Shown: piece by piece, positions 1-64,000 of the stretch | How the letters are laid out: each line of letters begins with the position of its first letter | Numbering within the stretch: position 1 is the stretch's first letter | Program-made: the position numbers and the translations under genes | NCBI GenBank assembly: GCA_002319075.1 | Contig: NVQB01000001.1 | Span: 3,906,001-3,970,000 of the forward strand | Length of the DNA: 64,000 nt | Source: Sphingobacteriaceae bacterium | Lineage (GTDB): Bacteria > Bacteroidota > Bacteroidia > B-17B0 > Aurantibacillaceae | Reading direction: 5' to 3' | The notes under the pieces: generated by a model | The model's input: the letters and a program-made list of their open reading frames with translations, nothing else | Told to the model about the DNA's origin: nothing | Databases searched by the model: none

Positions 1-766
1 AATCTGACTGCGGACGATTTTTATCCAGGAAAATATAGTCCAGGTGCCAGTGATCGAAGTTTCCGGTAACCGAAGCATAATTTCTGAAACGGAACTGGAA
101 ATCCGGATGAAAATAAGCGCTGTCAGTAATTCGGATAAAGGCTCTTTTAAAATTAGTATCGAGTGTATTAGAAGAAAGATTTCCTTCCTGATACCAGACA
201 CGCGTTTGCCATTTATTTTGGCGTGGTTTAAAGAAATCAAGGATTAAGCTGTCAGACTGCTCAGGCCCATCGCCATTGCCCCGTGCCTGGTAATAAAATG
301 ACAAGGCAATATTATCAATTGTAGGGTTTAAAGTCGTACTGCCGGAGGTATATAAATTAATTGGCTGAGAAGTAAGCTTATCCGCAGGATCAGATTTAGT
401 AAGATTAGAAAGGGTTGGATTGTAAGGATAGCCGTATTTATTAAGTCCATCAAAAGTAGCTACACCAATACTCAGCGGCGCTATCGGCATTCCCGAATTT
501 ACATAAACGTTAGAGTCCTGCCATTTAGTGGGGTCAGGATAATTACTGGTACTTGAGTAATAAAAATCTTCTATAAATGGCAGTGAATAAGAAATAGATG
601 AAGTTCTTTGTGCACTGATATCCGTGTTTGGTTTAACGGCTTTTGATTTAAGATCGGGATAAATGTAAGTGATGTTTGAACTTAAAGGACGAAGCCCTTC
701 TTGTGCAAATGAGAAGCAGGAAAAGAGTACAAAAAAGAGGCTGTATAAAGTTTTATTTATCATCAT
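1..766 (-). CDS. Secreted protein of unknown function (C-terminus outside window)
   Basis: An open frame runs on the minus strand from an ATG at 766 to the window edge, giving about 255 residues without a stop. It begins with a signal peptide (MMINKTLYSLFFVLFSCF, then SFAQ), which suits export. The mature part is rich in Ser, Tyr, Asn and Asp, with segments such as SLPFIEDFYY and LSFYYQARGNGDG that resemble the jelly-roll-like N-terminal regions of large Bacteroidota T9SS proteins. The start overlaps the last 14 bases of the upstream PASTA gene, so the two are probably translated from one mRNA. I cannot see the C-terminus, so a T9SS sorting domain is only a guess. An internal start two residues later (763) is equally possible. 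Confidence 0.8.
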   Translation of the reverse strand, partial: MMINKTLYSLFFVLFSCFSFAQEGLRPLSSNITYIYPDLKSKAVKPNTDISAQRTSSISYSLPFIEDFYYSSTSNYPDPTKWQDSNVYVNSGMPIAPLSIGVATFDGLNKYGYPYNPTLSNLTKSDPADKLTSQPINLYTSGSTTLNPTIDNIALSFYYQARGNGDGPEQSDSLILDFFKPRQNKWQTRVWYQEGNLSSNTLDTNFKRAFIRITDSAYFHPDFQFRFRNYASVTGNFDHWHLDYIFLDKNRPQSD

Positions 767-1376
767 TGTCAAAATTTACATCTTCGTCCGTTGCGCTGGT
801 ATCAGCTGCTTCGGCATGATAAAAGTTATCTTTTCTTCCTACGATCAGTTCAATAACACTTCCTTTTTTAAGACCTTTACCAAATTCGATTTCTTTGCCG
901 TTCATGCGTTGCGAAAGCACACAACCGTTGCAATCGGCTGCTCTTTCTGTAACGGCGCCAATTTTTAAGCCTAAACGTGCAAGGATGAGGCGGGCCTGCC
1001 TTTCGCTTCTGTCAACCAGCTTTGGCATAATTACTTGCGGAGCAACCATTCCAGTAACGTAGAGATACACTGTTCTATTGTGTTTAACGGCAATATTCAT
1101 TTCAGGATCTTGTCTCAACACAACTCCGGGTTTTTCTTTAGGATCGTAAATACTATCTATTATCTGGTAATTAACGTGCTTATCTTTTACAAAAGATTCC
1201 AGCGAGCTTACCTCCTGACCTTTAAAATCGGGCACCATTACCATCTTTCCGTGGTTTGTGTAAGACGAAAGCCAGGTTAATGTCCCAAAAATCAAAAGGA
1301 ATATCAACGCGAGAATGATACTGATCTGAATTAAAAAGTGTCGGGATTTTAAATAGGAAACGAAATTTTTCATCAA
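753..1376 (-). CDS. PASTA domain membrane protein
   Basis: This is a 207-residue protein with a short cytoplasmic N-terminus, one membrane helix at about residues 14-35, and two extracytoplasmic PASTA domains. The first starts at MVMVPDFKGQEV (about 45-110) and the second at VIMPKLVDRSERQA (about 115-182). An acidic tail follows. PASTA domains bind peptidoglycan fragments or beta-lactams in kinases and penicillin-binding proteins. This protein has no kinase or transpeptidase part, so it is a stand-alone PASTA protein of the kind common in Bacteroidota. It lies between a 4-TM protein upstream and a secreted protein downstream with an overlapping start. A role in wall sensing or anchoring is inferred from the domain only. 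Confidence 0.9.
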   Translation of the reverse strand: MMKNFVSYLKSRHFLIQISIILALIFLLIFGTLTWLSSYTNHGKMVMVPDFKGQEVSSLESFVKDKHVNYQIIDSIYDPKEKPGVVLRQDPEMNIAVKHNRTVYLYVTGMVAPQVIMPKLVDRSERQARLILARLGLKIGAVTERAADCNGCVLSQRMNGKEIEFGKGLKKGSVIELIVGRKDNFYHAEAADTSATDEDVNFDNDDK

Positions 1377-1408
1377 CGCCAGGTTTTCGGGATTATTATA
1401 CTGAGAAC

Positions 1409-1834
1409 TTAAGCGTGCTCAGTCTGAGGTTCGTGAATAATAATTTTAAGAAACACGATAACCATCGCACCAACCACTTGTTCGCTCATTTGCCATACAC
1501 AATCCATCATGAGATGTTGTACGCTAAGGTGCCTGGTAAGAGAAATATTGACAATGGTTGCAATCATAAAAAGCGAAAAGCCTGCAATAGCGCCACAGAT
1601 AAGGCCTCTTACAAAAAAGATGCGGATCTTTTTCATGAGCGAACTTTCGTAAAGAAAATAGATTCCTGCTCCAAAAAGCAAATAGGTTACAGCAGCAAAA
1701 GTAACAAACCAGCTAAGAGGAAATTGAATACGTTTAAAGTCGTTTAAAAAAATGCCATGCCATATATAAAATAAGGTAAACATGACGATTGCGGACAGAA
1801 TCCACGAGAGAAAAAATCTTAATCCTAGTTTCAT
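1409..1834 (-). CDS. Four-helix integral membrane protein, unknown function
   Basis: This 141-residue protein has four hydrophobic stretches, at about residues 7-27, 42-62, 72-95 and 113-134, separated by short loops with basic residues (KKIR). I see no catalytic motif. It is 32 bases upstream of the PASTA gene on the same strand, so the two are likely cotranscribed. The layout resembles small DUF4199-like membrane proteins of Bacteroidota, but I cannot assign it to that family with confidence. Confidence 0.75.
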   Translation of the reverse strand: MKLGLRFFLSWILSAIVMFTLFYIWHGIFLNDFKRIQFPLSWFVTFAAVTYLLFGAGIYFLYESSLMKKIRIFFVRGLICGAIAGFSLFMIATIVNISLTRHLSVQHLMMDCVWQMSEQVVGAMVIVFLKIIIHEPQTEHA

Positions 1835-1990
1835 TTAATTAAAAACAAATGTAATGAAAAAAAGGGCTCTTTTCCGTAAAAAAAGCCTAAAAGTAAACCT
1901 TTGTGTCTGGGTTAAATAAATGGCAAGGTCTGGCGCCCGATAATTATCAGGATTACCCGCAAGCAGTGCAGTTTCACTCAAAAAATAATA

Positions 1991-1998
1991 TATATTTG
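1991..1998 (+). promoter_or_regulatory. Bacteroidota -7 promoter element (TATATTTG)
   Basis: TATATTTG matches the TAnnTTTG -7 consensus of Bacteroidota. It ends only 5 bases before the ATG at 2004, so transcription would start at or next to the start codon and give an essentially leaderless mRNA. No clear TTG -33 element is visible. Confidence 0.5.
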
Positions 1999-2003
1999 TA
2001 AAA

Positions 2004-3602
2004 ATGAGAACAGTAAAGCGTGCAGTACTAATTTTTGGTTTATTTCTTGTGCTCTTTGGCTGCAGAAAATCATCAGATGCAAACTGGGATGTCGATTTAA
2101 GTATTCCGGTAGTAAATAGTTTGCTGAGCATAAAAAACTTTGTAAACGATTCGCTTTTTCAAGCAGATAATACAGGCCTGCTTTATGTGCATTTAAACAG
2201 GGAGATTGCTTATTTAAAGCTGGATTCTCTTATTGCCTTGCCCGATACCAGCGTGCCTGATTTGAATATAGTGAATTTATTTCCGGGCGCATTAGAACTT
2301 ACCCTGAATAACCCTCCAACTACGCTCCCTCCGGCCGATCTCCGGTTTGATATTCCCAATGGCATCCTATTAAACAGGGCAGATATTCGTGAAGGGCTTA
2401 TCACAGTTAAATTTACGAACAAACTTTCTCAACCCTTAGACCTGATTTATCAAATAAAAGCCGCAACAAAAAACGGACAATCGTTTACAATTAAAGAAAC
2501 TATTCCAACCGGAGCGAACGGTCTTACCAAGACCTACGATCTTTCTGAGTATTCTCTTGATCTGCGGGGTACAAGCGGTACAGATCACAACATGGTTACT
2601 CAGACTTACACCTTCGGACTCAGTGCATCAGCCTCCAATTCTACTACCGTTAGCGCTTTTGATACCGCAGCAGTTTTAAAAGTTTCCTATTCAAAATTAG
2701 TTCCGTCTTATGCTGAGGGATACTTCGGAAACCAGGTTATTGATATAGCCCAGGATACAGCGAAATTGGGTCTTACCGACAATTTTACCGCGTCTAATTT
2801 CATGCTGAGCGACGCTACCATGGATTTTTCTATTGTGAATGAATTAGGTGCTGAGTTCAGAGCTTCCTTAAGCAATATAAAATCTATTAATTCGGTAAAT
2901 AATAATGTTGTGGCATTGAATACGAACCAGCTCTCCACTATAAATATTGATAGGGCAAAGTGGTCCGGTGGGCTTCTTAAGCCGGGCATCAGAGTCATAT
3001 CTTTTAATCCTGCAAATAGTAATATAACAGGCTTTATCTCGAATCTCCCGGATAAGCTTACTTACAAGGGAAGCGTGCAGGTAAACCCTATTCAGAATTT
3101 CGGGAACACGGACTTTGCTTACTACAATACTGGCATTCGCATACTGGCAAACATCAGTATTCCCTTAAAGTTTGCGGCAGATTATTTTGAGTTAAGGTCA
3201 ACTACAGATGTTGACTTTTCGGGGGTCGATCAGCTGAATAAAGTGAACTACGGAAATTTTGTTATTTCTGCGAGTAACGGGTTTCCTTTCGCGGTGCGAC
3301 TTCAGGGTTACATGTACGATGATCAGAATGTGATGATTGATTCTTTGTTTGTACCGGGTTCGAATGTTATAGATGCGGGAGCACTCAACAATGCCAATGA
3401 AGTTACGGTTGCAACGCAAAAAAAAGTGCAAATACCGATGGGAAGATCTAAGATAGAGAATTTGAAAAAGTGTAAGAAAATAAGGATGGTCTCCAGGTTT
3501 ATTATGCCAAATAATCCGCCGGATATCAAGATCTTAGAGAAGTATGAAGTAAAGGTGAATATTGTTGCGAATATGAATTACAATGTAGCGCTGGGAGGAT
3601 AA
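2004..3602 (+). CDS. Predicted lipoprotein of unknown function
   Basis: The 532-residue product starts with a lipoprotein signal (MRTVKRAVLIFGLFLVLFGC), with the lipobox Cys at residue 20, so the mature protein is probably anchored to the outer or inner membrane. The following SSDANWDVDLSIPVVNSLL looks like the start of Bacteroidota lipoproteins built of beta-sandwich repeats. The rest is rich in beta-forming residues and Asn/Asp/Ser and has no motif I recognise. The start is supported by the intact lipobox and by a TATATTTG element 5 bases upstream. It stands alone, with a purine-rich repeat region downstream. Confidence 0.85.
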   Translation: MRTVKRAVLIFGLFLVLFGCRKSSDANWDVDLSIPVVNSLLSIKNFVNDSLFQADNTGLLYVHLNREIAYLKLDSLIALPDTSVPDLNIVNLFPGALELTLNNPPTTLPPADLRFDIPNGILLNRADIREGLITVKFTNKLSQPLDLIYQIKAATKNGQSFTIKETIPTGANGLTKTYDLSEYSLDLRGTSGTDHNMVTQTYTFGLSASASNSTTVSAFDTAAVLKVSYSKLVPSYAEGYFGNQVIDIAQDTAKLGLTDNFTASNFMLSDATMDFSIVNELGAEFRASLSNIKSINSVNNNVVALNTNQLSTINIDRAKWSGGLLKPGIRVISFNPANSNITGFISNLPDKLTYKGSVQVNPIQNFGNTDFAYYNTGIRILANISIPLKFAADYFELRSTTDVDFSGVDQLNKVNYGNFVISASNGFPFAVRLQGYMYDDQNVMIDSLFVPGSNVIDAGALNNANEVTVATQKKVQIPMGRSKIENLKKCKKIRMVSRFIMPNNPPDIKILEKYEVKVNIVANMNYNVALGG

Positions 3603-3816
3603 GGAGCTGGAGTCAGGACCGAAGGGATTGAAGAGAGTTAAGACAGAGCGGACTCAGGAAATTTAGCCTTTAAAGGATTCGAAGAATAAAAACTGAAGAG
3701 AGCCAGGAAATAAGATTCGATGGGTTGGAGCAATTTAAAAAAATAAGACATAGAACTAAAAAAAATAACAGTAGAAGTTCCGGCTCTCTGGAGCTGGGCC
3801 TACCGAATCTTTTCGA
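3603..3816 (+). repeat. Purine-rich degenerate repeat region left of S23-type gene
   Basis: This gap is dominated by purine-rich text such as GGAGTCAGGACCGAAG (3608-3623) followed by GGATTGAAGAGAG. The 16-base unit matches, at 12 of 16 positions, the unit GGACGCAGGACTGCAG found in reverse orientation at 4503-4518. I see no gene or terminator here. The region seems to be a decayed array of the same repeat family that lies on the other side of the four-helix-bundle gene. Confidence 0.45.
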
Positions 3817-4179
3817 ATGAAGCATAATTTTAAAAAGTTAATCATATGGCAGGACGCAATGAATTTTTGCGATCTTATTTATAATTACACTGAATCTTTG
3901 CCTTTGAAAGAAAAATATAATTTGATTCATCAGCTCGAAAAATGCGGTGTCTCAATACCATCAAATATTTCGGAGGGATCTGGCAAGAGAACTAATATTC
4001 ATTTTGCTGAATTTCTAACGACCTCATTGAGCTCAAGCTTCGAGGCTGAGACACAGTTATTGATTTGCGAGAGAAGAAAGTTTGGAAATAAAGAGCAGTT
4101 AGATTATTTGCTTAAGAGTGTGGGGGAACTGCAACAGAAGATATATAATTTTAGAGAGACAATAATTAATAGCAAATAA
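3817..4179 (+). CDS. Four-helix bundle protein (S23 / 23S rRNA IVS-type)
   Basis: This 120-residue all-helical protein has the family hallmarks: an N-terminal FKKLIIWQDAMNF, a central YNLIHQLEKCGVSIPSNISEGSGK and a C-terminal helix with LLKSVGELQQKIYNF. The SIPSNISEGSG segment is the signature of the four-helix-bundle family first noticed in intervening sequences of 23S rRNA (TIGR02436). The molecular role is unknown. The related Avd protein of diversity-generating retroelements binds nucleic acid and the reverse transcriptase, but there is no reverse transcriptase here. The gene is isolated between degenerate 16-bp repeats on both sides, which is unusual for an ordinary metabolic gene and suggests an accessory or mobile origin. 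Confidence 0.9.
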   Translation: MKHNFKKLIIWQDAMNFCDLIYNYTESLPLKEKYNLIHQLEKCGVSIPSNISEGSGKRTNIHFAEFLTTSLSSSFEAETQLLICERRKFGNKEQLDYLLKSVGELQQKIYNFRETIINSK

Positions 4180-4357
4180 ATGGAGGGCCAAAGGGACTGC
4201 AGGGAATCACGAAAGCGGTCACGGTTGTATTTTAAGAAAGTGGCAAGACAGGGCAGGCTGGAGGTATGGTATATGGTTGCAAAGGCAGGAGCGCAGGTTA
4301 CTAAAAAAAATTAGGACAGAACGAACCGATAATAGAAGGAAATTAGGTTGAATTTTA
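4180..4357 (+). repeat. Degenerate purine-rich repeats right of S23-type gene
   Basis: The spacer starts with GGGCCAAAGGGACTGCAGGG and continues with GAAAGCGGTCACGG and GACAGGGCAGGCTGG. These resemble the GGACTGCAG-type 16-base units seen nearby, in the same purine-rich orientation as the left flank. No gene is visible. Confidence 0.4.
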
Positions 4358-4462
4358 ATGAAAAGTTTTATAGAATATTACATATCGATAAGTGTTGATC
4401 TTAGGTCTCTTGTATCTCGTTTCTTCTTTCGTGCAGGTGCAGCTTCGTTAAAGTCAGGGCTT

Positions 4463-5770
4463 ATGAAACTCTTTAGTTTAGGGTCATTTTGGTCTTGCAT
4501 CCCTGCAGTCCTGCGTCCCTTCCGTCCCGCGTCCCTTTCGTTCTGCGTCATCGTTCTTGTCCTCTCTGTTACCGGGGCCTCCGCGCAATACAACACCAAC
4601 TTCCTGAACTACAGTAAAACCGGGCGCAGCGTTTCTGCTAACCTTGATTTTGAGGCCGGTAGCAATGGCATGAGCACAGGCCTTGTGAACAAACTCATAT
4701 GGGGTGGTTATATCGACAACGATCTTAAAGCAGAATCTGCAAAACATTTAAAAGCTAAAAATAATTTCGGATTGCTTTTGAATTATGATGTGCACTCTTT
4801 TTTTAAAGGCACTAAAAAGTTTGATTTTTTAATTGGTATTAAAGAGCAGCAGGTTTTAAATGCCACGTATTCGCGCGACGCTTTTAATTTAATGTTTTAC
4901 GGAAACCAGATGTACCGAGGTCAGACTGCCGATCTGAGTAATTTAAGTCTCAACGCTTTGCGTTTTCAGGAAATTAAATTCGGCGCCATTATGCACCATG
5001 TAGATTCGGTTGGGAAAATTGGCGTTTCTGTATCCTTGATTAAAGGAGAGCAATTATTTTATATAAAGACAAATAATAATTCAGGACTCTACACCTCGGC
5101 CGATGGAAGTGAAATTGTTTTCAATTCCAATTTTAATATGGCTTTGAGCGATACCAATAACAAACGTATTGGTGGGTTTAACGGAATAGGGGCAAGTGCA
5201 GACATCTTTTTTGAAACCACATACAAAAGCAGGGGCGGCAAAAAATGTTTATTAACGGTAAATGCAAATAACATTGGTTTTATTCATTGGTGGAAAAACA
5301 GTGTACAATACAGCAGCGACTCTTCTTTACGGTATACGGGGTACAATATCCGCAACATAAACGATTTAAAAGATTCAACTATCAGTGCCATCGATAGCGA
5401 TAGTTTATTAAGAAAACTAACGAACGCACGCACCGAAGATTTTAATGTAAACATTCCAACCAATCTTGTTATTATAAATAAAATTTATTTCGGAAATGTA
5501 TTTTGCCTGGGTACCGGATTTCGCTATATTTTTAACGCCAACTACAGACCTTACATTTTCGTGGAGCCGGAATTCAAAATTAAAAACGTTATTTTTTGTC
5601 TGCACGGTGGTTATGGTGGTTACGTAAAAGTAAACATTGGTGCCTCTGTAACCTGGAATAGCAAGGGCTGGTTTGTGCGCTTGGGCAGTAATAGTCTGCA
5701 AGGGTATTTTGCACCTAAAACTGCTTATGGTCAGGGAGTATTTGTAACTTTAGCTAAGAAATTGAAATGA
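4463..5770 (+). CDS. Outer-membrane beta-barrel-like protein (DUF5723-like)
   Basis: The frame is open from 4358, but the N-terminal part is translated from a 16-bp tandem repeat, so I prefer the ATG at 4463 (435 residues). A hydrophobic stretch ending in VTGASAQ gives a signal peptide cut just before YNTNFLNYSKTG. The mature part is a succession of amphipathic beta strands with many Gly and aromatic residues, ending in a strand-like GQGVFVTLAKKLK. This suits an outer-membrane barrel. It resembles DUF5723-type proteins, which are often coded beside T9SS cargo, but that assignment is tentative. The stop overlaps the next start as ATGA, so translation is coupled to the propeller-like protein downstream. 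Starts at 4358 or 4463 cannot be separated by sequence. Confidence 0.7.
   Translation: MKLFSLGSFWSCIPAVLRPFRPASLSFCVIVLVLSVTGASAQYNTNFLNYSKTGRSVSANLDFEAGSNGMSTGLVNKLIWGGYIDNDLKAESAKHLKAKNNFGLLLNYDVHSFFKGTKKFDFLIGIKEQQVLNATYSRDAFNLMFYGNQMYRGQTADLSNLSLNALRFQEIKFGAIMHHVDSVGKIGVSVSLIKGEQLFYIKTNNNSGLYTSADGSEIVFNSNFNMALSDTNNKRIGGFNGIGASADIFFETTYKSRGGKKCLLTVNANNIGFIHWWKNSVQYSSDSSLRYTGYNIRNINDLKDSTISAIDSDSLLRKLTNARTEDFNVNIPTNLVIINKIYFGNVFCLGTGFRYIFNANYRPYIFVEPEFKIKNVIFCLHGGYGGYVKVNIGASVTWNSKGWFVRLGSNSLQGYFAPKTAYGQGVFVTLAKKLK
4471..4550. repeat. 16-bp degenerate tandem repeat inside a signal-peptide region
   Basis: Five consecutive 16-base units can be lined up at 4471, 4487, 4503, 4519 and 4535: CTTTAGTTTAGGGTCA, TTTTGGTCTTGCATCC, CTGCAGTCCTGCGTCC, CTTCCGTCCCGCGTCC and CTTTCGTTCTGCGTCA. 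The period is not a multiple of three, so each unit is read in a different frame. The region is much richer in GC than its surroundings. It codes for the leader of the barrel-like protein. Confidence 0.7.
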
Positions 5771-7212
5771 GAAATCTATTCGTCATAATGTCGGTAATTT
5801 TTTGTTTGGAACTTCGTTCACAATCACCCGAGAGATTTTATTGCAGATATGGCGGATCGGGTGAGGATGTTGGATATTCTGTAAAACAAACAAAAGACGG
5901 CAAATATATAATTGCAGGCAGCAGTTCCAGTTATGGCACGCATGGAAACACCGATGTGATTTTAATGAAACTTGATAAATTTGGTTTTCCTGCCTGGGAA
6001 AAATACTTCGGCGGAACTGGAAATGAAGTTGGGAAATCGGTTATTCAATTGCCAGATTCGGGATATATGATTGCAGGCTTTACAGACTCTTATGGTGCCG
6101 GAGGATTTGATGCGTTTATCATTAGAACAGATAAAGATGGCGTTCAGCTTTGGCAGAGAACATTTGGTGGCGCAGATTGGGATTTTGCCAGCGACCTTGT
6201 ACAAGCTATTGACGGAAATATTTTTGTGGTTGGCAACACTTACAGTTTTGGAAATGGAAAAAAGGATGGCTTTATTTTAAAGTATGATATGTCGGGTAAC
6301 CTTCTTAACCAAAAATTTATTGGAGGTGCAGAAGATGATGAATTGCGATCTATTATAGTAACCAATGATTTTAATTTAGCCACAGTTGGAAATACCTCAA
6401 GCCGAGGTGAAATAAATGGCGACGGTTATTTTGCGAAGTTAGACTTAAACGGCGACACACTTTTTACAAAAACTTTTGGAGGCCCTCTTAAAGATTATGC
6501 CTGTGATTTGGTGCAGAAAGGAGTGTCCGAAAACTTTGATTATGTCGTTGCAGGCGCAAGGACACATCTTTTTCAAACAAAAACAAATTCATATATGTAT
6601 AGAATTTCAACCACTGGAAATTTTGTTTATGATTATGACAATTATAATAGTTCAGGAGATGAAAATTGGGAATCTCTGGCGAACTCGTCTAATTTGTCAA
6701 ACGCAACTGCTTTCATTAGGACGATTCCCGTACCAGCATTATCTCAACAAGGAAATATTATGCAGAAATATCCGAATGGATTTGAATTTTTGGTAAATTC
6801 TTTTGGTGGGGCTTTGGATGAAGCTTTTTACTCAATTGAAAATGTGGAACATGGAGGGTACATAATTATTGGTTCTACTGTGAGCTATGGTAGCGTAGGA
6901 AAAGATATTATATTTATTAAAATGGATAGTACAATTATAAATTATTCAAGCATCGTTGGTAATAAAGAAATAAGACAAGAAAAAAAACTTGATTTCTTTT
7001 ACAAAGAAAATCACGTTGTAGGTTTTAACTTTCCTGATAATGATTTACCTCAAACGGCTGAATTGTATGATCTAAAGGGAAAACAAATCAAAAAAGTAGC
7101 ACTTGAAAAAAAAGAGATTGAAATAAATTTGTCAGATCTTACGGATAGTATTTATATAATTCGCTTTGGTTATAGTAACGGCCAAGCTATTTATCAAAAA
7201 CTGATAAATTAA
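5767..7212 (+). CDS. T9SS-secreted beta-propeller-like repeat protein
   Basis: This 481-residue protein has a signal peptide (first 18 or so residues, ending LELRSQ). About six repeats of roughly 50 residues follow, with the pattern FGGxxxDxxxxxxxxxDGxYIxAGxTxSYGxGxxDxxxxKxDxxG, seen at about 25-75, 76-126, 127-177, 178-228 and onward. Such repeats form a propeller-like fold in many secreted Bacteroidota proteins. The last 75 residues (FPDNDLPQTAELYDLKGKQI to the final IYQKLIN) have the form of a T9SS type A sorting domain, so the protein should be exported and surface attached or released. It overlaps the upstream barrel gene by four bases and the downstream glycosyltransferase by one base, which implies one operon. 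Its ligand is unknown. Confidence 0.85.
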   Translation: MRNLFVIMSVIFCLELRSQSPERFYCRYGGSGEDVGYSVKQTKDGKYIIAGSSSSYGTHGNTDVILMKLDKFGFPAWEKYFGGTGNEVGKSVIQLPDSGYMIAGFTDSYGAGGFDAFIIRTDKDGVQLWQRTFGGADWDFASDLVQAIDGNIFVVGNTYSFGNGKKDGFILKYDMSGNLLNQKFIGGAEDDELRSIIVTNDFNLATVGNTSSRGEINGDGYFAKLDLNGDTLFTKTFGGPLKDYACDLVQKGVSENFDYVVAGARTHLFQTKTNSYMYRISTTGNFVYDYDNYNSSGDENWESLANSSNLSNATAFIRTIPVPALSQQGNIMQKYPNGFEFLVNSFGGALDEAFYSIENVEHGGYIIIGSTVSYGSVGKDIIFIKMDSTIINYSSIVGNKEIRQEKKLDFFYKENHVVGFNFPDNDLPQTAELYDLKGKQIKKVALEKKEIEINLSDLTDSIYIIRFGYSNGQAIYQKLIN

Positions 7213-8630
7213 TGGACGAAAAAAAAAAATATCTTTTCTTTTCTTTTTTTGTTGTACTAAATATTATTTTAAAGTGCTTATGCGCTGGAGATTCGTCATA
7301 CAGTTATGATGAAATGATTAGCGTTAAGGATTCATTTCTTGATTTTGGACACATTAAACATGAATCTGAATGGGATAATAACCCTCCATTTTACTACTAT
7401 TGCTTATGGGTATGGCACCAACTTTTACCAATCAATGAATTTAATTCAAGACTTCTTAGCGTCCTGTTCTCTTCGTTATCTATCGGTTTTAGTTTTTTAT
7501 TTGCCTTAAAAAAATTCAATTATAGAACTGCTATGTTCAGTGCAGTCCTTTTAACTCTTTCTAATTTTTTACTATTTTATTCGATTGAGGCAAGAACGTA
7601 TTCATTAGTAGTCTTTCTTACCTTACTTTCGTCGTTACAGTATTTCAAATTTGTTGAAAAGTCTTCCTGGGCTAATTTACTGCTACTTTCCCTGCTCAAT
7701 TTTCTCCTGATATATTCTCACTATATTTCTGGAATTGTATTAATTGTACAATATCTTATAACGCTGATATATTACAGGAAGAATATAAAGCACATTTTTG
7801 GATTTCATACAATTTTAATAATTAGCCTTGTACTTTTACGATTTACAAAAAAACAATTTCTGAATATAATGGGATTTAATCAGAAGGGCGATTTTTGGTT
7901 AAAAACGGCTACCTGGAATGACTTAAAATTAACTTTCTTAAATCTTTTTGACAATAGATTTACAGCCGTGTGTTTTTTAATAATTGTGTTTTTAGCCGTA
8001 ACCCATTTTTTTATGGATAGGAAATACAAACCGACAAGTAGCGAAATGTATTGCCTGTTTTTAGGATTTGGCTCTATCCTGGTGTTGTTTTTTACAGGAC
8101 TTTTTAAAGCTGTTTTTTTAGACCGTTATCTTATTTTTTGCATTCCATTTGCGACAATGTTGGTATGTTCTAAGATAGCAAATTACAAAAATGTTGGTCT
8201 TCTTTTTTTTGGTATCCTTTTATTAATTCAACTTGTAAATTACAAGTTCGGAAAAACGCCCACCATTGACTTTAGAACGGTGGCTGATTTGGTCAAACAA
8301 AATGAACAAGCAGGAGATTATAAAGTTATTAATACAAAAGAGAACAGAACGCTATTTGGGTATTATTATTACGGAAGAAAATTTTTGAATTTCAAAAACA
8401 TCGACTCAATTTCCCACTCACAAAATATTTATGGTGTAGATGAAGTCGAAGCCCTGGAAAAAATAAATTTCTCGCCAAGCAACAAGATTTTCTTAATACA
8501 ATCTTTTCATAAAATCCAAAGAACAGACAATCCAATAAAAGAATATCTTTTAAAAAACAACCGCCAACTTTATTCAAATAGTTTTAGTTCTGGAATCGAA
8601 TTTACTTTACTGAAAAATGTCAGCTATTAA
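7212..8630 (+). CDS. GT39-like membrane glycosyltransferase
   Basis: The 472-residue product has about ten membrane helices. After the first helix comes an acidic motif in a periplasmic loop (SYSYDEMISV) and then NNPPFYYYCLWVW, which corresponds to the D-E...PPLYY pattern of the GT39/ArnT (GT-C) superfamily. EARTYSL around residue 125 is another family hallmark. These enzymes move a sugar from a polyprenyl-phosphate carrier to lipid or protein on the outer side of the inner membrane. The C-terminal 120 residues form a soluble domain. The gene overlaps the T9SS propeller gene by one base, so it may modify a product of this operon, but that is inference. Confidence 0.8.
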   Translation: MDEKKKYLFFSFFVVLNIILKCLCAGDSSYSYDEMISVKDSFLDFGHIKHESEWDNNPPFYYYCLWVWHQLLPINEFNSRLLSVLFSSLSIGFSFLFALKKFNYRTAMFSAVLLTLSNFLLFYSIEARTYSLVVFLTLLSSLQYFKFVEKSSWANLLLLSLLNFLLIYSHYISGIVLIVQYLITLIYYRKNIKHIFGFHTILIISLVLLRFTKKQFLNIMGFNQKGDFWLKTATWNDLKLTFLNLFDNRFTAVCFLIIVFLAVTHFFMDRKYKPTSSEMYCLFLGFGSILVLFFTGLFKAVFLDRYLIFCIPFATMLVCSKIANYKNVGLLFFGILLLIQLVNYKFGKTPTIDFRTVADLVKQNEQAGDYKVINTKENRTLFGYYYYGRKFLNFKNIDSISHSQNIYGVDEVEALEKINFSPSNKIFLIQSFHKIQRTDNPIKEYLLKNNRQLYSNSFSSGIEFTLLKNVSY

Positions 8631-8894
8631 ATTTTGGACAATTTTTTCGGACAAACTTAAACACATCAAAAGAGTGTTTCTTGATTCATAGATATAATTA
8701 TTGTCAATTAAGACCTATTTCGAGCAGACCTATATTTAATTCTGTCGAAGTAATTTCTATGTATTTCAGATTTAAAGGTATTTAATTCTTGATTTTCCTT
8801 ATTTTTCTACAAAGAATTGTCCCTCATTTAATGAGAAACAGACTAAAGTTATTCATTTTAATAACTATATTTATTCCTTAAAAAAAATACATAG

Positions 8895-11402
8895 ATGAAG
8901 TTCAATAAACTCCTTACTTTTATTTTAGTTCTTTCTTCTCTAATCAGCTCCGCCCAACTCATGAATGTGCGTAAATGGAGGCCTACCGAGAGAGACTCAT
9001 TGGACAAAGCTCTGGAGTTATTTGATGAAAAAATGTTTCTGAGGGCCTTGCCTATTTTTGAAAATCTATTAGCACAACATTCCAACGAAGAGTTTTTAAA
9101 ATACAGTTACGCTAAGTGCGCGCTTTACCGTTCAGATAAGCACGAAGACGCCTATAACTACTTTAAAGAAGTTTACAATAACAATAAAAAAGTGCCCGAT
9201 ATTCAGTACGATATGGCGCTTGCGGCCCTGTACAACTATAAATTCGACGAGGCTACCGATTACATTACGCAATACGACAAAAGCAGATTCGCTAATCCTG
9301 ACGGTAAAAAAAATGCAGAGTTACTGAAACGCAACATCGTGAATGCAAAATATTACCTCGCTAATCCCACCAATGCCAAAGTAACCAACCTTGGAGCCGG
9401 CATTAACTCTGAATATGACGAATACGTTCCTGCTATTACAGCAGATGAATCGGCTTTGATTTTTACCTACGCAGGAGCAAAAAGTTTGGGAGGACGTCAG
9501 AATGAGAATCTCTCACCCGATAAATACGGGAATTTCCTTGAGGATATCTACATTTCACGCAAACAGAATAATGTTTTTCAGGCGGCAGTACCATTGGATA
9601 GTTTAAATACTACCTCGCCCGATGCAGCAATTTCTATGAGTGAAGATGGAAGCATCCTATACATCTACCAGGATATTGGCGACGGTCACGGTGACATTTA
9701 CCAGAGCTTCTCGAACGGCGACCAGTTTACAAAACCCCAAAAATTAAAAGGTGAGGTAAATTCTTATTCATGGGATGGCCACTGTTCTATCTCTCCTGAC
9801 GGTAGAACCTTGTATTTTAGTAGTGAACGTGCCGGCGGTTTTGGTGGCAGAGATATTTACAAAGCCTCGTTATTATTACCTGATTCGGTTTGGGGCAACG
9901 TGGTTAACCTGGGAGATTCTGTAAATACAGCTTACGACGATGATGCGCCTTTTATTCATGCGGATGGGATCACCTTGTTTTACAGTTCTAAAGGAAGATC
10001 CAGTATGGGCGGCTATGATGTTTTCAGAACGGTAATGCGTTTAGAAGATTCTACGTTTAAGAAAACAGAAAACTTAGGCTACCCAATTAACTCTTCTTCT
10101 GATGATATTTATTTTGTAATGGGAGCAAGCGGTAAAGTGGGATATTACAGTAGCGGAAAAAAAGAAGGCAGGGGAATGAAAGACATTTACCAGGTGGAAC
10201 CGAATTTTAACTGGCCAAAACCTTCACTCTACCTGGTAAAGGGAAGCGTTAAGACCGGAAACACCGGAGTTGAGTCCACCATTAAAGTGGAGATTACTTC
10301 AAAGAACAACAGACTTTACAAGACCCTAAAATCGAATTCAAAAACAGGTGAATATTTGGTGAGTTTGCCTCCTGGTGTAAGCTACCAATTAACATACAGT
10401 TATAAGAATCTTCCTGAAAAACGCTTTGCTGTAGATGCAGTGGAAGCAAGCGGTTATGTAGAGAAAATCAATAATGTCAACTTTGAAGAAATACCAGATG
10501 TACTAGCTTCAAACACGGCTTCACTAACTAAAACAAAAGAGCCTGCGTTAAAAACAGACACACCGAAGCCAGCAGAAACAACTCCGATAGCTAGCGTTGC
10601 TGCTAAAACAACTCCAACCAGTCAGCCGCTTGCAGTTGCAGAAAAAACTCCGACAGCGACCGGAACAGCAGTGAAAGAAGTTCCTGTGCCAGAAGAAGTA
10701 ATTAATCATGTCCCGATAGCTATCGGGACACCTAAAACGCAAACCACAGCCGTGGCTGTTGCTGTAAAAAAGGAAGAACCTGTGAACCCTAAAACGACTG
10801 CGGAGCCTGTAGCTGTTGTAGAGAAAAAGGCCCCTGTAAAAAAAGATTTTGAAGAGGATGTAGTCATCGTGGAAGATAAGAAAGCACCTGAAATTCCAGT
10901 TGCAAAAGGCTCGGGAACTCCAATTGTAGCCATTTCTGTCCCCGTAGTTGTATCTTCCAAACGTCCGATTATTTCCACCAATGACTTTACTGCTAATCCG
11001 GTAACATCCACTCCATTAAATGTGCCTGCGAAAACAGCAACGGCCTCTAAAACCGAATTTGTACCTGTAAACGGTCCTCAGGCAAAAGCAGTGAAGTTCA
11101 CCGAAAAATATAGCGATGTAACGGCTAACGATATGGAGTTTCGTGTTCAGGTAGCTGCTGTTAAGAATGATAACAACACTGTGTTACCCAATCAAAAAGC
11201 TTTAGGTAAAATAGAGAAATTAAATCTGAATGATGGATTTATAAGAATCACTGTAGGTGGTTCATTTAAGACTTTAGGAGAGGCTTTGGAACACAATAAA
11301 AAAGTTGTGAGAGCTGGTCAAAAAGAAGGATTTATCATAGCCCTTTACCAGGGAAAAAGGGTGAGTCTTGATGAGCTCGAGAAAATGGGCTTGCTGAAGT
11401 AG
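8895..11402 (+). CDS. TPR-PD40-SPOR envelope protein (PorE-like core, copy 1)
   Basis: This is an 835-residue exported protein. Its parts in order are a signal peptide (1-21), a TPR-like helical region (about 25-150), and PD40 propeller repeats (about 175-440) with segments such as CSISPDGRTLYFSSERAGGF and APFIHADGITLFYSSKG. A small carboxypeptidase-regulatory-like beta domain (about 455-520), a long Pro/Thr/Lys/Val linker (about 535-735) and a C-terminal SPOR-like domain (about 750-832, FRVQVAAV to IIALYQGKRV) follow. TPR, PD40 and the regulatory-like domain are shared with PorE of the T9SS, but PorE ends in an OmpA-type domain. Here the peptidoglycan-binding end would be SPOR. A close paralogue is at 36170-38614. 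The linker contains a perfect palindrome at 10709-10730. A role in envelope or secretion scaffolding is inferred. Confidence 0.85.
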   Translation: MKFNKLLTFILVLSSLISSAQLMNVRKWRPTERDSLDKALELFDEKMFLRALPIFENLLAQHSNEEFLKYSYAKCALYRSDKHEDAYNYFKEVYNNNKKVPDIQYDMALAALYNYKFDEATDYITQYDKSRFANPDGKKNAELLKRNIVNAKYYLANPTNAKVTNLGAGINSEYDEYVPAITADESALIFTYAGAKSLGGRQNENLSPDKYGNFLEDIYISRKQNNVFQAAVPLDSLNTTSPDAAISMSEDGSILYIYQDIGDGHGDIYQSFSNGDQFTKPQKLKGEVNSYSWDGHCSISPDGRTLYFSSERAGGFGGRDIYKASLLLPDSVWGNVVNLGDSVNTAYDDDAPFIHADGITLFYSSKGRSSMGGYDVFRTVMRLEDSTFKKTENLGYPINSSSDDIYFVMGASGKVGYYSSGKKEGRGMKDIYQVEPNFNWPKPSLYLVKGSVKTGNTGVESTIKVEITSKNNRLYKTLKSNSKTGEYLVSLPPGVSYQLTYSYKNLPEKRFAVDAVEASGYVEKINNVNFEEIPDVLASNTASLTKTKEPALKTDTPKPAETTPIASVAAKTTPTSQPLAVAEKTPTATGTAVKEVPVPEEVINHVPIAIGTPKTQTTAVAVAVKKEEPVNPKTTAEPVAVVEKKAPVKKDFEEDVVIVEDKKAPEIPVAKGSGTPIVAISVPVVVSSKRPIISTNDFTANPVTSTPLNVPAKTATASKTEFVPVNGPQAKAVKFTEKYSDVTANDMEFRVQVAAVKNDNNTVLPNQKALGKIEKLNLNDGFIRITVGGSFKTLGEALEHNKKVVRAGQKEGFIIALYQGKRVSLDELEKMGLLK
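10709..10730. repeat. Perfect 22-bp palindrome with CCGATAGCTATCGG core, inside CDS
   Basis: The 22 bases centred on AGCT at 10718-10721 form a perfect palindrome. The inner 14 bases, CCGATAGCTATCGG, are also found at 35843-35856. It is translated as VPIAIG in the low-complexity linker of the envelope protein. A partly matching stretch (CCGATAGCTAGCG) occurs about 130 bases upstream in the same linker. Confidence 0.85.
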
Positions 11403-11567
11403 TTGCTTGTTTCGTCTCTAGATATGCCGGGTTAGGATTGCGCCGTGCCGAATATTGTGTTTTCTTAGTTTTTCGGTTTCGCAAAGTGTGTCTCAAAATA
11501 CTGTTATTTTTTCTAGGTCGTCCGAGTACCTGACATCAACGTAGCTAAAAATTAGGCACATGGTTTT

Positions 11568-11593
11568 CCCCTCCTGAAAGGGGCAAGGGGGGA
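11568..11593. repeat. GC-rich hairpin left of DUF559 gene
   Basis: The segment reads CCCCTCCTGAAAGGGG and continues CAAGGGGGGA. It can fold as CCCCT/AGGGG, or with a longer outer pairing between TCCCCTCC and GGGGGGA. It sits two bases outside the stop codon of the DUF559 gene and is out of keeping with the AT-rich surroundings. It may also act as the terminator of that gene. Confidence 0.55.
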
Positions 11594-11594
11594 T

Positions 11595-11984
11595 TTACAG
11601 CACTGGCTTTAATTGATCAATTGTTTCCAAAATAATCATTCGCACACGATTTATTTCATTTAATACTTCCCCGTTTTTGAAACGAATAACTCTGAAACCG
11701 GCTTCCTCCAGTTTACGCTGTCGGATAAGATCGTTTTTTATCACGTCCTCCAGTAAATGCGTGTATCCATAAACTTCGATAATTAATTTTAGCTCTTTAC
11801 ACATAAAATCGGCAATGTAATTTAAAACTGGTCTTTGACTATTAAATGTATAGCCCATTTGTTTAGCTTTTAAAGCATACTTCCAAAGGCAGGCTTCCGC
11901 TTTAGTCATACTATTTCGATTTTCAACAGTGAAATTGCGAAGCGACTTGTTGTAGAAATTATTATCAGACATGTCCATATACAA
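11595..11984 (-). CDS. DUF559 (Vsr/MTES-type PD-(D/E)XK) nuclease-like protein
   Basis: This 129-residue protein matches the DUF559 family: MTKAEACLWKYALKAKQMGYTFNSQ, then PVLNYIADFMCKELKLIIEV and RQRKLEEAGFRVIRFKNGEVLN. The family has the very-short-patch-repair endonuclease fold, with catalytic residues from the IxDF and IEVDG segments. Here the usual Asp of IEVDG is Tyr (IIEVYGYTH), so one conserved acidic residue is missing while the DF Asp and the EV Glu remain. The start may be Met1 or Met5. The gene stands alone between GC-rich hairpins at 11568-11593 and 12138-12200. Stand-alone DUF559 genes have no firmly known role. Whether this copy can cut DNA is doubtful. Confidence 0.85.
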   Translation of the reverse strand: MYMDMSDNNFYNKSLRNFTVENRNSMTKAEACLWKYALKAKQMGYTFNSQRPVLNYIADFMCKELKLIIEVYGYTHLLEDVIKNDLIRQRKLEEAGFRVIRFKNGEVLNEINRVRMIILETIDQLKPVL

Positions 11985-13919
<1,935 letters not shown>

Positions 13920-14008
13920 CTCTTCGGGCGAAACGCTGCGGCTGACTCAAAAGAGTCGTAACCCTTTTGCCCTGCTCAGAGCGACATACAGAATAACTTA
14001 AAAAAGTA

Positions 14009-14539
14009 ATGGATTTAACGCAGGTTGGATATTTTAGTAAAACGCATGGCGTTAAAGGACATCTTATTTTAAAAATCGACAAAGAATTTTTTGAAGATCA
14101 GGTGAAGGCTGTTTTTATTGAGTCTTCCACAGGCAAAGCACCTTATTTTATAAGTGAAATAAAATCCACCAACAATGGATTGATTATTGCTCTCGAAGAA
14201 ATAACAGCCGTAGAAAAAGCGAAAACACTCATTGGAAAAGCTGTTTATATCGATTCCAGTCTTATTGAAGAAGTAGAAGAAGAATTTGACTGGATCGGCT
14301 TTGAACTCATTGACAAACATCATGGTTCGTTGGGGAATATTACTGCTACCAGCGACAATGGTCACCAGGTACTATTGAGTATCGATTATAAAAACAAAGA
14401 AATATTACTTCCTTTAGTAGAAGACTTTATTGAAAAAATCGATGAAGAAGGGAAGAAACTCTATTTTAATGCTCCGGAAGGTTTGATAGACCTTTACATT
14501 TCTGATAGTGGCGAAGGTCCTACAGACGAGGAAGAATAA
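14009..14539 (+). CDS. rimM: Ribosome maturation factor RimM
   Basis: RimM binds S19 and helps mature the 30S head. The 176-residue protein has the N-terminal barrel (GYFSKTHGVKGHLILKI, about 7-23; family form G.I...HGl.GevkV) and the C-terminal PRC-like barrel (DWIGFELIDKHHGSLGNI and ILLPLVEDFIEKIDEEGKKL, about 92-155). A short acidic tail follows. In many genomes rimM sits next to rpsP and trmD. Neither is here, so it stands alone after pyrG. Confidence 0.93.
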   Translation: MDLTQVGYFSKTHGVKGHLILKIDKEFFEDQVKAVFIESSTGKAPYFISEIKSTNNGLIIALEEITAVEKAKTLIGKAVYIDSSLIEEVEEEFDWIGFELIDKHHGSLGNITATSDNGHQVLLSIDYKNKEILLPLVEDFIEKIDEEGKKLYFNAPEGLIDLYISDSGEGPTDEEE

Positions 14540-14670
14540 GTTAGTCGCTCCACCTCACTAACAGGGACGTTCTTCAGTCATAAAAATTAGTAATTCAGAT
14601 TCATTTAACTTCCGGGTTTTTTGTCCGACAGCGTGAATGCTCATCTCATGTACTTTGATTAAAAACAAAA

Positions 14671-14706
14671 CCGCTCAGCCCGATGAATCGGAGTGAGCGG
14701 CTTTCT
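14671..14706. terminator. Bidirectional terminator-like hairpin between rimM and secreted nuclease
   Basis: CCGCTCA (14671-14677) pairs with TGAGCGG (14694-14700), with a loop that can form a small inner stem CCGAT/ATCGG. An A-rich stretch on the left gives the T-tract for the minus-strand gene, and CTTTCTT follows for rimM. It lies between two convergent genes. Confidence 0.65.
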
Positions 14707-14723
14707 TAATCAGATACAACTAC

Positions 14724-17700
14724 TTAATTCGTCTTAATTATTTTTTTGGTAACACTTTTTTCACCTGACTTAAGCACTACAAAATAAATTCCGTTTGGTT
14801 GGTTTGTCATATCAACACTTATTTTTTCGTTACTTCCGGTTGAGGTGTAAACAACCTGGCCAAGGTTATTATAGATAGTTACCAGTTCCGGACCCTTACC
14901 ATCGCTTGCGATAGTGAGTAAATTGTTTACCGGATTTGGGTATATCGCATAAGCTTTATCTAACACATCACTTGTAATTCCTGTAAGAACAATAGTTTTA
15001 CAGGCACTTGTGTCAGAGCAATTATTTGTTGTAATGATTACAGCGTAACTACCATTTGCCTGTGGAGTAAAACTTTGGCTAGTAGCGCCTGAAACACTAC
15101 TGTTGTTAGTAGTACAATTGATCCATTGATAGGTTGAGTTGGCGGCATTCGCCTGGATCACCAACCCGTTTACACTTGTAGAAATATCTATTGGAGCTGG
15201 TTGGGTTATATTCACTGTATGAGTAGCCGAACATGAATTTCCATCTTTCACGTTAACGGCATATACTCCAGCAGGCAATGAAGACGAGGACGCAGCTCCA
15301 CCACCGATGGGTGACCAGGAATAAGTAAAGTTACCTGTTCCACCGCTTGCAGATATGGTAGCAGAACCATTAGATAGTCCGTTGCAGGAAACATTTGAAG
15401 CCCCTACTGGAGTGATATTGATAGCTGCAGGTTGTAAAATAGTTAAAGTTTGAATGCTTGCACATAAATTTGCGTCTTTCACAGTAACTGAATACATGCC
15501 TGTTGGCAGAGAAGATGCAGAGGCTGCTGATCCACCTGTTGGTGACCACGAATAAGTAAAACCACCCGTTCCACCATTTGCTGAAACAGTTGCGCTACCG
15601 TTTGATAACCCGTTACACGAAACGCTTGAAGTTCCTATTAGACTTAGAGAGATACTTGCCGGCTGCATTATGCTAAGTGTTTGCGTAGCAGAACACAGAT
15701 TAGCATCTTTAACAGTTACTGAATAAATTCCAGCACTGAGTGCGGAAGCGGAAGCAGCTGAGCCACCCGTTGGTGACCATGAATAGGTAAAACCACCCGT
15801 TCCGCCATTTGCTGAAACAGTTGAGGTGCCATTCGATTGACCGTTACATAAAATGCTTGAAGTTCCAACTACAGCTAACGAAATACTTGCAGGCTGCGTT
15901 ATGCTAAGCGTTTGCGTGGCAGAGCACAGATTAGCATCTTTAACCATTACTGAATAAATTCCAGCTGTAAGGGAAGAAGCGGAAGCAGCCGATCCACCTG
16001 TTGGCGACCATGAATAAGTATAGCCACCCGTTCCACCATTTGCTGAAACAGTGGAAGTACCGTTCGCCAAACCGTTACACGAAACGCTTGAAGAGCCCAC
16101 TACACTTACAGTAATTGCTGATGGTTCGATAATGCCAACTGTTTTTGTGACTGAACATAAATTCGCGTCCTTAACTGTTACCGTATAAATAGCAGCAGAC
16201 AATGAGGTTGCTGTTGATCCGTTTCCTCCTGCGGGGCTCCATGAATAAGTGAAACTTCCTGTTCCACCACTTGCTGTTAATACAGCAGAACCAGTGTTGC
16301 CGCCATTGCAGGTAAGTGAGGTTTGCGAAGCAATCGATGCTGTAACCACGCTTGATGGCTGTATGATGCTAAGAGTTTTAGTGGCTATGTTTGTACCATC
16401 AGTAGCAGAAATTGTATAAAGGCCTGCTGAAAGTCCCGTCGCAGTTACTGTGTTTCCTCCAGAGGGAGTCCATGAATAGCTTAGTGCGCCTTCGCGTCCT
16501 ACAGCAGTTATAGTTGCCGCGCCTGTAGAAGAACCAAAGCAGCTAACACTGGAGGTTGCAGTTACGCTCAATGAAATTACCGGCTGAAGAAAAAGTCCAA
16601 TAATAACAGGATCATGATCGGAAGATCTGAATGGACCTGAATCATACATGTAAGCAGGGTTAAATTCCTGGTTGTAATCCTTACCAATGGGTTCGTCGGC
16701 ATTAATATGCCATTTGGTAGTTCCGGTTACCTGAGCTAAAAGTGGTGTGGAAGCTAAAGCGTGATCTAACGATCCGGATTGTCCATCGAACACATAAGAA
16801 TAAGCATTGGTGAGTAAAGGGTTCAGACCTCCAGCTATTAAAATATCAATTGGATCTTCTTGTTCATAAGCATTCAGGTCACCTATAACAAGCACGTCAT
16901 TGTCGCCTGAGCTTGTTTTAACCGTGTTAATGAACGTAAGTAAAGCGCTGGCCTGATTCTTTCTGGCATCATTAAAACAGCCTTGTCCATCGTTTTGGTC
17001 GGTATTAGCTCCTGACGAACCTGTACACCCTTTAGATTTAAAATGGTTAACGAGAACAGAGAATTTTTCGAGTGTATTATTATGTACAAAAGTCTGCGCT
17101 AGTGGCGGGCGGTTATGCACAGCGCTATTATCAGCAAGCGAAGAACCAGTAGGAGTTAGTACTGATGGCTTATAGATCATAGCTACTTTGATCTCATCCG
17201 TGCCCGTTCCTCCGTTTGATGTTGTAGGGTCAATAACGAAAGTATAAGTAACAGATCCAATAGAGGTATTTAATCCGTCAACCAGATCCTGGATGGCAGA
17301 TTGAGCGCTATTTCCATCGTTTTCCATTTCCATTAAACCTAAAACATCAGCATCTATTTGTTTAATAGCTTCAATGATTTTTGTTCTTTGACGCGTAAAT
17401 TCAACGAGTGTGTTGGCACCGCGGCTCGTTGGAAAACCCCCACCAGAGCCATTTCCGTTAAAATAATTGAGCACGTTAAAACTTGATGCTTTCACGTTGT
17501 GAACTCCTACAGAAGGTACTGAAGGGCGTGCAGCGTAAGTAAATGAGGGAGTTTGAACCGGTTGAATTCTATAAACACCGAAATCATAATCCATGATTCC
17601 ATCGAGGTTGGTAAGTGTACTGCCACAACGTAAGGTGTTATCCACTGCATCCACGTAAGGAACAACCGCGGGATTTTGCACGGAACTGTGATCATCTAAT

Positions 17701-19205
17701 AAAATGCGACTGCGATTGTTTAAATCTTGTTGAGCAAGAACTGCCGCAGCGTTGCTGGTTCCGGTACTGGAAGTTCCGCTAGCAGGATTATCATTTGGAT
17801 CCACAAAATTTGTAGGGTTTGTAAGGCGCCCGTTTAAAGATAAAGACACTTCGCCATAACGCGCTAGTGTATAAACTTCTGTAACAGAAAGTGTTTGTGT
17901 AAATTGTACACGCATACCTTCCCATTTTTCGGCCTCAGTCATCGTAGCAAATGGCAAGCTCACAGTTACCGGAGTAATAGTAGTGGTTGTGCTTTGAATA
18001 GAAAGAGAGGTTAAAGATTTGATCTGAGTTTTATTAAAATACTCTTCAACCGTTCCGCTTAATGTTACGAAATCACCAACACTCACGGGAAAAGAAGTAT
18101 TAAAAATAAAAATACCTTCCGAGGTCAGGGGATTGGAATCTCCCACTGCATCCTGGATAAAAAAGCCACCCAGTTCATTAGTGCCTTGAAAATCGGCAGT
18201 AACTATCCCCTGGGTTGCTACTACCTGTCCTGTATAAGTACTTGCGGAGGCGGTACCTTGTATTTGCGCGATGCTGGTGAGTGCAATTGCTACTCCCGAT
18301 AAATTTAAAGTTGCAGTGTAAGAACTGCTGGTATGTGCGGCAGTGCCAGAATCTGTACCCACGGCTATAGGATTATACCTCACATATACGATCACTGGCG
18401 CAGTAGTAAAAGAAGAAGATGGTATGGATAAGGAAGATGAAAACGGGCCTGTGCCGCTTAAAGATAATTCAAAATACAAGGGAGCATTTACAACTACCGG
18501 AGCAGTAAGCGTGTTTCCTGTAATGGCATAAGTTTTGGTGGGTGATGCAACATTAGCAAGTGTAGTGAAACTTAGTGAAGCAGGAGAAAGCTGCATGCCG
18601 GCAACTGTTATGACGGTTGAGCTGCAGGTTGTGGAATGGGTTCCCAATCCTCCAAAAACGTCCTGTGAATACCCGTCCCATTCGGGTGAAGTGTAAAAGG
18701 TATTTGTTGTTGTGATGTCTCCGGTGCAAATTGTTATTTTTCTGCGCATAGTTCTGTTCAGTGTGCAGGTATCGTTAGATCCCCATTGGGTACCCGGATC
18801 GTAACCTACCTGGCCAATGACATCTAATATGGTTCCGGTAGCGCCGCCTTTTCTGAGTACAACAGCATCGTCTCCGTTAAAATTAATCACGCTCGACGAG
18901 GTCATATCTGGAGTGACGAAAAGCGTAGCCTGTGCATGAGCAATGATAAAAACGCCACCAGGCACAATAGTACCAGTGAGTGCCAAAGTAGTACTGCTTG
19001 TACTTCCATTAAAATAAGATTCCAGCACATACTGTCCGCTGGCAAGATCAATAGCCGCATTTGTGCCATTGTATAATTCGATAGCTTTATTAAAGCTTGA
19101 ACCCTCTACATATTCTGAAATAAACAGATCGGTGGGTTGCGCTTTAAGAATTGGATTTAGCAGTATGATAAACGCTGCGCAAAAGAAATAAATATTTTTT
19201 TTCAT
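14724..19205 (-). CDS. T9SS-secreted ExeM/NucH-type extracellular nuclease with SprB repeats
   Basis: The 1493-residue secreted protein begins with a signal peptide (1-22) and a lamin-tail-like domain (LFISEYVEGSSFNKAIELYN, about 25-145). A beta-sandwich segment (about 200-305) and an OB-fold-like region (about 310-400) follow. Next is an endonuclease/exonuclease/phosphatase domain (about 570-870) with the ExeM/NucH hallmarks NVLNYFNG, LMEMEND, NHFKSKGC, IGDLNAYEQEDP and the final SSDHDPV. Six SprB repeats (about 875-1340), an Ig-like region and a T9SS sorting domain starting AYAIYPNPVNNLLTI (about 1415-1493) complete it. It should degrade extracellular DNA at the cell surface, gaining phosphate and nucleosides or loosening biofilm. 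It lies next to a phosphate-binding lipoprotein on the opposite strand, a fitting but possibly accidental neighbour. Confidence 0.9.
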   Translation of the reverse strand: MKKNIYFFCAAFIILLNPILKAQPTDLFISEYVEGSSFNKAIELYNGTNAAIDLASGQYVLESYFNGSTSSTTLALTGTIVPGGVFIIAHAQATLFVTPDMTSSSVINFNGDDAVVLRKGGATGTILDVIGQVGYDPGTQWGSNDTCTLNRTMRRKITICTGDITTTNTFYTSPEWDGYSQDVFGGLGTHSTTCSSTVITVAGMQLSPASLSFTTLANVASPTKTYAITGNTLTAPVVVNAPLYFELSLSGTGPFSSSLSIPSSSFTTAPVIVYVRYNPIAVGTDSGTAAHTSSSYTATLNLSGVAIALTSIAQIQGTASASTYTGQVVATQGIVTADFQGTNELGGFFIQDAVGDSNPLTSEGIFIFNTSFPVSVGDFVTLSGTVEEYFNKTQIKSLTSLSIQSTTTTITPVTVSLPFATMTEAEKWEGMRVQFTQTLSVTEVYTLARYGEVSLSLNGRLTNPTNFVDPNDNPASGTSSTGTSNAAAVLAQQDLNNRSRILLDDHSSVQNPAVVPYVDAVDNTLRCGSTLTNLDGIMDYDFGVYRIQPVQTPSFTYAARPSVPSVGVHNVKASSFNVLNYFNGNGSGGGFPTSRGANTLVEFTRQRTKIIEAIKQIDADVLGLMEMENDGNSAQSAIQDLVDGLNTSIGSVTYTFVIDPTTSNGGTGTDEIKVAMIYKPSVLTPTGSSLADNSAVHNRPPLAQTFVHNNTLEKFSVLVNHFKSKGCTGSSGANTDQNDGQGCFNDARKNQASALLTFINTVKTSSGDNDVLVIGDLNAYEQEDPIDILIAGGLNPLLTNAYSYVFDGQSGSLDHALASTPLLAQVTGTTKWHINADEPIGKDYNQEFNPAYMYDSGPFRSSDHDPVIIGLFLQPVISLSVTATSSVSCFGSSTGAATITAVGREGALSYSWTPSGGNTVTATGLSAGLYTISATDGTNIATKTLSIIQPSSVVTASIASQTSLTCNGGNTGSAVLTASGGTGSFTYSWSPAGGNGSTATSLSAAIYTVTVKDANLCSVTKTVGIIEPSAITVSVVGSSSVSCNGLANGTSTVSANGGTGGYTYSWSPTGGSAASASSLTAGIYSVMVKDANLCSATQTLSITQPASISLAVVGTSSILCNGQSNGTSTVSANGGTGGFTYSWSPTGGSAASASALSAGIYSVTVKDANLCSATQTLSIMQPASISLSLIGTSSVSCNGLSNGSATVSANGGTGGFTYSWSPTGGSAASASSLPTGMYSVTVKDANLCASIQTLTILQPAAINITPVGASNVSCNGLSNGSATISASGGTGNFTYSWSPIGGGAASSSSLPAGVYAVNVKDGNSCSATHTVNITQPAPIDISTSVNGLVIQANAANSTYQWINCTTNNSSVSGATSQSFTPQANGSYAVIITTNNCSDTSACKTIVLTGITSDVLDKAYAIYPNPVNNLLTIASDGKGPELVTIYNNLGQVVYTSTGSNEKISVDMTNQPNGIYFVVLKSGEKSVTKKIIKTN
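15186..16580 (-). repeat. Six SprB-type repeats (about 77 residues each)
   Basis: Six units with the pattern SCNGxxNGxxTVSANGGTGGFTYSW, then SPTGG, SxxAGxYSVTVKDANLCxxTQTLxIxQPA follow one another, at a DNA period of about 230 bases. Units 3, 4 and 5 are the most alike, suggesting recent expansion. The first unit is the most divergent and lacks the NGGTGG segment. Confidence 0.85.
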
Positions 19206-19449
19206 AGTTTGAATTTGGTGCCGCTAAACTAGAGTACTGATGAAATGTAAGCGTTAACTCCTATTTATCTTATTGTTATAAACTCAGCTTCTTAAATTCA
19301 CAGGGTAAGAAAATGGTAATATTGAACACATAAACAGGTGACAGCCAAATTCAGATTATCGCTTTTAAATAACCATAGCATAAACTACTGCTAACTTTCT
19401 CTTATCATTTTTTTCACGCAAAATTCTAAAATTTGCCATCTCCTATTCT

Positions 19450-20370
19450 ATGAAACTTCCTTTACGCAAAACCGCTTTGGCTTTTTCCGTTTTAGCTCAA
19501 ATGAGTTGTACCGACAATGCTCTTAAAAACGAAAACAAAACAGAGATCCGTGAAATCAAAATTACCGGCTCCGACACCGAATATTTAATGGTTAAAGATC
19601 TGGCCGACGCCTATATGGAAGAACATCCGGGGGTTAAGATCCATGTAGAAGGCGGAGGTTCTAATAAAGGAATTTCTGCGCTTGCTTCCAACAAAACAAA
19701 CATCTGCAATTCGTCGCGTGAAATAACGGAAGAAGAATTATTAGCAATTAACATGCATAATGTTAATCCTGTACCTATCATGTTTTCGGTGGATGCAATG
19801 GCTATCATCACGAATTTTAAAGTGGGAGTGGATAGCTTGTCTACTGAACAAGTAAGCAAATTATTCAGCGGTGCAATTAAAAACTGGAAGGAGCTGGGCG
19901 GAGATTCTGTGCCTGTTTCACTTTATGGCCGTGACAGATCTTCAGGAACGAGGGATTATTTTATTAAAAAATTCTTATCAGATAAAAAAGAAAAGTCCAT
20001 TACCGAATGCGCAACCAATACGGATGTTCTAAATTCTGTTATTAATAATGCAGGAGCGATTGGATATGTGGGTGCCGGTTTTTTATTGGATAGTATAGGA
20101 AAGCCAAACGGCAAAATTTGGGCTATGCCAATCTATATTGAAAACCACAGCGCAGTTTCGCCTTATCAAACCGATGCGGTAAAAAAAGGAGAGTATGTAA
20201 TTACAAGACCTTTGTACCAATATGTAAATGGTGTTCCGGATGAAGTGATCCAGGATTTTATTTTATTTGAACTCACAAAACGCGGGCAGGATATTGTTAT
20301 TAAACATGGTTTTTTTCCTATCAACGATTACCAGACGCAAATTAACCGATTGAAGGGATTGATCAATTAA
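19450..20370 (+). CDS. PstS-like phosphate-binding lipoprotein
   Basis: The 306-residue product is a periplasmic substrate-binding protein of the PstS/PBP-like family. Its lipobox Cys is at residue 20 (LAQMSC). Family motifs are ITGSDTEYLMVKDLADAY at the start of the mature chain, the phosphate-loop type segment GGGSNKGISALASNKTNICNS, LFSGAIKNWKELGG, and YGRDRSSGTRDYFIKKFL. These match PstS proteins that bind inorganic phosphate through Ser, Asp, Arg and Thr side chains. No pstC, pstA, pstB or phoU gene is adjacent, so it is a lone binding protein here. The convergent-free upstream region carries AAAATTTGCC close to the start, which may be its -7 element. Confidence 0.88.
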   Translation: MKLPLRKTALAFSVLAQMSCTDNALKNENKTEIREIKITGSDTEYLMVKDLADAYMEEHPGVKIHVEGGGSNKGISALASNKTNICNSSREITEEELLAINMHNVNPVPIMFSVDAMAIITNFKVGVDSLSTEQVSKLFSGAIKNWKELGGDSVPVSLYGRDRSSGTRDYFIKKFLSDKKEKSITECATNTDVLNSVINNAGAIGYVGAGFLLDSIGKPNGKIWAMPIYIENHSAVSPYQTDAVKKGEYVITRPLYQYVNGVPDEVIQDFILFELTKRGQDIVIKHGFFPINDYQTQINRLKGLIN

Positions 20371-20610
20371 GAATTGACGAGAGCTCTGTAGAAGGGCTGG
20401 GATTTGCAATCTCATAAAGAATTATCCCGGGTGCAGAGAATTTGGGCAATTTACGTAATTATACGGGGCACTCTGCGCTTTATATTCCTTAGAAATCAGG
20501 CAGGTACGCTGTCTGCTCAAAACAGATAATTTATTTTAAAAAAATATGGATTTAAACTAAAAAATCATTAAGTTTGCAATCCAAATTCAGAAACCTGTTT
20601 AAGTAATCTT

Positions 20611-20703
20611 GGTTAGGTGGATGAGTGGCTGAAATCACCGGTTTGCTAAACCGACGTACGGTGTTAAGCCGTACCGGGGGTTCGAATCCCCCCCTGACCG
20701 CCA
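20611..20703 (+). tRNA. tRNA-Ser (anticodon GCT), CCA encoded
   Basis: The 93-base gene folds as a class II tRNA. The acceptor stem is GGTTAGG with CCTGACC (one G-T pair), discriminator G and an encoded CCA. The anticodon loop TTGCTAA gives anticodon GCT at 20645-20647. The long variable arm is formed by GTACGG and CCGTAC, and the T arm contains GGTTCGAATCC. The long variable arm and the anticodon both indicate serine. A strong terminator follows at 20724-20751. Its 3' part is repeated downstream of the GIY-YIG gene. Confidence 0.95.
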
Positions 20704-20800
20704 CAAGGTTTTTGAATTTAAAGAAAACCCGCATTTATTGCGGGTTTTTTTGTTTCCGGATCCTTCTAATTTTACTAAAAAATTGCGATGGCTTTTTATG
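20622..20800 (+). repeat. Direct repeat copy 1: tRNA-Ser body, terminator and GIY-YIG start
   Basis: This 179-base stretch covers the tRNA from the D arm to the CCA, its terminator, and the first four codons of the GIY-YIG gene. It is repeated at 21057-21258. Apart from two replaced blocks, the two copies are identical as far as I can align them by eye. Confidence 0.9.
20724..20751 (+). terminator. Rho-independent terminator of tRNA-Ser
   Basis: AAAACCCGCA (20724-20733) pairs with TGCGGGTTTT (20739-20748) over a 5-base loop and runs into a T tract. It lies 20 bases after the tRNA and before the GIY-YIG start. Confidence 0.85.
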
Positions 20801-21096
20801 TGTACATTATTCAGAGTACCGCTGATTACTCTTATTATAAGGGCTTCACGGAAGACTATGTTGAACGGCTAAAACAACATAATTTGGGATTGTCAAAATA
20901 CACCTCGTCGAAAACACCATGGATACTTGTTTATTTAGAGGTATACGATTCAAAACGAGAGGCTCTGATACGTGAAAAAAGACTTAAAAAATATAGTCAC
21001 GAACAAATTCGCAATCTGATAAACTCACCTAGTAATAAACAAATAAATTTAGTACGTGAGTGGCTGAAATCACTCCCCAACAATGTTGGGGACTAA
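20788..21096 (+). CDS. GIY-YIG endonuclease-domain protein with tRNA-derived tail
   Basis: The 102-residue protein is a compact GIY-YIG domain of the YhbQ/UPF0213 type. Visible motifs are YVYIIQS (GIY position), YYKGFTEDYVERLKQHN (YIG position and the following Arg) and ALIREKRLKKYSHEQI (with the metal-binding Glu). The first four codons lie inside repeat copy 1. The last twelve residues, EWLKSLPNNVGD, are encoded by the D arm of the second, broken tRNA-Ser copy and the first near-palindrome in it. The gene therefore exactly fills the space between two tRNA copies. Members of this family may cut branched or flapped DNA, and some are homing enzymes. Activity here is not shown. Confidence 0.88.
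   Translation: MAFYVYIIQSTADYSYYKGFTEDYVERLKQHNLGLSKYTSSKTPWILVYLEVYDSKREALIREKRLKKYSHEQIRNLINSPSNKQINLVREWLKSLPNNVGD
21074..21092. repeat. 19-bp near-palindrome A in the anticodon arm of the tRNA relic
   Basis: TCCCCAACAATGTTGGGGA has 9-base arms around a single central A. It replaces CGGTTTG of the intact tRNA, removing the 5' half of the anticodon stem and the first anticodon base. Confidence 0.9.
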
Positions 21097-21116
21097 ACCG
21101 ACGTACGGTGTTAAAG

Positions 21117-21135
21117 TCCCCAACCAGGTTGGGGA
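21117..21135. repeat. 19-bp near-palindrome B in the variable arm of the tRNA relic
   Basis: TCCCCAACCAGGTTGGGGA has the same design as element A. It differs only at the bases flanking the central A, where an A/T pair has become a C/G pair, so pairing is kept. Confidence 0.9.
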
Positions 21136-21181
21136 GGGTTCGAATCCCCCCCTGACCGCCACAAGGTTTTTGAATTTAAAG

Positions 21182-21209
21182 AAAACCCGCATTTATTGCG
21201 GGTTTTTTT
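21182..21209 (+). terminator. Second copy of the tRNA-Ser terminator
   Basis: AAAACCCGCA (21182-21191) and TGCGGGTTTT (21197-21206) with a following T are identical to the terminator at 20724. It would now terminate the GIY-YIG transcript. Confidence 0.8.
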
Positions 21210-21258
21210 GTTTCCGGATCCTTCTAATTTTACTAAAAAATTGCGATGGCTTTTTATG

Positions 21259-21608
21259 GATCAGGCGCAAAAGGAGTGGTTTAAAATTCACCAGCTTTGT
21301 ACCAACTCTATGGTTTCTCCAGCAATACTCCGTATTTACCCAATACATTGCCGCCACACCCGTCTTTAAGCCAGATCCAGAAACAAATACAGGTGAATAC
21401 CGCTTTCGGTTAAAGGCGCAGATAGAAAACTATTTGTAGCTTAGCATGTACACTACAATCAAACTTTATTTTCTTCCCCACAGTATTTGAGCATGATCCG
21501 GCTCCTTCTCGTTTTGGCATAATATTACCTTGTATAAGGTACTATTTGTAGCTTTTAAGATCGGGATGAAAAAAACCTGGTGGCTACTGAAACCAAAAAC
21601 AAACAATT
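21259..21608 (+). other. Gap after repeat copy 2, with a possible gene remnant
   Basis: From 21259 to about 21438 there are coding-like segments in two frames. One reads KEWFKIHQLCTNSMVSPAIL and ends at a stop. The other continues as QYIAATPVFKPDPETNTGEY up to a stop at 21439. This could be the frameshifted 3' end of a lost gene, but I do not recognise the product. The rest, up to 21608, is AT-rich with no clear signal. Confidence 0.35.
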
Positions 21609-21824
21609 ATGAGCACAGACGAAACACTAATTCTCCGGTCATTCAACAATGAGATCGAAGCTACAATGGCCCAGGAGAAACTTGAACAGGCCGGTATCTA
21701 TTCTTTTGTTGAAAATCCTAATACAACGGGACTAACGCCCTTAGGCGGCACTGTACTCAAAATATTTTTAAAAGATAAAATGCAGGCTGAAGAAATTCTT
21801 GCCGACGAAACGCTGGGTCAATAG
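21609..21824 (+). CDS. DUF2007-type putative signal-transducing protein
   Basis: This 71-residue cytosolic protein has the DUF2007 pattern: LILRSFNNEIEATMAQEKLEQAGI, then a short beta strand and LKIFLKDKMQAEEIL. The family adopts a small ferredoxin-like alpha/beta fold related to PII-like proteins, and its role is not known. The gene stands alone between the tRNA-linked element and a ygiD remnant. No operon partner is visible. Confidence 0.8.
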   Translation: MSTDETLILRSFNNEIEATMAQEKLEQAGIYSFVENPNTTGLTPLGGTVLKIFLKDKMQAEEILADETLGQ

Positions 21825-22241
21825 TTACAAGCCGGGAGTTGCGAAAACGGATCAAGATCGATCACCCCCCGGGTATTGAAACTGGAGGCTTTGGCTCCAT
21901 TATCTTTTAGTGCAATGAATTTAAAGGAGTTTGAAAAAATTACAAGCAGTCTTCCTATTCAATCTAAAAAATTACCGGTACTCTTTACATCCCACGGAAA
22001 TCCTATGGATATTCCTATGACAAAACGACGAATGAGATTTTCTACATCATGTAATTTACAGTTACAAGCTCTTTACACATATAGTTGGGTCAGGTATCTG
22101 ATTTTTTATTTTCTGAGTTGGTAACGTTATATATGTAGAAAAGAGTTTAAAGAAATTTCTTTAAGAAAGTTTATCTGGCATAATTTTCTCAGAGTTTAGT
22201 TGTTATTTCTAAAAAGAGATCACATCAACTAAAAACGACCT
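21825..22241. other. Intergenic region holding a ygiD remnant
   Basis: Apart from the ygiD fragment listed separately, the stretch is AT-rich. Short stem-like elements (for example GAAAGTTTATC near 22170) are not strong enough to call. No complete gene is visible. Confidence 0.5.
21915..22124 (+). pseudogene. N-terminal remnant of a YgiD/LigB-type aromatic dioxygenase
   Basis: The frame from the ATG at 21915 begins MNLKEFEKITSSLPIQSKK, followed by LPVLFTSHGNPMDIPM. This matches the start of 4,5-DOPA dioxygenase extradiol (YgiD) proteins, in which the SHGSPM segment carries a metal-binding His. After about 45 residues the similarity stops (MTKRRMRFSTS is not family-like) and the frame ends at 22124, whereas full YgiD proteins have about 270 residues. 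I therefore read it as a decayed 5' fragment. It adjoins the tRNA-linked duplication, so a local rearrangement may have removed the rest. Confidence 0.6.
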
Positions 22242-22445
22242 ATGGAAAAAGATGACAACATTGAGATTAACGTAGAACTGTTGATGGAACATGCCGAAAA
22301 AATCATTCATGATCCGGCGTTGGGCTTTGCACCAAACATTTCGCAACTTGTAGAAGAAATCACTATTAAAGGGATGGTATATGAGCTTCGCCTGGAATTA
22401 AAAATGAAAGGAAGAGTAACTCCTTCAGACGACATTATTGTTTGA
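22242..22445 (+). CDS. Small hypothetical protein (67 residues)
   Basis: This short acidic protein has no signal peptide or membrane segment and no motif I recognise. It looks helical (VELLMEHAEKIIHDP, LVEEITIKGMVYELRLELKM). It ends one base before the convergent CoiA-like gene. The composition is coding-like and the start ATG is preceded by a purine-rich stretch, so it is probably real, but I cannot assign a function. Confidence 0.6.
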   Translation: MEKDDNIEINVELLMEHAEKIIHDPALGFAPNISQLVEEITIKGMVYELRLELKMKGRVTPSDDIIV

Positions 22446-22446
22446 T

Positions 22447-23313
22447 CTACAAACAGTATTTTTCTATAAATTTCGATTTGAGAATTTTATTTCCCAAACC
22501 GTTTTTCTTCCCCATACCTTTAGTAACGAGTAGTAGGTAGTTCTGCCCAAAGTCAATAAATACGGGTCTTTGCACATCCTGCCAGGATTTCCGTGCGTGT
22601 TCCCAGGCGAATTCTACTTTCGTTGAATGACCTTCTGATTTATTCAAATTATAAAGTTCGAGCACTTCATTGTTTAATTTTAAAATGAGTTGTTCGCGGC
22701 TGGCAAACTTATTTAGAGACATATCCAGCGTATAGAGTTTAAACTCGTTATTGTAATGGAAGCCTCTTTCTGACAAGAATTTTTTTATCACATCCGTTTT
22801 TACTTGCCAATCCTCAATAATCAGGCAGTTTTTTATTTGAGGATAAAGCGTAGCTGCAAACTCATCAAGAATAGTGAAACGCCACTCTCTTAAAAATAAT
22901 TCGTCATAAGTGTGAAAAGTTTCTTTAAAAGGAATTCCATTAACTACCCAGATCATTTTGTCCCCGTAAAATTCTTCACGTGCTTTTATAATTTCTGAAG
23001 AGATGGGAGAGTTTTGAAATTCGAATACAATTTCATTTTTAGTAAATACATCTGCAATGTGGTAACAGTTATCTTTCTGAATACGGATTTCTGAAAAGTC
23101 AACACCAAATTTATTTTTCCAGTCGCGGTGCCAGGCAGTTTCTGGTTCCGTCCAGGCATCGCAGGCATCCGATTTAACATGAGCCCAGTGCCAGATATTT
23201 TTTGTTCCGCATTTCGCTATAACTTCGTTACTGCAATGCAGACAAGATCCTTTTAAACCAGGTTCTGCTGAGTGTTTTCGGGAGTTGTAAAGCGCGAATT
23301 GCATGCATTGCAA
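22447..23313 (-). CDS. CoiA-like nuclease-domain protein
   Basis: The 288-residue protein resembles competence protein CoiA. It has an N-terminal zinc-ribbon-like CLHCSNEVIAKCG followed by NIWHWAHVKSDACD (compare HFAH in CoiA). A PD-(D/E)XK-type core follows, with TAWHRDWKNKFG, HIADVFTKNEIVFEFQNSPIS and IIKAREEFYGDKMIWV. The Asp of ADV, the Glu and Gln of FEFQ and the upstream His/Lys fit the restriction-like fold. CoiA helps recombination during DNA uptake in Gram-positive bacteria, and homologues in Bacteroidota have an unknown role. It converges with the 67-residue gene, with stops two bases apart. It has no dprA or comEC neighbour here. Confidence 0.82.
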   Translation of the reverse strand: MQCMQFALYNSRKHSAEPGLKGSCLHCSNEVIAKCGTKNIWHWAHVKSDACDAWTEPETAWHRDWKNKFGVDFSEIRIQKDNCYHIADVFTKNEIVFEFQNSPISSEIIKAREEFYGDKMIWVVNGIPFKETFHTYDELFLREWRFTILDEFAATLYPQIKNCLIIEDWQVKTDVIKKFLSERGFHYNNEFKLYTLDMSLNKFASREQLILKLNNEVLELYNLNKSEGHSTKVEFAWEHARKSWQDVQRPVFIDFGQNYLLLVTKGMGKKNGLGNKILKSKFIEKYCL

Positions 23314-23355
23314 AGATAGGAAATTCGCAAGATGTAAATGTGATTTGTGAATGGC

Positions 23356-23646
23356 CTATCCTTTTTTATCAGGCGTTTTGGTCGACTGCTTTTCTTTGCC
23401 ATTGTCCTTTTTGGTTTTAGCAGTCTTCACATGTCTTTTTCTGGTAGCGAAGTCTTTGCCAGTGGAATGTTTATGATCCTTTTTATATTTTCCTCTTGAG
23501 CCGTCTACTGTATTAACGGGATCTACTTGTTTCGAATTTTTTGGAGTTCTTGCCGGGTCCTGAAGCACGGGTAAAAGCGTTGAACTTATACCTTCAACGG
23601 TATTCAAAGTTAAAATGGTAACTAAAAGGAGGGCTAGCTTTTTCAT
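23356..23646 (-). CDS. Small exported lysine-rich protein
   Basis: The 96-residue product has a signal peptide (MKKLALLLVTILTLNTVEG) and a mature part almost entirely made of Lys, Thr, Asp, Gly and Ser (KKDHKHSTGKDFATRKRHVK). It is expected to be disordered and strongly basic. I do not recognise a family. It lies on the same strand as, and upstream of, the CoiA-like gene but 42 bases away from it. A role such as binding nucleic acid or the envelope cannot be decided from sequence. Confidence 0.65.
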   Translation of the reverse strand: MKKLALLLVTILTLNTVEGISSTLLPVLQDPARTPKNSKQVDPVNTVDGSRGKYKKDHKHSTGKDFATRKRHVKTAKTKKDNGKEKQSTKTPDKKG

Positions 23647-23868
23647 GATGTGTTTTTAGTAAAACCTCAATTGTTATGCCTGATCTCCCTTACTAGTAAA
23701 TGCGACTTATTTCTCAGATTAATTCCCCAACTTTTTTTGGTTTTCAAAAGCGATATAAAGGTTCTCAGGGTTCTACCGTATCTTTAGAAGAACTATAGGC
23801 TAAAGAAAAATAAAGAATAGAAAAAAGAGCGTGGCATTAAATTAGAGACTAGGTGTTAAAATTAAAAT

Positions 23869-23988
23869 ATGAATAATTTATTCAGAGGATTACTTGCTGG
23901 CTGGGGAGCTAAGAAGTGGGGTGGGGGCTGTTTAAGCACCATTATTATTTTTATTATTCTATGGGTTGTTTTAGGGCAATGTAGTTAG
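23869..23988 (+). CDS. 39-residue single-helix membrane protein
   Basis: The short frame starts at ATG 23869 and ends at TAG 23988. It codes for MNNLFRGLLAGWGAKKWGGG, then CLSTIIIFIILWVVLGQCS. An amphipathic start with two Trp and a Gly-rich turn is followed by one membrane helix. This AKKxGGGC-plus-helix pattern recurs in small Bacteroidota proteins annotated only as hypothetical. It ends eight bases before the MBL-type RNase gene, so it is probably in one transcript with it. It is too short for standard gene-size cut-offs. Confidence 0.65.
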   Translation: MNNLFRGLLAGWGAKKWGGGCLSTIIIFIILWVVLGQCS

Positions 23989-23996
23989 TTAGTTTT

Positions 23997-25397
23997 ATGA
24001 AAATCAAGTTTATTGGAGCTACCGAAACCGTAACGGGAAGTAAACACTTAGTCATTACTGAAAGCGGAAAACACATCTTATTAGATTGCGGGCTCTATCA
24101 GGGCATGGGGAAAGAGACGGACGCTATGAACCGTAACTGGGATCTCGATGCGTCACAAATAGAAGCAGTCATTTTATCGCATGGACATATTGACCATTGC
24201 GGAAATCTTCCTGGATTGGTGAAACAGGGTTTCCAGGGTAAAATTTATGCGACTTCTGCCACCAAAGACGTATGTAATATTTTGCTGCAGGATAGTGCGC
24301 ACATTCATGAAAGCGACGCTGCTTTTTTAAATAAAAGAATCAGAAACAGCGACGAAGAAATTAGCCCATTGTACACACTCGCTGACGTTGAAAAATGCAT
24401 GGGTCTTTTCGAAACGGTTGCCTTTGATACGGATACAAGAATAAATGAAGAAATTTCTTTTTATTTTTCTGAAAACGGGCATATTATCGGAAGTGGCGCC
24501 ATCAACATCACCGCAAAAGAAAATAATAAGGTTACAAGACTTGTATTTACGGGCGATATAGGACGTTACGGAGATCCACTTTTAAAAAGTCCGGCAGTGT
24601 TTCAACAAGCCGACTACATTATATGCGAATCCACTTATGGTGACAAACTTCATGGAAGCAGCGATGACGTAGAAAAAAGATTATTAGATATTGTGACAGA
24701 GACCTGTGTTTCAAAAAATGGTAAACTCATCATTCCTGCTTTTAGTTTGGGACGTACTCAGGAAATTTTATTTGTTCTGGATAAATTGGCTAATAAAAAA
24801 ATGTTGCCTGAAATTTCTATTTACGTAGATAGTCCTATGTCAGTGAAAGCAACCAGCATCGTAAGGGAACACTCTGAAAGTTACAACGCTGAGCTTCAGG
24901 CATACATAAAACAAGATCCAGACCCGTTTGGATTTCCAAATCTTACTTACATTGAAGATGGTTCAGAGTCACGTCAGCTAAACGAGATGCAGGAACCCTG
25001 TGTAATTATATCGGCATCAGGCATGGCAGATGCGGGGCGGGTTCAACACCATTTATGTTATACCGTTGCGGATGAAAAAAATACAGTACTCCTTACAGGG
25101 TATTGCGCACCAGATTCTTTGGGAGGTAAACTTATGCGTGGTGAAGAGCAAGTGCGTATTTTAGGCTATTTATTTGATGTTGCCGCTGGCATTGAGTCCA
25201 TACATTCTTTAAGCGCGCACGGCGATTACAACGACATGATTCGTTTTTTATCTTGTCAGCACAAATCAACTGTCAAAAAGATATTCCTGGTACACGGAGA
25301 AGCTGAAACAAAATCTGTTTTCAGTGACAAGTTATTGGCCGAAGGATACAATGAGGTAGTGATTCCGGCTAAGGGCGAAGTCTTTGAATTGGAATAG
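23997..25397 (+). CDS. MBL/beta-CASP RNA-processing nuclease
   Basis: This 466-residue protein belongs to the metallo-beta-lactamase/beta-CASP family (CPSF73/RNase J relatives). The zinc motif is at about 60-67 (LSHGHIDHCGNLPG). Others are SGAINITAK, FTGDIGRYGDPLL, CESTYGDKLH, IIPAFSLGRTQEIL and the beta-CASP segment VDSPMSVKAT. The C-terminal SLSAHGDYNDM and FLVHGEAETKSVF belong to the RNA-specificity (RMMBL) domain, which carries the last His ligands. It should cut RNA endo- or exonucleolytically in the cytosol. Its length fits single-domain bacterial members. It follows a 39-residue membrane protein after eight bases. Confidence 0.92.
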   Translation: MKIKFIGATETVTGSKHLVITESGKHILLDCGLYQGMGKETDAMNRNWDLDASQIEAVILSHGHIDHCGNLPGLVKQGFQGKIYATSATKDVCNILLQDSAHIHESDAAFLNKRIRNSDEEISPLYTLADVEKCMGLFETVAFDTDTRINEEISFYFSENGHIIGSGAINITAKENNKVTRLVFTGDIGRYGDPLLKSPAVFQQADYIICESTYGDKLHGSSDDVEKRLLDIVTETCVSKNGKLIIPAFSLGRTQEILFVLDKLANKKMLPEISIYVDSPMSVKATSIVREHSESYNAELQAYIKQDPDPFGFPNLTYIEDGSESRQLNEMQEPCVIISASGMADAGRVQHHLCYTVADEKNTVLLTGYCAPDSLGGKLMRGEEQVRILGYLFDVAAGIESIHSLSAHGDYNDMIRFLSCQHKSTVKKIFLVHGEAETKSVFSDKLLAEGYNEVVIPAKGEVFELE

Positions 25398-25464
25398 TAA
25401 ATAGATTAAGCAAAGAAACGCTCGTTCTTTTTTAACCGTAAATCCATCTCTGCGAAAATAGTTT

Positions 25465-25472
25465 TATTTTTG
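25465..25472 (+). promoter_or_regulatory. -7 element TATTTTTG directly before a start codon
   Basis: TATTTTTG matches TAnnTTTG and ends six bases before the ATG at 25479. It overlaps the upstream in-frame TTG at 25470, which argues against that TTG as the start codon and for a leaderless or nearly leaderless mRNA. Confidence 0.5.
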
Positions 25473-25478
25473 TCAAGC

Positions 25479-26528
25479 ATGGTTGAAACTTCCATTATTA
25501 AAAGACTTAAGATTACTACTATAATTCAGGAAACGGCCGATACTAAAACCTTTGTATTTGAGCCGCTGGATAATTGGGTGCCTGTTTACAAACCCGGCCA
25601 GTTTCTAACACTTATATTTTATACAAAGCATGGTGAAAAACGAAGATCTTATTCCATGTCTTCTTCCTCACACTTAAATGAAGCTTTAAGCATAACGGTT
25701 AAGAAAGTTGAGAACGGAGAGTTTTCAAGATTTATGCTGCAGCACCTCAAAGTTGGTGACATTCTTTTAACTTCGGGAATTAGCGGGTTGTTTGTGTTAC
25801 CTGAAGAAATGAGCAGAGATCACCCGTTTTGTTTTATCGCTGCAGGAAGCGGAATCGTTCCTTGCTACTCTCTGATTAAAACAATTTTAGCTGGCACTTC
25901 TGGTAAAGTGATTCTCATCTACAGCAATAAAAATAGGGAAGAAACTATTTTTTATGACGCACTTCTAAAATTACAAAAAGACAATTCTTCGCGGTTTCAG
26001 ATTCATTTTCTGCTCAGTTCCAATACTGATCTTTATTACAAACGCCTGAGCAAATGGCTGCTCGAACAATTGATGGAGAAGTACCTGCAGAATAACCTTG
26101 AGAAAACCTTATTTTATGTTTGCGGACCATTTGAATACATGCAAACAATAGAGATTATACTTCGCATTCAAACGCCCAAAGAAAATATAATTAAAGAAAA
26201 TTTTAGTTCTCTTCCAAGATTAATACTTCCTGAACCTCCCGATAAAGAAGCTCACGAGGTGAAAATTCACATTAACCAACAAATTCATACCTTGCAGGTA
26301 CAGTACCCAAAATCTATTTTAAAAACAGCGAAAGAGCAGGGCATAGAATTACCTTACAGCTGTGAAGCAGGCCGTTGCAGCAGCTGCATTGCTAACTGTG
26401 TTCGAGGAAAAGTCTGGATGGCTTATAACGAGGTATTGGTAGATAAAGAAGTGGAGAAGGGGAGAGTATTGGTTTGCCAGAGTTTTCCAATAGGCGGAGA
26501 TGTGGAGCTAAATTACGACACAATTTAA
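25479..26528 (+). CDS. Ferredoxin-NADP reductase family protein with 2Fe-2S domain (PaaE/HmpX-like)
   Basis: The enzyme combines an FAD domain, an NAD(P) domain and a plant-type ferredoxin domain. RRSYSMSSS binds the flavin, AAGSGIVPCYSLIKTIL is the start of the nucleotide domain and FYVCGPFEYM its later motif. The C-terminal cluster motif is PYSCEAGRCSSCIANC with a fourth Cys in RVLVCQS. This order is that of PaaE-like and HMP-reductase-like proteins, which pass electrons from NAD(P)H to an oxygenase, desaturase or similar partner. I chose ATG 25479 (349 residues) rather than the TTG at 25470, because a -7 promoter element covers that TTG. No partner oxygenase is adjacent. Confidence 0.9.
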   Translation: MVETSIIKRLKITTIIQETADTKTFVFEPLDNWVPVYKPGQFLTLIFYTKHGEKRRSYSMSSSSHLNEALSITVKKVENGEFSRFMLQHLKVGDILLTSGISGLFVLPEEMSRDHPFCFIAAGSGIVPCYSLIKTILAGTSGKVILIYSNKNREETIFYDALLKLQKDNSSRFQIHFLLSSNTDLYYKRLSKWLLEQLMEKYLQNNLEKTLFYVCGPFEYMQTIEIILRIQTPKENIIKENFSSLPRLILPEPPDKEAHEVKIHINQQIHTLQVQYPKSILKTAKEQGIELPYSCEAGRCSSCIANCVRGKVWMAYNEVLVDKEVEKGRVLVCQSFPIGGDVELNYDTI

Positions 26529-26539
26529 ATCTCAATACA

Positions 26540-27052
26540 ATGAAAAAGATTGCCACAAGTTCAGCGTTATTAGGTATCGCTTTGTTTCTTGCTGTTCACA
26601 CTCAGGCGCAGCTTAAACTTAAACAGTACTGGCTGGCAGGTTCGGTTTTATTCGCTTCTGGCCTTATGGATGGCACTATTGAAAGTATCAACTACCATTA
26701 TGAAGACGGGTTTAAGTTACGGTTTCCCAAAGCCAGGGATCATTTCTGGAATCCTGCTGTAAGCTGGAAAAATAAATACAAAAATCAGGATCCAGCGCAG
26801 GGTCCGAAATTTAAGGGGAGCACAAATGTTTTTGTTTTTACAACGGATGCTTATCATTTACTTAGAGCTACAAGTCGCACGCTGAATGGTTTTACCCTGG
26901 CCTTCTATATTAATCAGAGTGCCCGTGAAAAACAACTATCCAATAAACAAAGGTGGTTAAGAATAGGACGTGATTTCCTTGTATTAACAGCCATTCGCAC
27001 AGCTGGATTTCACCTCACTTATTCGGTTTTGTTCAGGAAAGGCGGACTGTAA
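26540..27052 (+). CDS. Exported or membrane-associated protein, unknown function
   Basis: From ATG 26540 the product has 170 residues and starts with a signal peptide (MKKIATSSALLGIALFLAV, cut near HTQAQ). The frame is open further upstream to 26474, but that part overlaps the reductase gene in another frame and would bury the signal peptide. The mature protein has a hydrophobic helix (YWLAGSVLFASGLMDGTIES) and a second one near the end, and motifs such as RDHFWNPAVSWKNKY. Similar small proteins occur in Bacteroidota without a known role. The last 34 bases overlap the convergent NifS-like gene. Confidence 0.75.
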   Translation: MKKIATSSALLGIALFLAVHTQAQLKLKQYWLAGSVLFASGLMDGTIESINYHYEDGFKLRFPKARDHFWNPAVSWKNKYKNQDPAQGPKFKGSTNVFVFTTDAYHLLRATSRTLNGFTLAFYINQSAREKQLSNKQRWLRIGRDFLVLTAIRTAGFHLTYSVLFRKGGL

Positions 27053-28104
27053 TCCCTTAAAATTTCTTCCACAAATAATTTTACCTCGTCCAAAGTATTG
27101 TTTTTTCCAAAGGAGAAACGGAACGAATTTTTTATTTCTTTTTCATTAAGACCCATGGCTTTTAAAACGTGCGAAGGCTTTTGCCAATTGTTAGCGAAGT
27201 CAAATCGGTTAGCAAGCCGCATTATTTTTTCTCCCTCGGAAAAAGTAAGATTGCTTGTGTTATAAAGTCTGTGACGAGTGCTGCCGTTAATGCGCAAGCC
27301 CTCAATATCCAGCAACTGATGCTCTAAATAATTTTTAAGTTTCGAAATGTGCGAACTCATCTCCCACTGCAATTCTGAACTTAGTTCTGCCGCTTTTCCA
27401 AAACCAACAAGTTTTGATAGAGCTGGTTGAAATGAATAATTTGTTTGAATAAAGTCTTTAAAAGGCTTGTAATCTTTATCAATATAAAGTAAGCCTATGT
27501 CTTCAGGACCATGCATTTTGTGAGCTCCGAAAGCAAGACCATGCATACCAAGGTCTTTCACGTCGCAACGCATTTTTCCCACAAATTGTGAAGCGTCACT
27601 AAAGAAGAAGACGGAATGTTCGCGGCAAATTTCAGAAATCTTTTCAATGGGTTGTATAACGCCTGTTTCATTATTGGCGCACATGATACTTACAAGAATA
27701 GTTGTTGGTCTAATGGCTTTAAGAAGCGTTTCAGGATCTATCAGGCCTTCTCTGTCAACACCCAGGTAAGTAATTTCAGCTCCCAGTGTTTCCAGGGTCT
27801 GGCAGCACTCTAAGGTTGCGGGATGTTCTGTAACGTTAGTAATAATATGGTTGCCTTTGTTCCTGAAAAAATCGAAAGCCCCGCGAAGTACAAGTTCTAT
27901 CGACTCGGTAGTTCCCGATGAAAAGAGAACTTCCTCAGGCGCTGCATTAAGAAACCCGGCCAACTGAAGTTTAGCCTGGCCAATGGCAGTCTCATCAGCA
28001 TTTTTTTCCTGTGCAAAATAGGGCGCCATTGCCTTAACTACCGCTGCATCAGTTTGCGTAGTTCTGTTATTATTAAAATAAATTAAATTGGTATTCCTGT
28101 CCAT
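27019..28104 (-). CDS. NifS/IscS-like PLP protein lacking the catalytic cysteine
   Basis: The 361-residue protein is a class V aminotransferase of the cysteine desulfurase type. The fold motifs are clear: SSGTTESIEL, NVTEHPATLECC with the ring-stacking His94, SIMCANNETGVIQPI, SDASQFVGK with Asp170, and the PLP lysine Lys196 in FGAHKMHGPEDIGLLY. In IscS/NifS the segment between NLSF...MxL and PSYVLRALGL carries SSGSACTS, with the persulfide-forming Cys. Here it reads NRFDFANNWQKPSHVLKAMGL, without any Cys. The N-terminal LDNNATT is FNNNRTT. It is thus unlikely to work as an ordinary desulfurase. No isc or suf gene is adjacent. Its 3' end overlaps the convergent gene by 34 bases. Confidence 0.85.
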   Translation of the reverse strand: MDRNTNLIYFNNNRTTQTDAAVVKAMAPYFAQEKNADETAIGQAKLQLAGFLNAAPEEVLFSSGTTESIELVLRGAFDFFRNKGNHIITNVTEHPATLECCQTLETLGAEITYLGVDREGLIDPETLLKAIRPTTILVSIMCANNETGVIQPIEKISEICREHSVFFFSDASQFVGKMRCDVKDLGMHGLAFGAHKMHGPEDIGLLYIDKDYKPFKDFIQTNYSFQPALSKLVGFGKAAELSSELQWEMSSHISKLKNYLEHQLLDIEGLRINGSTRHRLYNTSNLTFSEGEKIMRLANRFDFANNWQKPSHVLKAMGLNEKEIKNSFRFSFGKNNTLDEVKLFVEEILRDYSPPFLNKTE

Positions 28105-28117
28105 TCTCGTACCTTTG
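28088..28117 (+). promoter_or_regulatory. Promoter TTG-N19-TACCTTTG
   Basis: TTG at 28088-28090 and TACCTTTG at 28110-28117 are separated by 19 bases, an ideal Bacteroidota -33/-7 pair. The downstream EamA gene opens with TTG at 28133, so its leader would be only about 10 bases. The promoter lies partly within the 5' end of the divergent NifS-like gene. Confidence 0.65.
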
Positions 28118-28132
28118 CAAGCGTTTTAAAAA

Positions 28133-29029
28133 TTGTTTAAAGGTATAAATAAACATTATCTGATTCTCCACGCCATCGTTTTTATGTGGGGTTTCTCTCC
28201 TATTTTGGGAAGATTGATTACTGCTGATGTGTGGCAGTTAGTCTGGTTCAGACTTATCCTGACTATTGGTGTCATGTTTCTTTACTTGAAATTGTCAAAA
28301 CAAGACTTACGGGTGAGCAAAAAACATTTGTGGCAGCTCACCGGCATAGGACTTATTATTGCCATTCACTGGCTGGCTTTTTACCAGGCTATTAAAGTGT
28401 CCAACATTAGCGTTACCATGGTTGCTTTTAGTACAGGTACCTTGTTCAGTTCTATCATTGAACCCCTGTTTCTTAAACGCCGTGTGAGGTTTTACGAAGT
28501 CATTATTGGTTTAATTATCATGGGCGCTATTGCTCTTATCTTCTCCATCGAATCACAGTATTGGCTTGGCATTATTTTGGGAATTCTCGCAGCCTTTACT
28601 TCTGCATTATTCAGCGTGTTTAATAGCATTCTCGCCCACCAGGTTAAATCAAGCGTTCTGAGTTTTTACGAATTATCAGCCGCAGCATTGGGCCTGACTG
28701 TTTTTGTTGTTTTAAATGGCAGTTTCAACGCTGATTTTTTCGTACTTGACCAAAATTCCATCATTGGCCTTTTATTATTGAGCATTGTCTGTACTGTAGT
28801 TCCTTTTATAACTTCCGTAAATCTTTCTAAATACATTAGTCCTTATACCATTGTTCTGACTGTTAATCTTGAATCTGTTTATGCTATAATCTGGGCAATT
28901 TTATTTTTTGAAGAAAATAAAGAAGTAAAACCCACGTTTTACCTGGGCATGGTAATTATTTTGTTTGCCATTTTTTTAAACACCTGGTTGCGTAGATTAA
29001 GCGATAAAAAATCTGAGCAGATTTCTTAA
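28133..29029 (+). CDS. EamA/DMT-family transporter
   Basis: The 298-residue protein has ten hydrophobic helices arranged as two EamA repeats. The first starts HAIVFMWGFSPILGRLI and the second at about residue 145 (YWLGIILGILAAFTSALFSV). This is the drug/metabolite transporter architecture; substrates range over amino acids, nucleosides and toxic compounds, and none can be named here. It begins with TTG at 28133. No ATG occurs until residue 18, which lies inside the first helix. A good promoter lies just upstream. It is followed by the GT9 gene nine bases after its stop. Confidence 0.88.
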   Translation: MFKGINKHYLILHAIVFMWGFSPILGRLITADVWQLVWFRLILTIGVMFLYLKLSKQDLRVSKKHLWQLTGIGLIIAIHWLAFYQAIKVSNISVTMVAFSTGTLFSSIIEPLFLKRRVRFYEVIIGLIIMGAIALIFSIESQYWLGIILGILAAFTSALFSVFNSILAHQVKSSVLSFYELSAAALGLTVFVVLNGSFNADFFVLDQNSIIGLLLLSIVCTVVPFITSVNLSKYISPYTIVLTVNLESVYAIIWAILFFEENKEVKPTFYLGMVIILFAIFLNTWLRRLSDKKSEQIS

Positions 29030-29037
29030 ATTTAAAA

Positions 29038-30009
29038 GTGAAAAAACTACTGATCATAAGGTTTAGTTCTATTGGCGATGTTGTATTAACCACGCCAGTA
29101 ATTCGTTGTTTAAAACAACAGCTAAAGGATGCAGAAATTCACTACGTTACCAAACAAGCTTTTTGCCCGGTGCTTAATGCCAATCCTTACCTGGATAAAG
29201 TTCATACGTTTAAAGAAGATATATCGGAGATCTATGGGGAATTGAAAAATGAAAATTTTGATTTGCTTATAGACCTTCATAAAAACCTGCGTAGCCTAAG
29301 ATTAAAAAAACAGCTTAAAACAAAGAGTTATTCTTTTGATAAATTAAATATAAAAAAATTTCTTGCTGTAAACTTTAAGCTGGTCTCATCTTTACCAGAA
29401 AAGCACATTGTAGAAAGGTATCTCGAAACAGTTGCGCCATTGGGCGTTACTAATGATGGACTAGGACTTGATTATTTTTTAGAAAAAAGAGATCAGGTAG
29501 ATGTTCCGAACTTGTTTTTTAATGGCAAGCAGGAAAAATTTATCGCTTTGGTGGTGGGAGGTTCTTACTACACAAAAAAAATTCCGCTGAATAAGTTAAA
29601 GGAAATTTGTAAGAATGCAGCCGTTCCAGTCATAACATTGGGTGGAAAAGAAGATCTGCTTATTGCGGAGGAACTTCAGAAAGAGTTTCCAAAACTCATA
29701 AATGCCTGCGGAAAGTTCTCCCTTAATCAAAGCGCTTCGCTGGTTCAGCAAGCCGAATGGGTTATTACTTCCGACACTGGCCTAATGCACATAGCATCGG
29801 CCTTTCAAAAAAAAATAATTTCTGTTTGGGGAAATACAATTCCGGAGTTTGGAATGGGGCCTTACTTACCACGGGTTGAAAATAAGATTCTCGAGGTAGA
29901 AGGCCTGAGCTGCCGCCCTTGTTCAAAGTTAGGGTACAAAAAATGCCCCAAAGGGCATTTTAAATGTATGAATGATCAAGATCTGAATTTCGTTTCCGAA
30001 CTAAATTAA
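29038..30009 (+). CDS. Glycosyltransferase family 9 protein (heptosyltransferase-like)
   Basis: The 323-residue protein starts with GTG and has the GT9 N-terminal motif IIRFSSIGDVVLTTPVIRCL. Later come the nucleotide-sugar region VVGGSYYTKKIPLNKL and TSDTGLMHIASAFQKKIISVWGN. The end carries a Cys-rich segment (SCRPCSKLGYKKCPKGHF), usual in Bacteroidota members. It should add heptose or a similar sugar in lipopolysaccharide core assembly on the cytosolic face. It is nine bases after the EamA gene. Its last 70 bases contain a hairpin that would end transcription of the opposing protease gene, whose stop codon abuts its own. Confidence 0.9.
   Translation: MKKLLIIRFSSIGDVVLTTPVIRCLKQQLKDAEIHYVTKQAFCPVLNANPYLDKVHTFKEDISEIYGELKNENFDLLIDLHKNLRSLRLKKQLKTKSYSFDKLNIKKFLAVNFKLVSSLPEKHIVERYLETVAPLGVTNDGLGLDYFLEKRDQVDVPNLFFNGKQEKFIALVVGGSYYTKKIPLNKLKEICKNAAVPVITLGGKEDLLIAEELQKEFPKLINACGKFSLNQSASLVQQAEWVITSDTGLMHIASAFQKKIISVWGNTIPEFGMGPYLPRVENKILEVEGLSCRPCSKLGYKKCPKGHFKCMNDQDLNFVSELN
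29935..29961 (-). terminator. Terminator of the subtilase gene, encoded within the GT9 coding sequence
   Basis: AAAATGCCC (29940-29948) and GGGCATTTT (29953-29961) form a perfect 9-bp stem with a CAAA loop. On the minus strand it is followed by six T residues (AAAAAA before the stem on the plus strand). It begins 49 bases past the subtilase stop. On the plus strand it codes for KKCPKGHF. Confidence 0.6.
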
Positions 30010-33000
30010 TTATTCCACCACGAGTTTTTTCCTCGCTACTTCTGAACCGCTTTCTATTTCTATAAAATAAATTCCTTTTGCAAAGTTACTAAGATCTATC
30101 GCGTAAAAGTTTTGATTGTTTGTTTTAGAAATGATCAATTGCCCGATAGCATTGTAAACAGCCAGGTTAAACTGTCCGGCATTTAACTCGATTTTAACCT
30201 CTGCGCTGGCAGGATTGGGATAGATATGTAAACTGCTCAGGCTTTGTTTGCTTATCCCGGCTAAAAAATCAACACAGCTGCTTTCTTTGGAAGAACAATT
30301 ATTATTATCGGTAATGGTTAGGGTATAACATCCCGGTGTAAGATTTTGTGCCAGTGCATTTGTTCCTCCTGACGGTGACCAATTGTAAGTATATGGAGGA
30401 GTTCCACCATTTACGCCTGCCATAAGCGCGCCGTCGGCACAGGCCATGCAAGCGGCATGAGTAACACTTAGTATGGATTGTATAGCTAACGGCGGCACAA
30501 TACTAAGCGGTGCCTGAGAGGAACAACTATAACTATCCATAGTATACACAGTATAAACACCCGCGCAAATATTAGAGCAGGGGAAATTGGTACAACCCAT
30601 AGAACCGCTTAAAACATACGTGTAAGGCCCGCTGGAGCCGTTAGTTGCTGCGCTAATACTGCCATCGCAGGTGTTAAAGCACGAAGGGTTAACTGAGGTA
30701 ACTGTTGTAGAAGGATTGGCACGTACAATCACACTAACGGTTTTAGAATTGACGCAATTGCCAGAGGTGCCTGAAACAACATAATTGGTTGTTGTAGCAG
30801 GATTTACTGTTATTGAAGAAGTTGTTGCCGCGGTATTCCACGAATAAGTTGTTGCACCGCTTGCTGTAAGTGTTGCAGTTGATCCAGAACAAATGGTTTG
30901 ATTATTGGCGCTCAGTGTTACGCCGGACACAACTGAAACAGTGTAAATTCCTGAGGAAGCACAAACACCGTTGCTACCCGTTAATGTATAAGTGCTGTTA
31001 ACGGTTGGAGTAAACACAAAGTTAGATCCGGTAAGGTCGGGACCGTTAGATGAAGACCAGGTATAAGAAGTTGCACCGTTTCCATTTAAAGTATAAGTGG
31101 AGCCACTGCAATACACCGACGATGTCGTTGCAATAACCGGATTTGCTAAAACTGTGATGGTTTTTACAAGGGTAGATGTCAGGGTGTTATTTACTCCCGA
31201 TAAACTAAGCGTGTAAGTTCCTGGCGTTGCGTAAGTAACAGTTGGAGTTCCTACGGTGGAAGTAGCCGGCGATCCTCCCTGGAAAGTCCATGTATAATTT
31301 ATTGCCCCCACGCTCGAATTAGAGAAAGTATACGAAGGATTTACACATATGGAAGCATTACTAACAGCCGAAAGTGTTGGTGTCGGAAAAACAAGATTGA
31401 TGTTATCTAAATAAATTGCCTGACCGTAAGCGCCTTTATTTAAAAAAGCAAACATCACACTTCCTTGTCCCGCTGTGGCGGTTGAAATATCAATGGTATC
31501 TCTTCTCCACTGTGTGCTGGTGGGTATAAATTGTGAAGTATAATCACTAGAAAGAACAGAGAGCGATGATCCTCCTTTTCTGTAGATCTCGGTCCAGCTC
31601 GTTCCACAGTCTGTAGACATCATCACCTCAAGCGTATCAGAATAATAAGCATCGTAACGCGCATAAGACACATCAAAACGTAAACGGGCGCTTCCCACGT
31701 TTGTGAAATCAAACTTAGGACTGCGCATCTCGTCTTTTTCTCCTGGAGCATTGTAAACAAAGTTGTTAAACATCGCGCAGACGGTGCTGGTTCCAAAACC
31801 ACCAACGCCCGTTTTACGTTCCCAATAGATGTTATCATTCCAGATGTTGTTTTTTACCCAGTTTGCCGGTAAAAAGGCAGCGTTTTCAAAACCTTCCTGG
31901 AAGGGAAGGGGTGTTGGCCCGGCAACTGTAATGTAAGCGGTTTTTGTTTTGGTATTAGAACCATTTGCATTTGAAACGGTTAAAGATACGGAGTAAGTTC
32001 CCGCTATAGACCATGATACAGAAGGATTTGAAGAAGTGGATGTAGCCGGACTACCCCCCTGGAAAGTCCAGCTCCAGCTTGTTGGATTGTAAAGAGAGCT
32101 ATCTGTAAACGGTATGGCGGTGTTGGGACATGTATTCGGCAGTGTGGCAAAAAAATTGGCAACAGGTGGAAGGGCTGAATAAGTAGCTGCGCAATTCATG
32201 GCTGCAAAAGCATCTATGCGTCCCGCGCCCAGTGCGCTATTAGAAGCGTAGGACGTGTTTCCCGTTAGTGTATATATATTTACCGCAGAATTCGAAATAC
32301 AGTTAAGCACATCTGTTCTGGTCATGTTCGGACTTTTAGAAAGCATAAGTCCAGCAAGTCCTGCAACCATTGGCGTTGCCATAGAAGTGCCACTCATTGT
32401 ATTGTAGCTGGCCGTACTGCTAGTGTAAGGAAGCGTGCTGAGGATGTTTGAGCCTGGAGCCGAAATATCCACGTAAGTTCCGTAATTAGATAAACTTGCT
32501 TTCGTATCTGTCGCGTCAACCCAGGCAACGCAATAAACATGGTTGTAGGCCCCGGGATAATTAAGTGTTGAATTTCCTGCATTTCCGGCAGAAGCAAAAA
32601 TAATACAGCCGCGATTCCAGGCATAATCAATAACATATTGTTCTGTTAGTGAAGAAAGGCCTAAATTTCCCCAGGAGCAGGAAATGATTTTTGCTTTTGC
32701 TTTAACGGCATAGATAATGCCTTCGTATCCCAAAGCTACAAATCCCGGAGAACTGTTGTCATAAGAGGCCTTTACTGGAATAACCTTCACATTCCAACCG
32801 ATAGATGCAATTCCTATCGAATTGTTGTTGTTTGCTCCAGCAATGCCTGCGCAATGTGTTCCGTGATCCTGAGCCGTATTTGTCGGATTAGTCACGCCAT
32901 CCATGTCGGCAACATCGTACCCATTTATATCATCAATGTACCCATTACCATCATCGTCAACTCCGCTTGTACCATTAGCTTCTACCGTATTGGTGTAAGT

Positions 33001-33534
33001 GTTACCAACAAGGTCAGCATGTGTCCACATCACAGCATTATCTACAATGGCTACGGTAATATTAGAATTTCCACTAAATACATTCCAGGCATTTTGCGCA
33101 TTAATTTGGTTTAAATGAGTAGATCCTGAGGAAGTCGCGAACAAGGGGTCATTCGGAATGACGTCTGTTTTATTGATCCTTACTTTTTCAGCATAGTCAA
33201 TTCCGGCAACACGCTGTAATTCTTCAATGAGTGCTTCTATTTTATCAATCTGGCTGAATTCTATTTTTAGTATACTGGAGAGATTGGCATCATCATCGGC
33301 CTGATAAAAGGGTTTGTAAACCTTGCTAACGCCATAGTTTGAAAACAGGCCTTGTAAGGAAGCAAGTTTGGTAAGAGGGATGTTTGTCGGATTTTCTCTT
33401 GAAATACTTTTAGAAAGATTTTGTGAAAGCTTTACGTATAGTTTTCCGTCCTGATATATCGGATCAATGGTTTGGGCATTTAATCCTGAAAAGGAAAGAA
33501 AAATCAGTGAAAAGTAAAGTAGTTTTTTTATCAT
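30010..33534 (-). CDS. T9SS-secreted subtilisin-like serine protease (S8) with PKD-like repeats
   Basis: This is a 1174-residue secreted protease. After a signal peptide (1-20) comes an N-terminal propeptide-like region (about 25-130), then the S8 domain. It has Asp165 in AIVDNAVMWTHADL, His224 in DHGTHCAG and Ser384 in MSGTSMATPMVAG, so the triad is complete. A DDDGNGYIDDINGYD segment (192-206) could bind calcium. After it lie a PKD domain (about 455-540), a jelly-roll region with CGTSWTEIYRKGGSS, another PKD, several Ig-like or SprB-like segments, and a T9SS sorting domain (SLHIYPNPASAEVKIEL to the end). It should act on proteins outside the cell. Its stop codon is directly adjacent to that of the convergent GT9 gene. 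Confidence 0.92.
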   Translation of the reverse strand: MIKKLLYFSLIFLSFSGLNAQTIDPIYQDGKLYVKLSQNLSKSISRENPTNIPLTKLASLQGLFSNYGVSKVYKPFYQADDDANLSSILKIEFSQIDKIEALIEELQRVAGIDYAEKVRINKTDVIPNDPLFATSSGSTHLNQINAQNAWNVFSGNSNITVAIVDNAVMWTHADLVGNTYTNTVEANGTSGVDDDGNGYIDDINGYDVADMDGVTNPTNTAQDHGTHCAGIAGANNNNSIGIASIGWNVKVIPVKASYDNSSPGFVALGYEGIIYAVKAKAKIISCSWGNLGLSSLTEQYVIDYAWNRGCIIFASAGNAGNSTLNYPGAYNHVYCVAWVDATDTKASLSNYGTYVDISAPGSNILSTLPYTSSTASYNTMSGTSMATPMVAGLAGLMLSKSPNMTRTDVLNCISNSAVNIYTLTGNTSYASNSALGAGRIDAFAAMNCAATYSALPPVANFFATLPNTCPNTAIPFTDSSLYNPTSWSWTFQGGSPATSTSSNPSVSWSIAGTYSVSLTVSNANGSNTKTKTAYITVAGPTPLPFQEGFENAAFLPANWVKNNIWNDNIYWERKTGVGGFGTSTVCAMFNNFVYNAPGEKDEMRSPKFDFTNVGSARLRFDVSYARYDAYYSDTLEVMMSTDCGTSWTEIYRKGGSSLSVLSSDYTSQFIPTSTQWRRDTIDISTATAGQGSVMFAFLNKGAYGQAIYLDNINLVFPTPTLSAVSNASICVNPSYTFSNSSVGAINYTWTFQGGSPATSTVGTPTVTYATPGTYTLSLSGVNNTLTSTLVKTITVLANPVIATTSSVYCSGSTYTLNGNGATSYTWSSSNGPDLTGSNFVFTPTVNSTYTLTGSNGVCASSGIYTVSVVSGVTLSANNQTICSGSTATLTASGATTYSWNTAATTSSITVNPATTTNYVVSGTSGNCVNSKTVSVIVRANPSTTVTSVNPSCFNTCDGSISAATNGSSGPYTYVLSGSMGCTNFPCSNICAGVYTVYTMDSYSCSSQAPLSIVPPLAIQSILSVTHAACMACADGALMAGVNGGTPPYTYNWSPSGGTNALAQNLTPGCYTLTITDNNNCSSKESSCVDFLAGISKQSLSSLHIYPNPASAEVKIELNAGQFNLAVYNAIGQLIISKTNNQNFYAIDLSNFAKGIYFIEIESGSEVARKKLVVE

Positions 33535-33720
33535 GGATCCGGAAATTTTATCTTTATAAATATAGTGATTTGTGGCGAATCAATAAGTCTCACGTACTCA
33601 ACGAAACCCCTGCTTTACTCAGTAGATTTGGTCAAAAAATCTAAAATATTCTGAGAATAAGCCAACAACCTACATAAAAGTATTTATATTTAACCTTGAA
33701 CCGACCCGGTTGGAAAATTT

Positions 33721-34665
33721 ATGAGAATTGCAGTTATAGATTGCGGCACAAATACATTTAATTTAATAATTATTGAATTATTAGATCCCAAAAAATATAC
33801 CAAGGTATACTCTACACGCATTGCGGTGAAGTTAGGCGAAGGGGCCATTAACAAAGGTTACATTGCAAGAGCTGCTTTTGTACGCGGACTGGATGCCATA
33901 CGCATTTTTAAAGAAAAATTCGAAGAACATAAAGTCGAGCATGCTTTAGCCTTCGCTACGTCAGCTATTCGCGACGCGAGTAATGGTGAAGAGTTTGTGC
34001 GGGAAATCAAACAAACTTTCGGTATTTATATCGATGTTATAGATGGAAACAGGGAGGCTGAACTCATATACTTTGGCATTCGTGAGGCGGTAAAACTTGG
34101 AGACCATATTTCTTTAATCATGGACATTGGGGGTGGAAGTAATGAATTTATTTTAGCCAATGCCGAAAAGATTTTCTGGAAACAAAGTTTTAATATTGGT
34201 GCAGCCCGGTTGCTGGAAAGGTTTCAGCATTCAAATCCCATTACAGTGGAAGAAAAAACGGCTATCGACGCTTATTTGACAGAGCAACTCCAGCCACTGG
34301 TTAAGGCTTGTGAGAAATTTAAGCCAACCGAACTGGTGGGCTCGTCCGGCGCTTTTGAATCTTTAATTGAAATGATTCACAGCGAATTAGGTGGAGAGCC
34401 GCTTACCGGTGATAAAACCGAATACGAACCGGATTTGAGTTCGCATTTTAAAATCACCGGGCTTATTAAAAAGTCTACACTCGAAGAGCGCAGAAATATT
34501 AAAGGTCTTCTTCCCATACGTTTTGATATGATCGTGATCTCTTGTATTATGGTGGATCATATTTTAAATTTACTGAATCTGGAAAAAATGCGCGTGTCTA
34601 CTTATTCCTTAAAAGAAGGAGCGCTGGCGGAATATCTACAGTACTTACAACAAAAAGAAAATTAA
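33721..34665 (+). CDS. Ppx/GppA family phosphatase
   Basis: This 314-residue protein has the actin-like fold of exopolyphosphatase/pppGpp phosphatase. The phosphate-1 loop is AVIDCGTNTFNLIIIE (3-18), the second phosphate loop DIGGGSNEFIL (about 139-149), and NIGAARLLERF follows. Only the catalytic N-terminal domains are present, without the extra C-terminal HD-like domain of the E. coli enzymes. This short form is common in Bacteroidota. It degrades polyphosphate or converts pppGpp to ppGpp, and sequence does not decide which. It is followed after three bases by an NtrC-type regulator, so the two may be cotranscribed. Confidence 0.9.
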   Translation: MRIAVIDCGTNTFNLIIIELLDPKKYTKVYSTRIAVKLGEGAINKGYIARAAFVRGLDAIRIFKEKFEEHKVEHALAFATSAIRDASNGEEFVREIKQTFGIYIDVIDGNREAELIYFGIREAVKLGDHISLIMDIGGGSNEFILANAEKIFWKQSFNIGAARLLERFQHSNPITVEEKTAIDAYLTEQLQPLVKACEKFKPTELVGSSGAFESLIEMIHSELGGEPLTGDKTEYEPDLSSHFKITGLIKKSTLEERRNIKGLLPIRFDMIVISCIMVDHILNLLNLEKMRVSTYSLKEGALAEYLQYLQQKEN

Positions 34666-34668
34666 TTT

Positions 34669-35820
34669 ATGGCAAAGATTTTAGTGATAGATGATGAGAA
34701 GGCAATTCGCCGTTCAATAAGAGAAATTCTTGAATTTGAAAAACACACAGTCGATGAAGCGGAGGATGGTCAAACCGCTTTAAGTCTTGCTCTTAAAAAC
34801 AATTACGATATAGTGTTGAGCGATATAAAAATGCCTAAGCTTGACGGCACTGAACTGCTGGAAAAATTAATAGAGAGCAATGTCAGTAGTTCCATCATCA
34901 TGATGAGCGGACATGGAACGATTGAGACCGCTGTAGATGCTGTAAAAAAAGGAGCTTACGATTATCTTGCAAAACCCATTGACCTGAACAGGCTCCTGGT
35001 TTCTATCCGAAATGCCATGGAAAAAAGTGAACTGGTTTCAGAAACAAAGGTTCTGAAGAAAAAAATCACTAAAAGCGTCGACATGATCGGTAACTCCAAA
35101 GCCATTCAGGATATTAAGGATGTTATTGAAAAAGTTGCACCCACAGATGCTAAGGTTTTAATTACTGGAAGCAATGGTAGTGGTAAAGAATTAGTAGCTA
35201 AATGGATTCACGAAAAAAGTAACCGTGCTGCAGGTCCGTTGGTTGAAGTCAACTGTGCGGCGATTCCGTCAGAGTTAATCGAAAGCGAATTATTCGGGCA
35301 TGAAAAGGGATCTTTTACAAGCGCCGTAGCGCAACGGAAAGGAAAATTCGAGTTAGCGGAAGGGGGAACTTTGTTCCTCGATGAAATAGGAGATATGAGT
35401 CTGAGCGCACAGGCTAAAGTATTGCGGGCTCTGCAAGAAAATAAAATAACAAGAGTAGGGGGGGACAAAGAAATAAAAGTAAATGTTCGGGTAGTAGCTG
35501 CAACAAATAAGGACCTGGAAAAAGAAATTGAGAAAGAAACGTTCAGACGCGACTTATTTCACAGACTAGCTGTTATTCCAATCCACGTTCCTTCGTTAGA
35601 CGAACGTAAAGAAGACATTCCTGTGCTTGCAGATTATTTTCTTAATCTGATCTGCGAAGAAATGGGAACCGCCAGAAAACCAATCAGCCAAGATGCGATC
35701 GCAGCTTTACAAGAAAGAAAATGGCAGGGTAATATCCGTGAGTTTAGAAACGTGATTGAGCGTTTAATTATTCTTGGTGGGAAAGAGATTTCTTTGCAGG
35801 ATGTGACACAGTTTGGCTAG
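34669..35820 (+). CDS. NtrC-type response regulator without DNA-binding domain
   Basis: The 383-residue protein has a receiver domain (1-118, phospho-acceptor Asp52 in LSDIKMPK) and a sigma-54-type AAA+ domain (about 140-365). The latter has Walker A GSNGSGKE (167-174), Walker B GTLFLDEIGD, and arginine motifs in FRRDLFHRL. The sigma-54 contact loop, normally GAFTGA, reads GSFTSA (214-219). The chain ends right after NIREFRNVIERLIILGG, so the usual C-terminal Fis-type helix-turn-helix is absent. It may act from solution or not bind enhancers at all. It lies three bases after the Ppx/GppA gene. No paired histidine kinase is adjacent. Confidence 0.92.
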   Translation: MAKILVIDDEKAIRRSIREILEFEKHTVDEAEDGQTALSLALKNNYDIVLSDIKMPKLDGTELLEKLIESNVSSSIIMMSGHGTIETAVDAVKKGAYDYLAKPIDLNRLLVSIRNAMEKSELVSETKVLKKKITKSVDMIGNSKAIQDIKDVIEKVAPTDAKVLITGSNGSGKELVAKWIHEKSNRAAGPLVEVNCAAIPSELIESELFGHEKGSFTSAVAQRKGKFELAEGGTLFLDEIGDMSLSAQAKVLRALQENKITRVGGDKEIKVNVRVVAATNKDLEKEIEKETFRRDLFHRLAVIPIHVPSLDERKEDIPVLADYFLNLICEEMGTARKPISQDAIAALQERKWQGNIREFRNVIERLIILGGKEISLQDVTQFG

Positions 35821-35839
35821 GATTTTCGCGCCTGACGCA

Positions 35840-35859
35840 GATCCGATAGCTATCGGATC
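35840..35859. repeat. Perfect 20-bp palindrome GATCCGATAGCTATCGGATC
   Basis: The palindrome shares its inner 14 bases (CCGATAGCTATCGG) with the one at 10709-10730. It is embedded in ACGCAGAT...CACAGATTTC, a degenerate intergenic repeat. Confidence 0.85.
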
Positions 35860-36110
35860 CACAGATTTCACAAACTTTTTCAGGAAAGCTTATTAGTCAG
35901 TTGCTTCCGGCAAAATTTATTTCGCAGATTTGGAATACCGTAATTTACTCTCAACTAGTGATAACCTGTATAATCTGAGTAATCTTATAATTAGCCAAAG
36001 GCGAATTTAATGTGTGTAATTTTTTAGGCGTTTAGATCTATGTTATCAGCGAAATCAGCGTCTATTTTGGAATCCAGCAACAAACGCTGGTTTACTAGTA
36101 AAATTCTAAA

Positions 36111-36144
36111 ACAAAAAATCCCTTGCAGCATAGTGCAAGGGATT
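36111..36144 (-). terminator. Strong terminator of the TPR-PD40-SPOR gene
   Basis: AATCCCTTGCA (36117-36127) pairs perfectly with TGCAAGGGATT (36134-36144) around a 6-base loop. On the minus strand the stem is followed by a T-rich tract (AAAACAAAA on the plus strand). It lies 25 bases past the stop at 36170. Confidence 0.85.
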
Positions 36145-36169
36145 CTTTTATATAGAACAAAGCTTCTTT

Positions 36170-38614
36170 TTAGTTAATTGGTTTCGCAAGGAAATCAACC
36201 ATAATTAGATCTTCTAATGTATAACGTTTACCATCTACAAAAGCTACGATCCAGGCATCTTTCTGACCTTTGTTAATGGCTTTCTGACGGTGAGCTTCGG
36301 CTTGTTTTAAAGTGGTAAAATCTTTTTGAGTGAAACGTGTTATGCCATCAGGATAAGAATCTGATTCTACTTTTCCTAAAGACTTAACCGCGCTTGCTGT
36401 GAAATTCTCTGGATTTCTGTAAGCCCCTACTTGTACTTTGAATACAATGTTGCTTGAGCAATAGTTTCCTGCAAGGGCCATCAGTTGTCTGTAGTTAGCA
36501 CCGTCATTCAGGCTTTTTCCTTTTAAATTTTCTAAATCAGGAAGATTACTGTTGCAGGGCCCTGACGAAGCTGGCGTAGAAGACTTATCGTTGTTGTAAG
36601 CAGTTTCTTCTTTAGGCTCAGCTGTTTTAGTAGTATTTTTCTTTGTGCTTGATTTCGGCGCCTTAGGTTCTTTCGTTTCTGTTGGTGCTTTCGTTTCCGT
36701 TGGCGCCTTCGTTTCTGTTTTAGGCGTTGAAGTTGTTGCTAAAGTTGGATCTTCGCCTTCAGCTTTGCTATCGAGTTTGCTTATCTCTGCATTTCTATCG
36801 GCTGGTGTAGTTGAAGTTGCCAGTGGATTTGTTCCTCCTGTAGGCGTTGTAGCTGGAGTTTCATCTTTCGGTGCTTGCGGAGCAGGAATGTCTTTGGGTG
36901 CTGCAGGATCTTCTGTTTTTGCAACCGGTTCTGTTTTTGGTTGTTTAACCGGAGCCTCTACTTTAACCGTAGTTTTTACTCCTGATTGTTTTGGTGGAAC
37001 TGAATTTGCTGCATAAGCTTGTGTATACATGTAAAAGTCTTTTACCAGTTCCATGTAACCTCCTATGTTTTCTACGTCAAGGTCTTCTTCAATGTAATCA
37101 AAGCCGTCTGCTATTACTTTAATGCGGTAAACAAATCCAGGACTAAGCGCCATTAAGTATTTACCGGTTTTGTTGTTTGCTGTAAACGGACCAATATTTT
37201 CTTTTTGTGCTGTCTTAATTACCTCTATTCTTGCTTCAATCGGACGATCATCTCCATAAACAGTTCCTTTAATTAGGGCTACAATTGGTTTCTCGCCTAA
37301 GATACCAGGCGTTACCATATAAATATCCTGCTCGCCTAATCCTCCCGAACCTGTTCTGTTACTACTGAAATAACCTTTATCACCTTTTGAGTTAATCACA
37401 TAATAACTGTCATCTTCAGTGGTGTTTAAGGGAATTCCCATGCTTTTTGGTTTGGTCCATTCGTTGCCTTCTTTAATGGAGAACATAATGTCATAACCTC
37501 CAATACTTTGGTGTCCCTGTGAACTGAAAAATAAAGTAATACCATCCGGGTGAATAAAAGGGGCATCGTCGTTGTAGGCTGTATTGATATTTGGTCCCAT
37601 GTTAACTGCCGGACCCCAGTCGCCATCAATGTTTTCACTTACCCAAATATCTCTTCCGCCGAAGCCTTCAGGACGTTCACTGGCGAAGTATAAGTACTTA
37701 CCGTCGGCCGAAATAGAGCAGGAACCCTCCCAGTAATCTACTGTATTAATGTTGCTGTTCAATGGAACCGGCGTAGTATATTCATTTCCTACAAGCTTAC
37801 TTACCAAAATGTCTCCAGGATTACTGCCCGTACTTAAGAACGTAAATAAGGTTTGTCCACTTGGAGAAATAGCAATGGCAGCATCGTAACCGTTAGTGTT
37901 AAGATTTTTCATTGTTTCCGGCTTGTTCCATTTTGTATCTGTTGCGTCGCGCGTCGACATCCAGATATCAGATAGAAAAACACCGTTTATAGGATCGGAT
38001 TGTAAAGCCGTATTTAATTTACCACCCATGCTTTTTGCACCGATGTAAGTAAAGATCATTTGCGACTCATCGGCAGTAATAATAGGTACCCCCTCTAATT
38101 CGTTAGTGTTAATAGGACCTCCGATATTTTTAATATCCGCGAATATCTTATTTTGCATTAAGTATTTTCCGTTCTCACAGTTTGCAAGCGTCAGATTTAC
38201 ATCGTCCAACAAAGCTTTATCTTCTTTTCTGGCGCTTTTTCCAAGAACCTCTACCAGGGGTTTTAATGTATTGATGGCGTCGTCAAATTTATAATTGCGG
38301 TGGTATGCTTTTCCAAGATAAACTTCTACCTCAAGGGTTTTATATTTCGCCTTCATGTCTTTGAAGATCTCAATGGCCCTATCTTTCTTGTCCGCGTAGT
38401 TCAGACAGCAGATCCCCAGCTTAAACTGGTAATCAATTTCTTTAGGGTACCTTGAATGTAATTTGTCGAAAATTTCGTAAGCCTTAACATATTGATGTGT
38501 GTTGAGAGCATCATAGCCCTGGTCTTCCAAAGTGCTTTTAGATTGAGCCTTGAGTTGACCCGCGAAAAGAAAAAGTACGAGCGCGGCAACGTAGTTAAAG
38601 GTTATTTTAGCCAT
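36170..38614 (-). CDS. TPR-PD40-SPOR envelope protein (PorE-like core, copy 2)
   Basis: The 814-residue protein is a paralogue of the product at 8895-11402, with the same order of parts. They are a signal peptide (1-23), a TPR-like region (YDALNTHQYVKAYEIFDKL onward, about 28-150) and PD40 repeats (about 180-430) with CSISADGKYLYFASERPEGF and APFIHPDGITLFFSSQG. A regulatory-like beta domain (about 445-515), a Pro/Thr/Lys linker with APTETKAPTETKEPKAPK (about 535-700) and a SPOR-like end (FKVQVGAYRNPENF to WIVAFVDGKRY, about 715-795) follow. As in copy 1, a SPOR-like domain stands where PorE has OmpA. A strong terminator follows. Function as an envelope scaffold bound to peptidoglycan is inferred. 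Confidence 0.87.
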   Translation of the reverse strand: MAKITFNYVAALVLFLFAGQLKAQSKSTLEDQGYDALNTHQYVKAYEIFDKLHSRYPKEIDYQFKLGICCLNYADKKDRAIEIFKDMKAKYKTLEVEVYLGKAYHRNYKFDDAINTLKPLVEVLGKSARKEDKALLDDVNLTLANCENGKYLMQNKIFADIKNIGGPINTNELEGVPIITADESQMIFTYIGAKSMGGKLNTALQSDPINGVFLSDIWMSTRDATDTKWNKPETMKNLNTNGYDAAIAISPSGQTLFTFLSTGSNPGDILVSKLVGNEYTTPVPLNSNINTVDYWEGSCSISADGKYLYFASERPEGFGGRDIWVSENIDGDWGPAVNMGPNINTAYNDDAPFIHPDGITLFFSSQGHQSIGGYDIMFSIKEGNEWTKPKSMGIPLNTTEDDSYYVINSKGDKGYFSSNRTGSGGLGEQDIYMVTPGILGEKPIVALIKGTVYGDDRPIEARIEVIKTAQKENIGPFTANNKTGKYLMALSPGFVYRIKVIADGFDYIEEDLDVENIGGYMELVKDFYMYTQAYAANSVPPKQSGVKTTVKVEAPVKQPKTEPVAKTEDPAAPKDIPAPQAPKDETPATTPTGGTNPLATSTTPADRNAEISKLDSKAEGEDPTLATTSTPKTETKAPTETKAPTETKEPKAPKSSTKKNTTKTAEPKEETAYNNDKSSTPASSGPCNSNLPDLENLKGKSLNDGANYRQLMALAGNYCSSNIVFKVQVGAYRNPENFTASAVKSLGKVESDSYPDGITRFTQKDFTTLKQAEAHRQKAINKGQKDAWIVAFVDGKRYTLEDLIMVDFLAKPIN

Positions 38615-38793
38615 GTCTATTGTTGTAAATAATTTCCCCTAAAATTTGCAATTAATGCGCAGTGAAAAGCGTTGCCTTAAACAAACTTATTAAGAGTGAC
38701 CTGTTTAATACCTTGAAAATGAGTGCTGGTGGGGCATTATTGCACTTTTAGCGAACTGTACTGCTGTTAAAATCCCCCGGAAGTGGTAGTGGA

Positions 38794-38821
38794 GTCAATA
38801 GTTTATAGTCAATAGTTTATA
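38794..38821. repeat. Exact tandem repeat of a 14-bp unit (GTCAATAGTTTATA x2)
   Basis: GTCAATAGTTTATA occurs twice without a gap, followed by a decayed third unit (ATTGATAGATTC). The same family is seen in the atpD-atpC spacer, including an 18-base exact match in reverse orientation. Confidence 0.85.
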
Positions 38822-38868
38822 ATTGATAGATTCGGCGGTACGGGTTCTGCCTGTTGACTATCGGCTAA

Positions 38869-39468
38869 TTACCAACTGCAATTGCAGGGCGGACTAAAGA
38901 AAATAATTGTCTGCGGTAGCATCTCTTGAATAGTATTCTGATGAACCTGCGGAATCAAAATATTTCTAAGATCCATGATCCTTAAATTTTTTAATTTGGA
39001 CATTGTCTCAGGAAAAAACTCTAAGTTGTTACTCCAAAGATCAGCAACCTCCAGGCGTTCCAGATCTCCAAAAGTATAAGGTATTACTGTTAACTCGTTT
39101 TGATTGACATTTAGAAAACGAAGGTTTTTCATCTCCCCAATATTTTTAGGAAGCATTTTTAAACCATTTTTGCTTATAATAAGGTGTTGAAGGTCTTTAA
39201 AAATAACGATAGAGTCTGGAAGTTCTTCAATGTTGTTTTTACTTAAATCGAGGTACTGCAAATTTTTAAACTTGTAAATTTCTTTTGGAAATGAATCGTA
39301 CTTTTTTTTACGAAGTATCAATTTAATAACGTTGTCAGGATCAGCCAAAGCTTCTTTCATATCATCAAACTCAGCATAGTTGGCAAGAGTCATAGAATCA
39401 AGCAGAACCTGGGAAAAGGAGCATGCAGAAAGCATCACAAAAAAAAGGAGACTAAGTTTTTTTATCAT
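38869..39468 (-). CDS. Leucine-rich repeat protein, probably a lipoprotein
   Basis: The 199-residue protein starts with MIKKLSLLFFVMLSACSFSQ. The LSAC segment is a possible lipobox with Cys16, although SFSQ could also be a signal-peptidase I site. It then has about five leucine-rich repeats with the pattern LxxLxLSxNxIxxLPxxIxxxxxL (about 65-180). The C-terminus ends in PPCNCSW, an odd Cys-rich tail. LRR proteins bind other proteins, and no partner is apparent. The start overlaps the end of ribF (ATGA type), so the two are translated from one mRNA. Confidence 0.8.
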   Translation of the reverse strand: MIKKLSLLFFVMLSACSFSQVLLDSMTLANYAEFDDMKEALADPDNVIKLILRKKKYDSFPKEIYKFKNLQYLDLSKNNIEELPDSIVIFKDLQHLIISKNGLKMLPKNIGEMKNLRFLNVNQNELTVIPYTFGDLERLEVADLWSNNLEFFPETMSKLKNLRIMDLRNILIPQVHQNTIQEMLPQTIIFFSPPCNCSW

Positions 39469-40403
39469 GAGTAAGCAGGTATTAATTTTAAACTGGTTTC
39501 TTTGTCCAGGTCAATTGCCTCAATTAATTGAGTTAAGTTAGCAAACTTTTTCTCATCCCGTAAACGTTTTAGAAAATTTAGCTTTATAGTTTTGCCGTAA
39601 ATCTCAGCATCAAAGTCGAAAATATTTACCTCTAATTTTACCTGGCTATCCGAATCGGTTGTTGGATTTAGTCCTATACTCATCATGCCAAAATATTTTT
39701 CGCCGGCCAAAATAACTTCCACAAAATACACGCCAATTTTTGGAATGATCTTTTCTTCTCCTTCGGGTTTTATGTTTGCCGTAGGATAACCCAGGGTGCG
39801 TCCTAACTGTTTGCCTTTTACTACAACACCGCTTAAAGAAAAGGGGTGACCCAGAAATTCGTTGGCTTGCTCAATGTGGCCTTCTTCAAGGCATTTCCTT
39901 ATTTTTGTGCTGCTAATGGCAATGTGATCAATATCTATAGCGCTAATTTCTTCAACAGTAAAAGAACCATCATGAGCTATCTCTTTTAAAGTACTGATGT
40001 CGCCGCTTCTGTTTTTACCAAATTTATGATCATAGCCAATTACCAGATACTTTACGTTTAAACTGCGCAACAAAACCTCCTCAATATAAAAAGGGGAATC
40101 TGTCTCCGAAAATTTTTTAGTGAAGGGATAAACAACAGTCACGTCTACACCATATTTATCAAGGAGTTCAAGCTTTTCATCTATAAGTGTGATCAGCTTT
40201 AAATCTTTTTGCTCGGGAAATAATACTTTACGGGGATGAGGTTCAAAAGTAAGTACAACGGTTTTCAGTCCGGTCTTCTCTTTGAGTTCTTTCAAACGCG
40301 TTAAAATTTTTTGGTGACCAAAATGCACGCCGTCAAAAGTACCGATGGTTACAATGGTAGGCGACTCTATGCGAAAATGTTCTGTGTTTTGTATGGTAAG
40401 CAC
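39465..40403 (-). CDS. ribF: Bifunctional riboflavin kinase/FAD synthetase
   Basis: The 312-residue enzyme turns riboflavin into FMN and FAD. The N-terminal nucleotidyltransferase domain has VTIGTFDGVHFGHQKIL (about 18-34), VLTFEPHPRKVL and ISSTKIRKCLEEG. The C-terminal kinase domain has GVVVKGKQLGRTLGYPTANI and GVYFVEVILAGEKYFGMMSIG. Both domains are complete and the length is usual. The stop codon region overlaps the start of the LRR gene downstream. Confidence 0.96.
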   Translation of the reverse strand: MLTIQNTEHFRIESPTIVTIGTFDGVHFGHQKILTRLKELKEKTGLKTVVLTFEPHPRKVLFPEQKDLKLITLIDEKLELLDKYGVDVTVVYPFTKKFSETDSPFYIEEVLLRSLNVKYLVIGYDHKFGKNRSGDISTLKEIAHDGSFTVEEISAIDIDHIAISSTKIRKCLEEGHIEQANEFLGHPFSLSGVVVKGKQLGRTLGYPTANIKPEGEEKIIPKIGVYFVEVILAGEKYFGMMSIGLNPTTDSDSQVKLEVNIFDFDAEIYGKTIKLNFLKRLRDEKKFANLTQLIEAIDLDKETSLKLIPAYS

Positions 40404-40470
40404 ACTACAAGTTTACGAAAAAATGCCCGATTAGTAAAAAGCTGCTAGCAGACGCATTTAATTAAAATCA

Positions 40471-40496
40471 AAAGGCGATTCGACTGAACCGCCTTT
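40471..40496 (-). terminator. Hairpin after the T9SS PKD gene
   Basis: AAAGGCG (40471-40477) pairs with CGCCTTT (40490-40496), 20 bases past the stop at 40517. The following stretch on the minus strand is only moderately T-rich, so this is a weaker call. Confidence 0.5.
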
Positions 40497-40516
40497 CGTA
40501 AAAAAACAATTTGAAT

Positions 40517-42382
40517 TTATTCCGTCTTTACCAACCTGGTAATTTTTGAACTACTACCACTTGTCGATTTCACAAAATAAATGCCTTCTTTAAAGGAATG
40601 AATCTCGGCGTTGTGAGAACCTGCATTATAAGATCGTTCGAGCACTACCTGACCAAGGGCATTTGTAATAATTACTTTTACATCTTTGTCTGTTTCTATG
40701 GTTAAATTTCCATTCGTCGGATTCGGATAAACTTTGAAAAAGGTATCTGAAGCATCGTCTGATTCTATACCGGTACATTTGGCAACCGTAATTTTGAAAG
40801 GTTGTACAACTTTGCAGGGATTAGGTCCCATACCGTAAGCAGTAACCGTGTAGGTAGTAGTTACAGTGGTTGTTAAAGTTATGGTAGGCGTAGTGGCCCC
40901 GGTACTCCACGAATAAGAGGAGGCCCCTGCGGCCGTATACGTCCTTACGTCCTTGGCGCATACGGTAGAAAAACCGCTGAAGGTAAACGACAATGCCGAA
41001 ACCGTTAGTGGCACCCTGACAGTATCAGTGCTGCAGCTATAATTTAAAGCCAGTTTCACCGTATAAGTTCCACCCGCAGAAAAAGTATGACTCGGATTTG
41101 CAAGAGTGGAGGTATTATTAAAAGAGGAGTTAAGATCTCCAAAATCCCAGGCATAGCTCACTACGGGATTAGTAGCGAACGAACAACCTGAAGCTACGGT
41201 GCCCTGCGGCGCTGGTGGAGAAAAATCCACGTTCTGGCAACTTGCAGTAAAAGTAAATGGAGTGGAAGGTTGCTTGAAAAAGCTATTGATGAAATTAGGA
41301 AGTCCCAATGTTGATGTGTCCTGGCCTAGCGATAAGCCTGTGTTGGTAAAGTTACAGGACGCTCCAGCATTGTTAGGAGAACTAATAAGGCTTAGAAAAG
41401 GAACAAACATTCTTGCAATATATATTTTTCCATCTGTGGCTAATTGAAAAGAACCTGTGTAATCGTTGGTAGTAGTCATTGTAACCCTTGAAGCAATGAT
41501 GGCGGTGTTAGATCCTGCGCAAAGATCCCATTGAAAAAGTTCAGGTACTGTTACCCTCCCACTGTAAAATTTAGTTCCGTCAGGCGAAAATTCACACCCG
41601 TAATTAGATGTGGCAGAGTGAAGCATAAATCCATTAGACACCATTCCTGTTAATGCATCGAAATCATGCATCTCCACTGGCCCTGCAGATCCATCGTAAA
41701 TGGTAAGACCTAACTTTTTGCCGTTAGGGGATACTTTCATTTGGCCTATGGTTCTTCCATTGGCTCCATTTACAGCCGCTCCTGAAGCGGATACAATAGG
41801 AGTAAGACTTACTCCTGCAGCCGTTACCAGGTAGCTTTTAAAGTTAGCAGAGTTCCATTCGTGAGTTACAACCCAGATGTCGCTGCCGTTGCAATGCGCT
41901 ATGGCGGTCATCTTTTCACAACTGGGAGTATATAAACTATAATTCTTCACCGTAACAGAACCCATACCTGCAGCCAGCGTAAGGTCCACTTCCGAATACC
42001 TAAAACCGTTAACACCTGCGGTTTGTTCTAACGTAAATACATAATAAGTAGTCTGACTCCCCGGTTTCTTTACAATGATCGAAGACTGGGTGCTCGAACC
42101 ATTTCCCATCAGGCCCGTTCCGTTTGCCATTATTGCATGAGCCTGGTTGTAAACTGTTATACCGTCTGTGTAAAAAAGCAGGTTGCCGGTGGCATCTGAA
42201 ATGCTTGCCGAGCCCTCGTCGGTTCGCATGGCGCCATTGTTGAGCACCGTGGGCGGACTTGTAGCAAAATTTAAACCGGCGTTATATCCAAAATACCATT
42301 TCTGAGCTTCGAATTGTGAAAATAAAATACACGGTACAATGAGTAGAAGCGTAAGTAAGGAGGTTTTGGAATAGATTTTCAT
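40517..42382 (-). CDS. T9SS-secreted protein with propeller-like and PKD domains
   Basis: The 621-residue product has a signal peptide (ends about residue 22, LFSQ). The N-terminal AQKWYFGYNAGLNFATSPPT opens a seven-bladed-propeller-like region (about 25-370) with QMKVSPNGKKLGLTIYDG and FSPDGTKFYSG segments. Then come a PKD domain (SYAWDFGDLNSSFNNTS, about 410-470), an Ig-like segment and a T9SS sorting domain starting FFKVYPNPTNGNLTIE (about 545-621). Proteins opening with QxWYFGxxAGLDF are frequent T9SS cargo of unknown ligand. It is monocistronic. Confidence 0.88.
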   Translation of the reverse strand: MKIYSKTSLLTLLLIVPCILFSQFEAQKWYFGYNAGLNFATSPPTVLNNGAMRTDEGSASISDATGNLLFYTDGITVYNQAHAIMANGTGLMGNGSSTQSSIIVKKPGSQTTYYVFTLEQTAGVNGFRYSEVDLTLAAGMGSVTVKNYSLYTPSCEKMTAIAHCNGSDIWVVTHEWNSANFKSYLVTAAGVSLTPIVSASGAAVNGANGRTIGQMKVSPNGKKLGLTIYDGSAGPVEMHDFDALTGMVSNGFMLHSATSNYGCEFSPDGTKFYSGRVTVPELFQWDLCAGSNTAIIASRVTMTTTNDYTGSFQLATDGKIYIARMFVPFLSLISSPNNAGASCNFTNTGLSLGQDTSTLGLPNFINSFFKQPSTPFTFTASCQNVDFSPPAPQGTVASGCSFATNPVVSYAWDFGDLNSSFNNTSTLANPSHTFSAGGTYTVKLALNYSCSTDTVRVPLTVSALSFTFSGFSTVCAKDVRTYTAAGASSYSWSTGATTPTITLTTTVTTTYTVTAYGMGPNPCKVVQPFKITVAKCTGIESDDASDTFFKVYPNPTNGNLTIETDKDVKVIITNALGQVVLERSYNAGSHNAEIHSFKEGIYFVKSTSGSSSKITRLVKTE

Positions 42383-42478
42383 TTAAAAATAGAGATTAGG
42401 ATGTGATGTAGGCTTACTTTCTGTTAAAAACCCCTTAATAAATACCTACTTTTTGTTTAGAAATTAAGATTAAAACAC

Positions 42479-42486
42479 TACCTTTG
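42479..42486 (+). promoter_or_regulatory. -7 element of atpD (TACCTTTG)
   Basis: TACCTTTG fits TAnnTTTG exactly, with a TTG at 42453-42455 as possible -33 box (23-base spacing). The predicted start of transcription is about 20 bases before the ATG at 42513. Confidence 0.65.
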
Positions 42487-42509
42487 CGCCGTTAAAAACT
42501 AAGAATTAA

Positions 42510-44020
<1,511 letters not shown>

Positions 44021-44021
<1 letters not shown>

Positions 44022-44100
44022 TCAATAGTTGATACTTGATAGTAAGAAGTAATAGTTTTTGGTTAGTAGTTTTAAGCTATTGACTATAAACTATAAACTA
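44021..44100. repeat. Degenerate 14-bp repeat array between atpD and atpC
   Basis: Units at 44021 (GTCAATAGTTGATA), 44035 (CTTGATAGTAAGAA), 44049 (GTAATAGTTTTTGG) and 44063 (TTAGTAGTTTTAAG) follow at a 14-base period. The reverse-oriented CTATTGACTATAAACTAT comes next (from 44077). GTCAATAG at 44021-44028 and CTATTGAC at 44077-44084 can pair, so the mRNA may fold into a hairpin between the two cistrons. The first base of the array is the last base of the atpD stop. Confidence 0.75.
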
Positions 44101-44113
44101 AAAGTTTAAAAAT

Positions 44114-44350
44114 ATGAAATTAGAAATCATTACACCTGATAAAATGTTATTTGAAGGTGATATTAAGTCGGCGGTTTTTCCGGGCAGCGAAGGTAGCTTT
44201 GGCGTTTTAGACAACCATGCGCCTATGATCGCAACTTTAAAAGCCGGAAGGATTGAAATTATCGCAAGCAACAGTTCACTTCATGAGTTTTCTGTTAAAG
44301 GCGGAGTTGTTGAAGTTCTAAAAAACAAAGTTGTTGTTTTAGCCGAGTAG
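44114..44350 (+). CDS. atpC: F1 ATP synthase subunit epsilon (short form)
   Basis: The 78-residue protein corresponds to the N-terminal beta-sandwich of the epsilon subunit (LEIITPDKMLFEGDIKSAVFPG, GSFGVLDNHAPMIATLKAG). The C-terminal helical hairpin that inhibits ATP hydrolysis in E. coli and Bacillus is missing. Such short epsilon subunits occur in Bacteroidota. The beta-sandwich is enough for contact with gamma and the c-ring, so self-inhibition by the C-terminal arm should not exist here. It is the second gene after atpD and ends before a strong terminator. Confidence 0.95.
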   Translation: MKLEIITPDKMLFEGDIKSAVFPGSEGSFGVLDNHAPMIATLKAGRIEIIASNSSLHEFSVKGGVVEVLKNKVVVLAE

Positions 44351-44386
44351 TCGACGAAACTTAAATAGTTTTAATAAAAAATTCCC

Positions 44387-44421
44387 GGGACATAAAGTTC
44401 CGGGAATTTTTGTTTTTTGAG
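44387..44421 (+). terminator. Terminator after atpC
   Basis: AAAAATTCCCGG (44387-44398) pairs with CCGGGAATTTTT (44410-44421), with an 11-base loop, followed by a T-rich tract. It lies 36 bases after the atpC stop. Confidence 0.85.
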
Positions 44422-44753
44422 AAAGCAATTAGACCAATACAGGATGTTGCATGACAAAAACTTAATTTACTTAGATTAAGAAGTTAATTCTATCGTCGGA
44501 TATAATTCAAATCATTCTAAAACCTTCTTTCGACGAAGGCTTTAAATTGCAGGTTAAAGAATTGTTTATCGCCTGCCAATCCTAAATATTCTCCTTCTGA
44601 AAAAAAATTAAACTTCTTTCTGAAATTAACTTCTCATAAAGTTTTAGCCCAATCTGACTTTGTAGCTGACGAATGAATGAGTTAAGCCTATGGCAACGTT
44701 ATCATCATCGTTTGAGTACCTGTTTACAGCTCCTTCTTCTATTTCAGGCTCTG

Positions 44754-44761
44754 TATATTTG
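44754..44761 (+). promoter_or_regulatory. -7 element TATATTTG before the T9SS gene
   Basis: TATATTTG fits TAnnTTTG and would start transcription about 20 bases before ATG 44787. It rules out the upstream in-frame ATG at 44673 as the normal start. Confidence 0.55.
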
Positions 44762-44786
44762 TTTTGAACCCCCTAATCTCCAGGAC

Positions 44787-46556
44787 ATGAAACAAACTTT
44801 ACTAGCCATTACATTTGCATGTCTTTTTACTTTTTCGTCTAAAAGTCAGTTTAATTATTCTTCTATTTGGGTGGCCTATCCCCCTGGATATGAGCTCACT
44901 TCTGGTTTCGCTACGAAACAAAAGCCAGGGTATTTTTGGATTGGTTACATGCCCACCGTTCAAAATATTCAAACCACCTGGTACATCAACAAAAATTTTT
45001 CTATTCTTGGCGCTGGTCCTTCTTCCATGTCTGTTTCTTACAAAGTATTCGATGCTTCTGCTTGTATTCCAGGAGCTCCGTTGAGCCAGGTTTTAACCGG
45101 TAATGGAGTTTCCGCAATTGAAACAAATGGCGCTAATGGGTTTCGCTATGCCATAGCAGGTTCTTACGACAAAGCGTGTTATTTCACGGCTATCGACACT
45201 GCAGGTAATGTACTTGCGGCTGTATCTTACCCTTTTCCTTATCTTCCAACAGGTTTATACCCTGCACCTTCAAAACCTCTTATCGTGGAATCTGACACCC
45301 CCGGTGAATTTTACATTTGCGGGTGTTTTGAATCGAAAATATACGTTCTTAAAGTAAATTCGGCGGGAGCTATTCTGTGGTCGTCGTTTTATGCGCTGGG
45401 ACTGGGCGTCGATGCCAAAGATATTATGGCAGACCCTTACATGCCCGGACATTTTATCGTTGTGGGTCAAACAACCACTTTGTTACTCGATAAACAAGGC
45501 GTTTTTATGCGTTTAAACGGCATGACAGGAAATGTTATCATGACCAAAACCTTTGGCGACTATGGCATTCAGGAAGAATTTGGAACGGTTGTCGAAGCCC
45601 ATGCTGCTACTACTTCGGGGGGAGCAGGTTTTATACTCGGCGGACAAAGACATTTTTTAAATGCTTCTGAAAAACCCTGGATACTTAAAATAAGTCCGCA
45701 AGGAACTATCGTTTGGAGCTATTTACCCTTGACTTCCGCCGGCACCAGGGGCGCCGTGGTAGATGTTACAGAGCGTTTAAATACGTTTAATAACTACGAA
45801 TATTATGCGTTATTAGATTCGGATGCGGGATTACATGTGCTTAAATTAGATTATTCAGGACAACCCTTTCCAACATCTTCACCTAACGCACTTCACAACG
45901 AATTTATTTATAACCTTTCTTCTTCTCTTCCCCCAAAAGCTGCAAGCATTTCATATATCGACAACGCAGCTTCCAACAGCAATGCCGGAATTCAGGTATT
46001 TGGTACTTCCTCACACTGGCCTGGATTTTCAAGTAGCTATGTAGTGAGTGCTTATTTTAACGGAGAAATAAATTGTTATCCTACCCTTACAACTATGCAG
46101 GGCATGGGTCAGGGTTCGCTGGTTAGCTATAATGCTTTAGTTACAAGATTCGGTTCTTTTGCAGCTTGTACTAATTTTCAGGTACAAAGTTTTATTATAG
46201 GGGCAGGTATTAATTTTCCCTGTTCAGGTTTTTTAAGTTCAGGTAGCAATCAGCGTTCTATTTCAGCTACTTCTGATCTTCCGGAAAATAAAATGGAGAA
46301 TTTTTCTGTTTTCCCGAATCCGACTCAGCATAAAGCTACCCTTAATTATTCAGCTTCCGATAATAGCAAAACAACGATAGCTCTTTATAATCTTGTTGGC
46401 GAATTAATCTGGAACAAAACGCTTGAAATTGCCACTGCCGGTACCTTTCAGGAAGAAATAGATTTTAATGCGCTTAACATTCAAAAAGGAATTTACATTG
46501 CAATCTGCAACAGCAATGGCAAAAACTACAAGCAAAAAATAGTTTATACCAACTAG
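44787..46556 (+). CDS. T9SS-secreted protein of unknown function
   Basis: From ATG 44787 the product has 589 residues with a signal peptide (MKQTLLAITFACLFTFSSKS). The open frame reaches back to 44673, but those 38 residues would displace the signal peptide, and a -7 promoter element lies between. The middle part has propeller-like repeats (PLIVESDTPGEFYICGCFES, GFILGGQRHF and similar), comparable to the secreted propeller protein at 5767. The last 80 residues (FSVFPNPTQHKATLNYSASD to IVYTN) form a T9SS type A sorting domain. It is monocistronic, with a terminator at 46581. Confidence 0.85.
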   Translation: MKQTLLAITFACLFTFSSKSQFNYSSIWVAYPPGYELTSGFATKQKPGYFWIGYMPTVQNIQTTWYINKNFSILGAGPSSMSVSYKVFDASACIPGAPLSQVLTGNGVSAIETNGANGFRYAIAGSYDKACYFTAIDTAGNVLAAVSYPFPYLPTGLYPAPSKPLIVESDTPGEFYICGCFESKIYVLKVNSAGAILWSSFYALGLGVDAKDIMADPYMPGHFIVVGQTTTLLLDKQGVFMRLNGMTGNVIMTKTFGDYGIQEEFGTVVEAHAATTSGGAGFILGGQRHFLNASEKPWILKISPQGTIVWSYLPLTSAGTRGAVVDVTERLNTFNNYEYYALLDSDAGLHVLKLDYSGQPFPTSSPNALHNEFIYNLSSSLPPKAASISYIDNAASNSNAGIQVFGTSSHWPGFSSSYVVSAYFNGEINCYPTLTTMQGMGQGSLVSYNALVTRFGSFAACTNFQVQSFIIGAGINFPCSGFLSSGSNQRSISATSDLPENKMENFSVFPNPTQHKATLNYSASDNSKTTIALYNLVGELIWNKTLEIATAGTFQEEIDFNALNIQKGIYIAICNSNGKNYKQKIVYTN

Positions 46557-46580
46557 AAACACCTGGTACTATTGAGAAGA

Positions 46581-46610
46581 AAAACCCAGGAATTATTCCT
46601 GGGTTTTTTG
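46581..46610 (+). terminator. Terminator after the T9SS gene
   Basis: AAAACCCAGGAA (46581-46592) pairs with TTCCTGGGTTTT (46596-46607) around a TTA loop and continues into T residues. It is 24 bases after the stop codon. Confidence 0.85.
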
Positions 46611-46674
46611 CTTAAAAAATAATGCAAGCATAACAAAGCTTCTTTGTAAATATTCGCAATCATTAGTTACATTA

Positions 46675-47751
46675 GTGAAAATTAATAGCAACTTGGAAAA
46701 TAAATCGAAAATATCGGCCAGTATTTTTAAACTGGGAGCGCTTAACGTTTTTATTTGCATTAACTGTTTTATTCTCCTTAACTATTTTGGGAATTTCAGA
46801 ATCGATCTGGCTTATCTTCTCCTTTCTTCCTTTGCTTGTTTTATAACGGGCTTTTTAATTTTGTATTACTTTTATTATGTAAGCGTTACCAGAACTATAA
46901 ACGCACTTACCGAAAAAATCAGGAAACGTTTTCTAAATAACGAAATTCCTCAAAAATACAATCAATTGGAAGAACAGGATGCTATGTCACTCTTACAGGA
47001 GCGGGTAGACTTTCTTATCGAGTCACGTGAAAAAGAAGTTATCCATTTTGAAAATCTTGACAGTTACCGTAAAGAATACCTTGGTAATGTGTCTCATGAG
47101 TTAAAAACACCCGTTTTTAATATACAGGGGTATGTGGATACGCTTTTAAACGGAGGACTCGAGGATGAAACCATTAATGTGGATTATTTAAAGAGAGCCG
47201 AAAAAAGTATTGATCGTTTGATAAATATTATTGATGACCTTGAAACTATTACGCAGTTGGAGAGTGGGGGACTTGACCTGGATGTTGACAATTTCGATAT
47301 AGCTCACCTTTGCAAAGATATTTATGCGGCCCTTGAATTAAATGCCGCGAAAAAAAATATTAAGCTGGAGCTAGCCCGCAAGTATGACAAGCCTATAATG
47401 GTAACAGCTGATAAATTCAGGATTCGCCAGGTGTTGGTTAACCTCATAACAAATAGTATTAAATACGGCAAAGAGAATGGCACCACACTCATTGAACTAA
47501 ATTATTTGAACGACGATGTTGTTTTAGAGATCAGTGATAACGGAGATGGTATTGATGAAAAACATCTACCCCGCATTTTTGAAAGATTTTACCGCATCGA
47601 CAAAGGCCGAAGCCGCGAACAGGGAGGAACCGGATTGGGCCTTGCCATTGTAAAGCACATTATTGAAGCACATGAAAAGTCTATTAAGGTGGAAAGTCAG
47701 CAGGGCAAAGGCACCAAATTCACCTTTTCTCTCCGTTCAGCTCAAGACTAG
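46675..47751 (+). CDS. PhoR/KinC-like sensor histidine kinase
   Basis: The 358-residue kinase begins with GTG. Two membrane helices (about 20-40 and 45-72) are followed by a HAMP-like linker, a HisKA domain with the phospho-acceptor His141 in LGNVSHELKTPVFN, and an ATPase domain. The latter has the N box (RQVLVNLITNSIKYGK), G1 (ISDNGDGIDEKHLPRIFERFY) and G2 (GGTGLGLAIVKHI). There is almost no periplasmic sensor, so the signal may be sensed in the membrane. No response regulator is adjacent, although such kinases often pair with an OmpR-type regulator upstream. The partner is therefore elsewhere. Confidence 0.93.
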   Translation: MKINSNLENKSKISASIFKLGALNVFICINCFILLNYFGNFRIDLAYLLLSSFACFITGFLILYYFYYVSVTRTINALTEKIRKRFLNNEIPQKYNQLEEQDAMSLLQERVDFLIESREKEVIHFENLDSYRKEYLGNVSHELKTPVFNIQGYVDTLLNGGLEDETINVDYLKRAEKSIDRLINIIDDLETITQLESGGLDLDVDNFDIAHLCKDIYAALELNAAKKNIKLELARKYDKPIMVTADKFRIRQVLVNLITNSIKYGKENGTTLIELNYLNDDVVLEISDNGDGIDEKHLPRIFERFYRIDKGRSREQGGTGLGLAIVKHIIEAHEKSIKVESQQGKGTKFTFSLRSAQD

Positions 47752-47862
47752 GGTTTTCAAGCTAAATTTCAACAATGAAAAAAACTTAAATTTTGGCAAT
47801 TTTTAAAACTTTTAATTGCTAGACTTGCCTATTTTTACTAAAATTGCAAAAACTTTACGCTA

Positions 47863-48210
47863 ATGGCTGAAATTCATATTACCGATATAAATTACATAGA
47901 AATCAATTCTCAAAGTGGTCTGGATTTTAAATATAAACCTGAAGTTCCAAAATTAAAATTGGTTGGAACACTTCTAATGTCTGAAAGTGAAGACGAAGAA
48001 GATGGCGTTTTATTTCTTACCCAAAAGCAATTAAACCAGGTTTTAGTTGGTAAAGATATTGATCTGAAACTTCAGGATGATCGCTGGCTTTTAGGTAAAC
48101 CTCTTACAAAAGAGCAGGTTAAAAAAGTTGGTTTGGTAGATGTTGATGCTGAGTACATGGGTACTGCCGGCGAATTAAAATGTTTTGAAGCTGTAAAAGT
48201 TTCTGAATAA
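47863..48210 (+). CDS. Cytosolic hypothetical protein (115 residues)
   Basis: The product is acidic, without a signal peptide or membrane helix. It has a beta-rich N-terminus (AEIHITDINYIEINSQSG) and a Lys-rich middle, and its composition is clearly coding. I recognise no family. It follows the kinase gene after 111 bases and converges with the next gene. No neighbour indicates its role. Confidence 0.7.
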   Translation: MAEIHITDINYIEINSQSGLDFKYKPEVPKLKLVGTLLMSESEDEEDGVLFLTQKQLNQVLVGKDIDLKLQDDRWLLGKPLTKEQVKKVGLVDVDAEYMGTAGELKCFEAVKVSE

Positions 48211-48224
48211 TTTTTATAATAAAT

Positions 48225-48923
48225 TTACCAATAGGCTGGTCCGTATTTTTTTGTGAGTGAGCTTTTGGGAAAAAGCTCATAAAACAGATAATCAAAATAA
48301 AATAAGGCTTTTAAAGTGAAAGACAGGTTGCTTAAACGCTCACCTGTCTTTTTTCTATCTTGCAAACAGAAGCGGTAGGTTACATCAGCGCCTGCTCCCA
48401 ACCATTTAAAAGCTTTGTACTGCAATGTAATTCCTGGCTCGTAAATCAGTAAAATGTATTTAGGTTCGCTATTTCCTAAAGAGTATTTTTTACTTTCCTG
48501 GAACCATAAATAGCCTGTGCCTAATTGAATAGGAACACTGAGCTGCCAGTGCTGAGTCTTGTGAAAAACAAAATCGATGTAGTAGCAGGCATACACAAAC
48601 TTCAGGTATTTTTTTTGCACCTCAAGTTTTCCGTCAGCGCCTAAAACATAAAAGTCTTTGGTAACATTTGTTTTTAACCAGGAATATCCATCTGTTTTTA
48701 ACCAGCTAAATCCCGCTCCAAGCCTGAGTTTTCGCTTAAACGTTAAACCGATGCGCACACCGCTTACGCTGGTGAGTTCGTTGCCAATTATGCTGGCGCG
48801 CGATTCCAGGCGAACGTCGATACTGTACTTATGTTTCATCAGGTCACGGATGGTATCCAATAACTGGGCTTTTCCACTAAAAGAGAAAAAAAGAAGAAGA
48901 ACTATAATGCCTGGTTTGCGCAC
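48225..48923 (-). CDS. Exported outer-membrane barrel-like protein
   Basis: The 232-residue protein has a signal peptide (MRKPGIIVLLLFFSFSGKAQ). It then has a series of alternating hydrophobic strands (VSGVRIGLTFKRKLRLGAGFSW, WLGAGADVTYRFCLQDR) of the kind found in small outer-membrane barrels. The end, LFPKSSLTKKYGPAYW, is not typical of a barrel closing strand. No domain is recognised. It stands alone on the minus strand, diverging from recG. Confidence 0.7.
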   Translation of the reverse strand: MRKPGIIVLLLFFSFSGKAQLLDTIRDLMKHKYSIDVRLESRASIIGNELTSVSGVRIGLTFKRKLRLGAGFSWLKTDGYSWLKTNVTKDFYVLGADGKLEVQKKYLKFVYACYYIDFVFHKTQHWQLSVPIQLGTGYLWFQESKKYSLGNSEPKYILLIYEPGITLQYKAFKWLGAGADVTYRFCLQDRKKTGERLSNLSFTLKALFYFDYLFYELFPKSSLTKKYGPAYW

Positions 48924-48994
48924 TTCACAAAAGTAACTGTATAACCTTTTTAATCATTTTAGGATACGCAATTGTTTCAACAATCTACTTGTAG

Positions 48995-49002
48995 TAATTT
49001 CG
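48995..49002 (+). promoter_or_regulatory. Likely -7 element of recG (TAATTTCG)
   Basis: TAATTTCG differs from TAnnTTTG at one position and lies 16 bases before the TTG at 49018. A short ATG frame at 49013 ends after five codons. Confidence 0.35.
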
Positions 49003-49017
49003 CTGTTCTTATATGTA

Positions 49018-51132
49018 TTGCCCCGTTTGAATGAAATGCTCGACACGCCTATTGAATATTTAAAAGGTATTGGTCCACAAAGGGCTGAGGTTCTAAAAAA
49101 GGAACTAGGCATCTTTATTTACCGCGACCTCTTAACTTATTATCCTTTTCGATATGTCGACCGCACCAGGTTTCATAAGATTGGCGAAATTTCTGAAGAG
49201 CTTCCTTACATACAACTTCGCGGTGTTATAGAACGCATGGAAGTAATAGGACAAAAAAGCGGGAAGCGCCTTTCCGTAATGTTCAGGGATACTACGGGCA
49301 TGATAGAATTGGTTTGGTTTAAAGGCTATAATTGGGTCGCACAGAAACTACAACTAGGAATAGAATATGTAGTATTTGGAAAACCTGCCAGCTTTAACGG
49401 ACGCTTTAATCTGGCACATCCCGAGATAGAGCCTGTAACAGAAGAGTTTTTAAAGCAGCAATCCGCTTTTCAATCTGTTTATAATTCCACAGAAAAATTA
49501 AAAGTGCGGGGCCTCGACAGCGAGGGAATTCGTAAAGCACAAAGAGCTTTAGTGAATCAATTGCAACCCCAGCACCTCGAAGAAACCTTAAGCGAGGAGG
49601 TTCTGGGTGATCATCAATTAATGGGTCGCCATAAAGCTTTGCAACAGATTCATTTTCCCGACAACGCGCAGTCTTTAAAAAAAGCTGAATTCAGGATAAA
49701 ATTTGACGAGTTATTTTACATCCAACTACGTTTGTTGAGACTCAATAAGGTGCGGGCAAACACCGTGCAGGGATTTGTTTTTCCGAAAGTAGGAGAGATC
49801 TTTAATGATTTTTTCGCGAATCATTTACCTTTTCAACTCACTAATGCACAAAAGCGTGTGTTAAAAGAAATTCGTATCGATACGGGAAGTGGCAGACAGA
49901 TGAACCGTTTATTGCAGGGCGATGTGGGAAGCGGTAAAACCCTGGTTGCTTTAATGAGCATTTTACTCGCAATTGATAATGGTTTTCAGGCTTGTTTAAT
50001 GGCGCCAACAGAGATTCTGGCGCAACAGCATTTCGAAACTTTTAAAACATTATTAAAGAACATGAGCGTTGAAGTAGCCATACTTACTGGTTCTTCGAAA
50101 ACAAAAGCAAGAAAATTAATACATGCTCAACTCCTTAGTGGTGAAATAAAAATTCTGATAGGAACACATGCGTTGATTGAGGATATTGTGCAGTTTCAAA
50201 ACCTCGGACTGGTTGTAATTGATGAGCAACACCGCTTTGGTGTGGCACAACGCGCAAAATTAAGAGCGAAAAACGTCAACCCTCCACACATGCTGATCAT
50301 GACGGCGACGCCCATTCCGCGAACGCTGGCTATGACGCTATACGGGGATCTCGATACAAGTATTATTGACGAGCTGCCTCCCGGAAGAAAGCCTATAAAG
50401 ACCGTGCATTACATGGAAAACCAGCGCCTGCGCGTGTATGGCTTTATCAAAGAACAAATTGCACTGGGAAGACAGATCTATATAGTTTACCCACTTATTC
50501 AGGAAAGTGAAAAAATGGATTACCAGAATTTGCAGCAAGGCTACGATAATCTTATTCTTGAATTTCCAATGCCAAAATACCAGGTTAGTATTGTGCATGG
50601 CAAGCTCACCAATGAGCAAAAAGAATTTGAAATGCAACGTTTTGTAAAGGGAGAAACACAAATTATGGTAGCTACTACGGTTATTGAAGTGGGGGTAAAT
50701 GTGCCTAACGCTAGCGTGATGATTATTGAAAGTTCCGAACGTTTTGGATTGTCACAACTGCATCAGTTAAGAGGCCGGGTAGGGCGTGGAGCCGAACAAA
50801 GTTTTTGCATTTTAATGACCGGTTTTAAGTTGGGAGCCGAAAGCAAATTACGCATGGAAACTATGGTGCGCACCAATGATGGATTTGAGATTAGTGAAGT
50901 GGATTTAAAATTGCGGGGCCCTGGCGATATTGAAGGTACACAGCAAAGTGGAGTGATGGATCTGAAATTGGCCAACCTGGCGCAGGATGGTCAGATCTTA
51001 CAGTTGGCAAGGCAAACGGCACAGACTTTGCTGGATGAAGATGCAAATCTTGAACTTCCTAAAAACAGGGTCTATCTGGAGCATCTCAGCGCGCAGCAGA
51101 AAAACAGACAAAACTGGAGTAAGATTGGTTAA
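49018..51132 (+). CDS. recG: ATP-dependent DNA helicase RecG
   Basis: RecG rescues stalled forks by regression and processes branched DNA. The 704-residue protein has an N-terminal wedge domain (LDTPIEYLKGIGPQRAEVLKKELG onward, OB-fold part with LRGVIERMEV). Its SF2 helicase motifs are Walker A GDVGSGKTLVA, MAPTEILAQQHF, DEQHRFGVAQR, MTATPIPRTLAMT, IVYPLI, and QLHQLRGRVGRG with the TRG region. The start is either TTG 49018 or ATG 49036. I kept TTG since family members usually have a few residues before the LxTPIEYLKG segment. It is likely monocistronic. Confidence 0.95.
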   Translation: MPRLNEMLDTPIEYLKGIGPQRAEVLKKELGIFIYRDLLTYYPFRYVDRTRFHKIGEISEELPYIQLRGVIERMEVIGQKSGKRLSVMFRDTTGMIELVWFKGYNWVAQKLQLGIEYVVFGKPASFNGRFNLAHPEIEPVTEEFLKQQSAFQSVYNSTEKLKVRGLDSEGIRKAQRALVNQLQPQHLEETLSEEVLGDHQLMGRHKALQQIHFPDNAQSLKKAEFRIKFDELFYIQLRLLRLNKVRANTVQGFVFPKVGEIFNDFFANHLPFQLTNAQKRVLKEIRIDTGSGRQMNRLLQGDVGSGKTLVALMSILLAIDNGFQACLMAPTEILAQQHFETFKTLLKNMSVEVAILTGSSKTKARKLIHAQLLSGEIKILIGTHALIEDIVQFQNLGLVVIDEQHRFGVAQRAKLRAKNVNPPHMLIMTATPIPRTLAMTLYGDLDTSIIDELPPGRKPIKTVHYMENQRLRVYGFIKEQIALGRQIYIVYPLIQESEKMDYQNLQQGYDNLILEFPMPKYQVSIVHGKLTNEQKEFEMQRFVKGETQIMVATTVIEVGVNVPNASVMIIESSERFGLSQLHQLRGRVGRGAEQSFCILMTGFKLGAESKLRMETMVRTNDGFEISEVDLKLRGPGDIEGTQQSGVMDLKLANLAQDGQILQLARQTAQTLLDEDANLELPKNRVYLEHLSAQQKNRQNWSKIG

Positions 51133-51196
51133 CCAGGTGTTTTGTCAGAATGAGATATTCGCCTCTTGATGGGGGTATTGACCGCAATTTTGAAAC

Positions 51197-51204
51197 TATT
51201 TTTG
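51197..51204 (+). promoter_or_regulatory. -7 element TATTTTTG before the giant T9SS gene
   Basis: TATTTTTG fits the consensus, with a TTG at 51178-51180 as possible -33 box. The predicted mRNA would have a leader of about 58 bases before ATG 51268. Confidence 0.45.
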
Positions 51205-51267
51205 CCACATGAGAGTATATAGAATAACTTACCCCGGAAACTATTTTCTCGAAACTACAGGCAAAAA

Positions 51268-54200
51268 ATGACTAACTATTTGTTCGCTAAATCCTGGCAA
51301 TTTTTTTTGCTGCTTTTCATCTTTTCAGGCTTCCTTCACGGGCAATCGATAACTACAACAACCGTAAGTGGCACTTCTCCGTATTGTGCCGGAACGTCTG
51401 TTAACGTTACCTATACCATCAGCGGTACCTTTTCTAACACACCATCTAACAATGTATTCACAGCCGAACTTTCTGATATCAATGGAAGTTTTGCCAGTCC
51501 GGTAACGATTGGAACGCGCACAGCTACTAACGGTGGCGTTATTGCATCTGTAATTCCATTTACTACGGCTAGCTCCATACTTTACCGTATTCGTGTTAAG
51601 AGTTCTAATCCCGCTATTTTTGGATCAGACAATGGATATAATTTAACTATCAATGCGCCTACGATTAGTACACCCACAGTGTCAGCTTTGCAAATTTGTC
51701 AAAATGACGGATTTACTGTTGCTTTCTCAAAGACCTGTAATTTTGGAGCTGGAAACGTTTTTTCATTTCAACTATCCAATGCTTCCGGAAGTTTTGCTTC
51801 ACCAGCCACACTGGCAACTTATACAAACGTAAACGCAGGAACTTATAATATCACAATGCCAACCTCTGTGGCCGCGGGCTCAGCTTACAGGATAAGGGTA
51901 GTGAGTAGCAATCCGGTTATCACCAGCGCCGACAATGGATCTGATATAGTTGTGAGTGCCGCTGCAGGTAATCCTACAGTTGCAGGCACAGGGGGATGGA
52001 ACGCTTATTGTTTTAACGCCTTTAATAATTACACGCTCAATTACCAGGGTTTCTATACAGAAACTGCGATGAACATTAACACGCAAAATATGTGGGTTAA
52101 TGCCAATAGCCCGAGCAGTGCCACCAGTAATGGATTTGGAACGGGATATGCCGGCTGTCCTTTTGGAAATCAAAATTATTCGATTTCTTATCTGAGAACA
52201 AATTTTACCTGTGGCTACTACCAGATTGACATTCCCGGGCATGACGATAATATCTACCTGTACGTAAATGGCTCACTGATATATCAACACGCGGGTTGCT
52301 GCGATGCGCATACAAACGTTTGGACGGGTTTTATAGGTCCAAGCACTACGGTTGAATGTCGTTTTACCAATGGGGGCGGGCCGGGTTACATGAGTGTTAA
52401 TTTTGTGCCCGTAAATCCTCTAACCGTTAGTCCTCCGCCAACAATCTGTTCCGGCACTTCCAGTTCGCTTACAGTAAGTAATTCCAACGGATTGCCTCTA
52501 ACTTATTCCTGGTCACCGGCGGCTTCATTAAATTCACCAACAGGAAGTATGGTGGTAGCCTCACCAACTATTACCACAACTTACACAGTTGCCGGAATAG
52601 ACGGAACAACCGGTTGTCCGGTAACAACTACATTATTAGTGACCGTTAATCCTGTTCCAACCACAACTATGGTGGCAACTCCAACGCTTATTTGTACCGG
52701 AGTATCCACTGCAACAATGATCGCAGGAGGCGCAAATACTTATAGTTGGTCTCCTTCAGCAGGTTTAAATACAACAACGGGTAATTCGGTTATTGCCAAT
52801 CCAACCATTACAACAAGTTACACGGTTAGTGGTTCTAACAATTGTTCTGTAGTAACCGTGGTAAGAACCATTTCTGTTCAAACTCCACCAGTTTCACCTG
52901 CAACTACTGTATTCGGAAACGGCACCTGGAATGCCTACTGTCACAGCAATGCAACGCTTAACAGCTATTTCGGATATTACACAGAAAATAACCTCAGCTT
53001 CGATAGCCAGGTACGGTGGAACAGTAACAATGGCCCGAGCACCTGTACCAATACATCAACAGGATTAGCCTACAGCGGTTGTACTTTTCCCGGGAATCCC
53101 TGGTCTATCAGTTACAAACGTACGAACATTCCCTGTGGCTATTACCAGATAAATATTCCTGGTCACGACGATGGTGTTTATCTTTATATTAATGGCGTAC
53201 AGGTCTATCAGCACAACGGTTGTTGCGATGCGCATACCGCTGTTTGGACTGGTTTTATTGGCCCTGCCACTACAGTAGAATTTCAAATAGTAAACACCGG
53301 TGGTCCGGGGTACCTGGCAGTAACTTTTTTAACCATTCCTTACCCGGTGTTAGGTCCACCGGTAACCATCTGCGCAGGAACTTCCGCTACCTTAACCGCT
53401 GACATGATAGCCGGAGCAGGCTATTCCTGGACACCCTCTGCCTCTGTAGCTTCACCCGCAAACTACACCACGGCTGCGTCACCAACCATCACTACAAATT
53501 ATACCTGCACTATTACCGATGCAATAACAAGTTGCAGCGCTTCTGCCAATGTGCTTATCACCGTAAGTCCCACTACAGCAGTATCTGTGAGTCCGGTAAC
53601 TTCCACCGCTAATTGTTCTGCCAACGTATATACTTTAACGGCAACCGGAGCCAATACTTATTCCTGGCTTCCCACAGCCGGATTAAGTTCTGCAACGGGA
53701 TATACTGTAGTTGCTTCGCCGAGTGTGACAACGGTTTATACTGTTACGGGAAATAATAATTGTGTTACCTCTTCAGCTACTGCAACGGTTGTGGTATTGC
53801 CGCTTATTTCACCCACTGTATTTCCTACTACCGCATGGAATGCCTATTGTTATGGAGATGTTTCGCAAAGCAGCTATTACGGCTATTACACAGAAAACGG
53901 AGTAGGGGCAAGCGGTTACAATTTTTCAACTGCCACACGTTTTTCAAGTACTACCCCAATTCCTTCAAATGCCAATGCTACAAATGGACTGGCTTATTCT
54001 GGCTGTTCATTAACAGCCAGTAATTGGTCTATCAGCTTTAAACGCCGTGGGTTTACCTGCGGCACCTATTCTATAAATGTTTTTCATGACGATTATTTTT
54101 ATCTTTTTGTAAATGGTGTTCAGGTTGCACAACATACTAACGGCATTAACGATACGCACAATGGTGTTTGGACCGGAGTACTAAATCCAAGTTCAACGGT

Positions 54201-55797
54201 AGAGTTTATCTTGGTTCAGACTACAGGTAATGGCGTTTTGTCTGTAACCCTTGCAGCTATTGCTATTCCTGCTGCACAGAGTACATGGATAGGAACAACA
54301 AGTTCAGATTGGTTCACTAGCTCTAACTGGTGCGGTAACGGTGTTCCAACCGCAACGTTAAATGTTGTCATTCCTGGTTCTGGTCCTCAGTTTATGCCGG
54401 TAATTTCTGCTGCAGGTGCTCAGTGCAGAAATATAAACGTAGGATCGCCTGTAAATGCAGGTACATATAATTCCGCTCTTCCTGCCGCAAGTTTGGGTAT
54501 TTCCGGTGCTTTTGCACTGGATGTTTATGGTGATTGGATTAACGGCGGAATTTTCAGCACGGGTTCTGGCTCTATCAATATTTTGGGATCTATAGCTAGT
54601 ACATTTAGTTGTGCTTCCACAACAACCGAAACTATTTATAATCTTACGGTTAACAAAACAGGAACTGTGGGTATAACCATGAATGGCGGTATGCATAGCA
54701 TTAGTAATAGCCTGGTGTTAACGAACGGCAGAATTAATCAAACATCTTCTCTAACCATTTTGAATGGAGCAACCGCAACCGGACAAAGCAATGCCAGTTA
54801 TGTTAATGGTCCAATAGCAAAAATTGGAACCAATGCATTTACATTTCCTGTAGGTACCGGCGGGTCTTACAGACCCATATCCATATCATCTCCCACGGCT
54901 TCTACCGATTATTTTGTAGCTCAGTATTTTTATGGTGATCCCAACGGATTATATTCAGCATCTTTAAGAGATGCTTCTCTAGATCACGTAGGGCGTTGCG
55001 AATATTGGATTCTTAACAGAGCATTGGGAGTTACTTCCAATGTAAGCGTTACTATGACCTGGGACCCGAATAGTTGTGCTATAAATAATTTACCTGATTT
55101 AAGAGTAGCAAGGTGGGACGCTGGTCAGGTAAAATGGAAAGATCAGGGTAACGGTGGTACAACAGGAACAAATTCAGCTGGTTCTTTGATAACCAGTGGA
55201 CCGGTCCCAAATTTTAGTCCTTTTAATTTTGGGTCGGCCACGGCATTTAATCCTCTGCCTATTTCATTAAAAACCTTTTATTGTTCAATGCGTGATAGAA
55301 CTCATGTGGATTTAGTATGGGTAACGTCTTCAGAACACAACAATGATTTTTTTGACGTAGAGTCTTCTTACGATGGTCTTACTTTTAAAACTTTAGGAAG
55401 GCTTAAAGGAGCAGGGGAAAGTCGAAGGGAAGTGACATACAATTACACTGATTTAAGGACTGGAAACGCAACTGTTTATTACCGCCTCAAACAGGTGAAT
55501 TTCGATAATACATTTTCTTATTCTTCAATTTGTTATGCAGGGGAGAATTCAGACCCTTCCATCAAAGTGTATCCTAATCCCGTTACCGACAGGCTCAGCG
55601 TGGAGTTTAATCCATTGCTCGGAACACCACAGAATGTCCATTTACTAAGTGCATTGGGAGCAGAGATGCCGTTTGGCATAAGTAACTCTGATGGGACAAT
55701 GATTTTAACTACTTCAGAATTAACTACCGGGATTTATTTTCTTGAATTTATATTGCAGGATAAAAAAACGGTTTTCAAAGTGAATGTTCTCAAATAA
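51268..55797 (+). CDS. Giant T9SS-secreted surface protein with three GHDD domains
   Basis: The 1509-residue protein has a signal peptide, then Ig-like domains (about 25-235). Three related domains of about 140 residues start near residues 245, 550 and 855. Each begins with WNAYC and has YxGYYTENxxxFxxxxxW, SISYKRxNxxCGYYxINIPGHDDxxYLY, NGxxxYQHxGCCDxHTxVW and TGFIGPxTTVEF. The HDD signature and order recall GLEYA/PA14-like ligand-binding folds. Ig-like segments (CSGTSSSLTVSNSNG type) separate them. A WxSSNWCGNGVPTATLNVVIP segment and a beta-sandwich follow, and the end is a T9SS sorting domain (IKVYPNPVTDRLSVEF). The third unit lacks the GCCD cysteines (NGINDTHNGVW). It probably works as an adhesin or binding protein outside the cell. 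Confidence 0.88.
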   Translation: MTNYLFAKSWQFFLLLFIFSGFLHGQSITTTTVSGTSPYCAGTSVNVTYTISGTFSNTPSNNVFTAELSDINGSFASPVTIGTRTATNGGVIASVIPFTTASSILYRIRVKSSNPAIFGSDNGYNLTINAPTISTPTVSALQICQNDGFTVAFSKTCNFGAGNVFSFQLSNASGSFASPATLATYTNVNAGTYNITMPTSVAAGSAYRIRVVSSNPVITSADNGSDIVVSAAAGNPTVAGTGGWNAYCFNAFNNYTLNYQGFYTETAMNINTQNMWVNANSPSSATSNGFGTGYAGCPFGNQNYSISYLRTNFTCGYYQIDIPGHDDNIYLYVNGSLIYQHAGCCDAHTNVWTGFIGPSTTVECRFTNGGGPGYMSVNFVPVNPLTVSPPPTICSGTSSSLTVSNSNGLPLTYSWSPAASLNSPTGSMVVASPTITTTYTVAGIDGTTGCPVTTTLLVTVNPVPTTTMVATPTLICTGVSTATMIAGGANTYSWSPSAGLNTTTGNSVIANPTITTSYTVSGSNNCSVVTVVRTISVQTPPVSPATTVFGNGTWNAYCHSNATLNSYFGYYTENNLSFDSQVRWNSNNGPSTCTNTSTGLAYSGCTFPGNPWSISYKRTNIPCGYYQINIPGHDDGVYLYINGVQVYQHNGCCDAHTAVWTGFIGPATTVEFQIVNTGGPGYLAVTFLTIPYPVLGPPVTICAGTSATLTADMIAGAGYSWTPSASVASPANYTTAASPTITTNYTCTITDAITSCSASANVLITVSPTTAVSVSPVTSTANCSANVYTLTATGANTYSWLPTAGLSSATGYTVVASPSVTTVYTVTGNNNCVTSSATATVVVLPLISPTVFPTTAWNAYCYGDVSQSSYYGYYTENGVGASGYNFSTATRFSSTTPIPSNANATNGLAYSGCSLTASNWSISFKRRGFTCGTYSINVFHDDYFYLFVNGVQVAQHTNGINDTHNGVWTGVLNPSSTVEFILVQTTGNGVLSVTLAAIAIPAAQSTWIGTTSSDWFTSSNWCGNGVPTATLNVVIPGSGPQFMPVISAAGAQCRNINVGSPVNAGTYNSALPAASLGISGAFALDVYGDWINGGIFSTGSGSINILGSIASTFSCASTTTETIYNLTVNKTGTVGITMNGGMHSISNSLVLTNGRINQTSSLTILNGATATGQSNASYVNGPIAKIGTNAFTFPVGTGGSYRPISISSPTASTDYFVAQYFYGDPNGLYSASLRDASLDHVGRCEYWILNRALGVTSNVSVTMTWDPNSCAINNLPDLRVARWDAGQVKWKDQGNGGTTGTNSAGSLITSGPVPNFSPFNFGSATAFNPLPISLKTFYCSMRDRTHVDLVWVTSSEHNNDFFDVESSYDGLTFKTLGRLKGAGESRREVTYNYTDLRTGNATVYYRLKQVNFDNTFSYSSICYAGENSDPSIKVYPNPVTDRLSVEFNPLLGTPQNVHLLSALGAEMPFGISNSDGTMILTTSELTTGIYFLEFILQDKKTVFKVNVLK

Positions 55798-56022
55798 GTG
55801 ACCCCGCAAAACTACATGAGCCTGTTATAGTTTATACCATTCCGTTAAGATTTTAATTTCGTCTTAAATTTTTGGCCTTTAGTCTAATAAACATATATAT
55901 TCGCCGATTTTATGTGTTTTTTTATTTATTTTTAACATCTACAAATCCGGCAACGGAGTTGTATCGTAAGTGGTACGTTAGATGGCGGAGTAAATAGACA
56001 CACCCCAACCTCTAAAAGTATT

Positions 56023-59000
56023 ATGAAACAGAACTTAACCCTCTGCTTGCTATTGCTAAGCTTAATAGGCTTTTCGCAGGCGCCTGAACTTATTAATTAT
56101 CAAGGTATCGCGCGTGATGCGAGCGGTGCCGCCATTGCAGGAAACGTCGATTTAAAATTTGACCTACACCAGGGCGGAGCCACTTCTCCGACAGTATTCA
56201 CCGAAGCTCAAACGGTTAACACCACTTCGTTGGGACTTTTTTCCACCCAGATTGGTAAGACCTCTAACTTAGGTGCAATTGACTGGCAGTCGGGATCTCT
56301 TTTTTTAGAAGTTTCTCTTAGATTGTCAGGAGGCACTTATACTAGTCTGGGCACCCAGCAATTGGTAAGTGTTCCTTTTTCCATGCTGGCTAAATCTGTT
56401 CCTGCCTCCTACACCAATAATGTTTTAACTATAGGGTCAAATGCTTTTACTTTGTCGCCTTCTACAGGGGCGGTGTATACGGCAAGTACGGGCATTGCTA
56501 TAACTTCGGGATCTATCCTTACTAACACGGCTCCTGATGTTCCTGTAACTTTTACTTCTACCAGTACTAATATTGCCGTCAATGGAACATATCCAAATTT
56601 CAGTCTCTCTTATACAGCTCCCGCGAATGCGTCCACGTCTTTAACGCTAAATGGAGCTGACAATAATAGTCTTAGCGCAGGAAGCAACACCGTGGTTCTT
56701 AACACCTACACAGCGGGTGCAGGTTTAACTATAAGTGGCGGACCTAATTACACGATTTCATCCTCAGTGGCAAATCCCACCATTACCGGTGTTGGGGCAG
56801 CAGTAGTAACACCAACCACGGGTACAAATTTTGTGGTGAGTGTTGCCAATCCAACATTATCAAGTTCAGGAAACAGTGTTACATTAACACAGGGCACACT
56901 GGTAACAACAGCCACTATAGCTGCAACGCCTGCTACGTCTTTATCAGCGGGTACCAACGTTAATATAGCAGGAACAAATCCTTATACCATTGCAGCAACT
57001 CCGACTTTAAATTTATTAACGGCCAACACCTTAAGTATAAGCGGAGGGAATTCAATAACGATTGCTCCTACAGTTTCTGTTTCCGGAAATGGATCATTGA
57101 GCGTGGGACCTTTAACGAACAGTGTAAACATTGCTCCTAATTTATTAGGAACAGGTGCTGTGTCGGTTAGCGGAACCTTTCCAAACTACACAATTTTTGC
57201 AACTCCGGCCGGAAGTGTGACGGTTATCTCAACAACGGTAACGGGCACCAATCTGGCAAATGTAACTTCTACAGCCACCAATTTATATAATGTAGATGTT
57301 CAGCCTCCCACTTTTACACCAGCGGGTCCGGTAAGTATCAGCGGTACTTATCCTAATTACACAATTAATTCAAGCGCAGGAGTAACGTACACAAATGGAA
57401 CAGGTATTAGTATTACTTCAGGATCTATCATTACCAATACTTCTCCTAACATAACACCTACCATTGTTATAACAAGCACTGCAGCAGCAGGGTCGTCGGT
57501 AACAAGTTCAGGAAGTTCGTTCAGTATCAATGTTCCACCGGCAATAATCTCCAGTTCAGGAAATACAATTACAGTGACACATGGCACAACCATAACTACA
57601 GCAACGATCTCTGCAGGCCCCACAACAAGCTTAGTTCCGGCAGGTGTTGTAAGTATGACCGCAACAGGCACCAACTCATTTATAGTTGGAGTTCCGGGTC
57701 CAACTTTAACCAGCAATGGTAATACTTTAACCATTACCCAAGGTACAGCAGTAACGTCGGCAACAGTGGCAGGCAGTCCAACTACAAGTTTAGTTCCGGC
57801 AGGTGTTGTAAGTATGACCGCAACAGGCACCAACTCATTTATAGTTGGAGTTCCGGGTCCAACTTTAACCAGCAATGGTAATACTTTAACCATTACCCAA
57901 GGTACAGCGGTAAGTACGGCCACTGTTCCGGCTTCTATAACTTACACCAACGGTACGGGTATTTCCATCACCTCAGGATCTGTTATTACCAATGCAAATC
58001 CCGACCAGGTAGTAACACTTGCTAACGGAGCTAACATTTCCGTATCTGGAACTTATCCTGCATTTACTATTGCATCTCCTTCACCAACCTTTACACCAAA
58101 CGGACCAGTAACTATAACGGGCACCTATCCATCTATGACGGTTAACTCCACTGCAGCGCCTGTGTATACAAATGGTGCGGGTATTTCTGTTACAGGATCT
58201 GTGATTACAAATACAAGTCCCAACCAAACAGTAAGCGTTGCAAGCGGCGCTAATATAAATGTTTCAGGAACTTATCCGGCTTATACTATTTCCTCTCCAA
58301 CGCCTACTTTCACACCGAGCGGTCCGGTAACTATTACAGGAACTTATCCTAACATGACAATCAACTCTACCGCAGCAGTTACCTATACAAACGGTACAGG
58401 TATTTCCATTACATCAGGCTCGATTATTACTAATACAAATCCAGACCAGGTGGTAACTGTGGCAAGTGGTTCAAACATTAACGTTTCAGGAACTTATCCT
58501 GGTTATACCATTTCCTCTCCAACACCCACCTTCACACCAAATGGACCGGTAACAATAACAGGAACTTATCCCTCCATGACGGTAAACTCTACCGCAGCGC
58601 CTTCGGCCAGCTTTACACAAGGGGGTATTGTAAACATCAGTACAATTACAGCAAATTCATATAGTATCAGTGTATTGCCTGCAACCATAGCTGTAACTTT
58701 CTCGGCTGCTGCGAATCCAGCTGTTACAACTACCGGAAACTCTTTTAATATTAATATTCCACCGGCTGTGGCTCCGAATATTACTGTCTCTTCGTCTCTT
58801 GCAGCGGCGGGGATCTCTACAACAAGTGCAAATAATTTTAATATCAATGTTCCTTCTCCAAACATTGTTGTGTCACAAACGGCTGGTGCTGTGGGCATCA
58901 GTACCACAAGTGCAAACAATTACAACATCAACATTCCTTTAGCGAATGGTGCATGGGGACTTTTAGGAAATGCCACCACCACTGCAGGAACCAATTTTAT

Positions 59001-60198
59001 AGGAACTACAGATGCCAGGGATCTGCAATTTAAAACCAATAACACGCTCGCTATGGTTATTAACACTTTGGGCAGCGTAGGTATAGGAACAACAAGTCCT
59101 GCTTCTAAGTTTCATGTGAGTAACGGAGCGGCAAGCGGGGCAACAGGTTATTTTGAAATAAACAATGCCTCCGGAAGTGGCGATGCTCTTATAGCTCTGA
59201 GCTCCTCCGGAATTAACAACACTTATGCATTAAGAGCCATTAATACCAATACTACCACATTAACGTCGTACGGCGCCATGATTGAAGGCGGAACAATATT
59301 AAGGCCTAAGAATGTAGCTTCGGCTTTTATTCTCAAGGCTCAGACCAACGGAGGTTCAGATCTTTTTACCATTCGTAACGACGGAGCTGTAACTATGAGC
59401 ACGTCTGCAACCGGCAATGATCTTACCATTTTTAATAGTGGAACGAATGCGGGTATACAATTAAAAAACTCTTCGTCGGCAAGTTTTGGATTTATTATTG
59501 GACAGAACACTATTGCAACCAATGTCTTATCTTATGAAAACACTCCTATGTATTTTGGGAATAATGGATCAAATAAAATGGTTCTTTCAGCAGCAGGAAA
59601 TCTGGGAATAGGGTCGGGGGCGTTTGCGCCAACGGCAACTTTAGAGGTTGCGGGTACAGTAAAGATTGCAGATGGAACGCAAGGGGCAAACAAAGTGCTT
59701 ACTTCCGATGCTTCCGGAAATGCTACCTGGCAAAATACCGGAGTTCCGGCCGGGGCAATTATGGCTTATGGCGGTACAGTTATTCCCACGGGTTGGACGC
59801 TTTGCGATGGAACAACTTTGAGTCGTACCACTTACTCTGTATTATTTGCAGCTATAGGCACCGCCTGGGGCGTAGGAAATGGAACCACCACCTTTAACGT
59901 ACCCGATATGCGGGGAATGTTTTTGCGAGGGGTAGATGGAGCAGCGTCTAATGACCCGGATGCATCATCAAGAACAGCTACTAATAGTGGAAATGCAGGT
60001 AATAATGTAGGTAGTAAACAGGCAGATGAATTTGAAAGTCACACGCACAGTATTAGTAATGTAGGGAGTACAACATTAGCAGGACTTGGTTTGACTAATT
60101 TGCTTAGTCCAAGTGGCACTTCCAATACAAATGCCAGTGGCGGAAGTACTGAAACCCGCCCTAAGAATGTGTATGTATATTACATGATAAAGCATTAA
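56023..60198 (+). CDS. Adhesin-like stalk protein with phage tail collar-type tip (paralogue 1)
   Basis: This is a 1391-residue secreted protein. After a signal peptide (1-19, ending GFSQ) comes an N-terminal domain starting APELINYQGIARDASGAAIA (about 20-130), shared with the two following genes. A long Thr/Ser/Asn/Gly-rich stalk follows (about 140-990), made of low-complexity beta repeats such as TYTNGTGISITSGSIITNT and FTPNGPVTITGTYPSMTVNS. A two-part region (GIGTTSPASKFHVS and LEVAGTVKIADGTQGANK) precedes the C-terminal tip. The tip (about 1243-1391, AIMAYGGTVIPTGWTLCDG, RGMFLRGVDG and SKQADEFESHTH) is a phage tail collar-type domain. No T9SS sorting domain is present, so another anchoring route is likely. 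It looks like a trimeric fibre or adhesin, in analogy to phage fibres. Confidence 0.85.
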   Translation: MKQNLTLCLLLLSLIGFSQAPELINYQGIARDASGAAIAGNVDLKFDLHQGGATSPTVFTEAQTVNTTSLGLFSTQIGKTSNLGAIDWQSGSLFLEVSLRLSGGTYTSLGTQQLVSVPFSMLAKSVPASYTNNVLTIGSNAFTLSPSTGAVYTASTGIAITSGSILTNTAPDVPVTFTSTSTNIAVNGTYPNFSLSYTAPANASTSLTLNGADNNSLSAGSNTVVLNTYTAGAGLTISGGPNYTISSSVANPTITGVGAAVVTPTTGTNFVVSVANPTLSSSGNSVTLTQGTLVTTATIAATPATSLSAGTNVNIAGTNPYTIAATPTLNLLTANTLSISGGNSITIAPTVSVSGNGSLSVGPLTNSVNIAPNLLGTGAVSVSGTFPNYTIFATPAGSVTVISTTVTGTNLANVTSTATNLYNVDVQPPTFTPAGPVSISGTYPNYTINSSAGVTYTNGTGISITSGSIITNTSPNITPTIVITSTAAAGSSVTSSGSSFSINVPPAIISSSGNTITVTHGTTITTATISAGPTTSLVPAGVVSMTATGTNSFIVGVPGPTLTSNGNTLTITQGTAVTSATVAGSPTTSLVPAGVVSMTATGTNSFIVGVPGPTLTSNGNTLTITQGTAVSTATVPASITYTNGTGISITSGSVITNANPDQVVTLANGANISVSGTYPAFTIASPSPTFTPNGPVTITGTYPSMTVNSTAAPVYTNGAGISVTGSVITNTSPNQTVSVASGANINVSGTYPAYTISSPTPTFTPSGPVTITGTYPNMTINSTAAVTYTNGTGISITSGSIITNTNPDQVVTVASGSNINVSGTYPGYTISSPTPTFTPNGPVTITGTYPSMTVNSTAAPSASFTQGGIVNISTITANSYSISVLPATIAVTFSAAANPAVTTTGNSFNINIPPAVAPNITVSSSLAAAGISTTSANNFNINVPSPNIVVSQTAGAVGISTTSANNYNINIPLANGAWGLLGNATTTAGTNFIGTTDARDLQFKTNNTLAMVINTLGSVGIGTTSPASKFHVSNGAASGATGYFEINNASGSGDALIALSSSGINNTYALRAINTNTTTLTSYGAMIEGGTILRPKNVASAFILKAQTNGGSDLFTIRNDGAVTMSTSATGNDLTIFNSGTNAGIQLKNSSSASFGFIIGQNTIATNVLSYENTPMYFGNNGSNKMVLSAAGNLGIGSGAFAPTATLEVAGTVKIADGTQGANKVLTSDASGNATWQNTGVPAGAIMAYGGTVIPTGWTLCDGTTLSRTTYSVLFAAIGTAWGVGNGTTTFNVPDMRGMFLRGVDGAASNDPDASSRTATNSGNAGNNVGSKQADEFESHTHSISNVGSTTLAGLGLTNLLSPSGTSNTNASGGSTETRPKNVYVYYMIKH
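56775..57001 (+). repeat. 227-bp segment nearly identical to 63774-64000
   Basis: The stalk DNA of paralogue 1 matches that of paralogue 3 with a single mismatch (T at 56793, C at 63792), while flanking stalk DNA differs. The match reaches the window end, so its full length is unknown. Confidence 0.9.
57631..57908 (+). repeat. Exact in-frame tandem duplication (119 bp identical, period 159)
   Basis: 57631-57749 and 57790-57908 are identical, base for base. The period of 159 bases is 53 codons, so the frame is kept and the protein gains one copy of SLVPAGVVSMTATGTNSFIV and the rest of the unit. The exact identity suggests a recent event. Confidence 0.9.
57937..58605 (+). repeat. Three imperfect stalk repeats of about 72 residues
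   Basis: The units have the pattern YTNGxGISIT and SxITNTxPxQxVxxAxGxN, then INVSGTYPxYTISSPTPTFT and PxGPVTITGTYPxMTxNSTAA. Related single elements are found upstream (YTASTGIAITSGSILTNTAPD, TYTNGTGISITSGSIITNT). Confidence 0.8.
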
Positions 60199-60407
60199 CG
60201 CTAAATCTGATAATTTGGCAAAAAATGGGTCTGAAATCGGTGAAAAATGCTTTAAATGCAGGTTTTCTGGTTATTTCCGGGTAATATTTCGCGTAATTCG
60301 TCGACATAAAAAGGATCTTTGTCGCCAAAAAATGGGTCTTGCTTTAAATTAATGTTGCAGAATATCAGTTTTTAAATACCTTTATGTGTTAAAATATCAA
60401 AAAAAGT

Positions 60408-62840
60408 ATGAAGCACATCTTTACCATTTTATTTTTTAGTTTAGTTTATTCTGGATTTGCACAATCTCCCGCACTTATTAATTACCAGGGTGTTGCGCGT
60501 GACGCAAGCGGCAATCCTATTTCTGGACAGATTTCAATAAAATTTGAGGTCCTTCAGGGCAGTAATACTGGATCAGCCGTGTTTACTGAAAATCAAACCA
60601 TTCAAACTACCACACTTGGAATTTTCTCTACACAAATAGGGAAAAGCGCTTCTTTAAATGGAATTAGCTGGCCGGGCGGGCCTTATTTTTTAAGAGTTTC
60701 CATGGATCCTGCAGGAGGTAATAATCTTGTAGTTCTTGGCACTCCACAACAGATAGTGAGTGTACCATTTGCCATGCACGCCGCGTCTGTTCCTTCTACC
60801 TACACAAATAACGTGCTAAGTATTGGATCACAAACCTATACCATAAATTCCGGTACAGCGACAACCGTTAGTTCCACCGGCACAAACATAAGCGTAAGTT
60901 CAGGTCCAAATTACACAATTTCTTATACGAGTCCCCAGCTGTCTATCAACTCTAACAATTTAAGTATTGATGGCGGAAACACCGTTACTTTACCGGTTGC
61001 GCTTACGCCCACACTCGTGCCTTCAGGCATTGCTACTGTAACAAACGGTGCTTCGAGTTATACAGTGGGTGTTCCTGCGCCAACATTTAACATGGTTAAT
61101 GGTGTGCTTACAATGGGATCGGCCACTACACTGGTTACACCAACTTTAGGACTGAGCGGTGGCATTTTATATTCGGGAGTTTTTACCAATTCAGTAGCCA
61201 TACCGAGTGCTGTTACCGTTTCTGGTACAGGACTTGCCACGGTTACCGGTGGTCCGGCGAATTACCTGGTAAACGTAGCTCCGCCGCAACTGGCGCTTTC
61301 GTCCAATAATTTAAGTATCAGTATCGTAGGAAGTAACTCGGTGGCATTACCAGCGGCCGTAACGGTGGCTCAGGCGGCAAATAACATTATCACTGTTAAC
61401 AGCAGTCCTGGCGCTTATACCGTAGGACTTGCAAATCCGGTTTGGACTGGAACTGCCCTTATTTTAGGAGCAAGCACTACAACTATTGCGCCCACACTTG
61501 TTTACAGTGGAGGAACACTTACCGTTGGTGCCGCAGGAAACACAGTAGATATCAGCGGCGCGGGACCATTTAAACAAGCTGTTGGCTCTGTTACTCTTAC
61601 AAATCCAGGTGATAATGTAGCGCTTGGACAAAATTCAGCGAGTGCGAAATTAGATGTTTATTCAAATGCAAGTACCGGAGGTATTATTAAAGCAACCAAT
61701 GCCAATGCAACAAATACTACGGCGGCAGTAGAGGCATCTTCGTCAGGCGCTAAAAGTTTGTATGTTACTAACACTAGTGCAGGTGGTGTGGCAGGCGATT
61801 TTAGTGCGAGTGGCGGTAACGCGGTTAACGCACAAAACTCAAGTACTTTTCCAGCCATTCTGGCTCAAAATACAAATGCTTCCGGGCTTGCCGGTCAGTT
61901 TATTGGCGGGTTATCTGTTGAAGGAGGTGGATCAAGCTCTGCAAATTTTGCCTTTAAGGCAATTAATAATGCATCTTCCGATTTATTCAATGTTAGGAAC
62001 GATGGTTATGTAGGTATTGGTATTAATGCTCCAACGGCAGCATTGCATATCGACGCGGGCGCAAACAAACCAGGTTTTCTCTTACATAACGCTGTTGACG
62101 TGGTTGGTGGGGCGTTACCTTTTATAATTGAAGCTAACACAGCTTCTCAAACATATGGCAGCAATACCTACGGACGTTTAATGAGGTTAACAAACCTTAC
62201 TCAAACTGTAAGTTTTGATTTAGGAATCAGTGGCAATGGAGGGTTTTTTCTGACGACGATAAATAATTATGCTTCCCCAAGTATTTATATATCATCGGGC
62301 AGCAATGTAGGGATCGGTACTCCTGCCCCCGTGGCAAAATTAGATGTAGCTGGGAATGTGAAAATTTTTGACGGTACACAAGGCGATGGAAAAACTTTTG
62401 TTTCTGATGGTAATGGAGTGGGTGCATGGAAAAGTTCTCCGGCGGCAATTTCATTCAGTGGATTGAATGCAAATAGTGTAACAGTTACTACAAGTCCAAC
62501 AACTCTTATAACCAGTGCTATGGTTTTCGCAAAACAATACGCGGCTACCGAAGTACATATTTCTTTGCATTCTTTAATGGGTGGTGGTGTTTTCTCCGGC
62601 GCCGGTAGCATTTATTTTGAAATTTATGTAGATGGAGTTGCTGCGGGTGTTACCTCACGCCATTATATAAAATCAACAAATAAAGAAGAATATGTTTCTC
62701 TTGAATCCTATTTTTCGGGACTCTCTGTGGGGAATCATACTATCACTATTATTGCTGCTACTGATGCGGGCTCATCTTATCCTGTTACCGCAGATCCAGG
62801 TGGGTATAACGGAAGGCTACTCGTAAAAGAAACTTTTTAA
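60408..62840 (+). CDS. Adhesin-like stalk protein with a different tip (paralogue 2)
   Basis: The 810-residue secreted protein shares with its neighbours the signal peptide and N-terminal domain (SPALINYQGVARDASGNPIS, about 20-130). A Ser/Thr/Asn/Gly stalk (about 140-390) and the VAKLDVAGNVKIFDGTQGDG linker (about 640-665) come next. The C-terminal tip (about 675-810, VHISLHSLMGGGVFSGAGSI to LLVKETF) is a jelly-roll-like beta sandwich, unlike the collar domain of paralogue 1. Thus the N-terminus and neck are kept while the tip is exchanged. No T9SS domain is visible. It lies 209 bases after paralogue 1 and 58 bases before paralogue 3. Confidence 0.83.
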   Translation: MKHIFTILFFSLVYSGFAQSPALINYQGVARDASGNPISGQISIKFEVLQGSNTGSAVFTENQTIQTTTLGIFSTQIGKSASLNGISWPGGPYFLRVSMDPAGGNNLVVLGTPQQIVSVPFAMHAASVPSTYTNNVLSIGSQTYTINSGTATTVSSTGTNISVSSGPNYTISYTSPQLSINSNNLSIDGGNTVTLPVALTPTLVPSGIATVTNGASSYTVGVPAPTFNMVNGVLTMGSATTLVTPTLGLSGGILYSGVFTNSVAIPSAVTVSGTGLATVTGGPANYLVNVAPPQLALSSNNLSISIVGSNSVALPAAVTVAQAANNIITVNSSPGAYTVGLANPVWTGTALILGASTTTIAPTLVYSGGTLTVGAAGNTVDISGAGPFKQAVGSVTLTNPGDNVALGQNSASAKLDVYSNASTGGIIKATNANATNTTAAVEASSSGAKSLYVTNTSAGGVAGDFSASGGNAVNAQNSSTFPAILAQNTNASGLAGQFIGGLSVEGGGSSSANFAFKAINNASSDLFNVRNDGYVGIGINAPTAALHIDAGANKPGFLLHNAVDVVGGALPFIIEANTASQTYGSNTYGRLMRLTNLTQTVSFDLGISGNGGFFLTTINNYASPSIYISSGSNVGIGTPAPVAKLDVAGNVKIFDGTQGDGKTFVSDGNGVGAWKSSPAAISFSGLNANSVTVTTSPTTLITSAMVFAKQYAATEVHISLHSLMGGGVFSGAGSIYFEIYVDGVAAGVTSRHYIKSTNKEEYVSLESYFSGLSVGNHTITIIAATDAGSSYPVTADPGGYNGRLLVKETF

Positions 62841-62898
62841 AACAGAATAACGCTCTCAAAAGTATATATGACCTGAAAATAAATTAAAACGAAACCCA

Positions 62899-64000
62899 AT
62901 GAAAACTATGAAACTCTTATTGGTCCTGGCTTTACAATTAACTGTATTAAGTGTTTTAGCCCAGAGCCCTCCATTAATTAATTATCAGGGTATCGCACGC
63001 GATGCCAACGGACTTCCCATTACAGGTAATATCGATCTTCGTTTTGAATTTCATCAGGGTGGAGTATCTTCTCCTACCGTTTTTTCTGAACAACAAACGG
63101 TAAGCACCACCTCTCTGGGTCTTTTCACTACACAGATTGGAAAAACCTCCAATTTAAATGCTGTTAACTGGGAGTCTGGTTCACTTTTTTTAGAAGTTTC
63201 AGTGAGCTTATCGGGCGCGGGTTATGTAAGTATGGGAACGCAACAATTAGTGAGCGCACCTTATGCGTTGCATGCACAATCTGTTCCTTCAACCTTTACA
63301 AACAATATCCTTACCATAGGTTCAGGAACAAACGCGAAAACCTACTCGCTTACTTCTGTAGGAAGTTCGCCAGGTACCAGTATCACTACCAGTGGTGCGG
63401 CTACCGTTACCAGTTCGGGTACTAATACTTTTAATATCGATGTTCCCGCTACTACTTTTTCTTCAGGAACAAATGTTTCTGTGCAGGGTACGCACCCAAA
63501 TTATACCATCTCTTCAACGCCTAGTTTGAGTATTAATGGAAATAACCTCAGTATATCAGGTGGTAACACAATTCCCATTCCCACGTCAGGAACTATTGCG
63601 GCTGTTAATACAACGGTGGTTACCAGTGGTGCGGCAACCACAACTACGTTAGCACCAAATTCATTCAGTATAAATGTTCCTGTTCCAACATTTACGGGAG
63701 CCGGGCAAACTACTATTTTGGGTTCTTTTCCTAATTACACTGTTAATACACCTACAGTTACAGCCGGTTCCAGTCCCACCATTACCGGTGTCGGGGCAGC
63801 AGTAGTAACACCAACCACGGGTACAAATTTTGTGGTGAGTGTTGCCAATCCAACATTATCAAGTTCAGGAAACAGTGTTACATTAACACAGGGCACACTG
63901 GTAACAACAGCCACTATAGCTGCAACGCCTGCTACGTCTTTATCAGCGGGTACCAACGTTAATATAGCAGGAACAAATCCTTATACCATTGCAGCAACTC
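62899..64000 (+). CDS. Adhesin-like stalk protein, cut by the window end (paralogue 3)
   Basis: The frame begins at ATG 62899 and stays open to the last base. It has a signal peptide (MKTMKLLLVLALQLTVLSVL, then AQ), the common N-terminal domain (PPLINYQGIARDANGLPITG) and the start of the stalk. The stretch from 63774 onward is almost identical in DNA to 56775-57001 of paralogue 1. The tip is not visible. The N-terminal domain is closest to that of paralogue 1 (for example STTSLGLFTTQIGKTSNL and LFLEVSVSLSG). Confidence 0.85.
   Translation, partial: MKTMKLLLVLALQLTVLSVLAQSPPLINYQGIARDANGLPITGNIDLRFEFHQGGVSSPTVFSEQQTVSTTSLGLFTTQIGKTSNLNAVNWESGSLFLEVSVSLSGAGYVSMGTQQLVSAPYALHAQSVPSTFTNNILTIGSGTNAKTYSLTSVGSSPGTSITTSGAATVTSSGTNTFNIDVPATTFSSGTNVSVQGTHPNYTISSTPSLSINGNNLSISGGNTIPIPTSGTIAAVNTTVVTSGAATTTTLAPNSFSINVPVPTFTGAGQTTILGSFPNYTVNTPTVTAGSSPTITGVGAAVVTPTTGTNFVVSVANPTLSSSGNSVTLTQGTLVTTATIAATPATSLSAGTNVNIAGTNPYTIAAT

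Follow-up and report, generated by a model that had tools for sequence, protein, structure and literature searches.

Why does a small nuclease gene lie fitted between an intact tRNA gene and a damaged copy of that same gene on a Bacteroidota chromosome? The arrangement stands in a window of 64,000 nt, the whole stretch of DNA analysed here, in which ARAGORN calls one tRNA only, the tRNA-Ser(GCT) at the head of the locus (Table 1; positions are those of the window). The original prediction held that the tRNA body, its terminator and the first codons of the nuclease gene are repeated at 21057-21258, and that a GIY-YIG gene begins in the first copy and ends in the second. Both points are borne out. 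Three exact blocks of 17 nt (20622/21057), 22 nt (20646/21093) and 123 nt (20678-20800 = 21136-21258) join the two copies, the longest running from the 3' part of the broken copy (T') through the terminator to base 13 of a second nuclease gene, and the nuclease ORF takes its start from copy 1 and its stop from copy 2. The Bacteroidetes -7 promoter consensus is TAnnTTTG, and a promoter-like box precedes the intact tRNA.

Table 1. Features of the tRNA-Ser(GCT) locus in the window.
Feature	Position	Strand	Basis or remark
Promoter-like -7 box TAAGTTTG	20569..20576	+	5' of intact tRNA; sequence reading
Intact tRNA-Ser(GCT), copy T	20611..20703	+	ARAGORN; Rfam RF00005, 52.6 bits
Terminator-like hairpin with T run (20721-20751) and nuclease gene leader	20704..20787	+	Inverted repeat I9
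Single-domain GIY-YIG nuclease gene, 102 aa	20788..21096	+	Pfam
Broken tRNA-Ser copy T' (the 3' end of the nuclease gene lies within it)	21057..21161	+	Repeat blocks D6, D4, D1
Hairpin 1 TCCCCAACAATGTTGGGGA, replacing the anticodon arm of T'	21074..21092	.	Palindrome
Hairpin 2 TCCCCAACCAGGTTGGGGA, replacing the variable arm of T'	21117..21135	.	Palindrome
Repeat of the terminator, leader and first codons (ATGGCTTTTTATG), the start of a second, truncated unit	21162..21258	+	123-nt exact repeat
Relic of a different inverted-end repeat family (GGATCAGGC... / ...GCATGATCC)	21258..21499	.	Matches at other loci; not counted in the element

The damage to the second copy had been described as loss of the acceptor strand. 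The 5' acceptor strand of T' is indeed absent, but this is not the sole change, as the anticodon and variable arms are swapped for two hairpins of the same type that the earlier description had missed. The hairpin pattern, TCCCCAACnnnGTTGGGGA, occurs twice in the window against 0.03 expected, and the window's genome holds no further site elsewhere at up to one mismatch. T' is not called a tRNA by ARAGORN, nor by Rfam up to E=1. The body of the intact tRNA-Ser(GCT) is 100% identical in four relatives, whose fetched loci carry no GIY-YIG gene there. A separate palindrome, TCCCGATAGCTATCGGGA, lies at 10711-10728 outside any tRNA copy, in a Pro/Thr/Lys/Val-rich open frame where it reads VPIAIGT; in-frame palindromes are known from Rickettsia.

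The second unit runs for 13 bases into its nuclease gene and ends at the repeat relic, the last base being common to both. These bases had been taken for a second, lost nuclease gene and a sign of tandem units. Tandem units do occur in relatives, as detailed below, but the loss itself may not be the element's doing, and because the unit ends at an unrelated repeat it says little about the element. The relic matches other loci of the genome in two pieces (L002/L193/L140, L138) or in one (L005/L191) at 77-86% identity; these copies are longer inside, that of the window being internally deleted. The same inverted-end family (window 21258-21499; L138 490-1390; L193 1618-2506) was met at several tRNA loci, which may be a bias as the sampled loci are mostly tRNA loci, and its longer copies (L138, L193) contain an ORF of 199-265 aa with MAFQVGDIKLSGT. 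No integrase was found in the window element, whose 650 nt contain one ORF of about 100 aa, the GIY-YIG gene; the other listed ORFs within it are shorter or extend beyond it.

The encoded protein belongs to the GIY-YIG superfamily (Pfam PF01541, 54.8 bits versus a cut-off of 22.6, E=1.2e-14). Residues Y6, Y17, G19, R27, H31 and E63 are invariant in a 22-row alignment of related proteins, and we take the conserved Tyr, Tyr, Arg and Glu (Y6, Y17, R27, E63) to be catalytic. An AlphaFold2 model has a mean pLDDT of 86.7, with values of 65-48 over the last 22 residues, a tail that is partly encoded by T'. By sequence and fold the nearest solved chains are UPF0213 BH0048 (E 1.4e-13), EF2693 and SLX1, with I-TevI matching weakly. 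SLX1, from eukaryotes, is a structure-selective nuclease with two subunits. Among 50,697 phage records 21 matched the window protein, all below 60% identity, and none of the matches listed is named SegB. Carriage by phages or plasmids was rejected as a candidate, the matches (21 and 17 records, respectively) all being below 60% identity.

Small GIY-YIG genes accompany tRNA genes well beyond this locus. The window's genome (5.65 Mb, two contigs) yields nine GIY-YIG matches, seven of them small, and five of the seven lie within 350 nt of a same-strand tRNA: Ser(GCT), Met(CAT), Arg(ACG), Leu(CAA) and Leu(GAG). A coarser measure, using the lower gene coordinate only and 47 Rfam tRNA places, puts three of the seven within 500 bp (P=1e-5). 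We extended the search to 31 genomes (the window's own, 18 of the same genus and 12 of the same class), which gave at least about 155 matches, and fetched the listed small genes of the genus with part of those of the class (60 places besides the given loci). Among the matches listed, a same-strand tRNA lies within 500 nt of 37 of 95 small genes; this count covers ORFs of 70-200 aa, with L010, L011 and L029 dropped as repeats and three rows identical to others, and is free of loci retrieved by tRNA queries. With both strands examined, no opposite-strand tRNA was found within 500 nt of the fetched small genes. Over all loci, a tRNA stands within 300 nt of 62 of 136 distinct domains, on the same strand in 62 of 62; this count and the 55-gene set introduced below include tRNA-query loci, so that linkage is favoured in both. 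The order of parts varies. An upstream broken copy is absent from the window, and the nuclease precedes the intact tRNA in L009 and L358. At the tRNA-Arg(ACG) of the window's genome (L003) a T4-T69 acceptor-stem mismatch, seen by reading, adjoins the inserted element. The same build at many tRNA genes of relatives supports the predicted targeting of tRNA genes, and its recurrence across many genomes makes an assembly artefact, a possibility raised at the outset and rejected here, very unlikely.

Nuclease lineage is largely tied to one tRNA species, with some jumps between species. The nuclease tree contains groups at tRNA-Val(TAC), Arg(CCT), Arg(TCT), Met, Ala and Phe, many forks being unresolved. 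With proteins from named genomes added, the labels of tRNA species require 23 changes on the nuclease tree, compared with a mean of 36.9 after shuffling, and 0 of 200 shuffles were as low (60 labelled of 62 linked proteins; two rows with misread tRNAs, Cys and Ile, were left out). Some nucleases of the Val group sit at Arg(TCT) or Met tRNAs, exceptions that we read as jumps, and in the window's genome the nuclease genes at tRNA-Met and tRNA-Arg(ACG) differ by 1 of 106 residues. A profile of the Val clade, built from five Val-type proteins, gave 50 named loci in a collection of species genomes, at least three of which (L199, L200, L205) seem to belong to the same genomes as G014, G013 and G006. 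A same-strand tRNA is nearby at 34 of the 50, in 20 cases tRNA-Val(TAC), and the linked hosts include Flavobacterium, Chryseobacterium, Winogradskyella, Mucilaginibacter, Algoriphagus, Tenacibaculum and a Melioribacteraceae MAG. No tRNA is near any of the five Firmicutes/Mollicutes matches, a difference between UPF0213 or other single-domain GIY-YIG proteins and the Bacteroidota genes, nor near 11 of the 45 others.

Broken tRNA copies recur together with the nuclease. We assembled a set of 55 distinct nuclease genes, each preceded by a tRNA at a distance below 160 nt (L010, L011, L029, L101, ORFs above 220 aa and identical domains dropped; for the hairpin-core and label counts L302 was dropped in addition). 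A recognisable T' accompanies 39 of them, mostly at the stop codon or within about 40 nt of it, and in five cases 95-231 nt or more beyond. No T' above threshold was detected in the other 16, three of which have less than 150 nt of downstream sequence; in L002 and L071 a T' is visible in the alignment though below threshold. The longest stem has a median of 8 in T' versus 5 in the intact copy (p=3.4e-6), where some T' stems may be terminators, as the stretch was widened by 30 nt when the copy had one block. A hairpin often takes the place of one arm of T': the anticodon arm in Val, Ala and Met copies, the T loop in Asn, Leu and one Val copy, and the D arm in Pro and Arg copies. A hairpin core, CCCGA...TCGGG, is found near the stop codon of 29 of the 55 genes, as 26 different sequences, compared with 1 of 47 far downstream stretches and with 1 of 55 and 0 of 55 for permuted motifs. 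It also occurs near 21 of 102 GIY-YIG genes without an upstream tRNA, and is absent from 26 of the 55 linked genes, the window included, which has the variant CCCCAAC...GTTGGGG. ARAGORN labels apparent hairpin-broken tRNA-Val copies at L076, L041 and L203 as Glu(TTC), Cys(ACA) or Ile(TAT), so that tRNA counts in such genomes may be inflated.

Features of this kind might also be expected of a host or regulatory nuclease gene placed by tRNA genes for its function, with the broken copy acting as a structured 3' RNA, be it regulator, decoy or guide, and not as wreckage. The linked tRNAs share the strand of the nuclease gene, and most of them stop 35-50 nt short of its domain; the insides of the recurring hairpin core differ, and in many cases the broken copy begins within the 3' end of the gene or straight after it. 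A functional pairing fits poorly, however, with genes that are patchy within one genus, attached to many tRNA species and followed by copies in which different arms are replaced, or with the existence of decayed and nuclease-less copies, and we regard it as highly improbable. The more specific notion that T' is a guide RNA was rejected, its basis being only a folding energy z of -3.36, which palindromes alone could give.

Patchiness is most apparent at orthologous loci. The nuclease directly follows tRNA-Val(TAC) at 6 of 30 same-genus loci and is absent from 22, the sequence after the tRNA being too short at L260 and L275; the upstream flank is widely common. At tRNA-Arg(TCT), where the upstream flank is also common, it is present at 4 of 30 loci, in one of them before the tRNA. 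At tRNA-Ser(GCT) it occurs at 1 of 30 same-genus loci, the window's own, with three loci having less than 150 nt downstream; in G012, outside these 30, a nuclease lies 445 nt after tRNA-Ser(GCT). A vertically inherited arrangement common to all relatives, which the original prediction had set against mobility, is rejected on this patchy distribution.

One clean pair of occupied and empty sites with both flanks conserved was found, at tRNA-Val, where G046 (L253) is occupied and G031 (L263) is empty (flanks 93.7% over 1430 bp upstream and 85.7% over 1227 bp downstream). In G046 the upstream flank leads into the 5' half of tRNA-Val, a hairpin replacing the anticodon arm, a short stretch and an intact tRNA-Val. 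Behind this tRNA come a terminator and the nuclease gene, then a short piece of tRNA 5' sequence and the first hairpin again, shortened by one base; the 3' half of tRNA-Val, with its native terminator, comes last. The simplest reading of this sequence would be a single inserted segment, hairpin-ended and carrying a spare tRNA, and the same picture would result if three tRNA copies had stood in tandem and the outer two had broken later. An intact tRNA is left in relatives, as had been predicted, but in this pair the native halves reside in the broken copies and the intact tRNA lies between them. The sequence of the intact tRNA equals that of the empty site, which counts against a homing-like reading on the point of how the intact copy escapes its own nuclease.

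Other candidate sites were less informative. No empty site was found for the window's own locus, where synteny is lacking and the sequence before the tRNA is matched only in short pieces, in 7 of 39 other same-genus genomes. At tRNA-Ala two seemingly empty relatives hold, by reading, scars of broken copies, so that the pair is not clean, and at tRNA-Arg(TCT) the upstream flank is conserved and the downstream flank is not; both were rejected. An 8-bp target-site duplication at L002/L003 (tRNA 3' end, by reading) was rejected likewise, as pieces of T' explain it equally well.

The closest known system is SegB of phages T4 and T6. In excerpted accounts, SegB of T-even phages is a homing endonuclease of the GIY-YIG type, free-standing and belonging to the tRNA region (PMC2988022), and in T6 it cuts within tRNA genes at the motif RAWTSGAAC (PMC13096335). 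By our reading the other strand of this motif, GTTCSAWTY, would resemble a T arm. The latter account, as excerpted, further reports amplification in T6 of a 718-bp unit of tRNA-Tyr and segB, in which the 5' end of the tRNA and the 3' end of segB share microhomology, and a link of segB to tRNAs of many kinds across phages, with tandem tRNA-segB units (PMC13096335). The Bacteroidota elements share with SegB a GIY-YIG nuclease beside tRNA genes and tandem tRNA-nuclease units. They differ in lying on chromosomes, whereas SegB is phage-borne in these accounts, and in having a spare tRNA and hairpin-broken tRNA copies, the latter absent from the SegB accounts as excerpted.

The likeness raises the possibility that the Bacteroidota loci are products of segmental amplification. 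A nuclease that breaks DNA near its own tRNA neighbour could generate tandem tRNA-nuclease units through unequal recombination; extra tRNA copies would then decay, hairpins would be secondary damage, and insertion into new tRNA genes would not be needed. The T6 unit with its microhomology is a precedent, and tandem units are present in the window and in L005, L031, L041, L053, L081 and L085 (one row set behind this list has L010, L011, L029, L004 and ORFs above 200 aa dropped). At L041 (G001:C1 about 2150511-2151379) ten tandem 89-bp units, each a tRNA-Val 5' half with a hairpin, lie upstream of the intact gene. Amplification alone would leave unaccounted for the near-identical nuclease at two different tRNA genes, the hairpin core common to broken copies and the patchy orthologous presence, although loss could also produce patchiness. 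We consider it unlikely.

Broken copies are also found where no nuclease is at hand. In the window's genome, broken Val, Leu(TAA), Asn, His, Phe and Thr copies with the palindrome or a near form of it stand, by reading, beside intact tRNAs or in tRNA clusters; library matches back several of them, the Phe copy best, and the genome search gave no GIY-YIG match at these sites. By reading, palindrome-broken His and Phe copies (L182, L183; G000:C1 4576733-4577100 and 5363263-5364069) lie apart from the intact tRNA cluster, and a Thr-like broken copy lies inside the cluster. The tRNA-Ala of the same genome is followed by three tandem 258-bp units, each with a broken Ala copy. The middle of these units looks to us like a decayed nuclease, and a profile search found no nuclease match in them. 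We read the nuclease-less broken copies and the 258-bp and 89-bp arrays as putative scars and non-autonomous derivatives.

Dispersed palindromes allow another interpretation. Partial accounts of REP/RAYT systems (TnpA-REP transposases) describe a small nuclease-type gene accompanied by dispersed short palindromes, and the Bacteroidota case would be alike in that dispersed short palindromes may accompany a small nuclease gene. By analogy, the palindromes could be the mobile DNA, the small GIY-YIG nucleases their mobilisers and duplicated tRNA genes their favoured landing places. The sequence TCCCGA-N(1-8)-TCGGGA occurs 487 times in the 31 genomes versus 36 for a reversed control. Of 35 such sites in the window's genome, some of them clustered, seven are within 500 bp of a tRNA gene (0.23 expected), and the palindrome-broken tRNA copies without a GIY-YIG match count in favour of this interpretation. 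Only 2 of the 35 are within 1 kb of a GIY-YIG match, however, and the nuclease genes themselves follow tRNA species and strand. RAYTs are HUH tyrosine enzymes, whereas the Bacteroidota protein is of the GIY-YIG type and does not qualify as an HUH tyrosine transposase; its palindrome, moreover, is often inside tRNA arms.

A sister group bears on the same interpretation. A separate GIY-YIG clade of 40 genes (SH-aLRT 95) has no same-strand tRNA within 500 nt in any case (0/40), and its flanks contain more than 5% recurring 14-mers at 26 of 40 loci versus 0 of 24 controls (p=4e-9); a recount that skips runs of N, which affects one locus (L022), gives the same 26 of 40. Stretches about 2 kb from these genes are repeat-rich in 1 of 17. 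Short repeats such as TTCGAGCGTAGTCGAGAAG often stand on both sides of the genes, e.g., at L001, L015, L022 and L043, as REPs do around RAYT genes. This suggests that the small GIY-YIG nucleases of Bacteroidota are linked to repeats in general. On balance, a REP/RAYT-like system in which the palindromes are the mobile DNA seems rather unlikely to us.

Islands and prophages that integrate into tRNA genes also target these genes and leave an intact tRNA, and to that extent resemble the elements described here. The window element differs in being about 0.5 kb long and in having no integrase, and at tRNA-Val the insertion point is within an arm, with hairpins at the junctions. Among the matches listed in open-access literature, judged on titles and abstract starts, we found no account of chromosomal tRNA-linked GIY-YIG elements and none of GIY-YIG genes with REP-like repeats; subscription journals and preprints lie mostly outside this body of text. 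The mini-elements at tRNA genes are apparently widespread and undescribed so far.

Alongside the observed anatomy, tRNA-species match, recurring hairpin core, patchy occupancy and one split empty site, we favour, with a probability of about 0.65, the reading that the window locus is a member of a large Bacteroidota family of chromosomal homing-like mini-elements of about 0.4-0.6 kb that insert into tRNA genes. Most likely, the nuclease would cut a tRNA gene that lacks the element, at the arm whose place the hairpin takes; an occupied copy would then serve as the template for repair, with the tRNA halves as homology arms, and the element would thereby be copied in by homing. The tRNA gene would be left broken at the hairpin, often of the CCCGA...TCGGG type, and an intact copy of the same tRNA would stay beside the nuclease gene, so that the host survives. 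The boundaries of the insertion are probably marked by the hairpins, which probably also shield broken copies against cutting; later unequal recombination and decay would have left the tandem units, the arrays and the scars without a nuclease. Any damage would protect broken copies, and homing leaves the retention of a particular hairpin core unaccounted for.

A bolder proposal, which we offer tentatively, is that these loci represent a new class of mobile DNA. Hairpin-ended elements would break into a tRNA gene at one arm, supply or retain a spare copy of that tRNA, and be moved by an SLX1-like single-domain GIY-YIG nuclease that recognises its cognate hairpin and tRNA arm; the sister clade would play this part for REP-like repeats that lie outside tRNA genes, as a GIY-YIG counterpart of RAYT/REP.

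If the homing-like reading is true, selfish nucleases lie inside essential tRNA genes across a whole phylum, and matched occupied and empty sites provide material for direct tests of homing. Such elements would help to explain why Bacteroidota genomes have extra and broken tRNA copies, misread tRNAs and some of their short palindromes, and would illustrate how an essential gene can house an element while the host stays alive.
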